Below, in pieces: positions 1-64,000 of a DNA stretch of 64,000 bases; position 1 is the first letter of the stretch, and every line of letters begins with the position of its first letter. The notes under the pieces were generated by a model that did no database searches, was not told the origin of the DNA, and was given only the letters and a program-made list of their open reading frames with translations. Source of the DNA: Ferruginibacter sp. Its GTDB lineage: Bacteria > Bacteroidota > Bacteroidia > Chitinophagales > Chitinophagaceae. Made by a program: the position numbers and the translations under genes. Where the stretch lies: assembly GCA_028288705.1 (NCBI GenBank), contig JAQBNH010000011.1, positions 95,017 through 159,016 of the forward strand. The letters are read 5' to 3'.

Positions 1-2340
1 CGTTACGAAATCGATCAGGCTATCGGATTTTTTGATACCGATGCGGAACTTTTTCTCGTCCTTTCCAATGCCGATAAACCTGGTATAAGTATTTTGAGCG
101 TAAAGTGTATCATCCAGATTCGTTGCGCCCAGGGCATCCACCTGGATCAACGGGTAGGCTTTCGTGCGGCTGCTGTCCTGGCCCACAATCGTCAATTCTG
201 CCATCAACGCCACTTCGCCTGGTTTGGAATGATAGCGATCGGTAAGCGGATTTGTTTTTACCGTATCCAGGATCATGTAGCCCGCACTATAAAAAGCGGT
301 ATCGCCGATGCCGATCTCTTTCTCCTGGAACTGCGTGGTGTCTTCGTTGTTTTCATTCAACGCATAAGAGATGTAAGTAAAAATATCTTTGCTGAGGTAA
401 GATTTTGTGTCTGGGTTACTGCTCATGTTGTTGTCCTTCATCATGTACACGTCTGGCGCGAGGGTAAATTCTTCAGACACTTCATGGGTGTTGATATCCT
501 TCTTCTGGAACTTCAGCTCGTAAAACTTCCGGCCTTTTTCATGGTTGGAAGAATCTTTTAAATAGGTGACCTCATAAGACGAAAGCCTGGTGGGCAAATG
601 CCTGATCAGCGTAAGATTTTCCAGCGGATTGTCTTCTTTTTTGGTCATCGGATCTTTTCCTACGGCGAGATTGATCCCGTTCACCATGCTGCTGCTGATG
701 ACTTCTTTATTCCCGGAGGAGATCAGCATGCCCACGATCATCAATGCAAAACCCGCATGCGCAATGGAACCACCAGCGTTCACCAGTTTCCCTTTCAGCA
801 CAATAAAGATGTACATCGCGTTGGCGATCACGGCATAGATCGCGGCAAAGGCGGCCACATAGATCGCGCCTAAAAATCCTGCGCCCTGTTTCCTGTATTC
901 AAAAGGATATACCGTAAACAATATCGCCGTGATGATGATGGTCGCAATCGTCGGCAGGACCATTTTTTTCAGCAGGTATCTACGGTCTGTCGTTTTATAT
1001 TTTAAATATTGCGTGATGGCAGTGAGCAGACCGATGATGATCGCCACGAGCACGATGATCTTATTGTAAGAAAATTCTACATCCTCAGGGGGAGCAATGC
1101 TTGTTCCAAAAACTTTGTTGTACACCGGCACGGAAGTCTTCGCAATAATGAACATCGACGTAAGGAAAAATACCAGCGACCCGATGTACATCCAGAATTC
1201 GCGCGAGTTGGTATTTTCTTCTTTATGGATGGTGGGAATGCGGTTGTAATTCCTGATCAGCAATCCTAATGACGGCAATGTAAAAGACAACACAAACAAG
1301 CCGATCATTACGTTGATCGCTTTGCCGGCTTCTGTAAAGGAGTGCACAGAAGTGTCGCCTAAAACGCCGGTACGTGTTAAAAAAGTAGAGTAGAGGATGA
1401 AAACAAAAACAAGGATCGCAAATAAATAACTGGCGCGGAGTGAATGGCCGGTTGCTTTATAGATCAGCATCGTATGCAATCCTGCGATCATTAAAAACCA
1501 AGGCACAAGTGACGCATTTTCTACAGGGTCCCAGGCCCAGTAGCCGCCAAAATTTAAAGACTCATAAGCCCATTTTCCACCCATCATAATGCCAACGCCC
1601 AATACTGCAGCTGTAAACAATGCCCATGGTAACACCGGTTTGATCCAGTCGCCATAGCGTTTTGTTTGCATGCCCGCATAGGCATAAGCGAAGGGAACGA
1701 TCGTGCTGGCGAAGCCTAGAAACAGCACCGGCGGGTGAATCACCATCCAGTAATTCCTTAACAACACATTCAATCCCATACCGTCTTTAAGAAAACTTAA
1801 ATAATTCGGCTGACTGAATATCGGCGCGTTGATCTCGTTTCTTGTTAAGGTGAACGGACTGTTACCTAAACGCACGTCAAATACATAAATGCCGAGTAAC
1901 ATCGCGAGTAAGAAAAACTGAGCGAGACTAACAACCGTCATCACGGGCGCTTCCCATTCTTTGCTGCGGAAAATAAGAATAGAACCGATCACGCTATGCC
2001 AGATCGTCCATAATAAAAAACTTCCTTCCTGGCCTTCCCAGATACAGGCGAGTAAATATTTTGGCTCCAGTTCCTTTGATGCATGTTTGTACACATACAT
2101 GTATTCGTAAAAATGATTGGAGCAGAGATAAAAGATAATGCTGAAAATGCTGATCACGCCGAGCACCTGGATGCCAAAGGCGATCCTTGCGTAACGCAGC
2201 CATTCCTTCTTCAGCAGCAGATCCTGCTGGCGGCTGGCGCTGAAATAAAATACCGTTGCTAAAAGGGAAGCAACAAAGGAGAGGATTACAAAAAAATGTC
2301 CGAGCTGTCCGGGAAATAAATGTTCGCCTTCAAAAATCAT
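1..2340 (-). CDS. Cytochrome c biogenesis protein, CcmF/CcsA type heme lyase (3' end off left edge)
   Basis: Minus-strand frame open from CAT at 2338-2340 to position 1; absent from ORF track because no stop lies in the window. Translation MIFEGEHLFPGQLGHFFVILSF... contains the tryptophan-rich motif KWAYESLNFGGYWAWDPVENASLVPW and many TM segments. Confidence 0.9.
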   Translation of the reverse strand, partial: MIFEGEHLFPGQLGHFFVILSFVASLLATVFYFSASRQQDLLLKKEWLRYARIAFGIQVLGVISIFSIIFYLCSNHFYEYMYVYKHASKELEPKYLLACIWEGQEGSFLLWTIWHSVIGSILIFRSKEWEAPVMTVVSLAQFFLLAMLLGIYVFDVRLGNSPFTLTRNEINAPIFSQPNYLSFLKDGMGLNVLLRNYWMVIHPPVLFLGFASTIVPFAYAYAGMQTKRYGDWIKPVLPWALFTAAVLGVGIMMGGKWAYESLNFGGYWAWDPVENASLVPWFLMIAGLHTMLIYKATGHSLRASYLFAILVFVFILYSTFLTRTGVLGDTSVHSFTEAGKAINVMIGLFVLSFTLPSLGLLIRNYNRIPTIHKEENTNSREFWMYIGSLVFFLTSMFIIAKTSVPVYNKVFGTSIAPPEDVEFSYNKIIVLVAIIIGLLTAITQYLKYKTTDRRYLLKKMVLPTIATIIITAILFTVYPFEYRKQGAGFLGAIYVAAFAAIYAVIANAMYIFIVLKGKLVNAGGSIAHAGFALMIVGMLISSGNKEVISSSMVNGINLAVGKDPMTKKEDNPLENLTLIRHLPTRLSSYEVTYLKDSSNHEKGRKFYELKFQKKDINTHEVSEEFTLAPDVYMMKDNNMSSNPDTKSYLSKDIFTYISYALNENNEDTTQFQEKEIGIGDTAFYSAGYMILDTVKTNPLTDRYHSKPGEVALMAELTIVGQDSSRTKAYPLIQVDALGATNLDDTLYAQNTYTRFIGIGKDEKKFRIGIKKSDSLIDFVT

Positions 2341-2367
2341 TATAGCGCAGTTAGTTAAGCAGAAAAA

Positions 2368-2781
2368 TTAGTTTGCAGTTTGTTCCGTCACGGTTTTTTC
2401 GAGTTGCTGTTTATCGTCTTTGTACTTGCTCGGGCATTTCAGCATGATATCATTGCATTCAAAATGACCTGCCTGCATTTTTCCTTTCATCACGATGCGT
2501 TCACTTTTTTCGAGGTCTGCAGGTTTGCTGTTATGATACACCACTTTCGTTTGACCGCCAAGACTGTCGATCGCATAAAAAGCGAGGTAGTTTGGGTTTT
2601 TGATCGGATCGTATTCAACAGGGCGGGTTTTATCCAGCCTTGCGATCAGGTGAACGTATTTACCTTCCTTTTGTTTGGCAGAACTGACCGTATCATAGGT
2701 AGAAAAATCGGAGGAATAAGCCAGGAGGCCAGCAATCAGCGCTGCAATTCCAACCAGGAGAATGATATGCGTTTTTTTCAT
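2368..2781 (-). CDS. CcmE-like cytochrome c maturation (heme chaperone) protein
   Basis: 137 aa, N-terminal TM, OB-fold-like small protein directly upstream of the CcmF-type gene; KGKMQAGHFECNDIMLKCPSKY C-terminus is CcmE-like. Confidence 0.75.
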   Translation of the reverse strand: MKKTHIILLVGIAALIAGLLAYSSDFSTYDTVSSAKQKEGKYVHLIARLDKTRPVEYDPIKNPNYLAFYAIDSLGGQTKVVYHNSKPADLEKSERIVMKGKMQAGHFECNDIMLKCPSKYKDDKQQLEKTVTEQTAN

Positions 2782-2962
2782 GCTGTATTATTTTTTTTGA
2801 TCTGGCAGACTTGCTCTGCCAGCGGAAAATTCATCTGCCCGGAACAGGCAGGTGGAGGACGTTTTGAAATTCCCGCAAAGGTAACTCAATTCAGGTTTGG
2901 ATAAGATTTTGCACAAGCTTATTTAGCAATGTTAAAAAGTATTAACAACTATTAACATGAAC

Positions 2963-2970
2963 TATATTTG
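2963..2970 (+). promoter_or_regulatory. Bacteroidota -7 element (TATATTTG) upstream of arginase-family gene
   Basis: Matches TAnnTTTG about 23 nt before the ATG at 2993. Confidence 0.5.
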
Positions 2971-2992
2971 CAAAAATTTTTAAACACCTGTT

Positions 2993-4045
2993 ATGGCCGA
3001 TCTTACCAATTTTGATCCCAACTCTGTAGGCAATCCCAATTTTAATATTTTCGGTCTCCCTTCATCCGAAGCAGATTCGCGCCTGGTGATCATGCCGATT
3101 CCCTGGGAAGTAACGGTAAGTTATAATGCCGGCACAGCGCGTGCCCCGGATCATATCCTCACCGCCAGCCTGCAGGTGGATCTGTTCGATCCCGATATCA
3201 AAGACGCCTGGCGCCAGGGTTTTTATATGCGTACGCCGGATAAAAAGATCCTCACAAAAAGTGATTATCTCCGGAAAGAAGCTGAATTATACATCAACTA
3301 TATTTCTCAGGGTGAAGTGGTAGAAGAAAATAAATTCATGTGCAAAACCCTGCGCGAGATCAACGCGGGAAGTTTGTTTTTAAATGACTGGGTATATGAA
3401 CAAACGAAACAGTTATTAAACGAAGATAAACTAGTTGGTTTATTGGGTGGCGATCATAGCACGCCGTTCGGTTATTTCCGGGCGATCGCTGATAAATATG
3501 AAGATTTTGGTATTCTGCAGATTGATGCGCATTGCGATCTTCGGGAAGCCTATGAAGGCTTTCATTATTCTCATGCGTCGATCATGTACAATGCCCTTAA
3601 CCAGATCCCGCAATTGAAAAAACTGGTGCAGGTTGGGATCCGCGATTATTGCGAAGAGGAACTGGATTATATCAACAACAGCAACGGCCGCGTAAAAACT
3701 TTCTTCGATAAAGACATTAAGGAAAGCCAGTTTGAAGGCAATACCTGGAAGAGCATCGTGGATGATATCGTAAAAGAATTACCGCAAAATGTTTTTATCA
3801 GTTTTGATATTGACGGATTGAATCCAAAATTATGTCCGCGCACCGGAACGCCTGTGCAGGGCGGGTTTGAAGTAGACCAGATTTTTTATCTCTTCAAAAA
3901 ATTAATGGAATCCGGGCGTAAGATCATCGGCTTCGATTTGAATGAAGTCGGGGTGAGCCATGATGAGTGGGATGAAAATGTCGGTGCACGCGTCTTATAC
4001 AAATTATGTAATTTATTGATCGCGAGTAACCCGGTGAATGCCTGA
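2993..4045 (+). CDS. Arginase/agmatinase/formimidoylglutamase (ureohydrolase) family protein
   Basis: Metal-binding motifs GGDHS, DAHCDLR and SFDIDGLNP. Confidence 0.92.
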   Translation: MADLTNFDPNSVGNPNFNIFGLPSSEADSRLVIMPIPWEVTVSYNAGTARAPDHILTASLQVDLFDPDIKDAWRQGFYMRTPDKKILTKSDYLRKEAELYINYISQGEVVEENKFMCKTLREINAGSLFLNDWVYEQTKQLLNEDKLVGLLGGDHSTPFGYFRAIADKYEDFGILQIDAHCDLREAYEGFHYSHASIMYNALNQIPQLKKLVQVGIRDYCEEELDYINNSNGRVKTFFDKDIKESQFEGNTWKSIVDDIVKELPQNVFISFDIDGLNPKLCPRTGTPVQGGFEVDQIFYLFKKLMESGRKIIGFDLNEVGVSHDEWDENVGARVLYKLCNLLIASNPVNA

Positions 4046-4622
4046 GTTCCGCTTTGAAATACCGAATGAAAAAACGGGCAGTTACCGCATCGTGAGTTTG
4101 ATGATCATCCTGGTCAACACGCTGGTATTTGGCCGTTTTTGTTTTTCCTCCGATCCCCATTTTTACATTCCCGCGGCGCTTGCCGCCCTGTTGAATCTCG
4201 GCTACGGCATCTATTTTTATCGGGCATTCCGGCAAAAGCAACATGCCGTTTTAAGAGTTGATTATTTGTTTTTGCTCAACGCCATCGCCTGGGCCGTTAT
4301 GGGTCAATACCTGGCTGCTACGGGCATGCTACTCATCGCGATGCTGGGCTTTTTCAGTAGTAAGAAATTGCTGCTGGTCTTCTCTGCAGAAGGCATTCGC
4401 TATCCCAGTTTTCCAGCGAAACATATTACCTGGACCCAGGTGGAACAGGCGATGTTAAAGGATGATATCCTTACAATCGACCTGCGCAACAATCAACTGC
4501 TGCAGTTGAATATCTGCCAAAGCCCGACCCCGCAGGAAGTCGCAGTTTTCAACGCTTTTTGCAAAACTGCCGTTGAAGATGGAGTGGGAGGTCAAACAAC
4601 CAGCGCTACCATGGGGGATTAG
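4038..4622 (+). CDS. Small membrane protein of unknown function
   Basis: 194 aa with several hydrophobic segments; ATG overlaps the arginase stop by 8 bp. Confidence 0.7.
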   Translation: MPEFRFEIPNEKTGSYRIVSLMIILVNTLVFGRFCFSSDPHFYIPAALAALLNLGYGIYFYRAFRQKQHAVLRVDYLFLLNAIAWAVMGQYLAATGMLLIAMLGFFSSKKLLLVFSAEGIRYPSFPAKHITWTQVEQAMLKDDILTIDLRNNQLLQLNICQSPTPQEVAVFNAFCKTAVEDGVGGQTTSATMGD

Positions 4623-4679
4623 GGCAAATTTCACAGCTGCAACTACATTTCCCTCCAAAGAATAAAGTAATTTCGCGCC

Positions 4680-5984
4680 ATGGAACAACTCAGTGCATCA
4701 CCTTTCCTGTTATTTTCAGATGGTGAAGGGAATATTTTTGAAGATACCAGCCTTTATGTAACCGGCCGCAGCGGCTGGGATGCACTGCCGATCCCGTTAG
4801 ATGAATGGATTCTCTTACCTGAGGGCGGACAATTATATGAATTGCCGGGCCGTCGCGGGATTGGACTCGATGTGGAAACAGGGGAGATGCGTATCTGCGA
4901 AAAAGGCTGGGCTGTAGCGGCTTTTATTCCACCGGCGCACACCGGTTTGTACATTGCAGCTTACGAAACGATGCCGGAGGCCCCAACGCTGCCCTTATTT
5001 TGTTATACCGCAGCCGGTTGGCTGGACGATAAAATTTATGTCCCGGCCGTTCGCATTGAACAGGATATCCGCCAGGAAAGTGCGGGTTATAATGATGAAA
5101 TCATTGAAGCCGGCACGAATAACCTTCTGGCTGCTTATCCCGATAATCGCCTGGTGAAACACCTGATGGAAAACTGCTGCATGACCTACACCTGCCCGGC
5201 TGCACGTAATCTGGCATTAGGAAGATGGGAATGCCCGGTACCGGTGTCCCCAGCCTGCAATGCGAATTGCATTGGCTGTATCAGTTTCCAGCCGCTGGAT
5301 GAAACGATCATCAGTACGCAAGACCGACTTACATTTAAACCCACGGCAGAAGAGATCGTGGAATTCACTGTTCCCCATTTACAGACTGCTCCTTATCCGC
5401 TGGTGAGTTTCGGCCAGGGCTGCGAAGGTGAACCTTTGCTGATGTGGGAAACGATCCGCGAAAGCATCATCGAGATCAGGAAACATACCGATAAAGGAAG
5501 CATCAATATCAATACCAACGGCAGTAAACCGGATGCCGTGCGTGCCTTATGTGAAGCGGGCTTGAACAGCATTCGTGTTAGTACAAACTCTGCACGTGAA
5601 TCGGTTTACCTGCCTTATTACCGCCCGAATAATTATGTGTTTAATGACCTGATCGAAAGCCTGAAAATCGTGCGCAGCTTTGGTGGCTGGACCAGCATCA
5701 ACTACTTCGTGTTCCCCGGCATGACAGACAGCATTGAAGAATATGAAGCCCTGCGTAAACTGATTCGTGAGACGGATCTCTGCATGATCCAGTGGCGGAA
5801 TTTTAATATCGATCCTGACTGGTACCTCGGAAAGATCGGTGTAACAGATACCGGTGAATGTATGGGTGTGAAGCAATTTATGGAACTGATCCAGGAAGAA
5901 TTCCCGAATGTGAAATTTGGATATTTTAATCCGTCGATGGAAAGGATCAAGGGGGATTTCGAATCAGACTTCGCGCATAATTGA
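4680..5984 (+). CDS. Radical SAM protein
   Basis: CxxxCxxC motif (CNANCIGC), GQGCEGEP, ININTNGS. Confidence 0.88.
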   Translation: MEQLSASPFLLFSDGEGNIFEDTSLYVTGRSGWDALPIPLDEWILLPEGGQLYELPGRRGIGLDVETGEMRICEKGWAVAAFIPPAHTGLYIAAYETMPEAPTLPLFCYTAAGWLDDKIYVPAVRIEQDIRQESAGYNDEIIEAGTNNLLAAYPDNRLVKHLMENCCMTYTCPAARNLALGRWECPVPVSPACNANCIGCISFQPLDETIISTQDRLTFKPTAEEIVEFTVPHLQTAPYPLVSFGQGCEGEPLLMWETIRESIIEIRKHTDKGSININTNGSKPDAVRALCEAGLNSIRVSTNSARESVYLPYYRPNNYVFNDLIESLKIVRSFGGWTSINYFVFPGMTDSIEEYEALRKLIRETDLCMIQWRNFNIDPDWYLGKIGVTDTGECMGVKQFMELIQEEFPNVKFGYFNPSMERIKGDFESDFAHN

Positions 5985-5989
5985 TTTTA

Positions 5990-6205
5990 ACCACAGAGTT
6001 TATCGGAGTTTTATCGCCACAAAGGCGCAAAGGCAGAAAGAACCACAAAGATTTTACCACAGAGTTTAAGGAGTTTATCACGGAGTTACACGAAGTTTCA
6101 TCTAAGAAGTCCTAAACAAAATTGCAGGATGCAATTGCTGCTGAAGTCACGACCAGGTTGCTCTGTGGAACTCCTGTCTTACTCTGTTTCCTCTGTGGTT
6201 ATCTG
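5990..6205. repeat. Intergenic diverged repeat (CCACAGAG / GCCACAAAGGCG family)
   Basis: Words ACCACAGAGTTT, CGCCACAAAGGCGCAAAGG, CTCTGTGG; recurs at 14.5-15.3, 20.1, 22.7-23.0, 24.9 and 25.5 kb. Confidence 0.75.
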
Positions 6206-7758
6206 TATTCTCCAAATACCTCCCGCAACGTATCTGCCACTTCGCCGAGGGTGCAATAATTTTCTACTGCTTCCAGCACAACAGGCATCAGGTTATCGTT
6301 GCTTTGAGCCGTCGCTTTCAGTCGCTGTAATAATTCAGTAACTTTTACATTATCGCGTTTTGCTTTTAAGATATTAAGTTTATCGGTTTGTATTTTCTGG
6401 ATGCTGTCGTCGATGCGGAAGACAGGCGTGTCGCTGGTTTCGGCAGACTGGAATTTATTTACGCCCACGCTGATCTTGTCGCCGCTTTCGATATCCTTTT
6501 GGTAACGGTAAGCACTGGCCGCAATTTCATCCTGCATAAAACCTTCCTCAATCGACGCTACGCTGCCACCCATCGCATCAATTTTTTCAATCAATTCCCA
6601 GGCTGCTTTTTCCACTTCATCCGTGAGAGATTCTACAAAATAACTTCCTGCCAACGGATCTACGGTCTCCGGCACCCCGCTTTCAAAAGCGACGATCTGT
6701 TGCGTACGTAAAGCGATCCTGGCGGCTTCTTCTGTTGGTAAACTCAGTGCTTCATCGTAACCGTTGGTATGTAAGGATTGTGTGCCGCCCATTACGGCTG
6801 CCAATGTTTGAATCGTCACGCGGCTGATATTGTTCATCGGCTGTTGTGCCGTTAAGGTACTGCCGCCGGTTTGTGTATGAAAACGCAGCATCATCGCTCG
6901 TTCGTCCGTAGCGCCCAGGTCTTTCATGATCTTTGACCACATCCTGCGCGCCGCCCGGAATTTTGCTACTTCTTCAAACAAATTGTTATGGGCATTAAAA
7001 AAGAAGGAGAGGCGTTTGCCAAATACATTAATGTCTAAACCCTTTGCCAACGCAGCCTGCACATAAGCCTTGCCGTTACTTAACGTGAACGCTATTTCCT
7101 GCACAGCTGTACTGCCAGCTTCACGGATATGATAACCGGAAATGGAAATCGTATTCCACTTCGGCACTTCCTTGCTGCACCACTCGAAAATATCGGTAAT
7201 GATCCGCATGGAGTTTTTTGGCGGGTAGATATAAGTCCCGCGTGCCGCATATTCTTTGAGAATGTCATTCTGTATAGTGCCGGAGATCTTTTGCAGGTCA
7301 GCGCCCTGCTTTTTTGCCAGGGCCACGTAAAATGCCAGCAGGATAAATCCGCTCGCATTGATCGTCATCGAGGTGGAAACATCTTCCAGTTGAATTCCCT
7401 GGAAGAGGCGCTCCATATCTTCCAGGCTGTCGATCGCCACGCCGACTTTTCCAACTTCACCTTCTGACAAAGCATGATCACTGTCGTAACCAATTTGCGT
7501 CGGGAGATCAAACGCCACGCTTAATCCGCTAACGCCCTGGCTCAATAAATAATGATAACGTTGGTTGCTTTCTTCTGCGGTGGAGAAACCGGCGTACTGG
7601 CGCATCGTCCAGAGTTTGCCGCGATACATCGACGACTGCACGCCACGCGTAAAAGGAAATTCGCCCGGCAGCGAATGATCGTTGATGGCGCTGTTATCAA
7701 GAGTGTATATTTCTTTTATTTCGATACCGGAATCGGTGCTGATTTTTTTCTGCGACAT
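6199..7758 (-). CDS. Methylmalonyl-CoA mutase family large subunit (catalytic domain only)
   Basis: [83 protein letters not shown]; ends at [15 protein letters not shown] without a B12-binding domain. Confidence 0.93.
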
Positions 7759-7779
7759 AATCGTTGGTGGGGCTAAACT

Positions 7780-8301
7780 CTAGTCTAAAATTTTTTGCGC
7801 TTCGTAATTCAATGCATTCAACACGATCTCATTCAGTTCCGCATTTTCTGTCATACTGTATTCCAGGATGCGTTTGCTCAGGTCCAGCGCGTTGGCTTCA
7901 GGCGGCAGTGTTGCTGCCAGTTGATTGATGATATAAATATTCTGGTCGCGTAATCTTGTAATGGCTGACCAAACCTCGCGGTTCACATACACCTGTTGTG
8001 CGGCATTGTAATCATATTCGGTTTTGATCGTTTCCACGAGGCTGTGATGTAAACTCGCTGCGCTGTCTGTGCCCGATTGTAAACGGGAGACCATATTCTG
8101 TAGACCCGAACGCTCCGCAAATAAGGTCAATCTTTCCAAAGCCTGTAAGCGCAAACGGACGCCCTCGTTATTGATATCCAGGCGGTCTTCGATCTTCTCT
8201 TTCATCCGGCGGAATTCGAACAACAGGATGCCGATCAGCACGGCGAACAGGATGATCGCCCCGCCCTCGATATATTGAAACGTAAACTCCAGCAATACCA
8301 T
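7780..8301 (-). CDS. Hypothetical membrane-anchored protein
   Basis: 173 aa, N-terminal TM then helical; follows the mutase gene. Confidence 0.65.
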   Translation of the reverse strand: MVLLEFTFQYIEGGAIILFAVLIGILLFEFRRMKEKIEDRLDINNEGVRLRLQALERLTLFAERSGLQNMVSRLQSGTDSAASLHHSLVETIKTEYDYNAAQQVYVNREVWSAITRLRDQNIYIINQLAATLPPEANALDLSKRILEYSMTENAELNEIVLNALNYEAQKILD

Positions 8302-8414
8302 ATAATTGATTTAGCCGCAAAAATAAACAAAGAAGCCCCAAGAAATTCCAGTTTTCGAAAATTGCAGTCGGGGCATCGTTTTTGTTTAATGGTATCTTTG
8401 TAAAAAGAAATACT

Positions 8415-8759
8415 ATGGAAACAATAGCAATGGCACCCGTGAAGTTTACCGCATCAGCCGTCTCAGAAATTAAAAGGCTGATGAATGAGCCGGGTTTCGA
8501 TTCAGCAAAGATCCTGCGTGTGGGCGTGAAGGGTGGTGGTTGCAGTGGTATGACTTACGTGCTGGATTTCGATCATAAAACAGATAAGGATGAGCAGTAC
8601 GAAATCGAAGGCGTGCCGGTGATTATTGAAAAGGCGCATGGTATCTACCTGATGGGTATGGAAGTAAATTGGGAAGGCGGATTAAACTCCCGCGGTTTTA
8701 CTTTCAATAATCCCAACGCCAGCAGCACCTGCGGTTGCGGTACGAGTTTCGCAGTTTAA
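8415..8759 (+). CDS. HesB/IscA/ErpA family iron-sulfur cluster assembly accessory protein
   Basis: GGGCSGMTYVLDF and STCGCGTSFAV. Start moved from ORF-track 8382 to ATG 8415; TATCTTTG promoter element at 8393-8400. Confidence 0.92.
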   Translation: METIAMAPVKFTASAVSEIKRLMNEPGFDSAKILRVGVKGGGCSGMTYVLDFDHKTDKDEQYEIEGVPVIIEKAHGIYLMGMEVNWEGGLNSRGFTFNNPNASSTCGCGTSFAV

Positions 8760-8803
8760 ACAACACCAGTTAAGCATTTAGTTAAATTAATAGCAATAAA
8801 AAA

Positions 8804-8830
8804 CCCCGTCGTTTCCGGCGGGGCTTTTTT
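8804..8830. terminator. Bidirectional intrinsic terminator between convergent genes
   Basis: CCCCGTCG-TTTC-CGGCGGGG followed by T run and preceded by A run. Confidence 0.85.
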
Positions 8831-8845
8831 GTATCGAAGATTTTA

Positions 8846-11821
8846 TTAAACTGTCGGGGTCGTTTTCACCACCGTTTTTGTTGCCGTGGCATGATGCGCA
8901 TCTGCTTCACCTAATGGTTTGTCTTTTGCGAAATCAAGCAATACAGGCGCTCCTACGAAAATAGAAGAGTAAGAACCTGTTACCACACCAATCAGCATCG
9001 CGAAAGCGAAACCACGAGTTACTTCACCACCGAAGATGAACAGGATCAACAGTGTTAAGAACACGGTTAATGAAGTCATGATCGTACGGCTCAGGGTATC
9101 GTTGATCGCACGGTTGATGATCGTTGATTTGGAAGCACCACGCATATCGCGGCTGTATTCCCTTACACGATCAAATACGATCACGGTATCATTCATCGAG
9201 AAACCAATTACCGTAAGGATCGCAGCGATAAAATGCTGATCGATCTCTAATGGGAAAGGCACAATGTTTTTAAAGAAGGAGAATACAATCAGGGTTACCA
9301 ATACGTCATGCAACAGCGTAAAGATCGTACCTACAGAATATCTCCAGTCTTTAAAACGAACGAAGATATAAATGAAGATCGCGAATAAGGCGAACACCGT
9401 TGCTTTGATCGCACCGCGTTTCAGATCATCCGAAATACTTGGCTGGATCGTTTGTGAACTTTGTTTATGTTTTGTGATGAACTGCTCATAAGTAGTACCT
9501 GCTGGTAATACTTTTTTCAGTCCTTCATACAGTTTTGTCTGAACCGCGCTATCCGCGTTTTCCTGGCCGATCAGGTAAGAAGTCGTAATGTTCAAATGCC
9601 TGCTGTCACCAACAGTTTTGATCACCGGGTATTCGTTGAATACTTTATTCAGGTCGTCACGTACTTCGTCATTTTTTACCGGGTTGGCAAATTCAACGGT
9701 ATAACTGCGACCACCTTTAAATTCAACACCTTCATGGAAACCGTTGAAGAAAGAGGCGATACCGAGGATCAATACCAATACAGAAATACCATAAGCCACT
9801 TTACGGAATTCCACGAATTTGAAATTCGCATTCTTAAAGATGCTACGGGAAACGTTCGTGAAATAATTAAAGTGACGATTCTTGTTTGTCCAGAAATCAG
9901 TGATCAGTCTTGAAACAAGAATACCACAGAATAAAGACAATAAGATACCGATGATCTGCGTGGTTGCGAAACCAAGTACCGGGCCTAAACCAAAATATAC
10001 GAGGATGATCGCCGTCAGCAATGAAGTAACGTGGGCATCAATAACCGGGGCCAGCGAACGACGATAACCGTCATGAACTGCCTGCTGGTAATTTTTACCT
10101 TTATTCAATTCATCCTTGATTCTTTCAAAGATGATTACGTTCGTATCCACGGCCATACCGATCGTCAACACCAAACCGGCAATACCGGCTGCAGTTAACG
10201 TAAAGCCCATCGCTGCCAGTACACCAATCGTGAACAGCAGGTTTAAGATCAATGCGATGTTTGCTACCCAGCCACCCGTGTTATAATACACGAGCATCAG
10301 GATAAAGATCACGATAAATGCAAGGGCAAATGCAGTTGCACCGCCTTTTACAGCCTGCTGACCGAGTGTCGGACCAACAACCTGGTCTGCCACGATCTTC
10401 GCAGGAGCATCCAGTTTACCTGATTTTAAAATATTTGCCAGATCCTGTGCTTCTTCTACTGTGAAGCTACCAGAGATCTCAGAGTTACCACCTTCGATAG
10501 CGCCGTTTACATTCGGTGCGCTATATACGATATCATCCAAAGCAATCGCAATCGGGCGGCCAACATTTTTACCTGTTAAGCGTGCCCATGTTTTAGAACC
10601 AACGCTGGTCATCTGCATTTTGATCGCAGCTTTGCCCATTTCATCGTAATCCTGTTTCGCGTCTTCTACGCCATCACCTTCGAGTGGTGCTTTGATAGAA
10701 CCCGGAACAGTTTTCACAACATATAAAGGGAAGAAACGCTGATTGCCTTTCTCTGCTTTCTCTTCAACACCTAATAAGAATTTGGCGTTGGCAGGAAGTG
10801 CAGATTTTACCACATCGTTGTTGATATAGCTAAAGAATTTGCTGGTATCCTGTAAAGCCACATTACCAATCGCTGCTGCAAAAAATTGCTTACCGTTCTT
10901 ATCCGTTTGTACGTCGATCGGGTTGATCACGCGGAAGAAAGGCGCTTCGTTTTGTTTTGCTTTTGTTGTGTCTTTGATCGCAGCTGAATCGAGTGCACTT
11001 ACACCATTCAGGTAGTTATGCAAATTATCGTCTGCTGCTTTTAAAGAAGAAGCCAGTTCATCAATGCGGTAAACTTCCCAGAACTGCAGGTTAGCAGAAG
11101 ACTGTAAATATTTACGCACCCTTTCCGGGTCGTTGATGCCTGCTAACTCTACGTTGATCACCCCACGATTTTCATCCAGGTTAATATTAGGTTGTGCCAC
11201 ACCGAATTTATCGATACGCTTTACCAGGATCTTGTAGGTTTGGTTGATCGCACCTTTCGCAGTAGTTTTTAATTTACTGGTAACGGTGTTATCCCCATCG
11301 CCGATCTTAATGTCTTTACCCGGACCTGCAAATATCGAAGCCATACGGCCCCCACCATTTTGCTGAATGTAGGCATTGCTAAAAAGGTCGATGAAGTTTT
11401 CTTCACTGTTTATCTTTTGCGCCTTTGCTGTTTGGATCGCTTTCAATAAAGAAGGATCAGCAGGGTTGTTGCTTAAAGATTTTAATAAACCTTCCAGGCT
11501 CACATCCATTGTTACGCTGATACCACCTTGCAGATCAAGACCAAGGTTCAGTTCATTTTCTTTACACTTTTGATAAGTGGTGCCTACAATCGGAAAGATC
11601 GGCTTATCCTTTGTACTGTCCAGGATATGCTGCACTTTAGCTTTCACCAATGCGTCTCTTTCATCTGCAGATAAATTTCCGGCGCTGTTCTTCACAGTGC
11701 GCTCAACCTGCGTTTTTACTTTTCCTTCATAACTGCGTACCACCCAGGTGTAAGAGAGTTCCCACAAAGAGATCAGCGTTAAGGCAATGGTAAAAAACCA
11801 AACTAAACCTTTCAGTTTCAT
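8846..11821 (-). CDS. secDF: Protein translocase SecDF fusion protein
   Basis: 991 aa; GLDLQGGISVTMDVSLE, GMAVDTNVIIFERIKDEL, GFSMNDTVIVFDRVRE; SecD and SecF halves fused. Confidence 0.96.
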   Translation of the reverse strand: MKLKGLVWFFTIALTLISLWELSYTWVVRSYEGKVKTQVERTVKNSAGNLSADERDALVKAKVQHILDSTKDKPIFPIVGTTYQKCKENELNLGLDLQGGISVTMDVSLEGLLKSLSNNPADPSLLKAIQTAKAQKINSEENFIDLFSNAYIQQNGGGRMASIFAGPGKDIKIGDGDNTVTSKLKTTAKGAINQTYKILVKRIDKFGVAQPNINLDENRGVINVELAGINDPERVRKYLQSSANLQFWEVYRIDELASSLKAADDNLHNYLNGVSALDSAAIKDTTKAKQNEAPFFRVINPIDVQTDKNGKQFFAAAIGNVALQDTSKFFSYINNDVVKSALPANAKFLLGVEEKAEKGNQRFFPLYVVKTVPGSIKAPLEGDGVEDAKQDYDEMGKAAIKMQMTSVGSKTWARLTGKNVGRPIAIALDDIVYSAPNVNGAIEGGNSEISGSFTVEEAQDLANILKSGKLDAPAKIVADQVVGPTLGQQAVKGGATAFALAFIVIFILMLVYYNTGGWVANIALILNLLFTIGVLAAMGFTLTAAGIAGLVLTIGMAVDTNVIIFERIKDELNKGKNYQQAVHDGYRRSLAPVIDAHVTSLLTAIILVYFGLGPVLGFATTQIIGILLSLFCGILVSRLITDFWTNKNRHFNYFTNVSRSIFKNANFKFVEFRKVAYGISVLVLILGIASFFNGFHEGVEFKGGRSYTVEFANPVKNDEVRDDLNKVFNEYPVIKTVGDSRHLNITTSYLIGQENADSAVQTKLYEGLKKVLPAGTTYEQFITKHKQSSQTIQPSISDDLKRGAIKATVFALFAIFIYIFVRFKDWRYSVGTIFTLLHDVLVTLIVFSFFKNIVPFPLEIDQHFIAAILTVIGFSMNDTVIVFDRVREYSRDMRGASKSTIINRAINDTLSRTIMTSLTVFLTLLILFIFGGEVTRGFAFAMLIGVVTGSYSSIFVGAPVLLDFAKDKPLGEADAHHATATKTVVKTTPTV

Positions 11822-11947
11822 GTTAATGTACTTTTGTAAGCTGTTTTGATAATTTTTTTCAAGTGTGCAAAGATAGGGGAAAATGCTATTGAAGATAGTT
11901 GCTGGTTTTTTTTAGAATTTTACCCATTTTGCAGTCAAATTTTACGC

Positions 11948-13285
11948 ATGATCGCTGCCCGTTTTCGCATTTTATCTCCTGTAATTCTTATCGTTATGGC
12001 CATCAGTTGTTCCCCCGCCAAAAAGATACCTGCCGCGCCACCTGTGACAACGGTTCCCACCCCGGCCACGCCAACGCCTGTAATTCCGGTTGTAAAAGCA
12101 AATGATGCAGGCGATGTTTTCTTCGAGAATATCTTTAAAAATTACCCCGGTGTTTTCAATGATGTACTGGCTAAACGGCAAGACCTGAATGTTCAGATCA
12201 TCTACACGGAGATCAACCGCGATAAAAATGGTAACCCCAGCTTTCAACAGCATTTTTTCAATAAAAGCAATGCCCGTTATTTCTACCCGGCGTCAACGGT
12301 AAAATTCCCTGTGGCATTATTGGCTTTGCAACGCCTGAATGAACTGGCTGATAAAGGCATCAACCGCAATTCGACGATGATCACGGAAGCTGCGTATGGC
12401 GGGCAGACAGCAGTATACAACGAACCCAACAGCCCGGATGGCCGCCCGACGATTGCGAACTATATTAAGAAGATCTTTTTAGTGAGCGACAACGATGCTT
12501 TCAACCGTTTGTATGAATTTTTAGGACAGGAATACATCAATGATGAATTACATAAAAAAGGTTTCAAAGACGTCGCGATCCAGCATCGCCTGAATATCTT
12601 TTTATCAGAAGATGAGAACCGCCATACGAACCCCATCAATTTTTATGATTCAAATATGCGCTTGTTGTTCGCGCAGCCGATGCAGTTTAATAAAAAGGCT
12701 TTTGCAAAACGTACCGACTCCATCGGTAAAGCACATTATGCCGGCGGGCAACTGGTCAACCGACCGATGGATTTTTCTAAAAAGAACCGCTTGGAATTGC
12801 AGGACCTGAATGCCATGCTCACAGGGCTCATCTTTCCGAACAGTGTGAAACCAAATCAGCGTTTCAATTTAACCGAAGATGATCGTCGCTTCGTGATGCA
12901 GTATATGTCGCAGTTCCCCGGCGAAACGGTTTATCCGGCTTATGATAGTTCTTACCAGGATAGCTATATCAAACACCTGTTATATGGCAATATGCGTGGT
13001 TCCCTGCCGAAGAATATCCGCATCTTCAATAAATCAGGAACTGCTTATGGGCAGTTGGTGGATGCGGCCTACATCGTGGATTATGAAAAGAACATTGAGT
13101 TCATTGTTTCCGCCGCTATTTTATGCAATACCGATAACGTGATGAATGATGACAAATACGATTATGAAACGATCGGCCTGCCGTTTATGAAAAACCTCGG
13201 CAGGGCATTGTATGATTATGAATTAAAAAGAAAAAGAGTTTACCAGCCCGACCTTTCCGTTGTAAAATTCTCCTACGATAAATAA
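11948..13285 (+). CDS. Class A beta-lactamase-like serine hydrolase, secreted/lipoprotein-like
   Basis: SxxK (STVK), SDN (VSDNDAF) and KSG (KSGTAYG) motifs; N-terminal MIAARFRILSPVILIVMAISCSPA signal. Internal ATG preferred over the ORF-track start. Confidence 0.8.
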   Translation: MIAARFRILSPVILIVMAISCSPAKKIPAAPPVTTVPTPATPTPVIPVVKANDAGDVFFENIFKNYPGVFNDVLAKRQDLNVQIIYTEINRDKNGNPSFQQHFFNKSNARYFYPASTVKFPVALLALQRLNELADKGINRNSTMITEAAYGGQTAVYNEPNSPDGRPTIANYIKKIFLVSDNDAFNRLYEFLGQEYINDELHKKGFKDVAIQHRLNIFLSEDENRHTNPINFYDSNMRLLFAQPMQFNKKAFAKRTDSIGKAHYAGGQLVNRPMDFSKKNRLELQDLNAMLTGLIFPNSVKPNQRFNLTEDDRRFVMQYMSQFPGETVYPAYDSSYQDSYIKHLLYGNMRGSLPKNIRIFNKSGTAYGQLVDAAYIVDYEKNIEFIVSAAILCNTDNVMNDDKYDYETIGLPFMKNLGRALYDYELKRKRVYQPDLSVVKFSYDK

Positions 13286-13287
13286 AC

Positions 13288-13295
13288 TACTTTTG
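13288..13295 (+). promoter_or_regulatory. Bacteroidota -7 element (TACTTTTG)
   Basis: TAnnTTTG match 22 nt before the aminotransferase ATG. Confidence 0.45.
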
Positions 13296-13317
13296 TCCAT
13301 TAACAAATTTCGATTGT

Positions 13318-14511
13318 ATGCAGTTGTCTTCTTTACTCACGCGTTTTAATGAACCGGAAACCCTGAAAATGGCCAAGCTCGGCCGCGAACTCCTGGCAAA
13401 GGGAATCGACATTACAGACCTGAGTTTAGGCGAACCGGATTTTGATACGCCGGATCATATTAAAGAAGCCGCGAAAAAAGCGATCGACGATAATTACAGT
13501 CATTATACACCGGTTGCGGGTTACCTCGATCTGCGCCAGGCTGTCTGCGAAAAATTAAAGCGGGATAACGGGTTAGATTACACGCCGGAGCAAATCGTGG
13601 TGAGCACCGGTGCGAAACAAAGCATTGCCAATACCGTTTTAGCGATTGTTGATGCAGGAGATGAAGTGATCATTCCGACACCTTACTGGGTAACGTACAG
13701 CGAGATCGTGAAGCTGGGTGGGGGAACAGTGAAGCTCGTACAAACCACGCTGGACAATGGATACAAGATAACGCCGGAGCAACTCGAAGCTGCGATTACA
13801 GAGAAGACGAGGTTATTTATGTTCTCATCGCCCTGCAACCCGACAGGGGCGGTTTACACGAAAGAAGAATTGTCAGCATTGGTCAAGATATTCGAACAAC
13901 ACCCGCAGGTTTGCATAATGAGTGATGAGATCTATGAGCATATTAATTTCATCGGTGCGCATGAAAGCATCGCACAATTTCCTTCCATCAAAGACCGCGT
14001 GATCGTTATCAACGGGTTGAGCAAAGGCTTCGCGATGACGGGCTGGCGCCTTGGCTATATCGCTGCTTCTGCAGAAATCGCGAAAGCCTGCGATAAGATC
14101 CAGGGGCAATTCACCAGTGCCACCAATTCGATCACCCAACGGGCAGCCATAGCCGCACTAACGGGCGACCTGCGCCCCACGGAAGCAATGGTAGCTGAAT
14201 TTAAAAAACGCCGTGCGAAAGTGATGGAACTCCTGCATGCGATTCCCAATATCGCCTGCAGTGAACCACCGGGCGCTTTCTATGTTTTTCCTGATGTGCA
14301 TCATTACTTCGGCAGGAAAACCCCCGCCGGCGAAACCATTGCTAATGCTGATGAGTTGTGTATGTATTTCTTAAATACAGCGCATGTGTCTGTCGTAACC
14401 GGGAAGGCTTTTGGTGAACCGAATTGTATTCGTGTTTCATTCGCGAATAGCGTGGAGAAGATTGAAGCGGGGTTTAAAAAGATTGCCGATGCGTTGGCAG
14501 AGTTAAAATAG
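13318..14511 (+). CDS. Class I/II PLP-dependent aminotransferase (aspartate aminotransferase-like)
   Basis: LSLGEPDFDTPDHIKEAAKKAID, SSPCNPTGAVY, GLSKGFAMTGWRLGY. Confidence 0.93.
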   Translation: MQLSSLLTRFNEPETLKMAKLGRELLAKGIDITDLSLGEPDFDTPDHIKEAAKKAIDDNYSHYTPVAGYLDLRQAVCEKLKRDNGLDYTPEQIVVSTGAKQSIANTVLAIVDAGDEVIIPTPYWVTYSEIVKLGGGTVKLVQTTLDNGYKITPEQLEAAITEKTRLFMFSSPCNPTGAVYTKEELSALVKIFEQHPQVCIMSDEIYEHINFIGAHESIAQFPSIKDRVIVINGLSKGFAMTGWRLGYIAASAEIAKACDKIQGQFTSATNSITQRAAIAALTGDLRPTEAMVAEFKKRRAKVMELLHAIPNIACSEPPGAFYVFPDVHHYFGRKTPAGETIANADELCMYFLNTAHVSVVTGKAFGEPNCIRVSFANSVEKIEAGFKKIADALAELK

Positions 14512-14544
14512 AAAACGTTTTTCGCAGATACGTCAGGCGCGGAA

Positions 14545-14705
14545 GCGTGCGAAGGAAAATAGATTTCTTGCACGGCAAGAAATTGGGGAAAGGTTTCTCG
14601 CAAAGCGGCGAAGATGCAAATCGCGCGAAGGAAAATAGATTTATTGCACGGCAAGGAATTGGGAAAGAGTTTCCCGCAGAGCACGCAAGGGTGCAAGGGC
14701 GCAAA
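14545..14705. repeat. Two tandem ~76-bp units
   Basis: GCGAAGGAAAATAGATTT at 14549 and 14625, each followed by TTGCACGGCAAG-AATTGGG. Confidence 0.75.
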
Positions 14706-14811
14706 AGGGATCTCTATTGAAAAGTAAAAGTCAAATTTGTTTGTTGCCCCCGTCTGGTCTCCTGACTAACGGGTTCATGATCATAAAATGGGTGGTGAAA
14801 ACAGCAACCAC

Positions 14812-15290
14812 GGCGGTACTTCTTCCTGGCTTCGCGCCTTAGTGGCGAAAAAAAACTCTGTGAAACTCTGAGAAAAACTCTTTTTACTCTGTGGTAAAAC
14901 CTTCTTTCTCTTTTCGCACCTTAGGGGCGAAAAAAAATAGCTTAAGAAGTCGTTGGTCAGGAGACCAGACGGCGGCGTTTGGTAAACAGCATTCCGCGCG
15001 AAAGAAAAAAACTCTTTTTAAACTCTGTGCAAAACTCTGTCTACTCTGTGGTAAACCCTTCTTCCTGTCTTCGCGCCTTAGTGGCGAAAAAAAATAGCTT
15101 AAGAAGTCGTTGGCAGGAGACCAGACGACGACGGCGTTTGGCAAACAGCATCCCGCTGCGAAAGAAAAAAACTTTTTTAAACTCTGTGCAAAACTCTGTC
15201 TCTGTGGTAAACCCTTCTTCCTGTCTTCGCGCCTTAGTGGCAAAAAAAACTCTGTGTCAAACTCCTTTTCCTCTGTGGTAAAACAATGCA
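14812..15290. repeat. Tandem ~157-bp repeats of the CTCTGTGGTAAA / CGCCTTAGTGGCGAAAAA family
   Basis: GTGGTAAA(A/C)CCTTCTT...CCTTAG(T/G)GGCGAAAAAAAATAGCTTAAGAAGTCGTTGG begins near 14891, 15049 and (partial) 15205. Confidence 0.85.
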
Positions 15291-15303
15291 GCTTGCGGCA
15301 TCG

Positions 15304-15900
15304 CTACAATGGATTGATGATCTGCGACAGCAAATGCTCATGAAACGCGATCACCTGCGGGATCAGCAGGGATTGTTCATCATTGATAAACACTGTATCG
15401 CAGCGCCCCAGTTTTTCTGCTTCATCCATCTGCCGTGCCATGCGGGAACGCACTTCTTCTTCAGCAATATGATCCCGATCCATAGAACGCTTTACGCGAA
15501 GTTCCAATGGAGAATTGACGCCGATCACAAGATCGAGGTATTTGTAGGCATCTGTTTCAAAAATCAATGCGGCTTCTTTGATCGCGTAAGGCGCGGTTCG
15601 TGACTGCATCCAGGACTCCGCATCAGCAATGGTTACAGGATGTACAAGGGAATTCAGGAGCGCTAATTTTTCAGGGTCGTTAAAAACTTTCTTAGATAGA
15701 TTCGGCCGTTGGAGCTGGCCTTCATGGTAAGTATCTGCGCCGAAATGCTGGATAATCTTTTCACGCAACACGGCGTTGTCATTCATCAGGCGTTTGGCCG
15801 CATCATCAGCATAGTACACCGGGATGCCCAATACTTCGAATATCTTCGCTACGGTTGTTTTACCGGAACCCATTCCACCCGTAAGGCCAATGCGCAGCAT
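15304..15900 (-). CDS. coaE: Dephospho-CoA kinase
   Basis: MLRIGLTGGMGSGKTTVAKIFEVLGIPVYYADDAAKRLM. Confidence 0.94.
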   Translation of the reverse strand: MLRIGLTGGMGSGKTTVAKIFEVLGIPVYYADDAAKRLMNDNAVLREKIIQHFGADTYHEGQLQRPNLSKKVFNDPEKLALLNSLVHPVTIADAESWMQSRTAPYAIKEAALIFETDAYKYLDLVIGVNSPLELRVKRSMDRDHIAEEEVRSRMARQMDEAEKLGRCDTVFINDEQSLLIPQVIAFHEHLLSQIINPL

Positions 15901-15916
15901 CGTTAAAATTTTAGTC

Positions 15917-15955
15917 AAAAAAAAGCCCGGTAAATCGTTGAAGACATTACCGGGC
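15917..15955 (-). terminator. Intrinsic terminator downstream of yajC
   Basis: GCCCGGTAA / TTACCGGGC 9-bp stem with a T run on the minus strand. Confidence 0.8.
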
Positions 15956-15961
15956 CGGTGA

Positions 15962-16294
15962 TTATTTTGTTGTTGCAGCCGGAACTTTATTTACGTTGGC
16001 TGTCCATTCCATACTGATCGCAGATTTTTCAATTTTGATATAACTGCCCGGGCTGGTTTCGATTTCCATTGTCCCGTCTTCATTGATCTTATTGATCTTA
16101 CCATGAATACCGGCGATCGTTACAACCTTATCGCCTTTTTGCATATCGGTGATGAATTGCTTTTGTTGTTTGGCTTTTTTTGCCTGCGGGCGGATCATAA
16201 AAAAATAAAACACCAGGATCATACCGCCCATCATGAACAGGGTAGTGGTACTGCTGCCTGCCGGCGACTGAAGAAAAATACTTAATAATTGCAT
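15962..16294 (-). CDS. yajC: Preprotein translocase subunit YajC
   Basis: Single N-terminal TM, FYFFMIRPQAKKAKQQKQFITDMQKGDKVVTIAGIHGKI. Confidence 0.93.
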   Translation of the reverse strand: MQLLSIFLQSPAGSSTTTLFMMGGMILVFYFFMIRPQAKKAKQQKQFITDMQKGDKVVTIAGIHGKINKINEDGTMEIETSPGSYIKIEKSAISMEWTANVNKVPAATTK

Positions 16295-16334
16295 GTTGTG
16301 CTGTTTAATAAACGAATGGTTATAAGAATGAAAA

Positions 16335-16778
16335 TTATTTGGCTTTGGCCACAACTTCGCCCGTAAGCATCAGCTGTGGGAAATCAGGACTGGCATTGGA
16401 AGTTACATTCACTTTTTTCTCTGCCTGGCCAACACGGCCTTCACTGTTGAACTTCACTTTAATAAAACCGATCTCACCCGGTAATACAGGCTGCTCGGGC
16501 TTTTCAGGTACCGTACAACCGCAGCTTGCTGTTGCCGTAGCGATCACCAATGGCGCTTTGCCCACGTTCTTAAAACGATAACTGTATTCCACGATCTCGC
16601 CATCGATCACCTTTCCAAAGTTGTAGGCAGAGTCGATGATTTGTACAGTGGTAGGTTCCGCCGATGCCATTTTCGTGGTATCGGTATTGGTTAAAGATGC
16701 CTGCTTGTCTTTGTTGCGTACATCGCAGCTCAGCAAACTTGCGCTGATCAAACCGGTTAAAATAATTGCTTTAAGCAT
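16335..16778 (-). CDS. DUF1573 domain lipoprotein
   Basis: YNFGKVIDGEIVEYSYRFKNVGKAPLVIATATASCGCTVPEKPEQPVLPGEIGFIKVKFNSEGR. Confidence 0.85.
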   Translation of the reverse strand: MLKAIILTGLISASLLSCDVRNKDKQASLTNTDTTKMASAEPTTVQIIDSAYNFGKVIDGEIVEYSYRFKNVGKAPLVIATATASCGCTVPEKPEQPVLPGEIGFIKVKFNSEGRVGQAEKKVNVTSNASPDFPQLMLTGEVVAKAK

Positions 16779-16793
16779 AGTTGTTTTTTTATA

Positions 16794-17726
16794 TTAAATG
16801 GTACTGTCTTTAAAACTGATTTTCTCGATCTTGTTTTCAGCTGTAAGTTCTTTATGAATATTATCTAAAAGGCCGTTCACAAACTGGCCGCTTTGAGGTG
16901 TACTGTATGCCTTCGCGAGATCGATGTATTCGTTGATCGTCACCTTGGTGGGAATCGTTTCAAAATACAGGAATTCGCAAACGCCCATTTGTAAAATGAT
17001 CAGATCCAGCGATGCGATCCTGTCGGCATCCCAGTTCTTTAGTTTAGGTTTGATCAGCGCCAGTGTTTGCTCTGATTTTTCGAGTACGGTCTGCAACAGG
17101 CTTTTCGCAAAGATCCATTTGTCTTTACTTAAAATATCATGAAAGCTTTGTTGTGCCGGTTTGTTTAAAAAATTCAGCACCAGCGTGTACATCATTTCGG
17201 CATCATCGTCCCAGTTGATAAAATGCTCTTCGAGGTGGCTGGTGAAATTATCGTTGGGCAACATCAGGTTGGTAAAGATGAAATCAAGCATGCGCTTTTC
17301 AGATTTCTTATCCCTGGATTGTTCGTCGATGTATTCTTTGTATTCAGGAGAAAGCACGAGTTGCTGGTAAGTCTTTTTCAACAATTCCCTGTCGATGAGC
17401 AGGTGCATCTTCATCTCGTCCACTGCAGATTTAAAACTCACATCTTCCAAAATCTTCCAGAGAATTTCGTTGCCGGCTAACTTGGTGTTGATGGCGAGAT
17501 CTTCTGCTGAAGGGAGATGTTTACTGGCTTTCTGGCGTGCATCTGTCTCGGCATAACGTGCCGTTTCAGTAATAAAATAGATCAGGTAGGTAAAAAGCTG
17601 GCGGCTCTGTTCAATTTTTTTGGTGAGAATTACCAGAGGCTCGCCTGGTTTGGTTTCCCCGCTCACACTATCGATCGTGTAGAGGGTCTGCATCACTTTC
17701 ACACGGATATTTCTTCTGCTAATCAT
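16794..17726 (-). CDS. nusB: Transcription antitermination protein NusB
   Basis: RRNIRVKVMQTLYTID N-terminus and TKVTINEYIDLAKAYSTPQSGQFVNGLLDNIHKEL C-terminus. Confidence 0.93.
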   Translation of the reverse strand: MISRRNIRVKVMQTLYTIDSVSGETKPGEPLVILTKKIEQSRQLFTYLIYFITETARYAETDARQKASKHLPSAEDLAINTKLAGNEILWKILEDVSFKSAVDEMKMHLLIDRELLKKTYQQLVLSPEYKEYIDEQSRDKKSEKRMLDFIFTNLMLPNDNFTSHLEEHFINWDDDAEMMYTLVLNFLNKPAQQSFHDILSKDKWIFAKSLLQTVLEKSEQTLALIKPKLKNWDADRIASLDLIILQMGVCEFLYFETIPTKVTINEYIDLAKAYSTPQSGQFVNGLLDNIHKELTAENKIEKISFKDSTI

Positions 17727-17956
17727 CTCTAAAGAACTTTATTAAGTGGGCAAAATTAAGGTTTTATACGTTGAGGGCTCCTTTTTAGCGTATAAATATT
17801 CGGTAAATGAAAAATTGTCCGACTCTTTTTTAACAAAGCCTGACATACCGTGCGAATCCCTGCCAACTATTCTTTTTACAGGTTTTGGTATGGAATTAGC
17901 CTACATTCGCATACCCAAAAAAAGGGCATATTTTAAACAAATCAAATCATTGAATT

Positions 17957-18238
17957 ATGGCGAAAAAGTTAAACATTACTCCTTTACACGACCGAGTAAT
18001 TGTGCAACCTGCTGCGGCTGAAGAGAAATCTGCCGGAGGAATTATCATTCCTGATACTGCTAAAGAAAAGCCACAACGCGGTGTTGTACTGGCTGCGGGC
18101 CCTGGTAAAAAAGACGATCCTACAACAGTTAAGGCTGGTGATACCGTATTGTATGGTAAATATGCCGGGTCTGAATTAACAGTAGAAGGTATCGAATACC
18201 TGATCATGCGCGAAAGCGATATCCTGGCGATCGTTTAA
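17957..18238 (+). CDS. groES: Co-chaperonin GroES
   Basis: [44 protein letters not shown]. Confidence 0.98.
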
Positions 18239-18315
18239 TTGCCGCTGCGATAAATAATAACAATCATTCACTTCGCTGGCCGGCATCCGGTTAGCAAAAT
18301 ATCAAATCAAGTTTT

Positions 18316-19950
18316 ATGTCTAAAATGATCTACTTCGATATCGAAGCAAGAAATAAAATGAAGAAAGGCGTGGACACATTGGCCAACGCTGTAAAAGTTA
18401 CCCTTGGTCCAAAAGGCCGTAACGTGGTAATCGAAAAGAAATTTGGTGCTCCACAGGTAACTAAAGATGGTGTTACTGTTGCGAAAGAAATTGAGCTGGA
18501 AGACCCGATCGAAAATATGGGTGCTCAAATGGTGAAAGAAGTGGCGTCTAAAACTGCAGATATCGCAGGTGATGGTACCACTACTGCCACTGTTCTTGCC
18601 CAGTCTATCATCAGCGAAGGCCTGAAAATGGTGGCTGCCGGTGCAAACCCGATGGACCTGAAACGCGGTATCGACAAAGCGGTTACCTTAATCGTTGAGA
18701 ACCTGCGTAGTCAATCCCAGACTGTTGGAAACGACAGCAAAAAGATTCAGCAGGTGGCTACGATCTCTGCCAATAATGACGAAACAATTGGTAAGCTGAT
18801 CGCTGAAGCTTTCGCGAAAGTTGGTAAAGAAGGTGTGATCACTGTTGAAGAAGCGAAAGGAACTGATACTACAGTTGATATCGTAGAAGGTATGCAATTC
18901 GACCGTGGTTATGTGTCTCCCTACTTCGTTACCAACAGCGAAAAAATGCAAACAGAATTGCAGAACCCGTACATCCTGATCTACGATAAGAAGATCTCAG
19001 CAATGAAGGATATTTTAACCATCCTGGAAATGGTGGCTAAAACCGGCCGTCCGTTACTGATCATTTCAGAAGACCTGGAAGGTGAAGCCCTGGCAACACT
19101 GGTGGTAAATAAATTACGTGGTACGATCAAAGTGGCTGCTGTAAAAGCACCGGGCTTTGGTGACCGTCGTAAAGAAATGCTGACAGATATCGCGATCTTA
19201 ACTGCAGGTATCGTTGTGAGCGAAGAACAAGGTTACAAACTGGAGAATGCAGACCTGACTTACTTAGGACAAGCTGCTTCTGTTACCATCGATAAAGACA
19301 ATACAACGATCGTTGGTGGTAAAGGCCAGAAAAAAGATATCACTGCCCGTGTGAATCAAATTAAAGCACAGGTAGAAAACACGACTTCAGATTACGATAA
19401 AGAAAAATTACAGGAACGCCTGGCGAAATTAGCTGGTGGTGTTGCCGTTCTTTATGTAGGTGCTGCTACAGAAGTGGAAATGAAAGAAAAGAAAGACCGT
19501 GTTGATGATGCATTACATGCAACACGTGCAGCGGTGGAAGAAGGCATTGTACCAGGTGGTGGTGTGGCTTATATCCGCGCGATTGCGAGCCTGGATCCGA
19601 AAGTAAAAGGCCAGATCGCAGACGAACAAACTGGTATGCAGATCGTTCGCCGTGCATTGGAAGAACCCATTCGTACGCTGACATCTAATGCAGGAATTGA
19701 TGGTTCTATCGTGATCCAGAAGATTAAAGAAGGCAAAGGCGATTTCGGTTTCAATGCACGTACTGAAGTGTATGAGAACCTGTTTAAAGCCGGTGTTATC
19801 GATCCGACTAAAGTAAGCCGTGTGGCTTTAGAAAATGCTGCATCTATTGCAGGAATGTTGCTGACCACAGAATGTGTGATCGCCGACAAACCTAAAGAAG
19901 AAGCACCGCATTCTCATGGCGCTCCTGATATGGGCGGAATGGGCTACTAA
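18316..19950 (+). CDS. groEL: Chaperonin GroEL
   Basis: [47 protein letters not shown]-terminal GGMGY. Confidence 0.99.
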
Positions 19951-19977
19951 TAAATAACTTAGCAAAAAGTGGGAGAG

Positions 19978-20012
19978 TCCCCGTTGTGTAACAGCAGCGG
20001 GGATTTTTTTTT
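19978..20012 (+). terminator. Intrinsic terminator after groEL
   Basis: TCCCCGTTG / CAGCGGGGA stem followed by nine T. Confidence 0.8.
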
Positions 20013-20064
20013 CAAGGTCAAAACGCGCGCCCCTTCCGATCTTGCCGACTAACGGCATTATTAT

Positions 20065-20212
20065 TCTTTGTGCTTCTTTCTGTTTTAGTGTCTTAGTGCC
20101 GACAAAAAAACTCTGCCAACTCGGTGTCAAACTCTGTCTACTCTGTGGTAAATTTCTTAGTGGCGAAAAAAACTCTTTGTCAACCTCCCTTTACTCTGTG
20201 GTTAACAAAACT
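20065..20212. repeat. CTCTGTGGTAAA / CTTAGTGGCGAAAAA family repeat directly upstream of the SMR gene
   Basis: GTGTCTTAGTGCCGACAAAAAAACTCTGCC...CTACTCTGTGGTAAATTTCTTAGTGGCGAAAAAAACTC...CTCTGTGGTTAAC. Confidence 0.8.
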
Positions 20213-20233
20213 TATTTTTACGCAAACGATTTT

Positions 20234-20560
20234 ATGAACTGGATCATCCTCATTATCGCCGGGTTATTTGAAGTGGGCTTCGCTACCTGCCTTGGCAAAG
20301 CAAAGGAAACCACAGGTAATACGGCCATACTCTGGTGGCTGGGATTTTTCGCCTGCTTAAGTATCAGTATGTTCCTGTTATATAAAGCCACACTGACGCT
20401 GCCGATCGGCACCGCCTATGCCGTCTGGACCGGTGTGGGGGCCGTAGGCACCGTGCTCGTCGGTATTATCGTATTTAAAGAGCCCGCTGTATTCTGGCGG
20501 CTATTCTTTCTCGTTACCCTGATCGCATCGATCATCGGGTTGAAGTTCGTTTCTAATTAA
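20234..20560 (+). CDS. Small multidrug resistance (SMR) exporter, SugE/Gdx-like
   Basis: MNWIILIIAGLFEVGFATCLGKAKE...LPIGTAYAVWTGVGAVGTVLVGIIVFKEP; the ORF-track extension upstream is repeat sequence. Confidence 0.88.
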   Translation: MNWIILIIAGLFEVGFATCLGKAKETTGNTAILWWLGFFACLSISMFLLYKATLTLPIGTAYAVWTGVGAVGTVLVGIIVFKEPAVFWRLFFLVTLIASIIGLKFVSN

Positions 20561-20640
20561 TTTTTCGACAGGACAAATCCATGGATTACTGTTCTGCCTG
20601 CATTTTATATACAGCCATAAACACTGAAAAAATTATCAGC

Positions 20641-20702
20641 ATTATACCTTATCGGGTATAATACTCTTGAGAAATGTATAACTATACCTTATTCGGTATA
20701 AT
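20641..20702. promoter_or_regulatory. Twin palindromic operator-like sites
   Basis: ATTATACC-TTATCG-GGTATAAT (20641-20662) and TATACC-TTATTC-GGTATA (20683-20700), centres 40 bp apart. Confidence 0.6.
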
Positions 20703-20770
20703 TGCCATGAATGGCACAAAACTGATGCTTTTTTTAGTTTATTGAATTCCTTTTTTGCTATTATTTTTGC

Positions 20771-20905
20771 CATCCGGAAAACGGGATGTAGTCACGCCTG
20801 TGGCGGGGCACACGTCTCGGGGAAGTAACGGCGTCTTCTGGAAAACGGGATGTAGTCCCGCTTCTGGCGGGACACACGTCAAGGTGCCGTGACCGTCCCA
20901 TCCGG
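20771..20905 (+). repeat. Two tandem partial copies resembling the 5' half of the adjacent tRNA-Pro
   Basis: GGAAAACGGGATGTAG-N17-CACACGTC at 20782 and 20846, then the true tRNA at 20911; period 64-65 bp. Confidence 0.75.
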
Positions 20906-20910
20906 AAAAA

Positions 20911-20984
20911 CGGGATGTAGCGCAGCCCGGTAGCGCACACGTCTGGGGGGCGTGGGGTCGCAAGTTCGAATCTTGTCATCCCGA
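20911..20984 (+). tRNA. tRNA-Pro (anticodon GGG)
   Basis: CGGGATG acceptor pairs with CATCCCG; D-arm GCGCAGCCCGGTAGCGC; anticodon stem-loop CACGT-CTGGGGG-GCGTG; T-arm GCAAG-TTCGAAT-CTTGT. Confidence 0.95.
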
Positions 20985-20988
20985 CTTC

Positions 20989-21030
20989 ACAGGACAAGTT
21001 GAAAATATTTCCACTTGTCCTGTTTTTATT
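20989..21030 (+). terminator. Intrinsic terminator after tRNA-Pro
   Basis: ACAGGACAAGT / ACTTGTCCTGT perfect stem followed by T-rich tract. Confidence 0.85.
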
Positions 21031-21265
21031 TCCGCTAGAACCCATGTCCATACTGTATATAAGCCTTACCAGTTATACAAACACAAAGAGTCATTCCTCT
21101 TGTTTATCAACCAGGTGAAATGCTCTACCTGAGATTATCATTAAGATATGATACCCGGGAGCCATATTTCATGGAATTGTATCCAGCGCCGCTGTTTGTG
21201 TCGAAAAAGGCTTATTAATCCTACATATCAGACATTTTATAGCGAATATCCCGACAGTTACACAG

Positions 21266-21318
21266 TTTCATGTCGAAAATAATTACTGTTTTCGACATGA
21301 TATTAATTTCATGTCGAA
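21266..21318. promoter_or_regulatory. 12-bp inverted repeat plus half-site (TCATGTCGAAAA)
   Basis: TCATGTCGAAAA-N9-TTTTCGACATGA then a further TTTCATGTCGAA at 21307-21318. Confidence 0.6.
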
Positions 21319-21473
21319 CCAGCCCCCTTAAAGGAACGGGAAAGCAGAAAATAACCAAAAATTCATCAGCAATGGTTAAAGAAATTGACGGATGCCAATA
21401 TTTTAAAACCTCAAAAAATTGGAAGAACAACTTATTATATTAACTATCGATTGATGGAATTACTATCAGCAGA

Positions 21474-22705
21474 TTAATTTTCGTGCCCCTTAATTTTTGT
21501 GTCTTCGTGGCGACCAGGATGCACAAACTCGTTTTCGCTTTTCGCTATTACCATCGTCGCCACTCCATTGCCAATGATATTCGTAATCGCCCGCGCTTCG
21601 CTCATGAATTTATCAATACCTAGTAAAAAGGCGAGTCCTTCAATCGGGATTTTGTGCAAGGCGGTGAGTGTAGACGCCAATACGATAAAGCCACTTCCCG
21701 TCACGCCTGCCGCACCTTTGGACGTAATCATCAGGATGCCGATGACAGAGAGCATTTCTGCAAACGATAAATGCACATCGTATAATTGAGCTAAAAATAT
21801 CACGGACATGGAAAGATAAATGGATGTGCCGTCCAGGTTAAACGAATAGCCGGTCGGGACCACAAGGCCCACCACAGATTTACTGCAACCCATCGTTTCT
21901 AATTTGTTCATCAAAGAGGGCAGGGCAGACTCCGATGAAGAGGTCGCAAACACGATCAGCAATTCTTCCTTAATATCTTTTAAAAATTTAATTATGCTGA
22001 GGTTGTAAAAGCGGAGGATCGCACCTAAAACCAGGAAGACAAATATGGCCATCGTCAGGTAAACACAAATCATCAGTTTACCCAGGGGGACCAGGGTATG
22101 CAACCCGAATTTCCCCACGGCGAAAGCCATGCCGCCGAAGGCCCCGAGCGGCGCGAGATACATCACATAGCGCAGACCCTTAAACACGATTTTGGAAATC
22201 CTGGTCAGAAAGTTTACGGCTTTTTCTCTCTGCCTGGAATAGCTTAAAATGATGCCGGTTATGATGGCAGCCAGCAGCACCTGCAGCGTGAGGTTGTTTA
22301 GAAAAAACCTTCCCCAGTCGAATGCTTCGGTGACTTTACTTGTGTATTTTCCCGCATCCATGCTACCTAAAGAGCCTTTGTCGATTTTACCGGGCTGTAA
22401 CAGCCAGGCGATGAAAATGCCGATGGTTAAAGCAAGGGTGGTGACGATCTCAAAATAAACCAATGCCTTTACGCCGACACGTCCCACCTTTTTTAAATCG
22501 CCGACACTGCTGATACCGAGGACAACGGTGAGAAAAATGATCGGCGCAATAAAGACTTTAATAATGCTGATAAAGGCTTTGCCGATCCATTCCATTTTAA
22601 TAGCCGTGGCTGGATAGAAATAGCCGATTAGGATACCCGACACGATCGCGAGGATTACCTGGAAGGCTAAATTGCTGAGAACTTTTTTTAATATTTTTAC
22701 CACAG
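21474..22705 (-). CDS. Dicarboxylate/amino acid:cation symporter (DAACS family)
   Basis: SSSESALPSLMNKLETMGCSKSVVGLVVPTGYSFNLDGTSIYLSMSVIFLAQ. ORF-track N-terminal extension lies in the repeat; true start probably near VVKILKKVLSNLAFQ. Confidence 0.92.
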
Positions 22706-23000
22706 AGTATACAGAGTTTTTTCGCCGCAAAGGCGGGAAGACACAAAGAAACACAAAGTTGGTTAACCACAGAGGTAAATGAGAGTGGCACGGAGCCTCG
22801 CCACAAAGGCGGGAAGACGCAAAGAAACACAAAGTTGGTTAACCACAGCGTTAACTGAGTTTAGCTCGGAATCTCGCCACAAAGGCGGGAAGACGCAAAG
22901 AAACACAAAGTTGGTTAACCACAGCGTTAATTGAGTTTAGCACGGAGTCTCGCCACAAAGGCAGGAAGTCATAAAGAAGCACAAAGACTTACTACGTACC
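22690..23000. repeat. ~76-bp tandem repeat array
   Basis: TTGGTTAACCACAG at 22759, 22835 and 22911, each followed by ...CTCGCCACAAAGGCGGGAAGACGCAAAGAAACACAAAG. Confidence 0.88.
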
Positions 23001-23023
23001 TTAGCGAGAAAGAATTACTTTTT

Positions 23024-23644
23024 ATGACAGAAAATAAAGTCAGCACCCTCTTCCTTGATATTGGCGGCGTATTATTATCGAAAGGCTGGGGGCATGAATT
23101 CAGGTACCAGGCGGCGGATAAATTTGGCCTGGACAGGGATGAGATGGAGGATCGTCACCATGAAGTGTTCGTGCCGCATGAAGAAGGCAGGATGACGTTA
23201 GCTGAATACCTGGACATTGTGGTATTTTATAAAAAGCGTGAATTTACCTACCAGCAATTCCGCGATTACATGTGCTCGTTATCAACGGCAGACAATGAGA
23301 TGATTGCCTTCATTAAAGCATTGAAAGCGCAACATGGTCTGAAGATCGTTGCGGTTAATAATGAATCGCGGGAACTAAATAATTTTCGCATCAATAAGTT
23401 CGGACTGAATGAATTCATCGACTTCTTCGTCTCTTCCTGTTACATCGATCGCAGGAAACCCGGTAAAGGAATTTTCGACCTTGCACTGGAACTGGCGCAG
23501 GTGGCGAAGGAAGCAATTGTTTACATCGATGATACGAAAATGTTTGTGGAAGTGGGGCAGGAGTTGGGGCTTACCAGTATCGCCCATAAAAATTGGGAGG
23601 ATACAGCGAAGCAGTTAGCCAGCCTGGGATTAGCGCTTCGTTAA
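23024..23644 (+). CDS. HAD family hydrolase
   Basis: TLFLDIGGVLLSKGWG, late YIDDTKMFVEVGQELG motif; start ATG 23024. Confidence 0.82.
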   Translation: MTENKVSTLFLDIGGVLLSKGWGHEFRYQAADKFGLDRDEMEDRHHEVFVPHEEGRMTLAEYLDIVVFYKKREFTYQQFRDYMCSLSTADNEMIAFIKALKAQHGLKIVAVNNESRELNNFRINKFGLNEFIDFFVSSCYIDRRKPGKGIFDLALELAQVAKEAIVYIDDTKMFVEVGQELGLTSIAHKNWEDTAKQLASLGLALR

Positions 23645-23717
23645 CTTCTTTTCCCGGGCGAAAAGCCTTCCTTCATGCACAAATGCAAGCGATGAATAAA
23701 CAGGACTCGAAAAATAC

Positions 23718-23865
23718 CTGCGCCTTGGTGCGTGACACACGGACCCGGACGGGACTATTTTTTCATCAATAAACGGGGGATCATGAATAAGCTGCGCCTT
23801 GGTGCGTGACACACGCACGGGGACGGGACTATCTTTCCATCAATAAACGCGGGATTATGAATAAG
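23718..23865 (+). repeat. 74-bp direct tandem duplication including the aldolase start codon
   Basis: CTGCGCCTTGGTGCGTGACACACG...GGGACTAT(T/C)TTT(T/C)CATCAATAAACG(G/C)GGGAT(C/T)ATGAATAAG at 23718 and 23792. Confidence 0.9.
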
Positions 23866-24852
23866 CAAATTTTAACAGAGACGATTGAGCAACTTTTCGC
23901 GAATGGAAAAGGATTGCTGGCCATGGATGAAAGTACGGCTACCGCTAATAAGCGCTTCGCGGCGGCAGGCATCCCGCAAACGGAAGAGATGCGCCGCCGG
24001 TATCGCGAAATGATCATCACAACGCCTGGTTTGTCGGAGAGCATTGGCGGGGCGATCTTATTTGATGAAACGATCCGGCAGCAAACCGCAACCGGCATTC
24101 CCTTTATACAAGTTTTGCAAGATGCGGGCATCATACCGGGGATTAAAGTAGACCAGGGCACAAAACCACTGGCCGGTTTCCCCGGTGAGAAAATTACCGA
24201 AGGACTCGACGGCTTGCGGGAACGATTAGCCGAATATAAAACCCTGGGTGCCCGTTTCGCCAAATGGCGTGCCGTGATCACGATTGATAAAAACATTCCC
24301 ACAGAAGCGTGTATAGCGGCCAATATGCAGCAGCTGGCCTTGTATGCCGCGCTGTGCCAGGAAGCGGATCTCGTTCCGATGGTGGAACCCGAAGTATTGA
24401 TGACAGGGGACCATACGATCGGGCGATGTTACGATGTGACGGAAAAGTGCCTGAAGCAGTTATTTGATCAGTTGTATTTGTTTAACGTGGACATCGAAGC
24501 GATCATCCTGAAACCCAATATGGTGATTGCGGGAGAAGCGGCTTCGCAGCAGAATACGGTGGATGAAGTAGCAGCAGCGACCGTGAATTGCCTGCGTGCA
24601 TCCGTTCCCGTTGCCGTACCTGCCATTGCGTTTTTATCGGGCGGACAAACACCGGAGATGGCTGCGGCCCATTTGCTGAGTATGCATAAAAATTTCCGCA
24701 ACCAACTGCCGTGGATTCTTTCCTTTTCTTTTGCCCGTGCGATCCAGCAACCGGCCTTAGATACCTGGAAAGGGCAGGAGGCGAATGTGGCAGCAGCCCA
24801 ACGACTGCTCTACGAAAGAGCGAAACTTGATGCAGCAGCAGTTTCCAGCTAA
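23857..24852 (+). CDS. Class I fructose-bisphosphate aldolase
   Basis: MNKQILTETIEQLFANGKGLLAMDESTATANKRF; AIILKPNMV; AIAFLSGGQTPEMA. Confidence 0.93.
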   Translation: MNKQILTETIEQLFANGKGLLAMDESTATANKRFAAAGIPQTEEMRRRYREMIITTPGLSESIGGAILFDETIRQQTATGIPFIQVLQDAGIIPGIKVDQGTKPLAGFPGEKITEGLDGLRERLAEYKTLGARFAKWRAVITIDKNIPTEACIAANMQQLALYAALCQEADLVPMVEPEVLMTGDHTIGRCYDVTEKCLKQLFDQLYLFNVDIEAIILKPNMVIAGEAASQQNTVDEVAAATVNCLRASVPVAVPAIAFLSGGQTPEMAAAHLLSMHKNFRNQLPWILSFSFARAIQQPALDTWKGQEANVAAAQRLLYERAKLDAAAVSS

Positions 24853-24859
24853 CTAACAA

Positions 24860-25045
24860 AGGAGAAAAATGGTTTCTTGCAAGGCACGCAAGGGAGCAAG
24901 GCCGCGAAGAAAAATTACACTGTTAAACTCCGTGTTCAACTCTGGTAACTCTGTGGTAAAGCCTTCGTGCGTCTTTGTTTTTTTGTGCCTTAGTGGCAAA
25001 AAACTTTGTGGCACTCTGTGAAAAAACTCCTTTAACTCTGTGGTA
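24860..25045. repeat. CTCTGTGGTAAA / CCTTAGTGGC family repeat
   Basis: GTTAAACTCCGTGTTCAACTCTGGTAACTCTGTGGTAAAGCC...GTGCCTTAGTGGCAAAAAACTTTGTGG...CTCTGTGGTAAAC. Confidence 0.8.
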
Positions 25046-25056
25046 AACTATCAATC

Positions 25057-25479
25057 ATGAAAACAATTTGTCCAATTTTCATTTTATTACTCCTTCTTCT
25101 TTCCTGCAGTCAGCGGAATATCCCGGCTACGCCTAACCGCGATGTCTCTCTTGTCAAACTGCACGAAGGCCCGTGGATGACGAACTTTAAAAACGAAGTC
25201 TTTACCCGCTGCCTGCACAAAGTATATCCCGCGGAATTGACCCGCCGTATCGATTCAACAGATGCCTCCAGTGCCGCCAATAAAGAATGCTTGAATTATG
25301 ATTCCCAAGTGCTGCAACTTGCAGACAGCCTCGCAACTGCATTTGCCAACCGACCAGCCGCTTCCTGGACAATTGAAAATAAAAGAGTGACGATGAATGT
25401 TTGCCTGCAATACCGAAATAGTTCGGAGTTGGATTCGATTGCAGTGAGGTTTTATAACAGAGTGGAATTAAAGAATTAG
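25057..25479 (+). CDS. Small putative lipoprotein of unknown function
   Basis: MKTICPIFILLLLLLSCSQRN lipobox-like signal. Confidence 0.65.
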   Translation: MKTICPIFILLLLLLSCSQRNIPATPNRDVSLVKLHEGPWMTNFKNEVFTRCLHKVYPAELTRRIDSTDASSAANKECLNYDSQVLQLADSLATAFANRPAASWTIENKRVTMNVCLQYRNSSELDSIAVRFYNRVELKN

Positions 25480-25680
25480 AACGTTTCCCGCAAGGCACGC
25501 GAAGGAGCGAAGGCGCAAAGTGTAAAGTAAAAATTCAAGCGTAAAAAAGATGCTCAAAAAGTACAGAAACCAACATATGGAACATCACTTCTTTGTGATT
25601 CTTTGTTTTTAGTGTCTTAGTGGCGAATACGCTGTGAATCTCCGTGCTCAACTCTATAAGCTCTGTGGTAAAGACTCAAA
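25480..25680. repeat. CTCTGTGGTAAA / CTTAGTGGCGAA family repeat
   Basis: CCCGCAAGGCACGCGAAGGAGCGAAGGCGCAAAG...GTGTCTTAGTGGCGAATACGCTGTG...CTCTGTGGTAAAG. Confidence 0.78.
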
Positions 25681-25789
25681 TATCTGCTGCCCTAAGCACT
25701 GCGTTGTATCTATATCTCCGCTACCCTTCAAGATTCGACACGGAATTCCGTGAGATAAAATCACGTAAATTTGTCTGGCATAATTAACA

Positions 25790-26092
25790 ATGAAAAGACT
25801 GGAAACATATACAGAAGCCATAATTAAACTTTGTGAAACGCATAAAGTTAAAAGCCTCTACGCATTCGGTTCTGTTTTGACTGACAATTTTAATAAGGAA
25901 AGTGACATCGACCTGATTGTCGACTTCACAAACATAGCGGTAGAAGATTATGCAGACAACTACTTCGACTTCAAATTTTCTTTACAGGACATATTTAAAA
26001 GAGACATTGATCTTTTGGAAGAGAAAGCGATAAAAAATCCATATCTCAGACAGTCTATTAACAAACAAAGACAACTTGTTTATGGACATTGA
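25790..26092 (+). CDS. MntA-type minimal nucleotidyltransferase (HEPN/MNT antitoxin family)
   Basis: YAFGSVLTDNFNKESDIDLIVDF (GSx10DxD). Confidence 0.85.
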   Translation: MKRLETYTEAIIKLCETHKVKSLYAFGSVLTDNFNKESDIDLIVDFTNIAVEDYADNYFDFKFSLQDIFKRDIDLLEEKAIKNPYLRQSINKQRQLVYGH

Positions 26093-26420
26093 TATTAAAG
26101 CCTGGCTTCATGATATTTTGAATGCCATTATGGAAATTGAAAGTTTCATAATTGACATTAATAAGTAGTTTGTGAGATATCAAAGTGACCTCCGTACCAA
26201 ACGAGCTGTAGAAAGAAATATTGAAATAATAGGCGAAGCTTTAAGCCGTATTCTAAAACGTGACGAAACAATTCTGATATCAAATTCAAGAAAAATAGTT
26301 GATACACGAAACAGAATTATTCACGGTTATGACGCTGTATCTGATGATGTGATTTGGGGCATAGTTATCCGGCATCTCCCAATTTTACAATCAGAAATCC
26401 AGGAATTATTGGACGAGTAG
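26082..26420 (+). pseudogene. HepT/DUF86-like HEPN protein interrupted by an in-frame TAG (26166-26168)
   Basis: MDIDIKAWLHDILNAIMEIESFIIDINK*FVRYQSDLRTKRAVERNIEIIGEALSRI...DTRNRIIHGYDAVSDDVIWGIV; same frame both sides of TAG; Rx4HxY motif present. Confidence 0.75.
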
Positions 26421-26581
26421 GAAATGCTTCAGAATTATATTCGGCAGCCGCCATCCTGGCGGACAGTGGTTCTAAATTTCCGCTTTTAGTTATAAATTTA
26501 ACTTCAGTCCGGGCTGACGTTTAGTCGACCCTAACTGCACAAAGCCGCGAACGTTATACGAAATAATTAAAAGCCTCCATT

Positions 26582-27157
26582 TTGAAAGTACCATTTGATG
26601 AAGCACGTATTCTTTCGCTGCTGACAACTGAAGAGCAAAATGCATTTAGTTTTTCAGATCATATCTTTAGGCCAACTACGTTAATTTATAATACCAAGGA
26701 TCTTGCACCCTGTTATAAAAAAGCGATTCAACGCCTTAGTTCCCATAAGTTTGAAGTGTTTAAATTAAATCCGATTTCTGTTGCTGTTGTTCTCGCATTT
26801 CTTATTTTCTTCTTAGGGCGTTCGATGTTTATTACTCATTCATTTAATCCATTCATTCTTTCATTTGTTTTATTTTTAGGCATCGCCTTCATCGCATATA
26901 TCAATGCTGATGAAATGAAAATCTGTTTAGAAATTTCCGCATCAGGGATCCAGGTAAATGAAATCTTTTATACCTGGAACAGCGTTTATGAAACCTATAT
27001 CGTTTCCCGACCACAGGGAAAAACATATTTGCATTTTTTAATTATTGCTACAGATTCTGGTATATATGACAGATATCAAATCACTAATCTGGAAAAATGG
27101 GTATCCATTGACAGCAAACTATCTGCTTACATAGAGTACTACAAAAATTTCGTATAA
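26582..27157 (+). CDS. Hypothetical membrane protein
   Basis: 191 aa, two hydrophobic segments; start codon uncertain (TTG in ORF track). Confidence 0.6.
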   Translation: MKVPFDEARILSLLTTEEQNAFSFSDHIFRPTTLIYNTKDLAPCYKKAIQRLSSHKFEVFKLNPISVAVVLAFLIFFLGRSMFITHSFNPFILSFVLFLGIAFIAYINADEMKICLEISASGIQVNEIFYTWNSVYETYIVSRPQGKTYLHFLIIATDSGIYDRYQITNLEKWVSIDSKLSAYIEYYKNFV

Positions 27158-27359
27158 CAGCATTTTGACAAAAGCCGTGCAGACACAATCTATCACAGCA
27201 TTAATTATCCCCGGCTTTTGAGCTGAAAGAGAACAAAAACGCTTTGCATTAAAACAAGCATTAGTTTCATAACTTAGTTCAACTCAGGTCGGAATGCTAA
27301 TTCCGGCCCTTGCTGAGCCGTTTCGTTAAATGTCCTACGTAACCGCCATTACATTCAAT

Positions 27360-28031
27360 ATGAAAATTGCAACCTGGAATATTGAAAGACCTTCCCCAAA
27401 CGGACACAAAAGTCCCAATATTGTTGAGTACCTGCAAAAACTAAATGCAGACATTTTAGTTTTAACTGAGACAAATGAATGCATAGACTTAGGGAGTGCT
27501 TATGAAGTATTTCACACGGAAATATTTCCAGGCGGTTTCTACAAACCCGGCGACAGGCAGGTAAGTATTTTTTCAAAGTATCCCATCATCAGGCAAATTC
27601 AAACCTTCCGGGCAGATACAAGTTTATGTCTGGCAATAGACACACCGTATGGAGAGTTGGTTGTTTACGGAACGATTATCGGGAATCTTGGTAATCGTGG
27701 AGACCAGTTTAAACTTGACCTTGACCATCAATTAGCGGATTTTGAAAGGATCGGAAAGGACGTGCATTTTTGCATTATGGGAGACTTAAATATCTCTTTC
27801 TCCGACAACTTTTATTTTACCGACGCAGGAAGAAAAATGCTCACCCATTCATTTGGGAATTTGGGAATGAAACTTATGACAGAACAGATTGCTCAAAACA
27901 TCGACCACGTAGTGTTGACAAAAGATTTCATTGCCGATAAAAAGATAAAAAGCGGGTTTTGGAATAACACGGAAAATAAATCAACCAGGCTAAGCGATCA
28001 TAAAGGCGTGTTTGTGGAGATATTTGAATGA
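27360..28031 (+). CDS. Endonuclease/exonuclease/phosphatase family protein
   Basis: MKIATWNIERPSPN, ILVLTETNE, IMGDLNIS, SDHKGVFVEI. Confidence 0.85.
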   Translation: MKIATWNIERPSPNGHKSPNIVEYLQKLNADILVLTETNECIDLGSAYEVFHTEIFPGGFYKPGDRQVSIFSKYPIIRQIQTFRADTSLCLAIDTPYGELVVYGTIIGNLGNRGDQFKLDLDHQLADFERIGKDVHFCIMGDLNISFSDNFYFTDAGRKMLTHSFGNLGMKLMTEQIAQNIDHVVLTKDFIADKKIKSGFWNNTENKSTRLSDHKGVFVEIFE

Positions 28032-28300
28032 GAGGGGAAAGTGCTTTTCACCTGGACCCAGCCTGTATCCAATTGGGATCTACATTGCAAAAATAATCGT
28101 TAGTGCACATCGAGGCTTATAGTCCCTGCACGGAATGAAGTTGATCTAGCGCAGCTTAACTTCAGATTTTATTTATACATTTAGTCCCACTACTGTTGGG
28201 ATTATAGGCAGACAGTTGGTCCGTTGCCGAATTGCAAAAAAGCCTCAAACACTGTGAATTATTCCATGTTAACAAGATGGCATCTAAAAGAATCAAAACC

Positions 28301-28708
28301 ATGAGACTTATTATTCTTCTTTTCTTAATGGCTAATGCTTTTTGTGCTTATTCGCAACTATTTATTGGCGATTCAAAAAGGGATGTCAAAGCTGCTTTAG
28401 TAAGCAGTAATGCAAAATTTTCTGAGGCAAAGCTTACCGACAGTACCAGTCGGATATCATGGCTTAAAGAAAATGAGTTTCAGATGATTTGGGTATTGAA
28501 TCAAAAAGACACAGTTATCAGGCAGACGCTTATTCCTGAGAAAGAGAATGGCATAAATGAATTTGTAAAATGGTTTAATAAAGATTTTGTAATAATATCT
28601 CCGACTGAGTGGAGAAATTACAGGAACGGAATTATCTACGAAATCAAAATGGAAAATTTACTCAATGAGCATATTTTTGCTATAACACTTTTCCGAAATC
28701 ATAACTAA
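28301..28708 (+). CDS. Hypothetical secreted protein
   Basis: MRLIILLFLMANAFCAYSQ signal peptide. Confidence 0.55.
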   Translation: MRLIILLFLMANAFCAYSQLFIGDSKRDVKAALVSSNAKFSEAKLTDSTSRISWLKENEFQMIWVLNQKDTVIRQTLIPEKENGINEFVKWFNKDFVIISPTEWRNYRNGIIYEIKMENLLNEHIFAITLFRNHN

Positions 28709-28762
28709 TGCCCTTTCCAAAGCGCGTGTCGCACAACAGAAATTTTAAAAAATCAACAGACC

Positions 28763-29500
28763 ATGCATTTCAAAATATTTTTGACTTTTATCTTCACAAC
28801 AATTGTTTTTTGCGCCCTCGCGCAGATAAAGTCGGCAGAGGTTTCTGTAGTCAAAGATGGCCATGTAAAATTTGGAATACTTAGTGAATCGGGAGAATTA
28901 CTGGTTCCGGCTAATTTTGAAAACATAGTAAGAAATGACCCTTACTACTTTGTAAAACAAGATGGCCTTTGGGGATGTTATACAAAAGGAAAAATCTTCA
29001 TTCCTGCAGCTTATGAAGCTGTGTCGTTCAAAATTACTTCTAAATTAATCAAGGTAAAGAAAAACAGCAAATGGGGGTTTGTTGATTTTAATAATAACGT
29101 TAAAATTGATTTCAAATATGATCAGGCCTGCAACTTTGATAACGGCTTAGCTTTGGTTCAGCTGGATGGGAAGAATTATCTAATCAATCAAGATGATAAA
29201 ATCATAAAATCAGGTGTTGCCGGGCGGGAATTTTGTATGGAAGATTTGAGTGAAGACGTTGCTATAAAAAATCAGTTTTCAGACAGTTTACTTCAAATCA
29301 GAAAAAGCGATGGAAAGTATGGCGTTGTTGAAATAGCAACCGGGAAAGTCATCATTCCCTTCAATTACGATGAAATAAAAGATTATTTTAACGGCATCAT
29401 TAAAGTAAGAAAAGACTCAAAATGGGGGGCATACAAGGATAACGGAATATTAATTACAGAACCAAAATATGATTCAATAGGTATATTCTGGGCTCCCTGA
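28763..29500 (+). CDS. WG repeat-containing secreted protein
   Basis: Repeated KxGxxxxxGxxxxPxxYDxI / WGF/WGC/WGA units after a signal peptide. Confidence 0.82.
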   Translation: MHFKIFLTFIFTTIVFCALAQIKSAEVSVVKDGHVKFGILSESGELLVPANFENIVRNDPYYFVKQDGLWGCYTKGKIFIPAAYEAVSFKITSKLIKVKKNSKWGFVDFNNNVKIDFKYDQACNFDNGLALVQLDGKNYLINQDDKIIKSGVAGREFCMEDLSEDVAIKNQFSDSLLQIRKSDGKYGVVEIATGKVIIPFNYDEIKDYFNGIIKVRKDSKWGAYKDNGILITEPKYDSIGIFWAP

Positions 29501-29662
29501 CTTTCTACCATTGTAACTGATGATTTCCCCTCTTTATAAACACCGGGATTTTGCAACGACAAAGCGTTCTATCATGAAAATTCTATTTGAAAAAGTAGCG
29601 GTTATTTCCCAGTCAATGGTAAACTTCATGGTGAGCAATAATATTAATAAATTTTATGCATC

Positions 29663-29923
29663 ATGTATGATCTTGCCTTTTTGCAATTAGCTCATAAGGG
29701 CAGTTCTTCTAATAAAGAAGAATTAAAAGACTGGCAATGTTGTGGTTGTTTTTATTGTATGCAGAGGTTTGAAACAAAAGAGGTCGTTGAATATTTTGAA
29801 GAAAGTTTGAAGGAAGGAGAAACGGCTGTGTGTCCAAAATGTGGAATAGACAGCGTCTTAAGTGATAGATTTCCTGTTGCTGACAAGGAATTTCTTGAGG
29901 CGATGAACGCGTATTTCTTTTGA
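29663..29923 (+). CDS. Small CxxC zinc-ribbon-like protein
   Basis: CCGCFYC and CPKCG motifs in 86 aa. Confidence 0.6.
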   Translation: MYDLAFLQLAHKGSSSNKEELKDWQCCGCFYCMQRFETKEVVEYFEESLKEGETAVCPKCGIDSVLSDRFPVADKEFLEAMNAYFF

Positions 29924-29962
29924 TAAAGCAGATCCGATTTACACTCATAAATTACACCGTCC

Positions 29963-30181
29963 ATGCCCATAATTGTCAAACTTACCAACCTGATGCGTGA
30001 GAGAAAGGTTAGCCTGAATGAGTTAAGCAGAAGAGTAGGCGTTACGCTTTCAAATCTTTCGATCCTGAAGAATGGAAAAGGTAAAGCTATCCGGCTGGAA
30101 CTTGTGGAAGCTATTTGTAAAGCACTGGATTGCCAGCCTGGCGATCTGATGGTTTATGAATTTACGCAGATGATACTTTGA
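29963..30181 (+). CDS. XRE-family small HTH regulator (YozG-like)
   Basis: VSLNELSRRVGVTLSNLSILKNGKGKAIRLELVEAICKALDCQPGDLMVYE. Confidence 0.85.
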   Translation: MPIIVKLTNLMRERKVSLNELSRRVGVTLSNLSILKNGKGKAIRLELVEAICKALDCQPGDLMVYEFTQMIL

Positions 30182-30258
30182 TCCTGAGTTTCACCCGGAA
30201 ATACAAAGTCGTTGTACAAACACCTCTGAGGTTCTACCATTTTTATCCTTTTCAATCC

Positions 30259-30318
30259 CATCCTTTCGTATCCCTTCATGTCCTTTCGCATCCTTTCATC
30301 TCCATTCGTGTCCATTCG
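30259..30318 (+). repeat. Six 10-bp iterons (consensus YRTCCWTTCR)
   Basis: CATCCTTTCG TATCCCTTCA TGTCCTTTCG CATCCTTTCA TCTCCATTCG TGTCCATTCG in uninterrupted 10-bp phase. Confidence 0.8.
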
Positions 30319-30369
30319 ACGCCCTGCTAATTTTTTTATGTTTCATCTTGTCGGCCTAAATCAAATTTT

Positions 30370-30861
30370 ATGCAGACAACTGAATATATATTTTCAAAAA
30401 GGGAAAACATTCCCGCGCTGACGGAAGTCGCGTTTTTATTAAGCATGGCCTGTCTCTGGCCAGGTTCATCGTTGCCGTCGAAAGAAACGCTCCATTTCCG
30501 CCGGCTTATCCGCGGATACTTTTTACAGGCCGCCCAACCGTTCGAAGCCTACCTGCGTTTTTGCCAGCAGGTGCTGAACTACCAGAGACGGTTAAACGCC
30601 GCGATGGATGATGAGATCCGGTTACCTGCCAGGGAATGGATAAAGATGGTAGATAGCGAATGGTTAGGCAGGGACTGCAAAAGATCCACGAACAACGAAA
30701 GTATGGCACTGGGTTACGCGCTATTAGATATGATCGAAGAGGGTGCTTGCGTTGCGGCTTATTGGGAGCAGTGGTTTGAGGACCGCAAGCTCACGGAAGC
30801 ATCGCTGCTGTTTGGCGATATCAGCCAGCAATTATTAGCTCAGAAAAAGTTAGCGAGATGA
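30370..30861 (+). CDS. Hypothetical protein
   Basis: 163 aa ORF overlapping the next gene by 4 bp. Confidence 0.6.
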   Translation: MQTTEYIFSKRENIPALTEVAFLLSMACLWPGSSLPSKETLHFRRLIRGYFLQAAQPFEAYLRFCQQVLNYQRRLNAAMDDEIRLPAREWIKMVDSEWLGRDCKRSTNNESMALGYALLDMIEEGACVAAYWEQWFEDRKLTEASLLFGDISQQLLAQKKLAR

Positions 30862-31058
30862 AGACGATCTGTCCCGTGATGACGACCAAGGATATCTGCA
30901 GGGTCATGCAGATCAGCAGTTCAACCGCAGCGAGATTGAGAAGGGCTATCAGGAAACATTACCGGCTGCCCGATTATGCGCTGATCACTATTGAGATTTT
31001 TTGCGCCTTTACTCATATCAGTCCTGAGGAGACGAGGGAGCGTCTGAAAGAATCGTAA
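30858..31058 (+). CDS. Small HTH-like protein
   Basis: MTTKDICRVMQISSSTAARLRRAIRKHY...LITIEIFCAFTHISPEETRERL, ATGA-coupled to the upstream ORF. Confidence 0.6.
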   Translation: MKTICPVMTTKDICRVMQISSSTAARLRRAIRKHYRLPDYALITIEIFCAFTHISPEETRERLKES

Positions 31059-31065
31059 CGAAAAT

Positions 31066-31090
31066 AAAAAAGAGGCATCGCCTCTTTTTT
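31066..31090. terminator. Bidirectional terminator
   Basis: AAAAAAGAGGC-ATC-GCCTCTTTTTT. Confidence 0.85.
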
Positions 31091-31278
31091 TATTTTTTAG
31101 AAAACCGGGTCTCGGCCTTTCGTAAAATTAATGAAACCAGGAAGCTGATCAGGGCACCTACCGCTGCTAATATTGCAGATTCAGCGATGCTTTGCAGGTT
31201 AAGTTTCACCAACAACACCAGGACTGTACCGCTGATCGTTCCGGCTGTTACATTTGGTGTGATATAAGAACTATCCAT
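31090..31278 (-). CDS. Small holin-like membrane protein
   Basis: 62 aa with two hydrophobic segments. Confidence 0.5.
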   Translation of the reverse strand: MDSSYITPNVTAGTISGTVLVLLVKLNLQSIAESAILAAVGALISFLVSLILRKAETRFSKK

Positions 31279-31360
31279 ATAATAAAATTTAAGTTTTTAA
31301 TAATGATGGCCTTCGGGCCAGAGCAAGATTAAGTTGTTCCATTTACAATTTTATTTTTCT

Positions 31361-31388
31361 GATAGAAATTGATAGAAATTGATAGAAG
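31361..31388 (-). repeat. Three 10-bp iterons GATAGAAATT (left, inverted array)
   Basis: GATAGAAATT GATAGAAATT GATAGAAG; reverse complement of the array at 31971. Confidence 0.85.
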
Positions 31389-31491
31389 GGGAGCCAGCTT
31401 TCGTACTGTTTTGTGACCAGCAAATTAACCCGTTTGATTTTGACAACATGCCCCAACAGGTTTGCCGTAGCTATTCATTCTATTTTTTATT

Positions 31492-31557
31492 GTACTTTCT
31501 TGCTTGCCCAAGAAAGTACCAAAGAAGGGCACCCAAATCGATTACGGCCGATTTGGG
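31492..31557. repeat. Two consecutive hairpins
   Basis: GTACTTTCTTG-N6-CAAGAAAGTAC and CCCAAATCG-N8-CGATTTGGG. Confidence 0.75.
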
Positions 31558-31970
31558 CAGCTATGCTGATCTTTTGTACAAAGTGAATTCAGCATTTAAG
31601 GTTGCTGGCAGTCTTCTGAGGAGGCAAGGGTTATCGGTGCGATTAATTATTTCTCGGTTTTTCTTTCGCAGATCGGCATGAGCATCCAAATGCATCTAAT
31701 AAGGCAGGTCGTTACAACATGCTAATGATAAAGTCACAGTAGCACAATAGCCAAATCAGGGCTCCATCTGAAGTGGGGATGTAATTCATTTCGGTCTCCT
31801 GTTTTGTTCCTTTTCTGGAGAGGCATAAAAGGAAAATCAAAAAAGTCAGGTGATGTTTTTCTAATCAGATGATCCGAACAAATTCTCGGTGTTGACTAGA
31901 TTTTTTTAAAATCTTTTTAACCCTGTTATCGAAGCTCTACGTGGAGAAGTATGTTAAAAACCGTTAAGGA

Positions 31971-32010
31971 TTTCTATCATTTTCTATCAATTTCTATCAA
32001 TTTCTATCAC
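31971..32010 (+). repeat. Four 10-bp iterons TTTCTATCAA (right array)
   Basis: TTTCTATCAT TTTCTATCAA TTTCTATCAA TTTCTATCAC. Confidence 0.9.
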
Positions 32011-32049
32011 GGATTAGAATATGTAAAAAAAATATTCCTGCTTTGTGAA

Positions 32050-33045
32050 ATGAAAACAAATTATACAACACATCAACATAAAAATTCAGCATTAGACTTC
32101 GTACACCCGTTAGCGGTACTCCTGCTGATCACGATGATCGTGATCGCTTATTTCGCCGTAATGACGCCGGTGGCGGTGGGTCACAAGGAATCAGCAGCCG
32201 CAGGAAAACTAACATTGCGCCCGCAAGTGTCGTCCCTCTACGAGGCAAACCGCACTGCAATCGTTCCGCCATCTGTTAACATCCCGACATCAGTATCCTG
32301 TCATTGCTGCCCTTGCGCAACCCGGCCGAAAAATGAACATGTTGCGACGGCAAAAATGTCGCAACAAAAAATAATTTCAAAAAATTGCGCAATATCGCGC
32401 GCAGAAAAAAAATTTATCAAAAAATTGCCCCGGCGCAAAAATAAAATCATCATGATGAAAAATAATCTTACAAAACCGAATACTGTTCCTGTTACCACGA
32501 TAGCCGGTCTACGCGATAGCCTTGGCATCAGCCAGCAAACCCTGGCAGAATACCTGGGGGTGCCGCGAAGTTTATTATCGCACGTCGAACTGGGTAACCG
32601 GATGCTTCCCGACGAAGCCATTTTTAAACTGGCGAAGCTGGAAGGTTGCTATGCTTACGCTAATACTACGGCGATTTCGATGGCCCGGATCGTAGGCGAC
32701 CAGCAACAGATACTAAAATCTGCTGCTGACCTGGAACTTCGTTTACTCACCTGTAAAAAGATCCTGTCCGAGCAGCAACTGCGTTTGCAGGAAGCAACAA
32801 AAACGGAAGAGCAGGCCAAGCGCTGGGCGGCTGTTACGGTGATGCTGCAGCGGGAAGAAACAACTGCCGGTCCGCAACAAAATATTACCTGGCTCAACAG
32901 GCATATGATCCAGGCCGAACGCCAGCAAATTACTTATGGTACTGCACTTCAACTGGAACTGCAGCTATCGATCGACCTGCTTGTTTATGAGGCAAGCATG
33001 CTCACCCAATACCTGGAAAAACTCCGTGGCTATGCTGCGGCTTAA
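32050..33045 (+). CDS. XRE-type HTH protein with coiled coil; possible N-terminal TM region in the same frame
   Basis: TTIAGLRDSLGISQQTLAEYLGVPRSLLSHVELGNRMLP HTH; start either 32050 (MKTNYTT..., TM segment) or 32454 (MKNNLTK...). Confidence 0.65.
   Translation: MKTNYTTHQHKNSALDFVHPLAVLLLITMIVIAYFAVMTPVAVGHKESAAAGKLTLRPQVSSLYEANRTAIVPPSVNIPTSVSCHCCPCATRPKNEHVATAKMSQQKIISKNCAISRAEKKFIKKLPRRKNKIIMMKNNLTKPNTVPVTTIAGLRDSLGISQQTLAEYLGVPRSLLSHVELGNRMLPDEAIFKLAKLEGCYAYANTTAISMARIVGDQQQILKSAADLELRLLTCKKILSEQQLRLQEATKTEEQAKRWAAVTVMLQREETTAGPQQNITWLNRHMIQAERQQITYGTALQLELQLSIDLLVYEASMLTQYLEKLRGYAAA
32340..32366. promoter_or_regulatory. Palindrome TGTTGCGAC-N9-GTCGCAACA
   Basis: Perfect 9-bp arms about 90 bp before the HTH start ATG at 32454. 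Confidence 0.55.
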
Positions 33046-33079
33046 CCAATTTTTATTATCATTTAAATTTTTAAAAAAT

Positions 33080-33490
33080 ATGAATTACGCAACATCCCTA
33101 TTGAGTACCATTGCAGACTGCAATGCCTTACTCGCCATCGCGGCAGCAGACCGGACAGATCTCGACATCCGCAAACGACAGCTGGAAAGAAAGCAGGAAA
33201 ATGCTTCCAGCAATTCAGCAGAGATCGACGCCGACCTGGCTTCGGTAATTGCCGAGATCGATGCTTACCAGCAGGTGATCGCCGGTATGCCGGAAGGTCC
33301 GGCCAAACAGCAACTCGTGAGTAAGCTCACGAAGGCTGAATACAAAAAGTTCATCCTGGAAGAGCGCCGTAACAACTATGGCGTGGTAGCTGTCTTGCAA
33401 CAGCAATACGACCTCACCTGCATGGAGAAGGACCTGGCCGAAGCCGACCTTTTCATCACCGCGGTGAATGACCGCCGGGCGGAATTGTAA
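33080..33490 (+). CDS. Hypothetical coiled-coil protein
   Basis: MNYATSLLSTIADCNALLAIAAADRTDLDIRKRQLERKQEN; heptad-rich. Confidence 0.65.
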   Translation: MNYATSLLSTIADCNALLAIAAADRTDLDIRKRQLERKQENASSNSAEIDADLASVIAEIDAYQQVIAGMPEGPAKQQLVSKLTKAEYKKFILEERRNNYGVVAVLQQQYDLTCMEKDLAEADLFITAVNDRRAEL

Positions 33491-33508
33491 TCGTTTCTTG
33501 TTTTTGTT

Positions 33509-33540
33509 TTAGATCCCTGCCGAAAGGCGGGGATTTTTTG
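33509..33540 (+). terminator. Intrinsic terminator
   Basis: ATCCCTGCC-GAAA-GGCGGGGAT-TTTTT. Confidence 0.8.
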
Positions 33541-33705
33541 TGGTGGAGTGAAATTCACCACATATTGAACAAGGGAATCACTTTCGTTTAAAAGTATAGA
33601 ACAATTCGAAAAGGTAATTTCAAATCAACTAAACTTACTCCTAACGAACCGGGAAGTTCGATTAAGAAATTCTATCTTCAGGTTCTATTATTAAAGCTTT
33701 ACAAA

Positions 33706-34113
33706 ATGGACAGATCAGATGTTTATGAAGAGTTGGTTCGCATAGTTCAAGAGCAATTTGCAGATGTAATTAAGTATCTGAAATCTCAAGAATCCAAAGG
33801 ATATATAAAGTACGTTGAGGAAGAAACTAAAGGTGATAGGGTAGGCTTCATTATTGGGTTGCGTCGTTTCATTTTACGGCTATCAAATATTACAACTAGG
33901 CCGCCATCTGCGGGATTCCTTTTCGAAACATTTGAGATTGTAGACAATGAAAATTGTTATGGCCATTATAGGCTGGTCCTAAAGGAAGAACTTAGGATGG
34001 AGGGAAATTTTTCCATAATAACTTTCAAAAACACTGAAAACGTGTTCTTTACCGAACAGGGAGAAAAAATTGGAAAAAGTTACGTGCTCGCAGCGATCCA
34101 GATGTGTGATTAA
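33706..34113 (+). CDS. Hypothetical protein
   Basis: 135 aa ORF, AT-rich island codon usage. Confidence 0.55.
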   Translation: MDRSDVYEELVRIVQEQFADVIKYLKSQESKGYIKYVEEETKGDRVGFIIGLRRFILRLSNITTRPPSAGFLFETFEIVDNENCYGHYRLVLKEELRMEGNFSIITFKNTENVFFTEQGEKIGKSYVLAAIQMCD

Positions 34114-34398
34114 CTATAGATCCCTGCTAATAGATGTTTAATAATCATAGAACGTTTTGCAGTCTATACAGAGTAAAAATATCATGCACTTATCTGCACA
34201 TGTAACGTGTCAAACGCGCCACCACAAGAACTGCTTTTCACACTGGATATTACTTTGGGCGTGCCGCGCACTGTAGTAAAAGGCAGAAAACAATTCAATG
34301 AAACGGCTGCAATCCTCTGCCAGTTAGATGAAAACTCGGTCAGGCAAGATTGTACTAATAAAAATGATGTATATATTTGCCGTTCCGTAAACTAGAAA

Positions 34399-35247
34399 AT
34401 GGCGAAATCTGTAACTTCTATACCTGCTGTGCCCACAAATTTTGTTGGTTTAAAAGATATTGATAATCTTTCGTTGGCTGGAATAGGTGTCTGGCTAATT
34501 TGTATTGTTGTCCAAAGTTTTTTTCCATCAATGAATTCATATTGGTTAAGATGTATTGCCTTAGTTGTTTCTTTGACGTGGGCTATAATTCAATTCGCTA
34601 AGAATCAACAATGGCGAAACGGGGCGAGCTACTTGATAATAGCGATTAATGCTTGTTTAATTTTTGTTAGTGCGTCTGGGATGAACTCAGTAACCAGACA
34701 GAATCCTTTTTCTGGGGAAATGGTTGATGCAAATTTAGATACTATCAAAAAGAAGTCTCCCTTAAAAGCAGGCATTTTTAACTTAAATAAGCAAACAGAT
34801 TGGTTTCCCGACTATGAAATGATTAAGTTTATTGATACACTAAAATCAGAGATTACAATAAGGAACAATAGTATTGAAAACTATAAGAATTTGTTTTCTT
34901 ATTTAAAAGACGATATCAAAAGCAATACAACTGATAGAAAAGTTCTGGACATCATCAATAAGTTTAAGTTGAAAGATGAAAGTGATTCCAGCTATCTTGA
35001 CAAAATAAAAGAATCCTTTCAAAAGCGGATCGATTCCTTGCAACGCGTTATCACCCAAAAGGAAGCGAGCTTCTATACCCAGACGGAGACTGTTAATTTT
35101 GAGGGTCAGGACATGGATTTTAATCACTTTCTTGTGAGAAGTTTTAATATAATAGATAGCCTAAAACGTTCCGATAGCCGGAGCAGAGCGGTGTTAGATT
35201 TTATCAGGCAGACGAAAAAAATTCCTGCGAATATAGACTCGTTGTAG
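34399..35247 (+). CDS. Hypothetical membrane protein with C-terminal coiled coil
   Basis: Three N-terminal hydrophobic segments then charged helical region; TATATTTG promoter element at 34372-34379. Confidence 0.65.
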   Translation: MAKSVTSIPAVPTNFVGLKDIDNLSLAGIGVWLICIVVQSFFPSMNSYWLRCIALVVSLTWAIIQFAKNQQWRNGASYLIIAINACLIFVSASGMNSVTRQNPFSGEMVDANLDTIKKKSPLKAGIFNLNKQTDWFPDYEMIKFIDTLKSEITIRNNSIENYKNLFSYLKDDIKSNTTDRKVLDIINKFKLKDESDSSYLDKIKESFQKRIDSLQRVITQKEASFYTQTETVNFEGQDMDFNHFLVRSFNIIDSLKRSDSRSRAVLDFIRQTKKIPANIDSL

Positions 35248-35731
35248 GAGAGCGATTGAAGTGGTCCTAATACATTAATCTACTTACCGAACTTTCTTTC
35301 GGTGCTAAGGCATATTGATTAACGCTCACGTTGCGCGTTGTAAAATATGGTATGCTGTTTTTCATTTGACTGCCAGTCAAATTGGCTGTTGCATGTCTCC
35401 AATCCGGTGACCTTCCGAGTAAATGCGTCGTTTTTTTTTGCCCTCCCCCTTATTGAACTTCAGCGTTTAGTTGAGTGAAGCCACGCTTTCCACATTCTTG
35501 GGATTTCGATGCAAGCTGCTTCACACTTAATATTTATCTATAAGAAGGCTAGTAAATATATATAAGTTAACCGGCCTGTCTGTGAGTAACCCCATTTTAT
35601 GTAGGCAGGGTGCATATCATATCCGTCAGTACGACAATTTTTAGGTAATAATGCCCCATTTTTTTAGAAACCCATCAATTGATTATGAGATTCCATAAAC
35701 GAATATTAGTCTTGATGAAAATTTATCCCCT

Positions 35732-36412
35732 ATGCTTATTACAATCACTTATCGTTTATTTCAGCTCGGCTACATACTCGTTGCCCTGTTTGGCATCGGC
35801 GCAATTGTCGCCCAACTAACTAATGAACCGCTAACCATGCAACTATCCAATACACAACTGGTCCTGGGGAAAAATGGTATCTCTGGCAATGCCATCATCC
35901 AGGAGACCGATCAGGCGTTCATCAGTATTGATCGCGCCAGCAGTCATGCCCCGGCGGGCGTTTCCAACAGGACTAGATTGTCAGACGGAGTGCTTCGGCA
36001 ACGCATCCAGGTTATGCCGGCCACAAACGGGGAACGTATCGCCATGATCTGCTATGATCTCCTCTATTACAGCAGTCTCTCCCTGGCATTTTATGCGCTC
36101 TACCGGCTCTTCCGCAATTTCCATCTTGGACGTTACTTCTTCCCGGAGAATGCGCGATACCTGCGTTTTGCCGGTTGGTTACTATTATTACAGGCTTTGC
36201 TCGGGTTCGGAATGACGGGCTTATTCCTATCAGGGGTGAAGCTGACTAAAATGTCATTAATGACCAATGGCATGGGTGCAGCCAGCAGTGCTATTCATTT
36301 TCCGATTGAGCTCGACGGGATTTCGTTAACCCTTGCGGTATCCATGCTGGTGCTCGGAAGTATATTTCAAAAAGCAACATCGTTAAAAAACGCCCACGAA
36401 ACCATTGTCTAA
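35732..36412 (+). CDS. DUF2975-like membrane protein
   Basis: Four hydrophobic segments; gene order (next to a YozG-like HTH) fits the DUF2975 pairing. Confidence 0.65.
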   Translation: MLITITYRLFQLGYILVALFGIGAIVAQLTNEPLTMQLSNTQLVLGKNGISGNAIIQETDQAFISIDRASSHAPAGVSNRTRLSDGVLRQRIQVMPATNGERIAMICYDLLYYSSLSLAFYALYRLFRNFHLGRYFFPENARYLRFAGWLLLLQALLGFGMTGLFLSGVKLTKMSLMTNGMGAASSAIHFPIELDGISLTLAVSMLVLGSIFQKATSLKNAHETIV

Positions 36413-36421
36413 ATTTTTGTT

Positions 36422-36664
36422 ATGCAAGTAAATGTAATCCTGGACATCATGATGGTGCGCCGGAAAATGAGTCTGAATGAACTCTGTGAAAAAGTTGATA
36501 TAACGCTCTCCACCTTATCCATCCTGAAAACCGGAAAGGCTACCGGCATTCGTTTTACCACTTTAGCAGCCATTTGTAAAGCATTGAATTGTGAGATCAC
36601 AGATATTTTAGAACTGGATAAAACGGATGAAACTTTTGCTGAGGTTGCCTGGACCGAACCCTGA
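36422..36664 (+). CDS. XRE-family small HTH regulator (YozG-like)
   Basis: MQVNVILDIMMVRRKMSLNELCEKVDITLSTLSILKTGKATGIRFTTLAAICKALNCEITDILE. Confidence 0.88.
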   Translation: MQVNVILDIMMVRRKMSLNELCEKVDITLSTLSILKTGKATGIRFTTLAAICKALNCEITDILELDKTDETFAEVAWTEP

Positions 36665-36729
36665 TGATCATAGGGCGGGGGCGCCGCAAAAAGTTTCAAC
36701 CTTAATTATTAATTACTCAATTTAAGAAC

Positions 36730-36990
36730 ATGGTACCGTCTTTAAATACAGGCCATCCATCCACTTCGCCACGCCGCTATTTTATCATACGCGCCTATTC
36801 TGTCAAAGAATTGCTGGCACTTTATAACATTTCATCCAAGCGATTCGCAAGAATCTTATCGCCTTACCGTGATTTGATCGGCCCGATGCAGGGCCGCACT
36901 TATTCACCCTTGCAGGTAGAACGTATCCTCGCCTGCATTGGCACACCACGTGTACTGGATGTAACAGAAATGGAACCGCTGCAGGATTGA
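36730..36990 (+). CDS. Small HTH-like protein
   Basis: YSVKELLALYNISSKRFARILSPYRDLIGPMQGRTYSPLQVERI. Confidence 0.6.
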   Translation: MVPSLNTGHPSTSPRRYFIIRAYSVKELLALYNISSKRFARILSPYRDLIGPMQGRTYSPLQVERILACIGTPRVLDVTEMEPLQD

Positions 36991-37165
36991 TCTGCTGGTA
37001 AGCATATACTGGACAAAGTGCAACGATAGCAGGTAAAAAGAATCCCCGGCGTGTGCGGGGATTCACAAAAAGGATTTAAAACGCATACCAATTTAGGGTT
37101 TTTTAAAGATATATATGCCCGTATAAAACTTTTTTTTGCGCGGGTACTTTTTAAACTAAGACGCT

Positions 37166-37237
37166 TATCTTTGCGCCGGTTTTTCATAGGATATTGGATT
37201 TAAAGCGGGGCTGAATTTTTATTCCGGCCCTTTTTTA
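37166..37237 (+). ncRNA. sRNA-like unit copy 1: TAnnTTTG promoter + CATAGG...GGATT + GGGC hairpin + T run
   Basis: TATCTTTGCGCCGGTTTTTCATAGGATATTGGATTTAAAGCGGGGCTGAATTTTTATTCCGGCCCTTTTTT. Confidence 0.55.
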
Positions 37238-37273
37238 TGCCCTGGATTAAAACACGGCTTTTTAGGACGGTAG

Positions 37274-37645
37274 TTAAATAGAGGCTCCCGCTTTGGTAAC
37301 AGCAACCAGGTAGCTGCTTAATATTTCTGAATAAGGCGGGCGGGGCGTAAATGTAATATGTTGTTGGGTGGCTTCGAAAATTTTCACTGTGCCTATTTCC
37401 AACTGATCAACCCTCATCAATATAGATAGGGTGCACCCAACTGCCTCTGGCATGTTGTTCTCGCCCTTGAGGATAGTGACAGGTACATGTTGCCCTCCTG
37501 TTTTCTCCCCGGATATACCGCCGCGAACGAAATTTTCCCTCCACTCGCTATAAATTTTTGTAACTAGCGCGTCTACTTTTTCTTTCAGAATACCTTCTAA
37601 TGCATCAACGGATATGTATTGGCGCAGGGGGAGGTGCGCATGCAT
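37274..37645 (-). CDS. Hypothetical protein
   Basis: 123 aa ORF flanked by the two sRNA-like units. Confidence 0.5.
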   Translation of the reverse strand: MHAHLPLRQYISVDALEGILKEKVDALVTKIYSEWRENFVRGGISGEKTGGQHVPVTILKGENNMPEAVGCTLSILMRVDQLEIGTVKIFEATQQHITFTPRPPYSEILSSYLVAVTKAGASI

Positions 37646-37658
37646 GTTGGGAAACTAT

Positions 37659-37725
37659 TATATTTGCACGAGTTTTCATAGGGTACGGATTAAATACGGG
37701 GCCAGGTTTCTACCTAGCCCTTTTA
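37659..37725 (+). ncRNA. sRNA-like unit copy 2
   Basis: TATATTTGCACGAGTTTTCATAGGGTACGGATTAAATACGGGGCCAGGTTTCTACCTAGCCCTTTT; aligns with copy 1 in promoter, CATAGG, GGATT and hairpin. Confidence 0.55.
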
Positions 37726-37836
37726 TGTTGAATGGGACTGCAATCCTTTTTAGCTTTCACCATCACCGAAATTCGTGGAAAGAATAAGTTCTTGCGTTCT
37801 ACCCGGTATTGCTTTTCACATTGGATCCAACTGCGT

Positions 37837-38157
37837 TTATTTGGGCTGCTTTTTACCTTTAATAAATGTTATCGCAGCGTTTATCTCCATATCCATCTGT
37901 TCCACCGCTTCATAAAAACTATCACTCTTGCGAAAATCATCAAACACGGATTGATCCAATAACTTTTTAACAGCCTTGATCCCGGCCTCAAATTTATCGA
38001 GGTTGCCACTGCCGCCGGTCATAGGATCTTCTCTAAATTGATTCATGATTGTTTCGAAATCGAGCAGGATTTTTTTGGCGAAGACGGCCGCCTCGAAAGA
38101 ATAGGTTTTTGGAATCTTTTTCCTAAGCTCTTCCAGGAAGATCACGTTTTCATTCAT
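37837..38157 (-). CDS. Hypothetical protein
   Basis: MNENVIFLEELRKKIPKTYSFEAAVFAKKILLDFE..., helical. Confidence 0.55.
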   Translation of the reverse strand: MNENVIFLEELRKKIPKTYSFEAAVFAKKILLDFETIMNQFREDPMTGGSGNLDKFEAGIKAVKKLLDQSVFDDFRKSDSFYEAVEQMDMEINAAITFIKGKKQPK

Positions 38158-39043
38158 GATTAAATTTAACTGTTTCCCTGCTTTCTTGCAAGAGTAGAAA
38201 TATAAGACATGGGTTGTTATCAATAAAACTCCTGCTTACAGCATCACGTCTCCCTCTGCGCATCTGGTTAGCCGCTGCTTTCAGGTACTAGTACCTAATG
38301 AAACATCCGAAAACTCCGCGAAATTGTTTGTATAAAGTAACGATGTAAACTTAAAGTCCACAGGCTACCCAGACAAAGTCCTCATAAGCCTCGAAGAACT
38401 TGGGAGGTTTAGGTTTTGTCAAAAAAGTGGGGCGTTAGCACCAACTTATTGAGACGTGAAGCAGCCTACGCCAAGTTGACTTTTATTAGGAAGTTTCATG
38501 ATGCGACAGTGAACTCAGGTTTTATAATACGAAAACTTTACGAATTTTATTTTGCCATCGCGACGTAGAATACAGATATTGACAGGAGTGAATTGTGGAT
38601 ATAGATGCTTAAAGAAAATGCAGAGTAGATGTTCGCAATTGCTGAGTTTGCATAGGAGCAAGCGCAAGATTTTAAGGAAATAATGATTGATAAATACTGA
38701 TACTTGGGAAACCATCATCGATTTTGATAAATCTCTGAAAGTTGAAAAATTTATCGGGAAGCAAGTTTGCAAGAAGAAGTGAAAAGGTGAGAAGTAAAAA
38801 TCATGCACGAAAATATTACTTAGGCAGATAATTTACTGGAAGATCATTTCTTCGATCTCACACCTAAATCCGCGACTGCCTTTCTAGCCTTAAATGCAGG
38901 AGGTATGACCAAACCAATTTTCTGGGATACGCACGATTCCACTTTACTTCTCATGAGGTGGTGAGTAAATTCAGGGGGAAAGGAGCTGGAAATAATCTTA
39001 TATTTATTCAATTCATTTTCGATTTAATAATTAATTCTGTTCG

Positions 39044-40225
39044 ATGGAAAGATTTGAGTTTCCTAAAATAATTACAATTTCGACTTTAGAAGAGTTGCAA
39101 ATAACCCTAAATCAAGATTTGGTCAAAAGCCATGATTTTTTCGTGCCTGTAGCCTTTGATCATATCGGCTTCGGTGTTTTGCCTCAGGCGATAATTATTT
39201 TTCAAACTTGGATAAGGAATTGCAAGCAGGGGGATCTCATTATAAGCGTCGAAATAGATGACGACGTTTCCCTTAGAGAGTTCGCATGCAGCTATCTAGG
39301 ATATGTAATCTTGTCTTGTGCCTGGAAACACAAAGAAATTATCAATCACAGAAAAGAACCCCTAAAAGGATTGTTTAAGCACTACACAGAACTGTTTCAC
39401 AAGAAAATTGATTTTTTGCAAGACTTGCCAAACGATTCCATTCTAATACCTTTTTTCGACCATTATTCAAAACAAAAGGGACTTTCACACTGGTTTTACA
39501 ACCAAAATTTTCAGTTTGCGGGGTCTCCTCAGGAAATTGAGTCGTCTGTGTACAGAATTTTTTCAGAACTAGGAAAGATTTATCGGTCTAAAATTGTCAA
39601 AAATGTCAAAGCTATTATTGATGATCTGGAGATAATCATTTGGGAACTTCTTAAGAACACCGCGGACCATGCTACTAAGGATCATTTAAATCAAGTTGAC
39701 CTGTCTCCAAATACAAGAGGAGTCTTTTTCAAGATCCATCGTAGCAGTAAGAAAAATTTTATTCAAATATCTAAAAGTCATAGTGGTCTGCAAAACTATC
39801 TTTCAAGCATGCTGCAGGAGGGGGATAATTTTCTGCTGGAAATTACGGTGTATGACACTGGGCCCGGAATGGTTAAAAGATACTGCGGGGAAAAATGGAA
39901 CAACAATACGCACACGGACGATGAGGTTTCAATAATAAAAAAATGCTTGTGTAAAGGTCTCTCGTCTGCACCTGGACTTAAAGGGACCGCAAAGGGATAT
40001 GGTCTAAATAATGTGTTAATGACCCTGAGTGAAAAGCAAGGTTTTTTACAAATCAGAACGGGAAGAACTAATTTATATCGTGATTTAGCAAAAGCTCCAC
40101 ATTTCGCAACGTCTGACTACACAAGCATCGAACTTCAAGACGTTACGACTAATAGTCCGTCAACTTTTTCAACAGCCCCAGAGTCGATCGGTACTATTGT
40201 TACTATGTTTTATCCCTTAAAATAA
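39044..40225 (+). CDS. GHKL/HATPase-type ATP-binding protein
   Basis: N-box ELLKNTADHA, G1 DTGPGM, G2 GTAKGYGLNNV. Confidence 0.82.
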   Translation: MERFEFPKIITISTLEELQITLNQDLVKSHDFFVPVAFDHIGFGVLPQAIIIFQTWIRNCKQGDLIISVEIDDDVSLREFACSYLGYVILSCAWKHKEIINHRKEPLKGLFKHYTELFHKKIDFLQDLPNDSILIPFFDHYSKQKGLSHWFYNQNFQFAGSPQEIESSVYRIFSELGKIYRSKIVKNVKAIIDDLEIIIWELLKNTADHATKDHLNQVDLSPNTRGVFFKIHRSSKKNFIQISKSHSGLQNYLSSMLQEGDNFLLEITVYDTGPGMVKRYCGEKWNNNTHTDDEVSIIKKCLCKGLSSAPGLKGTAKGYGLNNVLMTLSEKQGFLQIRTGRTNLYRDLAKAPHFATSDYTSIELQDVTTNSPSTFSTAPESIGTIVTMFYPLK

Positions 40226-40229
40226 CCCG

Positions 40230-42572
40230 ATGAACAAATTCTATCTTTTTAGTTTTACGAGAGAATACGAGGTTAAAGATAAGGGTGGTCGCCAGGAAAA
40301 GTTTCTGGTCGTTTGTTATCCTTATAAGCATCTCTCTGCAAATCCAACAGACATTTATAACCAGCTTAGAACTTACTTCCAATACAATATTTTACCTGAT
40401 AAAATAGTTGTACTCTGTGCAAAGTTTAATGAAACTGAAATCATTAATTTATTTAGGGATGACTCGGAATTATACAAGTATATTCCATTATTTACGCCAG
40501 ATAATGGCAAAGAAAACATCAGTATCCATTCACTTCAACAAAATGGAATTTTTCAATATCAAGAAGGATTCAAAATCGAACATACTCTGCTATCAGAAAT
40601 ACTCAATCGCGGCCTTGTCAAGATATTTGTGGACAAAGGGGGGCTGATCGTATCCCAATCTGCTCATCATTTTGTTTTTCCTTCCGGTAAGCATAGTGAT
40701 AGGTTTTTAAGACCGGGGAATGTTTTATTGGAGGGCATACATATAAATTATATCGCTTTTGCATTATTTGCACATTTAAAAGGTAGAAAATTCACTTCAA
40801 TTTATTGTGACACCTCATCTATAAACTCTTTGGCATTTGCTTATGTAATTTTATTGAGGGAGTTTTTTCCGAGATTTATTGGTTCTGTGGAAGTTGAAAG
40901 CTTTGGTTCCTATATCGGCTTCGAAAGGGGAAAGTTTTCGGCTCCTCTAAATTCACTTTTCTTGATTTCATCGAGTACTTCGGGTAGTATTATTGAAAGA
41001 ATGGTAAATGATCGAAAACAGAATATTAAAATGGAAAATATATCTATTATTTATGGGTTAGACATTCCAGTAAAATTTGCCGATTCGTTAGTTTGCAATT
41101 TGAACCATCAGGAAAGTAGCAATCCCCAAGGTTTGTTGTCATTTGAATCATACAACGTAAGCAAAGGCATATCCTGTAAATTTTGTTCGGACAGATCGAC
41201 AGCAATTGATGTTCAGGGGGACGTTTTTCTCTTAGAAAAACCTTCGGTCAAGGGAATCCTACTTTCAGTTCATGACAACCCTACTTTTTTAAAGAAATTT
41301 TCTGAATATTTTATTAAATCGGATAAAAAGGAAGGCCTGATCAAATGTTATTACAAAGAAAATAGTACAGATGATAAGAAATATGAAATATACTTGGACA
41401 TCAATGTAATATTAAGAGAATGGTATAGGAGGACTGACAGCCATCCTTTTAAAAAAATATTTTCGAAAATAGAAAAATTTGTTTTTCAAAATATACCTGC
41501 TTCAACTAAATATTTAGTTGTATTGCCTGACCAATCTTCTATTCAGTTTGCCAAACTTATCAAGTCTATCTTGCACTCTTACAATGTCAACATTCCAGTA
41601 AAGAATGTTATAGGGATTCAAGATTTGAAAAGTATCGACAAGAATGGTAAAGGGGCAATTGTAATTGTAAGTGCTTCCATCACAACTGGTCGAAATCTTT
41701 TGTATATAAGCAGGGCTCTGCGGGAATTTGAGGATACTTATCGAAAAACCTATTTTACATTTTTAAGTAGACCTGCTAATAAAAAGCACTTCGAATTTCT
41801 GGAATCCAACTTGTCGCTCGGCGAATTTGGTAAAGGCACACATAAGATGAATTACATTGAACAAATATTGTGTGCTCAAGAAGCACACAATACGCCTTGG
41901 CATATCGAAAAAGAATTTTTAAAATCTTTAGAAGAATTTTGCGAGGATAATGAACTTTCGAAATCGACAAAGGATTTCTGCGGCAAACGGCTTAATAACC
42001 TAAACAATAGTGGAAAAAAGAAAAGACTGACTAACAACCTTTTTTTTCCTTCATTGACAGGTAAAGTCTTAAAAATTAATAAGGGGTTTGCATTTGCACC
42101 GACATTATCACACTTTATTGAAACATCAACCCAAGCTGATGTTTACTTTATCATCTCAACGATTTTAAATGAACTACGATGTAGCGGCACCTTAAATCAA
42201 AGCGAATATGTTAGAAATTTATTAGAACCCGGAAATTTTGTTAGGTTCAACGACGGTATTATCCAAGCTGCATTATTGCGGGCCGCCAGACCCGAGGAAT
42301 TGCGGTATGATCTATCATATGAGATGGCTTTGCAGATGCAGGACATCTTAATCGATATGATCAATCATTCTGATGATGAACATGCCGAAGCATTAACTGA
42401 ATTTTTGTATGCTATAGCTATTAAAAAGCTTAGGATCCCAAACAGAGTTATCGAAAAGTGTATAAAACTTATAACCGAAAAGCAATTATTAAAAAAAGAT
42501 TCGATTCTGAACGGTCTCATTGCCTTCATTCGGCAGAAGGTGGTGACAGCGCAGTCGACTTCAGCAACATGA
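40230..42572 (+). CDS. Large protein with two phosphoribosyltransferase-like segments
   Basis: FPSGKHSDRFLRPGNVLLEG (orotate-PRTase-like N-terminal motif) and GAIVIVSASITTGRNLLYISRALRE (degenerate PRPP-loop-like). Starts 4 nt after the GHKL gene. Confidence 0.6.
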   Translation: MNKFYLFSFTREYEVKDKGGRQEKFLVVCYPYKHLSANPTDIYNQLRTYFQYNILPDKIVVLCAKFNETEIINLFRDDSELYKYIPLFTPDNGKENISIHSLQQNGIFQYQEGFKIEHTLLSEILNRGLVKIFVDKGGLIVSQSAHHFVFPSGKHSDRFLRPGNVLLEGIHINYIAFALFAHLKGRKFTSIYCDTSSINSLAFAYVILLREFFPRFIGSVEVESFGSYIGFERGKFSAPLNSLFLISSSTSGSIIERMVNDRKQNIKMENISIIYGLDIPVKFADSLVCNLNHQESSNPQGLLSFESYNVSKGISCKFCSDRSTAIDVQGDVFLLEKPSVKGILLSVHDNPTFLKKFSEYFIKSDKKEGLIKCYYKENSTDDKKYEIYLDINVILREWYRRTDSHPFKKIFSKIEKFVFQNIPASTKYLVVLPDQSSIQFAKLIKSILHSYNVNIPVKNVIGIQDLKSIDKNGKGAIVIVSASITTGRNLLYISRALREFEDTYRKTYFTFLSRPANKKHFEFLESNLSLGEFGKGTHKMNYIEQILCAQEAHNTPWHIEKEFLKSLEEFCEDNELSKSTKDFCGKRLNNLNNSGKKKRLTNNLFFPSLTGKVLKINKGFAFAPTLSHFIETSTQADVYFIISTILNELRCSGTLNQSEYVRNLLEPGNFVRFNDGIIQAALLRAARPEELRYDLSYEMALQMQDILIDMINHSDDEHAEALTEFLYAIAIKKLRIPNRVIEKCIKLITEKQLLKKDSILNGLIAFIRQKVVTAQSTSAT

Positions 42573-42630
42573 CGGAAAAATATTTACGATTCGCCGTTCT
42601 AACTGGAATGCTGACAAGAACTTAATAAGC

Positions 42631-42723
42631 GTGGCTACTTTGGAGTTGGTCACAGCTGTGGCTTCTTGGTTTATAATACTGTTTCTAGTTTACCGCATAT
42701 TCAAAACTCTAATTCAAAAATAA
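42631..42723 (+). CDS. Candidate 30-aa single-TM microprotein (GTG start)
   Basis: (M)ATLELVTAVASWFIILFLVYRIFKTLIQK*; below the ORF-track length cut-off. Confidence 0.35.
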   Translation: MATLELVTAVASWFIILFLVYRIFKTLIQK

Positions 42724-42730
42724 TTGACTG

Positions 42731-43876
42731 ATGAAGGAAAACCAATTTTTTGAAAAACAAACTATTTCGTCAAGAATAAAAGCAAGCATTGTTTCTGGTT
42801 ACTTTCCCAGCTACTGCAAAATTATTGTAAAAAAAAATATTCCATCGGAGATTCGTTATATAGATCTGTTCGCAGGACCGGGGATTTATGGCGATGGGAA
42901 TGTTTCAACACCACTATTAATCGCACGACAATGCGTAGGGGATAATTTTTTAAAACAAAAAGTCCGTTTTATCTTTAATGACAATCTTTATTCTGATGAA
43001 CTCAAAAAGAATTTTTGTAACGAGTTTCCTTATGGCACATTTTTGAAAAAAGTTCATTTTGGAAAAAGTACAGTTGGAGAGACACCAGCCATCACGGATT
43101 TATTAGTTAGAAGTACCCACGTCGAAAAGTTAAACGAAAAGCCCTCCCTTTTATTCATAGACCCTTTTGGCTATAAAGGAATTGAAACTAAGGTTTTAGC
43201 CGAGTTTTTAAAAAATTGGGGAAACGAGATTTTCCTTTTTGTCAACACCAAAAGAATTCATCCTGCACTTGAAAATGAAAAATTTGAAGGATTAATGCAC
43301 GACTTGTTCCCAACCACATTAGAAAAGATAAAAACTGACCGAAGATATAAGTCTACTGTATCCGAACGCTTGAGTTTAATCATAAATTCACTGGGAAACG
43401 AATATCAGTCAATACTTGGAGGTACAGTTTATTACACTGCTTTTAAGTTTCAAGAAGAAGATATTGACGCCACTAGTCATTATATTCTACACCTAACGAA
43501 AGGTTCCCGAGGATATGATTTGATCAAAACCACTTACAATGACTTTGCAAATGTTGGGACAGTCTTTGACGGGGTAAATACTTATACTTTTGATGCTAAG
43601 AAACTTGATAAGCAAGCAAATGAGCTTTTTGATTTAAATTCTATCAATATTGATAAATTGAAGGAGGATCTTGTTGTGCATTTCAAAGGCAAAAAACTAA
43701 GCGCAAATGAGTTGTTTGAAAGACATCATACAACTGGGCTTTATAGTCGAAATCATTACACAGAGGCACTTAGAAGACTTGTAGGAGAAGAGAAGGTAGC
43801 TTCGCATTTTATCGATGGGAAAAAGCATACTAAAACTGTTCTACTTTCAAAAGAATGTATTTTAAACTTTAACTAA
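42731..43876 (+). CDS. Three-Cys-motif partner protein TcmP-like
   Basis: [49 protein letters not shown]. Confidence 0.82.
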
Positions 43877-44607
43877 TGGCAAACTCAACAATTGAATGGA
43901 CAGAAATGACTTGGAACCCTACGACTGGGTGCACAAAAATCTCTGCAGGCTGCAAGTTTTGTTATGCCGAAATTATGACAAGACGATTAAAAGCAATGGG
44001 CCAGGAAAAATACCGGCACGGGTTTAAAATTGTCAAGACACACCCAGAAACACTGGAGATACCCTACACTTGGAAAACACCAAAAATAGTGTTCGTAAAT
44101 TCCATGAGTGATCTCTTTCATAACGACGTACCGCTTGATTACATAAAAAAAGTTTTCCGAGTAATGAATGAAAACCCTCAACACGTTTTTCAAGTATTAA
44201 CAAAAAGAGCAGAGAGACTCTTTGAAATTCACAAGGAGGTTCGTTGGACACATAATATTTGGATGGGCGTTTCTGTCGAAGACGGCAGAGTTGCTGAACG
44301 TATAGACTTTTTACGAAAGACTCGCGCAAAGGTAAAGTTCCTTTCCCTAGAGCCTTTAATTGGTGAACTCAAAAATCTAAAGCTAACAAAAATCGATTGG
44401 GTAATTGTTGGTGGAGAAAGTGGACACACGCCAAGGCCAATGAATCCCGAGTGGGTTTTAGACATTCAGGATCAATGCGAGAAATCTAAAGTCGCATTTT
44501 TCTTCAAGCAATGGGGTGGCAAAAATAAAAAAGCGGCCGGTCGAATCTTAAATGGCAGGACTTATGATGAAATGCCAAATGTCCATGAGTTAATTCGCAA
44601 TGCTTAA
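43876..44607 (+). CDS. Phage Gp37/Gp68 (DUF5131) family three-Cys-motif protein
   Basis: [67 protein letters not shown]; overlaps TcmP stop (TAATG). Confidence 0.92.
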
Positions 44608-45005
44608 CCGCATTCTTGCTTACCAAATTTCAATAAAGATTTTCTATTTTGCGCAACTTCGGGATTAGAAAAAGGCGAAGAATTGAGAGCCCCCACTTCG
44701 CCTCACTTTTAAAAAAAACCTTACCTAGCGATCTGTTTTTAGTTACTATAGGGACGAAAAAAATTTAAACTTTAATTTAAGTTCGCTGGGGTTCGATACC
44801 CTCACTTCAGGTAGCCTCGAAAAAATGGCAAGTAAAATTTCATATTAATCGGATAGCACTATATAAAACGGGGCCGGAATAACATACAGTATAAATACGG
44901 TATTTAAAAAAATGTTAAAAAATATTTTTTCTCCAAAAGCCGGTAGTAGTGAGGTTTATTAGTTTTTTTAATAATTTATAATCTTTCGTTTTAGCTGCCC
45001 CCCGT

Positions 45006-45788
45006 TTGCGGTTATCTAAAAGGAATTTTATGTTTGGATCTGCGATTAATCCCGCAACCAAACGTACCCTTATGAGCCTTCGCCTGCTCTTAATATGCTT
45101 AATTATTACGCCAGCCATCCCGGCTTTCGCGCAGGTAGATACTGCACGCCGGGTATCAAAAGCTTCCGAAATTCTTCCCCCCTTATGGCAGGACAGTACT
45201 TTTTTTGAGAGATTTAAAATTTATAACTTAAGTTTTGATTCCGTAGTTGGCGCCAAAAAAATCGCTATCCTGAACAGGCTGAAAGATGCGCCGAAATCTC
45301 TGCCCCATTTATCCAAATCAGAAACGTCATTGAACCCTTTTAGTGTTTCTCAGGGTGGTTGGAACATGAAAAGGCAGAAAGAGAAAAGCTTTTTACAACT
45401 ATCCGGCGGCCAGGTAAACTATAGCTTTTTCTATCGCAGCCGGATTGATACGCCTTTTGCTGAGCAGAACATTTACCAACACCAGGTAAATTCCTCCGTC
45501 GGCCTTACCGTGTTAGGATTTTTTCCCCTGCGCTTTAACAGCCAGGTACGCCGGAGTAATTCTTTTTTGTTCCGCGATATTACAGATTTCCAACTCGAAT
45601 ATGACGCCGGTATTTTTCGTAACAAGCTGTCTGAAAACATCGCCCGGCAGTTGAACATTGCATCCCTGAATTTAGAGGATACATTGGTGAAGCAATGGGC
45701 GCAGATAAAAGCTCAGCAGTTTATACAACTGAATAATATATTTAAGACGGGTTTTACTGCACAACGGCTGTGGAAGCGCGTGAGGTGA
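45006..45788 (+). CDS. Hypothetical secreted protein; possible 5' part of a frameshifted beta-barrel gene
   Basis: Signal-like LLLICLIITPAIPAFAQ; ends 19 bp inside the next ORF in a different frame. Confidence 0.6.
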   Translation: MRLSKRNFMFGSAINPATKRTLMSLRLLLICLIITPAIPAFAQVDTARRVSKASEILPPLWQDSTFFERFKIYNLSFDSVVGAKKIAILNRLKDAPKSLPHLSKSETSLNPFSVSQGGWNMKRQKEKSFLQLSGGQVNYSFFYRSRIDTPFAEQNIYQHQVNSSVGLTVLGFFPLRFNSQVRRSNSFLFRDITDFQLEYDAGIFRNKLSENIARQLNIASLNLEDTLVKQWAQIKAQQFIQLNNIFKTGFTAQRLWKRVR

Positions 45789-47362
45789 TTAACATCCCCG
45801 CATTATCATGGGACAACTCACTGCCGGAGCAAGAAGCCCGGCGTAAGTCGGATTCGCTCAAGAAAAACGCCGCCAGCTATATTCTTAGATATGAGCAGGC
45901 AAAGGCGGTACTGGCGTCCGTATCAAGGACACGTGATAGCTTACAATCAATCTATGCACAATCCATGGCCAGGGTAAGAGCAGTGCAACAATTAGCAAAC
46001 CGCCGCAGTTCGTCTTTTCAACAACTTAAAGAGTTAGCCGCTGATCCAGTTCTGAAAGCGAACGGGATAAAACTAGTGCCGGGCAAATACCAATGGCTGA
46101 TGGGCATTCGAAAATTCAGTGCCGGAAGAAGTCCGCTTAATTACTCTGAGCTCACGGCTAAAAACATCAGCATTAAAGGGGTAAACTTTGAATATAACAC
46201 CTGGTTTTATGCCGCAGTAGCGGCAGGCGTTCTTGATTACCGTTTTCGTGATTTCGTCATCCGGCCACAAGGCAGGCCCAAACAATATTTCTTGCTTACC
46301 CGCCTGGGCATCGGCCAGGTAGAAAAGAATTTTTTAATTGCTTCTTTTTACAAAGGAAATAAACAGGTTTTTACATCAGGGGCTGCGGGAAATCTATATT
46401 CCTTAAATATCGCGGGCATTAGTTTAGAAGGTCGCTATCAGTTTAATAAAAATATCTATGTGCAGGCAGAAATCGCAGAATCGCGGGCACCGGATTTCAG
46501 GTTTCTCCCCCTGAAAAATACCAGTTGGAATTTAAAGGATAAAACAGATAAAGCTTTTGCAGTCGGCTTGCATTTCCGGTCGCTGAAATTACAAACGAAT
46601 CTTGATGCGAGCTATAAATACACAGGGGCAAATTTTCAATCGTTCAGCAGTTTCCAAACCAACTCCAGCTTAAAAACCTGGAATGTAAAATTGGAACAAT
46701 TTGCATTCAGAAAGCAACTGAAGCTTACAGCTACCGCCAGGAGTAATGAATTTTCCAATCCATACATCGTCCAGACTTATAAAAGCAACCTGTTATTTAA
46801 AAGTGTCCAGGCTTCGTTTCGAAAAAAAGGCTGGCCCGTGCTCACTGCCGGCTTCTTACCTGTTTCCCAGTTAACGAATGTAAATGGCGTGATCATGGAG
46901 AACCGTTTTAATACAGCCATGGGCAGTATGTACCATATGTACAAACTTGGAAAAATGAAAACCGCGAGCACGGTGATGTATTCCCGTTTTTATAATTCAA
47001 CCGCCGATAGTAGCTTCCTTTATTTCGATGCGAAGAATATATTCGTCACCCAACAATTTTTTCTCGACAGGTTCAACTCTACTGTTGCAATCACTCATAG
47101 CAGGAATAGAAATTATACACTCAGCGTAATGGATGGTAACCTGGACATACCTGTTCTCCGGGCTTTAAATCTGTTAGTGGGTGTAAAAATCAGCAACCTC
47201 AATAACCAGGTTGTAAAGAATGGTCATTACGGTGGCCTCCGGTTTCCTGTATATAAAAAGCTGCAACTAAGCATGTCTTACGAAGTAGGATATATACCGG
47301 GGTTCGGGGGCACATTGATTAGTAACAACACAGGCATCATGCAATTATCTAAAAGCTTTTAA
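45770..47362 (+). CDS. Outer-membrane beta-barrel-like protein
   Basis: Alternating aromatic/polar strands; starts at GTG with no signal peptide. Confidence 0.65.
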   Translation: MEAREVINIPALSWDNSLPEQEARRKSDSLKKNAASYILRYEQAKAVLASVSRTRDSLQSIYAQSMARVRAVQQLANRRSSSFQQLKELAADPVLKANGIKLVPGKYQWLMGIRKFSAGRSPLNYSELTAKNISIKGVNFEYNTWFYAAVAAGVLDYRFRDFVIRPQGRPKQYFLLTRLGIGQVEKNFLIASFYKGNKQVFTSGAAGNLYSLNIAGISLEGRYQFNKNIYVQAEIAESRAPDFRFLPLKNTSWNLKDKTDKAFAVGLHFRSLKLQTNLDASYKYTGANFQSFSSFQTNSSLKTWNVKLEQFAFRKQLKLTATARSNEFSNPYIVQTYKSNLLFKSVQASFRKKGWPVLTAGFLPVSQLTNVNGVIMENRFNTAMGSMYHMYKLGKMKTASTVMYSRFYNSTADSSFLYFDAKNIFVTQQFFLDRFNSTVAITHSRNRNYTLSVMDGNLDIPVLRALNLLVGVKISNLNNQVVKNGHYGGLRFPVYKKLQLSMSYEVGYIPGFGGTLISNNTGIMQLSKSF

Positions 47363-47363
47363 C

Positions 47364-48497
47364 ATGCACATCGTACGAAAAATATCCGTATTGTTCGCTC
47401 TATGTTTTCTCATCAGGGGGGCCCAGGCGCAGGTGCTGATTAACCTGCAATTGCCAGCTACCGGTGTTTACCTGAAAAGCCAATTATGGAATTTCTCCAT
47501 TGTGAACCCAGGCTCGCAATCCATGACACTTAAAGTAGAATTGCGTTTTTCAGACCCAACAAACAGCCAGCAGATTTTCACTGCTTCTTCAAGGCCTTTC
47601 GTGCTTACTGGCCAGGTCACACAATTCCAGGCCGCTGATCTTTCACCCATTGTGTACAACATCATCAACAGCAGCTACAATGTCGATACAAATCCCAACG
47701 GATTTTTACCGGTCGGTCAATTTGATGTTTGTTTTGCTGTCATAAAGATCAATGAGTATACCACGGACTTGCTCACAGAGCAATGCGAAACGATTCTCGT
47801 TGAACCATTGAGCCCGCCGATCCTAATGATGCCTTTTGACGGAGAAGAAACTGAAATCGTTCGCCCACTATTCACCTGGCTTCCTCCATCACCTGTAAAC
47901 GCATTCAACGCACTTAGTTATAATTGGCTGCTTACGGATGTTGTAGGGAATCAGACTCCTGCAGATGCTGTTCAGCAAAACCTGCCCATCCATTCCGCTC
48001 AACATCTCCCGACAAATAGCCTGTCTTATCCAAGTTCTTTACCAGCTTTAGACACGGGGAAGTTATATGCCTGGCGCGTTCAGGCGGTTAGCGGCGAAAG
48101 CGTTGTGGCTGAAACAGAAATCTGGACTTTCCGCCTGAAAAAGTATGGCTCCGACAGCTTACAAAACATGCTTAGCACTTACTCGTATAGTCCGTTGCAA
48201 CGGGAGATCTCAGGCAGTTATGCAACCAGCACAGGCGTGCTGCATTTTGAATACTTAAACGAAGTAAATGATTCAGTCAACCTGATACATGTCTATGACA
48301 TTAGTGGTCCGGGCAGGCAGCCGTTAACCGCTATTGAATCACTGCCAGTCCTGGTGATGGGGCAGAATTTTATTGATTTGGATTTACGTAACCACCCGGG
48401 ATTGGTAGATAAGCACCTTTATTTATTAGAATGGATCAATTCAAAAAAAGAGTCCTGGTATTTAAAGTTTGAATACCGCCAGGCAACGAGTAATTAA
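47364..48497 (+). CDS. Secreted hypothetical protein with fibronectin-III-like region
   Basis: Signal peptide; PPILMMPFDGEETEIVRPLFTWLPPSP ... LYAWRVQAVSGESVVAETEIWTFRL. Confidence 0.65.
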   Translation: MHIVRKISVLFALCFLIRGAQAQVLINLQLPATGVYLKSQLWNFSIVNPGSQSMTLKVELRFSDPTNSQQIFTASSRPFVLTGQVTQFQAADLSPIVYNIINSSYNVDTNPNGFLPVGQFDVCFAVIKINEYTTDLLTEQCETILVEPLSPPILMMPFDGEETEIVRPLFTWLPPSPVNAFNALSYNWLLTDVVGNQTPADAVQQNLPIHSAQHLPTNSLSYPSSLPALDTGKLYAWRVQAVSGESVVAETEIWTFRLKKYGSDSLQNMLSTYSYSPLQREISGSYATSTGVLHFEYLNEVNDSVNLIHVYDISGPGRQPLTAIESLPVLVMGQNFIDLDLRNHPGLVDKHLYLLEWINSKKESWYLKFEYRQATSN

Positions 48498-48527
48498 AAA
48501 ATGTTCAGTCAAGAATAAAAGATATTT

Positions 48528-51500
48528 ATGTTTTATAAAACAGGTAATAGTCAGAAAATAATCGGATGGTTTTTCTTTCTTCTATTTTATGTGCAATTGA
48601 TTTCACCGGTCTTTGCTAATCGTCGGACGTATAGCCGATACGATTATAATGAGAAAAGCATTCGACGAAATAGCATTGTAGCTGACCGGTTCGAGCAATA
48701 CAGCCCGCTTGATGAAGTGCCGTTCGCAAAAACGCAGGTAATTTCCGACAGCCCCGTACTGCAATCACTGCCGACGCCAAAAGTGACGCAGAATATGCAG
48801 GCTGAAGACGACGGTCCTGGTCCTTCGCAGCCGGAAACACAAAGCTTTCAATCTGTGAACACCAATAACATGGTTGACTTATTTTCCGGTGACTTTACAT
48901 ACAACATCCCCTTACTTGATGTAGGTGGTTATCCGGTAAGCCTGCACTATACAAGTGGAATAACAATGGACCAGGAAGCCAGTTGGGTAGGTCTTGGATG
49001 GAATATTAACCCGGGTACGATTAATCGAAACATGCGCGGCGTTCCAGACGATTTTAATGGGTCTGATAAGATCACGAAGCGCACTTCCATAAAAGCTAAT
49101 AAGACGATCGGAGTGACGGTGGGCGCTAATGCGGAATTGATCGGCAAGCCGATGAAAGTCAAAGGTAGGTCAGAAACGAGCAGTGATACCATGGGTCGGG
49201 CAGGAACAGCTGGATTTTCCATCGGGGTCTTTCACAACAATTATAACGGGTGGGGTGTTGAAACCGGAATTAATGCGGGAATAAATGCAGGTCGCGCATC
49301 AAAGGGTCCACTCAGTGCAGCCCTTTCGCTTTCCAACAATTCCCAGACAGGCCTGGATGCATCACCTTCATTCTCCTACCGACTATCGAAAGAAGCCGCA
49401 AAAACCCAGGGGTTTGTCACCATCGGGACCAATTATAATTCCCGTATCGGTATCCAGGCGCTACAAATGACGACACAGGTCCGTGCGCAGACAAACACAA
49501 AGTATATGGAAAAAGACGTTGAGAAGAACTTAACCTCATCCTTTGGCGGCGGCATTCCTTCAGGGATTTCCTTTGCCGTGCCTTCGTTTACGCCTACGAT
49601 CACGATGCCTTTTACTTCCCAGCAATACACCTTTACAGCAAAGATTGGTAGTGAAAAATGGGTATATCATAAAAATCTAAATGTACAAGGCAGCTTTTCG
49701 CAACAATACATTGAGGACAAGGATCGTCAAAAGGATCTGCCGGCCTATGGTTATTTATACTACCAGCAAGCTGGTGAGCAAGCAGATGCTTTGCTCGATT
49801 TTAACCGGGAAAAAGATGTGGCTTTTCGCGGAACCACACCCTCCATTGCTATCCCCACTTACACTTACGATCTTTATTCAATTAGCGGGGAAGGGACCGG
49901 CGGGATGTTTCGTCCTTACCGCGGAGATATCGGGATGATTTATGATCACGCGATGGCAACAAAAAGTAGTTCTGGAAAAATTTCATTAGATCTCGGCTTC
50001 GGCAGCAAATTCCATGGAGGGATAGATCTGAATAAGGTGTGGGCTTCCACTAATTCAGGAGCCTGGCGGGAAAACAACGTGATGAGCCAGTATATTGGTT
50101 TCAGAAACCAGGACTCACTCTATGAAAATGTATACTTTAAAAATCCGGGGGAAAAAGTAAGCGTAGATCAGAAATTTTATGATAAAATAGGCGATGATAA
50201 ATTAGTGCGCGTAGAACTAAGCCCGGTCTACAGCCAAAATTCAGCCGTGGTTAGTGCAGTCCGCAACCTGACGATGTTTAAAAACGCAAAGGCCATCGGG
50301 AAAGTTTCCCTTGACGGATCTGCTTATAAATCCAACCGGGACAAAAGAACGCAGGTGATCAGTTATCTCACTGCAGAAGAAGCATCGATGATTGCACAGG
50401 ACACGGCAATTAAATCTTACGGCATAAACCAATTCCCAAAAACATCCTGTGATAGTAATTTCCAGGTAATTAAAAGGGTGGGAGATATCAGGAAACCTCA
50501 TCACCTTTCGGAGATTTCTGTATTGAATGCAGACGGTCGTCGGTACGTTTATGGAATTCCTGCTTACAACATCGGGCAGGAGGATGTCAGTTTTGCCGTG
50601 AATAAAAAGACAGGAGTGGATGCCGATGGCTTAGTAAATTATGACATGGGAGTTGATAATTCCTATGACAATAACAAAGGGAAAGATAATTTTTATAACC
50701 AGGAAGCCATACCTGCTTACGCACATTCGTTTTTATTAAGTTCCATTGTTTCGCCCGATTATGTAGATATCAATAACGACGGTATCACAGAGGACGATAA
50801 TGGCGATGCCGTGAAGTTTAATTACTCCAGGATTTATGGTGGAGCAAATCCTTACAGGTGGCGTGCGCCTTTTAACCAGGGGCAGGCTTCTTATAACGAA
50901 GGGCTGAAGACTTATAGCCGCGATGACCGCGGAAGCTATGCTTATGGAGAAAAAGAGATCTGGTACCTTAATTCTATCGAATCTAAAACGATGATCAGCA
51001 CGTTCGTGCTGGAAACCGACACCGCTCGTCACGACTCCTATGGCGTATTAAATGATAACGGAGGGAGGTCAACTACCCAAAAACTGTATCGTCTGAAGGA
51101 AATAAATCTCTATTCCAAAGCAGATTATTTAAAGAACGGTGTAGCAGGTGCAAAGCCTGTAAAAACTGTGCACTTTGAATATTCGTACGAGTTGTGCCCG
51201 GGGGTGCCCTCCTCTGATAATACCGGTAAACTTACGCTCCGCCGGGTATGGTTTACTTACAATAAAAATCAGAAGGGCAAGCTTAATCCTTATACTTTCA
51301 ACTATACCTCTAAAGATCCGAGTTTTAATAATAAGTCTTACGATCGCTGGGGTAATTACAAGGACCCCGCTGGTAATCCCGGCTCAACAGGTAATACCCT
51401 CACAAATGGCGAGTACCCGTACACGTTACAGAAGGGGGTGAAAGATTGGGACAGTACCAAGGCTGCCCTCAATATTGCTCCATGGACACTCAATGAAATT

Positions 51501-54500
51501 AAATTGCCTTCCGGTGGTTTAATGAAAGTCAGTTATGAATCGGATGATTATGGGTACGTTCAAAACAGGCGCGCCATGCGTATGTTCAGCATCACAGGGA
51601 TGGGGCCGGATTCATCAGCAGCACTAAGAGGCGCATTGTACGATCCCGGGAAAAACCCCGTGGATTACAGGTACATTTTTGTTCGCTTGCCTGATGCAGT
51701 TTACAGTAAGGCAGAGTTCAAAGCCAGGTACCTGGAAGGCGTAACAAAATTATATTTCAAATTATTTGTAAAAGTACCTGATGACAAATGGGGTACTGGG
51801 TACGAACAAATACCTTGCTTTGCAGATATCGAGGACTACAACATTAAGTCCGGCTATGGAAACAAAATGGCCTGGATCAGGGTGGCAGCGTTAGAAGGGA
51901 AAAGCCCGATGGCCACCGCCGCTATACAGTTCCTGCGCCTCAATTTACCTGCTAAAGCCTTTCCATTTTCCGAGCCTGGTGATAATTTAAGTTTTAAACA
52001 GGCAGTGGGCATGATCACTTCTGCTGCGGCAAACTTTAAAAATGCGGTCAACAGTTTCGAATATCAAATGCGCAAAAAGGGCGTTTGTTATGAGTTTGAT
52101 ACAGCCAAGTCACTGGTGCGCCTGAACGCACCGGATTTTACAAAATTCGGCGGAGGGTTACGCGTAAAAAAAGTTGAAATTTTCGACAACTGGCAAAAGA
52201 TGACCACTCAAACAGAGTCGGTGTATGGGCAAACGTATACGTATAAAACCACGGCCCTGGTTAATAATGTACCAACGTTGATCAGCAGTGGTGTCAGTAC
52301 ATATGAACCAGCACTGGGGAAAGACGAAAATCCATTTTTTCAACCGATTGAATACGCGGAAAAGATGGCGAAAGCCGGGCCTACGGATTTCACTTATATA
52401 GAAGAACCACTGGGTGAATCACTTTTTCCTTCGCCTTCAGTTGGATATAGCAAAGTTGCTGTTCAAACCATAAACAGCACAAAAAAATCTGCCAACGGCG
52501 TAGAACTGTCAGAGTTTTATACAGCCAAAGATTTCCCGACGATTTTTGAAAATACGCCACTGGATGATGAAAGCAAAAAGACATTTGCCAATCCCCTCGG
52601 TAACTTTTTTAAGTTCGACGCAAAACGATATGTCACTTTATCACAAGGGTTTAAAGTAGAGCTGAATGATATGCATGGGAAAATGAAATCCCAGTCATCT
52701 TACGCCCAGACAAATTTAAAAGATCCGATCAGCTATACTTACAACTATTATAAATTAGATAATGCGAACGCGCTGAATAAACATCTTTCCTCCAAAGTAG
52801 CGTCGATTGATTCTGCAAATGGAAAGATCAACAGCGAGGCCCAAATGGGGAAAGAAGTAGAGGTCCTGATTGATGTGCGCGAACAGACATCCAAGACGAT
52901 CAGCGCCAGCATACAATTGAATATTGACCTGGCGAAAATTTTTCCGCCGATATTTTTTCCTTCATTCCCGAGCCTGCCCACGTTTGAGACCAATCGTTAC
53001 CGCTCCATTGCCGTGACAAAAGTGGTCAATCGCTATGGCATTCTCGATAGCGTCCTGCACATTGATAAAGGCAGTAAAATATCTACCGCAAATATGTTGT
53101 ACGATGGGGAAACCGGGAATGTGCTGTTGTCCAGGACACAAAATGAGTTTGACGATCCTGTTTACGCCTTTACGTATCCTGCATTTTGGGCTTACAACGG
53201 AATGGGAGCTGCCTATAAGAATACGGGCGCCATTTTTAAAAACCTGACGATCCTTAACGGACTAATGTTTTATAAAAATCAAACGCCCCTGGCACTTGGA
53301 AGATTTTTCGAAAGTGGGGACGAGATTTTGCTGCGTGGTAAGATCAGGCGAAAATCGGACCCTTTAAGTTGTATACCTGAAAATTTAAAAACATACCCGG
53401 ATTCTTCAGCCCGCATCTGGGCCGTAGATATGGCGAAAACAACCGGCGGTGCTACAGGGATTTATTTTATTGACAGGGACGGTGTGCCCGTAACTGCCCA
53501 GGCGAATTACATCCGGATCATTCGATCCGGGAAACGAAATATGCTCGGCGCATCTGTCGGGTCGATCACCAGTTTAAAAAATCCAATCCGTTCTGTTGGG
53601 GGAATCGACCGTTTGGTTTTTGATTCCACCGGGGGCGTAGTTGCAGCTGCTGCGGTGCAGTACAAGGATGTGTGGGCGGTAGACAGTACTACCTATCGCA
53701 AAGACACAGTCCTGCGCAAATACAGCCAGGTGCAGGAATCAATCGCAACGCTGTCAGGTATCGACGTATCAGGTGTTCTTGCGACGAACCGGTTCGCTTC
53801 GAAAAAGACATGCAGTATTTTTGACTATGCATTCCTCAACAATGCGCATGATTTTAGATCGTATTCCTATCGAAGTGATTCAGCATGCAATAGCCTTACA
53901 CAGCGCTATAAGTCTTCTGTAATTTTCAACAACTTCGACGGTATTATCCCTTACGGATCCGTGATTACTGGTGCTACCCTCACATTATCACCTCCTGTAA
54001 ATGCTGTTCAAATTTGGGGAGGGGCATTGTCAAACGCTGCTGTTATTGCCCGGCCATTAGGCTTAGCCATGCGTGATTACGTGGCACTTTACGGGGTTTC
54101 CGCAGATGTATTCAACAACACTAATGGGATGAGAATTGATGAAACAACGAAAATTATTGTTTCACCAACAGCCCCCCAGCATATACCTACAAATCAATAT
54201 TACTTTAACCCAGACGTCACATCGCTTGCACAGGGTATGCTGGATAATTATTACGGTTCGGGGCGGCGGAACCGGCCTTCGCTTGTTATTGATCAGCAGT
54301 ATCAAAACCTGGCCGGAGTGTTTCGAAATGAAATGACATTCGGGTTTGAAAACTGTGCAAGAAATAAACTTATCCCGGATTGTAAACCGTCGATGACGAT
54401 CCGTTACATTCCTGCCTGCGCCAACGGTAACACACCGGTGTACAGTACATATCCGTATCCCGGCTATTATTGCGCTTCGCAACCCGTGGACACATCTATC

Positions 54501-56102
54501 TGTGTGCCGAACATTAATGATACAACTACGAATCCTTATCGCTGGGGCATCTGGGGTAACTGGCGGAGTGACAGAAGTTATGCTTATTACAATGCACGCA
54601 AACAAGCTGATCCGAATGTGGCTACCAATATCCGGACCGATGGAGAAATAGCTGGCTTCATGCCTTATTGGAATTTCGAAAGCACATCTGTTTCCGCTTC
54701 GCAGGACAGCAGCCGCTGGGTCTGGAACAGTGAAATAAACTATGTGAACAGCAAGGGCCTCGAGTTACAAAATCGGGACGCACTTAACCGTTTTAATTCA
54801 GCGCAATACGGTTACAACCAGACTTTACCAGTAGCAGTCGGACAAAACAGCCGATACAGGGAAATGATGTTTGATGGTTTCGAAGACTATAACTACCGAA
54901 CGGATACCTGTAAATCCTGTCCGCCTAACAGGTTTGTCAATATGCTTGGCAACGGGGCGCTTGTAGATAGCGTTAGCCATACCGGAATTTACAGTTTGCG
55001 GGTGGCCGGCGGTCAGTCAAATGATGTCAGCGTCCCTGTCGTGCCTGACAGTACGACCAATCTATCGATGGCGATCAATAGCAATATTTCTATTGCTCAA
55101 ACCAATATTCCCATCATTAACGGTACGGGCACCGGGCTGAATGCGCTATACCAGTATGATACTTTTAAATTAAACAGGATAGATCCAGCCATTGATTTTC
55201 GATGGGGGACCGGAAATATATTCAGTACTTATCGAGACTATGTAAGTGTCAAATGGTCAGGATGGATACAGCCGAAGTTTTCTGAATACTATACATTTTA
55301 CGGATCAGCAGATGACAGGATGGTTGTCAGGGTAAATGGGGTACGGATATCTGATTCTACTATTTTGGAATCTAACTGGTGCATTGGCATACCCTTGAGG
55401 CGGATCTTTTTAACGGCAGGTCAGCTATATACCATTTCCGTTGAATTCCAGGAAGAAGCGGGTGTAGCGTTTGCGAACTTGGAATGGGAAAGCCCATCGC
55501 AGGTACGGCAGGTTGTACCCCGGAGTCAACTGTATCCAACTAATAATGCGTCGGGCAGTATAACAAATGTCTTTATCCCTTGTATAAAATTAAATAACCT
55601 GCAACCGTCAAAAGTGTCGCTGAAGAGGTTTTCTCCCATCCAGGGGACAAGCATCATTGTCGGTGCCTGGGTACGGGAAAAAGGAAATGCTGCCGATACC
55701 GTCACCAGTTATCGTAACACACAATTACAACTAGTATTTAACAACGGCAGCACGATAACGCTTCTGCCGAAAGGGAATATCATTGAAGGCTGGCAGCGGA
55801 TTGAGGAACAAGTGAGCGTGCCTGCAAATGCGACTTCGGTACAAATAAGGCTGATGTCGACTAATGGCTCAGTACCGGTGTTTTTTGATGACGTACGGAT
55901 ACATCCTTTCAATAGCAACCTGAAGTCTTTTGTATATCACCCGGTCAACATCCGCCTCATGGCAGAACTGGACGACAATAACTACGCGAGCTTTTATGAA
56001 TACGACGATGATGGAACGCTTGTGCGGGTTAAAAAAGAAACCGAAAAAGGTATCAAAACAATTAAAGAAACCAGGAGTGCGCTCTTGAAGGAGCAGGAAT
56101 AA
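48528..56102 (+). CDS. Giant (2524 aa) Rhs-associated secreted protein with PA14 domain
   Basis: NMVDLFSGDFTYNIPLLDVGGYPVSLHYTSGITMDQEASWVGLGWNINPGTINR; PA14-like YVSVKWSGWIQPKFSEYYTFYGSADDRMVVRVNGVRI near 55.2-55.5 kb. Confidence 0.85.
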   Translation: MFYKTGNSQKIIGWFFFLLFYVQLISPVFANRRTYSRYDYNEKSIRRNSIVADRFEQYSPLDEVPFAKTQVISDSPVLQSLPTPKVTQNMQAEDDGPGPSQPETQSFQSVNTNNMVDLFSGDFTYNIPLLDVGGYPVSLHYTSGITMDQEASWVGLGWNINPGTINRNMRGVPDDFNGSDKITKRTSIKANKTIGVTVGANAELIGKPMKVKGRSETSSDTMGRAGTAGFSIGVFHNNYNGWGVETGINAGINAGRASKGPLSAALSLSNNSQTGLDASPSFSYRLSKEAAKTQGFVTIGTNYNSRIGIQALQMTTQVRAQTNTKYMEKDVEKNLTSSFGGGIPSGISFAVPSFTPTITMPFTSQQYTFTAKIGSEKWVYHKNLNVQGSFSQQYIEDKDRQKDLPAYGYLYYQQAGEQADALLDFNREKDVAFRGTTPSIAIPTYTYDLYSISGEGTGGMFRPYRGDIGMIYDHAMATKSSSGKISLDLGFGSKFHGGIDLNKVWASTNSGAWRENNVMSQYIGFRNQDSLYENVYFKNPGEKVSVDQKFYDKIGDDKLVRVELSPVYSQNSAVVSAVRNLTMFKNAKAIGKVSLDGSAYKSNRDKRTQVISYLTAEEASMIAQDTAIKSYGINQFPKTSCDSNFQVIKRVGDIRKPHHLSEISVLNADGRRYVYGIPAYNIGQEDVSFAVNKKTGVDADGLVNYDMGVDNSYDNNKGKDNFYNQEAIPAYAHSFLLSSIVSPDYVDINNDGITEDDNGDAVKFNYSRIYGGANPYRWRAPFNQGQASYNEGLKTYSRDDRGSYAYGEKEIWYLNSIESKTMISTFVLETDTARHDSYGVLNDNGGRSTTQKLYRLKEINLYSKADYLKNGVAGAKPVKTVHFEYSYELCPGVPSSDNTGKLTLRRVWFTYNKNQKGKLNPYTFNYTSKDPSFNNKSYDRWGNYKDPAGNPGSTGNTLTNGEYPYTLQKGVKDWDSTKAALNIAPWTLNEIKLPSGGLMKVSYESDDYGYVQNRRAMRMFSITGMGPDSSAALRGALYDPGKNPVDYRYIFVRLPDAVYSKAEFKARYLEGVTKLYFKLFVKVPDDKWGTGYEQIPCFADIEDYNIKSGYGNKMAWIRVAALEGKSPMATAAIQFLRLNLPAKAFPFSEPGDNLSFKQAVGMITSAAANFKNAVNSFEYQMRKKGVCYEFDTAKSLVRLNAPDFTKFGGGLRVKKVEIFDNWQKMTTQTESVYGQTYTYKTTALVNNVPTLISSGVSTYEPALGKDENPFFQPIEYAEKMAKAGPTDFTYIEEPLGESLFPSPSVGYSKVAVQTINSTKKSANGVELSEFYTAKDFPTIFENTPLDDESKKTFANPLGNFFKFDAKRYVTLSQGFKVELNDMHGKMKSQSSYAQTNLKDPISYTYNYYKLDNANALNKHLSSKVASIDSANGKINSEAQMGKEVEVLIDVREQTSKTISASIQLNIDLAKIFPPIFFPSFPSLPTFETNRYRSIAVTKVVNRYGILDSVLHIDKGSKISTANMLYDGETGNVLLSRTQNEFDDPVYAFTYPAFWAYNGMGAAYKNTGAIFKNLTILNGLMFYKNQTPLALGRFFESGDEILLRGKIRRKSDPLSCIPENLKTYPDSSARIWAVDMAKTTGGATGIYFIDRDGVPVTAQANYIRIIRSGKRNMLGASVGSITSLKNPIRSVGGIDRLVFDSTGGVVAAAAVQYKDVWAVDSTTYRKDTVLRKYSQVQESIATLSGIDVSGVLATNRFASKKTCSIFDYAFLNNAHDFRSYSYRSDSACNSLTQRYKSSVIFNNFDGIIPYGSVITGATLTLSPPVNAVQIWGGALSNAAVIARPLGLAMRDYVALYGVSADVFNNTNGMRIDETTKIIVSPTAPQHIPTNQYYFNPDVTSLAQGMLDNYYGSGRRNRPSLVIDQQYQNLAGVFRNEMTFGFENCARNKLIPDCKPSMTIRYIPACANGNTPVYSTYPYPGYYCASQPVDTSICVPNINDTTTNPYRWGIWGNWRSDRSYAYYNARKQADPNVATNIRTDGEIAGFMPYWNFESTSVSASQDSSRWVWNSEINYVNSKGLELQNRDALNRFNSAQYGYNQTLPVAVGQNSRYREMMFDGFEDYNYRTDTCKSCPPNRFVNMLGNGALVDSVSHTGIYSLRVAGGQSNDVSVPVVPDSTTNLSMAINSNISIAQTNIPIINGTGTGLNALYQYDTFKLNRIDPAIDFRWGTGNIFSTYRDYVSVKWSGWIQPKFSEYYTFYGSADDRMVVRVNGVRISDSTILESNWCIGIPLRRIFLTAGQLYTISVEFQEEAGVAFANLEWESPSQVRQVVPRSQLYPTNNASGSITNVFIPCIKLNNLQPSKVSLKRFSPIQGTSIIVGAWVREKGNAADTVTSYRNTQLQLVFNNGSTITLLPKGNIIEGWQRIEEQVSVPANATSVQIRLMSTNGSVPVFFDDVRIHPFNSNLKSFVYHPVNIRLMAELDDNNYASFYEYDDDGTLVRVKKETEKGIKTIKETRSALLKEQE

Positions 56103-56123
56103 TTCAATTTTAATATCATTATC

Positions 56124-56852
56124 ATGAGACAGTTTTTTAAAATAATTTTCATGCTCATTATCACGCTTGTAAGGGGATATGATGCAGACTGCCAGCGTGC
56201 ATACGACACGACCTCGGCCAATATTATAGCTGAAATGGCTGACCTAAGCCGACAGCTCCGAGATACAGCTCATGTCAGTTTTGACGTGCACTATGAAATG
56301 CAGGATATCGACACTGTAACAACCAATGCTGTAATGGATGGCTCCATGCAGGTAAGTGGCGAAAATTTCCGGATGTGGATAGATAGTATTGAAACCATCC
56401 AGAACGGCCAGTACCTGTTTACAGTGTATCATAAGGACAGCCTCGTCGTGGTACAGCATCCAAACCCAATTGCCCGCCAGTTACTGCAGGTTGACGTGCT
56501 GGATCCGCTGGTTCAAAAAATGGTGCTGGGCGATTTGAAAGCAGTAGATTCTGCTGGCTACCGGAAAATTATCCTTGGCTTTGATGTAACTGCCCAATAT
56601 ATTTTTTATGAGATGGTGTATGATCCTGCCACTAAAAGACCATTGTATATCCGGTACGCTGTGCGCAAGGACGTTGAGTTGGAAACAGATAAGCGGGTGA
56701 ATGTCTACATAAAATTCAGCAACTACCAGGTCAATAGTTTTAAGGACGATATTTTTATCAGCAAACCTTATATCACTGTTCAAAACAGCGAAAATATTTC
56801 GACAGGCGTAAAAACAGCTAATTACCAGGTGGTAAACCTGATGGAAGAATAG
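56124..56852 (+). CDS. Hypothetical secreted protein of the Rhs locus
   Basis: 242 aa ORF between the giant and RHS genes. Confidence 0.6.
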   Translation: MRQFFKIIFMLIITLVRGYDADCQRAYDTTSANIIAEMADLSRQLRDTAHVSFDVHYEMQDIDTVTTNAVMDGSMQVSGENFRMWIDSIETIQNGQYLFTVYHKDSLVVVQHPNPIARQLLQVDVLDPLVQKMVLGDLKAVDSAGYRKIILGFDVTAQYIFYEMVYDPATKRPLYIRYAVRKDVELETDKRVNVYIKFSNYQVNSFKDDIFISKPYITVQNSENISTGVKTANYQVVNLMEE

Positions 56853-56898
56853 AGCGGAGTTGATGGTCCCTCGCTTTTATTTAAATAAAAAAAACGAA

Positions 56899-59800
56899 AT
56901 GAAACTTACGGCAAAGCTGGCAAAAATAATCCTGTTATTGGTGAGTATCCAATATGTAACAGTGGGCAGAGCGTTCGCAACTGATGAAAAATATGCGGCC
57001 ATTCCTCTTACGGGTACTAATAACCAGATACAAAAGGATTCCAGCAATTACGTCCAGGACACTGTCTTCTTCAACATGGCATTGCGGCCTACGCAAACGA
57101 CCTACAGTGTAAAAAACCTGGTAACGTTTAAGATCAACGAGTTTTCAAATATCGCTTTACCGGATACGTTTAAAGTCACCATCAGCTTCAAAGTATACTT
57201 TACCAAACTTGTTTCGGGAACCGAAGTGCAGGATTCATCTGCTTTACAAACCATTTTTGTAGAGTACAATAAATTCAGGAATTACCAAAATAAAGCATTG
57301 TACAGTTTTGAAGGAGGGTACAGTGCGCGCGTAAAAATATTATCGGTTACTTCCGTCTCCTCATCCGGCACATTCAGTAGCTACAAAAACGCACTGATGC
57401 TGGAAAACCAGATCACGGTAACAAGAGAGTATGCGTTCAATCCCCTGACAGATTATGTAGCCTCCGTCTCGGGTACCCCTGGTTCACAACTACAGGCATG
57501 CGACGCCTCCGGCGAGTATGTTGTTAGCTGGGGCAAACTTCGTGTTGCCAATGAATATGATCTGGAATGGACTTACCTGGATTCCGTTGCTCTGATCAAT
57601 TACTATGTTCCTAATACCTCAACATTAGATGCCCGAAAAGTATTTCAAAACAACGCCTCACGGGTAAGCATTACCAATGAGTCCTATGCGATCCCATTAT
57701 TGTATGACAATAAAGGCGTACTATTTTTTCGGGTGCGCCCTGTGGTCCTTCGCCCTGGCGGGCAACGGCTGGAAGGGAACTGGAGTAGTAATTACACAAA
57801 CGGCATGGGGGTGTACGGTTTTGCAGGCCATGAAATAAAATTGAACTGGCAGGCGAGTACAAGTTTTGCGGAGGAAGGCAAACGGAAGTCTGTGGTGCAA
57901 TATTTTGATGGCAGCCTCCGTAACAGGCAAACTGTAACAAAAGACAACAGTAATTGTAAAACCATCGTCGCGGAAACGCTTTATGATTACCAGGGCAGGC
58001 CTGCCATCCAGGTGCTTCCCACTCCAACGCTTAGCAGCCTGATTGGCTACACGCCCAATTTCAACAGGGACGTCAATGGCGCAAATTACGATAAGTCGAT
58101 CTTCGACGGGGACACGAGTGCAATCCTGTCCAGTTGCAATGCCCTTTTACCTGGCATGGGCAATACCGTATCAGGAGCTTCACGCTATTATTCAACAAAT
58201 AATGAAGTAAATGTTTATACGGCAGGATCTATCCGGTACATACCCAGCGCCAAATTATATCCATTTGCAGAAACGAGGTATACGCCAGATAATACAGGCA
58301 GAATTGCGATGCAGGGTGGGGTAGGGAAGGAATTTCAGATCAATCAAATCACGAACAGTTTTACCCACGAGACGAAATATTTTTATGGCAGTGCGGACCC
58401 GGAAGAACTGGATGCATTATTCGGAACAGAGGTAGGAAATGCCAGCCACTATTCTAAAAATATGGTGAAGGATGCCAACGGCCAGTACAGTGTGAGTTAC
58501 ACAGACATGCATGGCAGAACCATCGCGACAGCTTTGGCAGGGAAGCCCGAGAGTAAAATGGATACCCTCAGCAGCAGCAATACAAAACTGATCGTGAAAA
58601 AGTTATTGGATACCACCAATAACCTGGTTACCGGCAGGTCAATCGTTTCCAGCAAGGCATTGATTGTTACAAGTTCGGGAATGCACCGGTTCCAATATTC
58701 ATTGACGCCGGATAAGATAAGCGTCCAAACCTGCGACAGTGCAACAATTTGCTACGATTGCCTGTACGACCTTGACATTACGATCAGTAATGATTGCAGT
58801 AACCCGGCTGCCGGACCGATAACGATTCGCAGGACAAACCTTAGGGCTGACGGAATAATGGACACGACTTGTGGCGGACCTGCAAAAACTTTTCCTGGCG
58901 TTGATACCAGTGTATACCTTACTCCCGGCAGCTACATGATTTCTAAAACGCTGACGATTAGTCCGAAGGGCCTGGACAAATACAACGAAATATTTTTAAG
59001 AAGAAATACCTGCAAAACACTGCAGCAGATCATCCAGGAACAACAACAGATTTTTCTCGCCCAGGTGCAATGTCACCCGACCTGCCAATCGTGCACGGAC
59101 AGCCTGGGTACCCTGGAAAGCTATGTGGCCAGGTATTACCTGCGAAACAATATTCCGGTTTCAGACACAGGCTCTTTCAGGGACCAGGCTGTACTGGCAT
59201 ATAGTATGGAAAAGGCGTCCTGTGATGACCTTTGTAGCAGCACAGGGTTGCATACAAGTGCAAGGGAGCAGATGCTGGCTGATATGACTGCGCCTTACGG
59301 TCAATATGCAGAAATTGATAGTGCTTATGACCCGCATAATATTTTCTACAGCAACGCTGTAACAGGTTTGCCAAGATTTAAGTTATTGGTTGGAGGAGAC
59401 TTTTACAAGGATGCTTTCGGGCGCCCGGATTCGATTGTAAATTCGGCAGGTCAAAGAGTGCCACCTACCGATGTATCGATTACGAAAGAAGATTTTATTA
59501 ATAATTTTAAAGCATCCTGGGCGACTACATTGCTGCCCCTGCATCCTGAATACTGTTTCCTGCAAAAAGCAGAATCATATGCAGCCAGTTATACCTGGGA
59601 TGAACGCTTTGAAAAAGTGGACAGCTATGCCCAGGCTGTAGACAGCGGCTTCTTAAACCCCTCCAATTTCACTGGCCTGCCGTCCCGCCCGATCTTTAAT
59701 AGCGCTACAACAACACACCGCGACCCGATGTTTACATCACTGGCAACAGGATCAGCGGCAGCTTTTAAAGATTCACTTTTCCAGTATGTGAATACGGGAT

Positions 59801-62800
59801 CAGGCACGATCACGGCCTGGTCTATGGCCACAGTGATGGCGCATTGTGGGGCGGAAGATGATGCCTGCTTTAATTTGTACAAGAATGCTGACTCTGCTTT
59901 TTCAGTCGGCGCATCATGCAGCGGCGAACTGGATTTTGCATGGCGCTTTTTCAGAGAAATGTACCTGTTCAAAAAGACAGAGATTGTAAACAAACTTATT
60001 CATAGCAGTTGTCCAACTCCCGAAATCTTATCCTGGCATACGCTCAGTTTTCCAATTATTGACGTGATGGACGGGACGCATGATATTCCGTCTGATCCTG
60101 CGGCTGGTGCAGATAGCCTGGCGCAGTTTATTGATGAAAATTGCAGGGGTTATGTCACACAGTGGCTGGAGGAATTGCACCCTTGTAATTTACTGCAAAC
60201 TGATATAGACATCCTGTTCCCCAGGATGATTGAGGTATGCAAAAAAGGGGGCGATCTCGACCATGTGTTTGGTTCAAGTACCACGCCGCCGGGTACAGCT
60301 ACATCTGCCATGGATGTATCCTTTGAACAAATCATGAAGAATGTGCTGGGCGATCGTTATGACAGTACCTGTAATGCTTACCTGATTACTGCACCGTTGC
60401 CTTATGGTCAGCAACCTTCATACAGTGATGTAGAGATATGGGATAAGCCCGATAGTTGCCAGTGTACTAAAATTAGCGGCCTATATAATCAATTTCAGCA
60501 GGCAGGTGGGGGTAATTTTTCCGACTTTGTCTTTACTAAAACCGGTACCCGGATGTACCCTGGTGTATTGGATACCCTTCGTCGTTTATGCAGCGGGGAA
60601 ATCGCCTGCCAGTTCCTGGCAACGCCGATTGTTTTACCGGTGGCACTGCAATGTAACACAGGCCCGGTTTGTATCAGCTGCACGGAAATGAAGGTGGCAT
60701 ACAACCAATTTAAAGTTGAATTTCCAGGGATAGATCCCACCTACGATAATAATGACAGTGTGCGGCAAAACCGAAATAAGCTTTTCGGGACTTTCATGAA
60801 CAGGCGTTTTGGTTTTGTGAAAGACGCGACGGATTACCTGGATTTTATGTCAACCTGTGCCTTGCCCGTAAAAACCGATTCCAGTTATTGTGACTCGTTA
60901 AACTTGTTATTAAGAAACTACCAGCAGCTGCCAAACAAGATTGACACCGCGAAAAATGATGCTGGCCAGTGTGACACCTCGCATTTGAAAGTTAGTATTA
61001 CAAACAGTTTTACGCATACAGGCGGATTTTTAAAAAGCTGGATGTCCAACGGTGTCTGGAAAAATCCATTGGAGAACTATGCCCCAACGCCAAACTTCAT
61101 TTACAGCGATACACTGTGTCTTCCGGACAGTAGCTTCAGCAGCGAAAGCCGGCTTCGTTTTCCATTTAATGACAAGGGTTATGAGAGTTATGTTAATGGC
61201 GGCAAAACTGCTTACACTTATGGCTCTCTTATCAATGCCTACAGTTTTGAGAATAAAAATATTGGCATCTACCTGATCAATGGAAAACAATGGAAGGCTG
61301 CCGTCCCGGCACTTAATGATAGCATTTATGGTTATCTGCAGGTCATCGAGAATGGCGTTCAAACCATACATTCTTATTTTCCGCTCGGGATAAAATACCT
61401 TGGCGAGTGGGTAAACCTTAAATTAGAGATCAAGAATCTTCAACTGCGGGTGCTGTTGAACGATGTACAAAAAGATACGTTCACCCTGGCATCTCCTGTC
61501 ACCAAATTCTATTCACAGGTGGCGGAACCTTATGGGCCGGACTTCCAGATGGACTGGTTAAAAATGTTTGATAAGCAGGATCGCCTCCGTTATTTCGAAG
61601 AATTCAACGGTTGCGAAAACCTCGCTAAACAAACGCTGCCGAAATGCCAACCAGACTGCAAACAGGATTTTGTAACATATTTTAATGCCAAGTCTAATAC
61701 ACAGTATACTTTTACGCAAATAGATTCCCTTTATTTTAATCGTTGCGGCATCCATCCTGACCCTTGCTATAAAAGCCCGATTGATTGCAATAACATGCAA
61801 CAGGCTTTGAAAGAATACTACTTAAGCCAATATAGTACAACGCATGACTCGATGGGTGTAGATCAATCCTGGTTCATTGGAAGTAACTACATTGACAGAT
61901 CCGGTTATCCATACTCTATTAAAGATTTTATTAAGGCGGGAATCTTGTCGACGGCCGATTCAGTAGTGAACAACCGGGGAGATTTTGGATTTGGCTTTCA
62001 GATTCCAATGTGCGTAGATAATGGTTTTTCGCTTAGCATTAAATTGCGTACAAAGCCCGGGTCAAACGCTTTCACCGGGCAACCGATGTTTTACCAGTAT
62101 TTTACCAATGGCGGCTACCTCTTGACTGAATTCACCGGTTATGGTTCTTATAATGGCTGGCAGGGCGGCTATAGAGATGTAGGCGGAAATTATCACGGAA
62201 TCTACGATTTTAGCCAGAACGATAGCCTTTATACGGTTTTTGATACATGGAAAACGTATAAGGTTAGTTTTAAAAATAACCGCGCTTATACCTATATCAA
62301 TGATAGTTTAAAAGCCAGTATTTATTTCCCGGGAACCTTCGACCGCCTGAGAGCGTTCAGTATGGCGAACTGGTACAATACAGAGACGGAATACGACTGG
62401 GTAAAAATTCAGGATGCCAGTGGTAAAATTATTTACCAGGAAGATTTTAATGACTATACCAATTTTTCAAAAGCTGATAACAGTGTCCTTTGCCAGCTGG
62501 TCAATTGCAGCGGCAATTTTACTTACTTCTTTAATAATCGCTTCCACACAAATTACAGTTACACAGAATTGCTGGAGTTGTATAAGGGGAAATGTAATAT
62601 TTATTTTGAACCCTGTACGTCTGCAAGCGGACCGACGCTTTGCGGTGATCCCAAGCCTGTTTTTGAGAATGTAGATGCACCTGATCTTTCTGCATGTGCA
62701 GATAGTACCTTATTCAGCGTAGGTACAGGAACCCTGCTATATAACGCTTACAGGGATTCGCTGGTGAATAGTTTTAACGATCGCTACCTCGAGAAATGCC

Positions 62801-64000
62801 TGGCAGCGCGCTACAATGAAAGTTTCACCGTATCTGCGCCCGTGAGCGAATTCCATTATACACTTTACTATTATGACCAGGCAGGCAATCTGGTGAAAAC
62901 CGTGCCTCCTGCTGGTGTAGACATGTCGAAATTCAGCTCGGCTGGTTGGAGCGACAGTGTTAAAAATGCCAGGGCGCTTGGCAACCTGCTAACGCCAGCA
63001 CATGGTTTGAAAACGCAATATCGTTACAATACATTGAACCAGGTGGTGGCCCAAACCACACCCGACGCCGGGCAAAGCCAGTTTTGGTACGACCGTCTTG
63101 GCAGGCTGGTGATCAGCCAGAATGCTAAACAAAAAGCGGCCAGTTCCACCGAAGCCAATGCCTTATACAGTTATACAAATTACGATTACCTCGGCCGCAT
63201 TGCAGAAGTAGGGCAGGTGCGAAATACAAATGGGAGTGAACCGGTAACGGCCACGCTTACCCGAAACACCAACAGTTTGTCTTCCTGGCTTACCGCCCGG
63301 TATAATGTTCGGAGCCAGCTGACACAAACGTTCTACGATACCAAGTATGCCGGCTTTGCAGGATCAGAAGACCTGATTGTCTGGCAGTCCAACCTGCGAA
63401 ACCGGGTGAGCTACACATCGTACACAGATACCGCCACGCTGGGCATGTATAACCAGGCAAGTTTTTACTCCTATGATATTCATGGAAACGTCGATACACT
63501 GATCCAGGATTATGGAAGCTCTGCCGTTACAGGAGTAACGAACATCATGAATGTTCAAACGGTAAATGCCAATCGCTGGAAGCGGATGGTGTACCGCTAC
63601 GACCTGATCAGTGGCAAGGTAAACCACGTGGCCTACCAGCCGCCGAGAAATACGACCTATTACCCCGACATGTTGTATCACCGCTATAGTTACGATGCGG
63701 AAAACCGGCTCGTACTTGCCGAAACATCGGTGGACAGTTTGGTCTGGGAAAAAGATGCGCGGTATGAATATTATAAACATGGCCCGCTTTCACGGATGGT
63801 GCTGGGAGAGCAGTTGGTACAGGGTATCGATTACGCCTATACGCTGCAGGGCTGGTTAAAAGGAGTTAATGCGAATAGCATTGCAAATCCTGATGATGAT
63901 ATGGGGACCGACGGAAAGGTTTCCACCTTGAACCAGTATACCGCCCGAGATGCCTACAGTTTCAGCCTGGATTATTTTATCGGTGATTATCAACCCGTGA
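56899..64000 (+). CDS. RHS-repeat protein, 3' end beyond window
   Basis: Frame open from ATG 56899 (MKLTAKLAKIILLLVSIQYVTVG signal) to the edge; late YD-like units (YYYDQAGNLVKTVPPAGVD, YRYNTLNQVVAQTTPDAGQSQFWYDRLGRLVISQNAKQ, YDYLGRIAEVGQV, DAYSFSLDYFIGDYQP). Not in ORF track because there is no stop. Confidence 0.9.
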   Translation, partial: MKLTAKLAKIILLLVSIQYVTVGRAFATDEKYAAIPLTGTNNQIQKDSSNYVQDTVFFNMALRPTQTTYSVKNLVTFKINEFSNIALPDTFKVTISFKVYFTKLVSGTEVQDSSALQTIFVEYNKFRNYQNKALYSFEGGYSARVKILSVTSVSSSGTFSSYKNALMLENQITVTREYAFNPLTDYVASVSGTPGSQLQACDASGEYVVSWGKLRVANEYDLEWTYLDSVALINYYVPNTSTLDARKVFQNNASRVSITNESYAIPLLYDNKGVLFFRVRPVVLRPGGQRLEGNWSSNYTNGMGVYGFAGHEIKLNWQASTSFAEEGKRKSVVQYFDGSLRNRQTVTKDNSNCKTIVAETLYDYQGRPAIQVLPTPTLSSLIGYTPNFNRDVNGANYDKSIFDGDTSAILSSCNALLPGMGNTVSGASRYYSTNNEVNVYTAGSIRYIPSAKLYPFAETRYTPDNTGRIAMQGGVGKEFQINQITNSFTHETKYFYGSADPEELDALFGTEVGNASHYSKNMVKDANGQYSVSYTDMHGRTIATALAGKPESKMDTLSSSNTKLIVKKLLDTTNNLVTGRSIVSSKALIVTSSGMHRFQYSLTPDKISVQTCDSATICYDCLYDLDITISNDCSNPAAGPITIRRTNLRADGIMDTTCGGPAKTFPGVDTSVYLTPGSYMISKTLTISPKGLDKYNEIFLRRNTCKTLQQIIQEQQQIFLAQVQCHPTCQSCTDSLGTLESYVARYYLRNNIPVSDTGSFRDQAVLAYSMEKASCDDLCSSTGLHTSAREQMLADMTAPYGQYAEIDSAYDPHNIFYSNAVTGLPRFKLLVGGDFYKDAFGRPDSIVNSAGQRVPPTDVSITKEDFINNFKASWATTLLPLHPEYCFLQKAESYAASYTWDERFEKVDSYAQAVDSGFLNPSNFTGLPSRPIFNSATTTHRDPMFTSLATGSAAAFKDSLFQYVNTGSGTITAWSMATVMAHCGAEDDACFNLYKNADSAFSVGASCSGELDFAWRFFREMYLFKKTEIVNKLIHSSCPTPEILSWHTLSFPIIDVMDGTHDIPSDPAAGADSLAQFIDENCRGYVTQWLEELHPCNLLQTDIDILFPRMIEVCKKGGDLDHVFGSSTTPPGTATSAMDVSFEQIMKNVLGDRYDSTCNAYLITAPLPYGQQPSYSDVEIWDKPDSCQCTKISGLYNQFQQAGGGNFSDFVFTKTGTRMYPGVLDTLRRLCSGEIACQFLATPIVLPVALQCNTGPVCISCTEMKVAYNQFKVEFPGIDPTYDNNDSVRQNRNKLFGTFMNRRFGFVKDATDYLDFMSTCALPVKTDSSYCDSLNLLLRNYQQLPNKIDTAKNDAGQCDTSHLKVSITNSFTHTGGFLKSWMSNGVWKNPLENYAPTPNFIYSDTLCLPDSSFSSESRLRFPFNDKGYESYVNGGKTAYTYGSLINAYSFENKNIGIYLINGKQWKAAVPALNDSIYGYLQVIENGVQTIHSYFPLGIKYLGEWVNLKLEIKNLQLRVLLNDVQKDTFTLASPVTKFYSQVAEPYGPDFQMDWLKMFDKQDRLRYFEEFNGCENLAKQTLPKCQPDCKQDFVTYFNAKSNTQYTFTQIDSLYFNRCGIHPDPCYKSPIDCNNMQQALKEYYLSQYSTTHDSMGVDQSWFIGSNYIDRSGYPYSIKDFIKAGILSTADSVVNNRGDFGFGFQIPMCVDNGFSLSIKLRTKPGSNAFTGQPMFYQYFTNGGYLLTEFTGYGSYNGWQGGYRDVGGNYHGIYDFSQNDSLYTVFDTWKTYKVSFKNNRAYTYINDSLKASIYFPGTFDRLRAFSMANWYNTETEYDWVKIQDASGKIIYQEDFNDYTNFSKADNSVLCQLVNCSGNFTYFFNNRFHTNYSYTELLELYKGKCNIYFEPCTSASGPTLCGDPKPVFENVDAPDLSACADSTLFSVGTGTLLYNAYRDSLVNSFNDRYLEKCLAARYNESFTVSAPVSEFHYTLYYYDQAGNLVKTVPPAGVDMSKFSSAGWSDSVKNARALGNLLTPAHGLKTQYRYNTLNQVVAQTTPDAGQSQFWYDRLGRLVISQNAKQKAASSTEANALYSYTNYDYLGRIAEVGQVRNTNGSEPVTATLTRNTNSLSSWLTARYNVRSQLTQTFYDTKYAGFAGSEDLIVWQSNLRNRVSYTSYTDTATLGMYNQASFYSYDIHGNVDTLIQDYGSSAVTGVTNIMNVQTVNANRWKRMVYRYDLISGKVNHVAYQPPRNTTYYPDMLYHRYSYDAENRLVLAETSVDSLVWEKDARYEYYKHGPLSRMVLGEQLVQGIDYAYTLQGWLKGVNANSIANPDDDMGTDGKVSTLNQYTARDAYSFSLDYFIGDYQPV

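What the first reader, a model, noticed from the sequence alone, without database searches (positions are those of the whole stretch)
39044..44607. Four-gene cassette: GHKL ATPase + PRTase-like protein + TcmP + Gp37/Gp68
Seen: two tightly coupled pairs on one strand (4-nt gap between 39044-40225 and 40230-42572; TAATG overlap between 42731-43876 and 43876-44607), separated by 158 bp and isolated in an accessory region. Established: Gp37/Gp68 (DUF5131) and three-Cys-motif partner TcmP are known phage/bacterial partner families of unclear function. Inference: adding a GHKL ATPase and a large PRTase-like protein gives a sensor/switch plus nucleotide- or nucleic-acid-modifying effector layout typical of defence islands. 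I do not know of a described system with this composition.
Basis: partly seen in the sequence, partly recalled or inferred. Interest (0 to 1): 0.85.

Follow-up and report, generated by a model that had tools for sequence, protein, structure and literature searches.

The report
Two separate candidate phage-defence gene pairs
The reported four-gene cassette is real, but it is two unrelated two-gene units that happen to sit side by side, each already listed as an unproven anti-phage candidate; the more interesting unit pairs an intact ATPase with a protein whose two enzyme-like domains have lost a key part of the active site.

Summary
All four ORFs are real at the stated coordinates. They are not one system. 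ORF1+ORF2 match PADLOC candidate PDC-M65 end to end; ORF3+ORF4 match PDC-M30/M41 (TcmP + DUF5131). In 77 ORF2 loci the GHKL gene adjoins ORF2 in 73, while TcmP/DUF5131 lies within 10 kb in none. None of 20 DUF5131 loci carries the GHKL/ORF2 pair. The pairs are independent modules. PDC-M65 is often embedded in type I restriction-modification operons or other defence islands. ORF1 is an intact GHKL ATPase. ORF2 has no Pfam domain; a confident AlphaFold model matches orotate phosphoribosyltransferases, but both candidate PRPP loops lack the acidic pair in every homologue, and its most invariant residues lie in a C-terminal helical domain seen nowhere else in 396 genomes. Best reading: a GHKL-switched defence pair whose partner binds a nucleotide-like ligand rather than doing standard PRTase chemistry; effector unknown, anti-phage activity untested. 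In pair 2, DUF5131 is nearly constant (68-86% identity) and TcmP highly variable (mostly 23-29%) across the genus. In passing: a multicopy ~60-nt RNA-like element with no Rfam match.

The parts
39044..40225 (+). ORF1, GHKL ATPase, PDC-M65A (393 aa)
   Evidence: PADLOC PDC-M65A 1-393, E 4.5e-104; N, G1, G2 and G3 boxes invariant in 67 sequences
39644..39658 (+). ORF1 N-box, E201-x3-N205
   Evidence: E201 and N205 in 67 of 67 sequences
39854..39868 (+). ORF1 G1 box, D271-x-G273-x-G275
   Evidence: 67 of 67 sequences
39995..40006 (+). ORF1 G2 box, G318-x-G320-L321
   Evidence: G320 and L321 67 of 67; G318 66 of 67
40230..42572 (+). ORF2, PDC-M65B (780 aa): two PRTase-fold-like domains, a CxxC segment and a unique C-terminal helical domain
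   Evidence: PADLOC PDC-M65B E 3e-241; AF2 pLDDT 88; Foldseek top hits orotate PRTases, E 1.5e-4; no Pfam domain
40965..40985 (+). ORF2 first PRPP-loop-like segment (residues 246-252, ISSSTSG)
   Evidence: no acidic residue at positions 246-250 in any of 67 sequences; aligned in register with the second loop by hhalign
41175..41186 (+). ORF2 CxxC (C316, C319), possible metal site
   Evidence: 65 of 67 sequences
41670..41690 (+). ORF2 second PRPP-loop-like segment (residues 481-487, SASITTG)
   Evidence: aligns with PyrE EDLISTG; the two acidic residues are replaced mostly by A/G/S
41895..42569 (+). ORF2 C-terminal helical domain (residues 556-780), with RFNDGIIQ at 672-679, R684 and E724
   Evidence: W557, E560, R587, Q635, R672, N674, D675, G676, Q679, R684 and E724 invariant in 67; a profile of residues 600-760 found only the 5 genomes that carry PDC-M65B, of 396
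42731..43876 (+). ORF3, TcmP, PDC-M30A-like (381 aa)
   Evidence: TIGR04474 E 3.3e-29; PDC-M30A E 3e-25; motif DLFAGPG at 42863-42883
43589..43798 (+). ORF3 C-terminal GMT-like winged helix (residues 287-356)
   Evidence: PF22560 E 1e-10
43876..44607 (+). ORF4, DUF5131 (Gp37/Gp68), PDC-M41B/M30B (243 aa)
   Evidence: PF07505 E 2.3e-101; PDC-M41B E 1.4e-129, PDC-M30B E 8.9e-127
43930..43962 (+). ORF4 three-Cys motif, C19-x6-C26-x2-C29
   Evidence: present in the window protein and in 5 genus relatives

Best explanation
Two independent, horizontally mobile defence-candidate modules lie next to each other. Module 1 (PDC-M65): a GHKL ATPase acts as an ATP-driven switch or sensor for its partner, a large protein with two phosphoribosyltransferase-fold-like domains that have lost the PRPP acidic pair and so most likely bind a nucleotide or nucleobase-like ligand without canonical PRTase catalysis; the C-terminal helical domain, with the strictest conservation, is the likely output part. 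I expect an anti-phage or anti-plasmid system, probably acting by growth arrest. Module 2 (PDC-M30/M41): a nearly constant three-Cys, radical-SAM-like DUF5131 protein paired with a variable, SAM-methyltransferase-like TcmP carrying a winged helix; the variable partner probably recognises the target and the constant enzyme does the chemistry. Shown: gene structure, family membership, pair conservation, lack of co-conservation, defence context, motif loss, constant/variable contrast. Inferred: sensing, ligand binding, output, and that either module stops phages.
For: PADLOC full-length matches. The GHKL gene adjoins ORF2 in 73 of 77 loci; TcmP/DUF5131 in 0 of 77, and the reciprocal is 0 of 20. 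Context: the pair is embedded inside type I R-M operons (hsdS-[pair]-hsdR in L080, hsdS-[pair]-hsdM in L068, MTase-[pair]-hsdS...hsdR in L023), sits beside Qat genes, near HmaC-like and LmuB-like genes, and in a plasmid region with TIR genes, thyX and dgt. PADLOC type I specificity subunits among nearest neighbours: 9 of 118 against 0 of 118 control genes. GHKL boxes invariant, PRPP acidic residues absent. PRTase fold. C-terminal domain seen only in this family. Constant DUF5131 and variable TcmP, all TcmP by TIGR04474.
Against: No activity data here and none found in the held papers. GHKL proteins can be kinases, so ORF1 could be the effector. Foldseek TM-scores are modest (target-normalised about 0.54) and no residue-level superposition was available; the sequence match of the second loop to PyrE does not exceed every shuffle. 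The output role of the C-terminal domain rests on conservation alone. Nucleotide-metabolism neighbours are few.
Confidence: 0.55

Rival explanations
1. One four-gene system: the GHKL/PRTase pair and the TcmP/DUF5131 pair work together here.
For: Same strand, 158 bp apart, one low-GC segment.
Against: No co-occurrence in 77 PDC-M65 loci or 20 DUF5131 loci. DUF5131 is common on its own (20 of 148 Bacteroidota genomes) and the genus carries TcmP-DUF5131 pairs elsewhere. Defence islands gather unrelated systems.
Confidence: 0.05
2. Toxin-antitoxin-like logic: ORF2 is a toxin and the GHKL protein restrains it, as DprA does for ShosT-type PRTase toxins.
For: Tight two-gene operon in nearly every locus; PRTase-fold proteins are proposed effectors in DprA-PRTase, ShosTA and type III retrons (PMC9122126, PMC12548924).
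Against: Only PDC-M65B, no ShosT or retron model, matches ORF2 in PADLOC at E 0.1 or better; ORF2 lacks the PRPP acidic pair; the partner is a GHKL ATPase, not DprA or a reverse transcriptase.
Confidence: 0.25
3. Roles reversed: ORF2 senses nucleotide changes caused by infection and the GHKL protein is the output, for example a protein kinase of the anti-sigma/histidine-kinase type.
For: ORF1 N-box ELFxNTxEHG resembles the RsbW/histidine-kinase pattern (weak hhalign match); thyX or a deoxynucleoside-kinase-like gene adjoins a few pairs.
Against: Weak alignment; in a tested GHKL defence protein (VcSduA, PMC12137116) the GHKL domain is thought to be the regulator; the C-terminal domain of ORF2 is the more conserved unexplained part.
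Confidence: 0.2
4. Pair 1 is a housekeeping or metabolic unit, not defence.
For: Some copies sit among metabolic genes (Pantoea plasmids); PRTase fold.
Against: Rare and patchy (5 of 396 Bacteroidota genomes), on plasmids, embedded in R-M operons and defence islands.
Confidence: 0.12

Closest known systems
PADLOC PDC-M65 (phage defence candidate, A+B)
   Same: Both proteins match end to end and are adjacent in the same order.
   Different: Nothing structural; it is a candidate without a published function that I could find in the held papers.
PADLOC PDC-M30 / PDC-M41 (TcmP + DUF5131)
   Same: DUF5131 partner matches both B models; TcmP matches M30A and TIGR04474.
   Different: The TcmP is a distant member (E 3e-25 to M30A, 1.6e-4 to M41A).
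DprA-PRTase / ShosTA and type III retron PRTase effectors
   Same: A PRTase-fold protein next to a different regulatory partner in defence loci (PMC9122126, PMC12548924).
   Different: Partner is a GHKL ATPase; two PRTase-like domains with the acidic pair lost; no ShosT or retron model match.
VcSduA, Shedu with an N-terminal GHKL ATPase
   Same: GHKL ATPase as proposed controller of a defence output (PMC12137116).
   Different: GHKL on a separate protein; no DUF4263 nuclease domain.
Orotate phosphoribosyltransferase (PyrE)
   Same: Fold match; second loop aligns in register with the PRPP loop.
   Different: Acidic pair of the PRPP loop absent in all 67 sequences.

Membership tests
PADLOC PDC-M65 | M65A and M65B homologues adjacent | tested here: met
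   E 4.5e-104 and 3e-241, full length, 4-nt gap
PADLOC PDC-M65 | anti-phage activity | not testable with these tools
   bench assay needed; PDCs are mostly unvalidated according to PMC12988326
PADLOC PDC-M30/M41 | TcmP-type A protein plus DUF5131 B protein, adjacent | tested here: met
   M30A E 3e-25; M41B 1.4e-129 and M30B 8.9e-127; one-base overlap
GHKL ATPase superfamily | N, G1, G2 and G3 boxes | tested here: met
   invariant in 67 sequences, although Pfam HATPase_c is below cut-off
Phosphoribosyltransferase, fold | PRTase type I fold | tested here: met
   AF2 pLDDT 88, Foldseek orotate PRTase E 1.5e-4, probability 1.00
Phosphoribosyltransferase, enzyme | acidic pair in the PRPP-binding loop | tested here: not met
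   no D or E at the equivalent positions of either loop in 67 of 67; loop assignment
ShosTA / DprA-PRTase | DprA-like partner and ShosT-type PRTase | tested here: not met
   partner is GHKL; only PDC-M65B matches ORF2 in PADLOC at E 0.1 or better
Shedu (GHKL type) | DUF4263 PD-(D/E)xK nuclease domain | tested here: not met
   no such Pfam or PADLOC match in ORF1 or ORF2
Radical SAM enzymes (ORF4) | canonical CX3CX2C cluster motif | tested here: not met
   motif is CX6CX2C; matches TIGR04471 rSAM_mob_pairA but below its cut-off; 4Fe-4S binding not testable
Single four-gene system | co-conservation of both pairs | tested here: not met
   0 of 77 and 0 of 20 loci

The most novel reading that the evidence does not exclude
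PDC-M65 is a new kind of immune switch: a GHKL ATPase coupled to a tandem pseudo-phosphoribosyltransferase that reads a nucleotide-like signal during infection and triggers an undescribed C-terminal effector domain (RFNDGIIQ...R...E).
Probability: 0.3. Interest if true: 0.7.

Novelty: new member of a known kind. Interest (0 to 1): 0.42.

Why it matters
It corrects a plausible four-gene story into two known but uncharacterised candidate systems and gives each concrete, testable features: a GHKL switch with invariant motifs, a PRTase-fold partner without the PRPP acidic pair and with a unique invariant domain, and a constant-enzyme/variable-partner pair. If the pseudo-PRTase reading holds, a metabolic enzyme fold has been turned into an immune sensor or scaffold.

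Tried and rejected
Four-gene system: rejected on co-occurrence. First AF2 model from 5 sequences: poor (pLDDT 55); replaced by a 50-sequence run. STAS domain in the ORF1 N-terminus: hhalign not significant. hhalign of the first PRTase-like domain against PyrE: not significant on sequence, so that assignment rests on the fold search; an SGKHS/SGWHS resemblance to PyrE was seen by eye only and did not stand out in a window scan. PDB sequence searches: nothing significant. Phage records: none for ORF2, one viral contig. E. coli: no match to a Pantoea homologue by DNA. Empty-site comparison: abandoned, since the downstream gene is itself accessory in the genus (7 of 40 genomes). Literature: no paper in the held library characterises PDC-M65, TcmP or DUF5131.

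Full report
OBSERVATION. The four ORFs are present exactly as described: 39044-40225, 40230-42572, 42731-43876 and 43876-44607, all +, with gaps of 4 and 158 nt and a TAATG overlap. G+C is 0.34-0.36 across them against about 0.43-0.47 in most of the window. HMM matches show that these are genes.

IDENTITY. PADLOC-DB names both pairs: ORF1 = PDC-M65A (E 4.5e-104), ORF2 = PDC-M65B (E 3e-241); ORF3 = PDC-M30A (E 3e-25) and TcmP TIGR04474 (E 3.3e-29); ORF4 = PDC-M41B (E 1.4e-129) / PDC-M30B (E 8.9e-127) and DUF5131. PDCs come from a guilt-by-embedding survey (Payne et al. 2024 preprint, as described in PMC12988326), and validation is pending for most of them.

ONE SYSTEM OR TWO. ORF2 homologues: 5 of 396 Bacteroidota genomes including this one; 77 loci in a scan of GTDB species genomes, mainly Bacteroidota and Pseudomonadota, with single members in Planctomycetota, Acidobacteriota, Chlamydiota and Melainabacteria. 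A GHKL homologue is directly upstream in 73 of 77; of the other four, three are cut by a contig end and one ORF2 is truncated. TcmP or DUF5131 homologues appear in none within the fetched flanks, up to 10 kb (TcmP was sought with a single-sequence query, but DUF5131 is well conserved and would be seen). DUF5131 occurs in 20 of 148 Bacteroidota genomes; none of 20 fetched DUF5131 neighbourhoods holds GHKL or ORF2 homologues. Six genus relatives carry DUF5131 elsewhere, in five of them behind a TcmP. The pairs are independent modules; their adjacency here is best read as island clustering.

DEFENCE CONTEXT OF PDC-M65. Nearest neighbours of the pair (118 proteins) include type I specificity subunits, N6-methylases, HsdR, integrases, OLD/AbiEii-type ATPases, TIR, SEFIR and Schlafen. 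At the same E-value cut, PADLOC type I specificity models hit up to 9 of 118 neighbours and 0 of 118 control genes from arbitrary Bacteroidota segments; 231 against 18 PADLOC families were hit overall (Fisher two-sided p about 0.003 by my own arithmetic for 9 v 0). The controls are not matched locus by locus. The pair is embedded inside type I operons at different places: hsdM...hsdS-[pair]-hsdR in L080, hsdR...hsdS-[pair]-hsdM in L068, methylase-[pair]-hsdS...hsdR in L023, [ORF2]-hsdR in L057, [pair]-hsdM in L050. Other copies lie beside Qat genes on a P. aeruginosa plasmid, near an HmaC-like and a LmuB-like gene (L065, L072), and on a Rhizobium plasmid next to thyX, dgt and TIR genes. Eleven plasmid records carry the family, no phage record does.

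PROTEIN 1. Pfam HATPase_c is below threshold (E 0.02), but the GHKL boxes are invariant in 67 sequences: E201, N205, D271, G273, G275, G320, L321, G383. The N-terminal ~150 residues hold an invariant D139 and match no family; a STAS guess failed.

PROTEIN 2. No Pfam domain above chance in 50 members. AF2 with a 50-sequence alignment: pLDDT 88, pTM 0.64. Foldseek: best matches orotate PRTases (E 1.5e-4, probability 1.00, target TM 0.54), then HGPRT, PyrR and PurR. The second PRTase-like loop aligns with PyrE's PRPP loop (GAIVIVSASITTGRNLL v GQKVVVVEDLISTGGSS) by hhalign, and it is the top-scoring window in a profile scan, though not above every shuffle. The first domain's loop aligns in register with the second. 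In both, the acidic pair is replaced by non-acidic residues in all 67 sequences. The standard PRTase reaction is therefore unlikely (established role of that pair in PRPP binding; inference). The C-terminal helical domain holds most invariant residues (W557, E560, R587, Q635, R672, N674, D675, G676, Q679, R684, E724), and a profile of residues 600-760 finds only the genomes that have PDC-M65B.

MECHANISM. Most likely the GHKL ATPase dimerises on ATP in response to an infection cue and gates its partner, which binds a nucleotide-like ligand and acts through its C-terminal domain. All of this is inference. Precedents are the proposed GHKL control of a nuclease in VcSduA (PMC12137116) and PRTase-fold effectors beside DprA or in type III retrons (PMC9122126, PMC12548924). 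A nucleotide link is hinted at by thyX next to two divergent pairs (L250, L092) and a deoxynucleoside-kinase-like ORF next to a third (L061); three of about 85 loci is only a lead.

PAIR 2. ORF3 has a Rossmann-type DLFAGPG motif and a C-terminal winged helix. ORF4 has CX6CX2C, not the canonical radical SAM CX3CX2C. Across the window and five genus relatives, DUF5131 proteins are 68-86% identical while their adjacent TcmP proteins are mostly 23-29% identical, with two closer pairs at 39% and 55%, and all are TIGR04474. This constant-enzyme/variable-partner pattern suggests that TcmP sets specificity.

VERDICT. A real but largely catalogued find: two candidate systems, not a new four-gene one. 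The scientific value lies in the pseudo-PRTase reading of PDC-M65B, its unique domain, and the TcmP variability.

Noticed in passing
window 37181-37240 (+) and a diverged copy at about 37673-37728 (+): A ~60-nt element: Bacteroidota-type TAnnTTTG promoter, near-invariant CGGTTTTTCATAGGATATTGGATTT, then a terminator hairpin with two-sided compensatory changes (4 of 12 pairs). Nine copies in this genome (none for the reversed pattern), present in many genus relatives, sometimes in tandem, with unrelated downstream genes and no Rfam match: looks like an undescribed small-RNA family.
   Followed up: partly
L008-L012 and window 42731-44607: Within one genus, adjacent TcmP and DUF5131 genes diverge at very different rates (mostly 23-29% against 68-86% identity), suggesting a variable specificity partner beside a constant enzyme.
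   Followed up: partly
window 25790-26092 and 26172-26420 (+): A MNT nucleotidyltransferase (PADLOC PDC-S09, E 3.4e-30) followed by a short HEPN-like ORF with an RNRIIHG motif: probable MNT/HEPN toxin-antitoxin pair about 13 kb upstream.
   Followed up: partly
L250 5534-9893 (Rhizobium plasmid p3); L092; L061: thyX lies next to the PDC-M65 pair in two divergent alphaproteobacterial loci, and a deoxynucleoside-kinase-like ORF directly upstream in a Parachlamydiaceae bin; dgt follows in L250.
   Followed up: partly
window 37837-38223 (-): This 128-aa ORF next to the cassette has an 80%-identical DNA copy at G000:C14:8068-8411 in the same genome; nature unknown.
   Followed up: no
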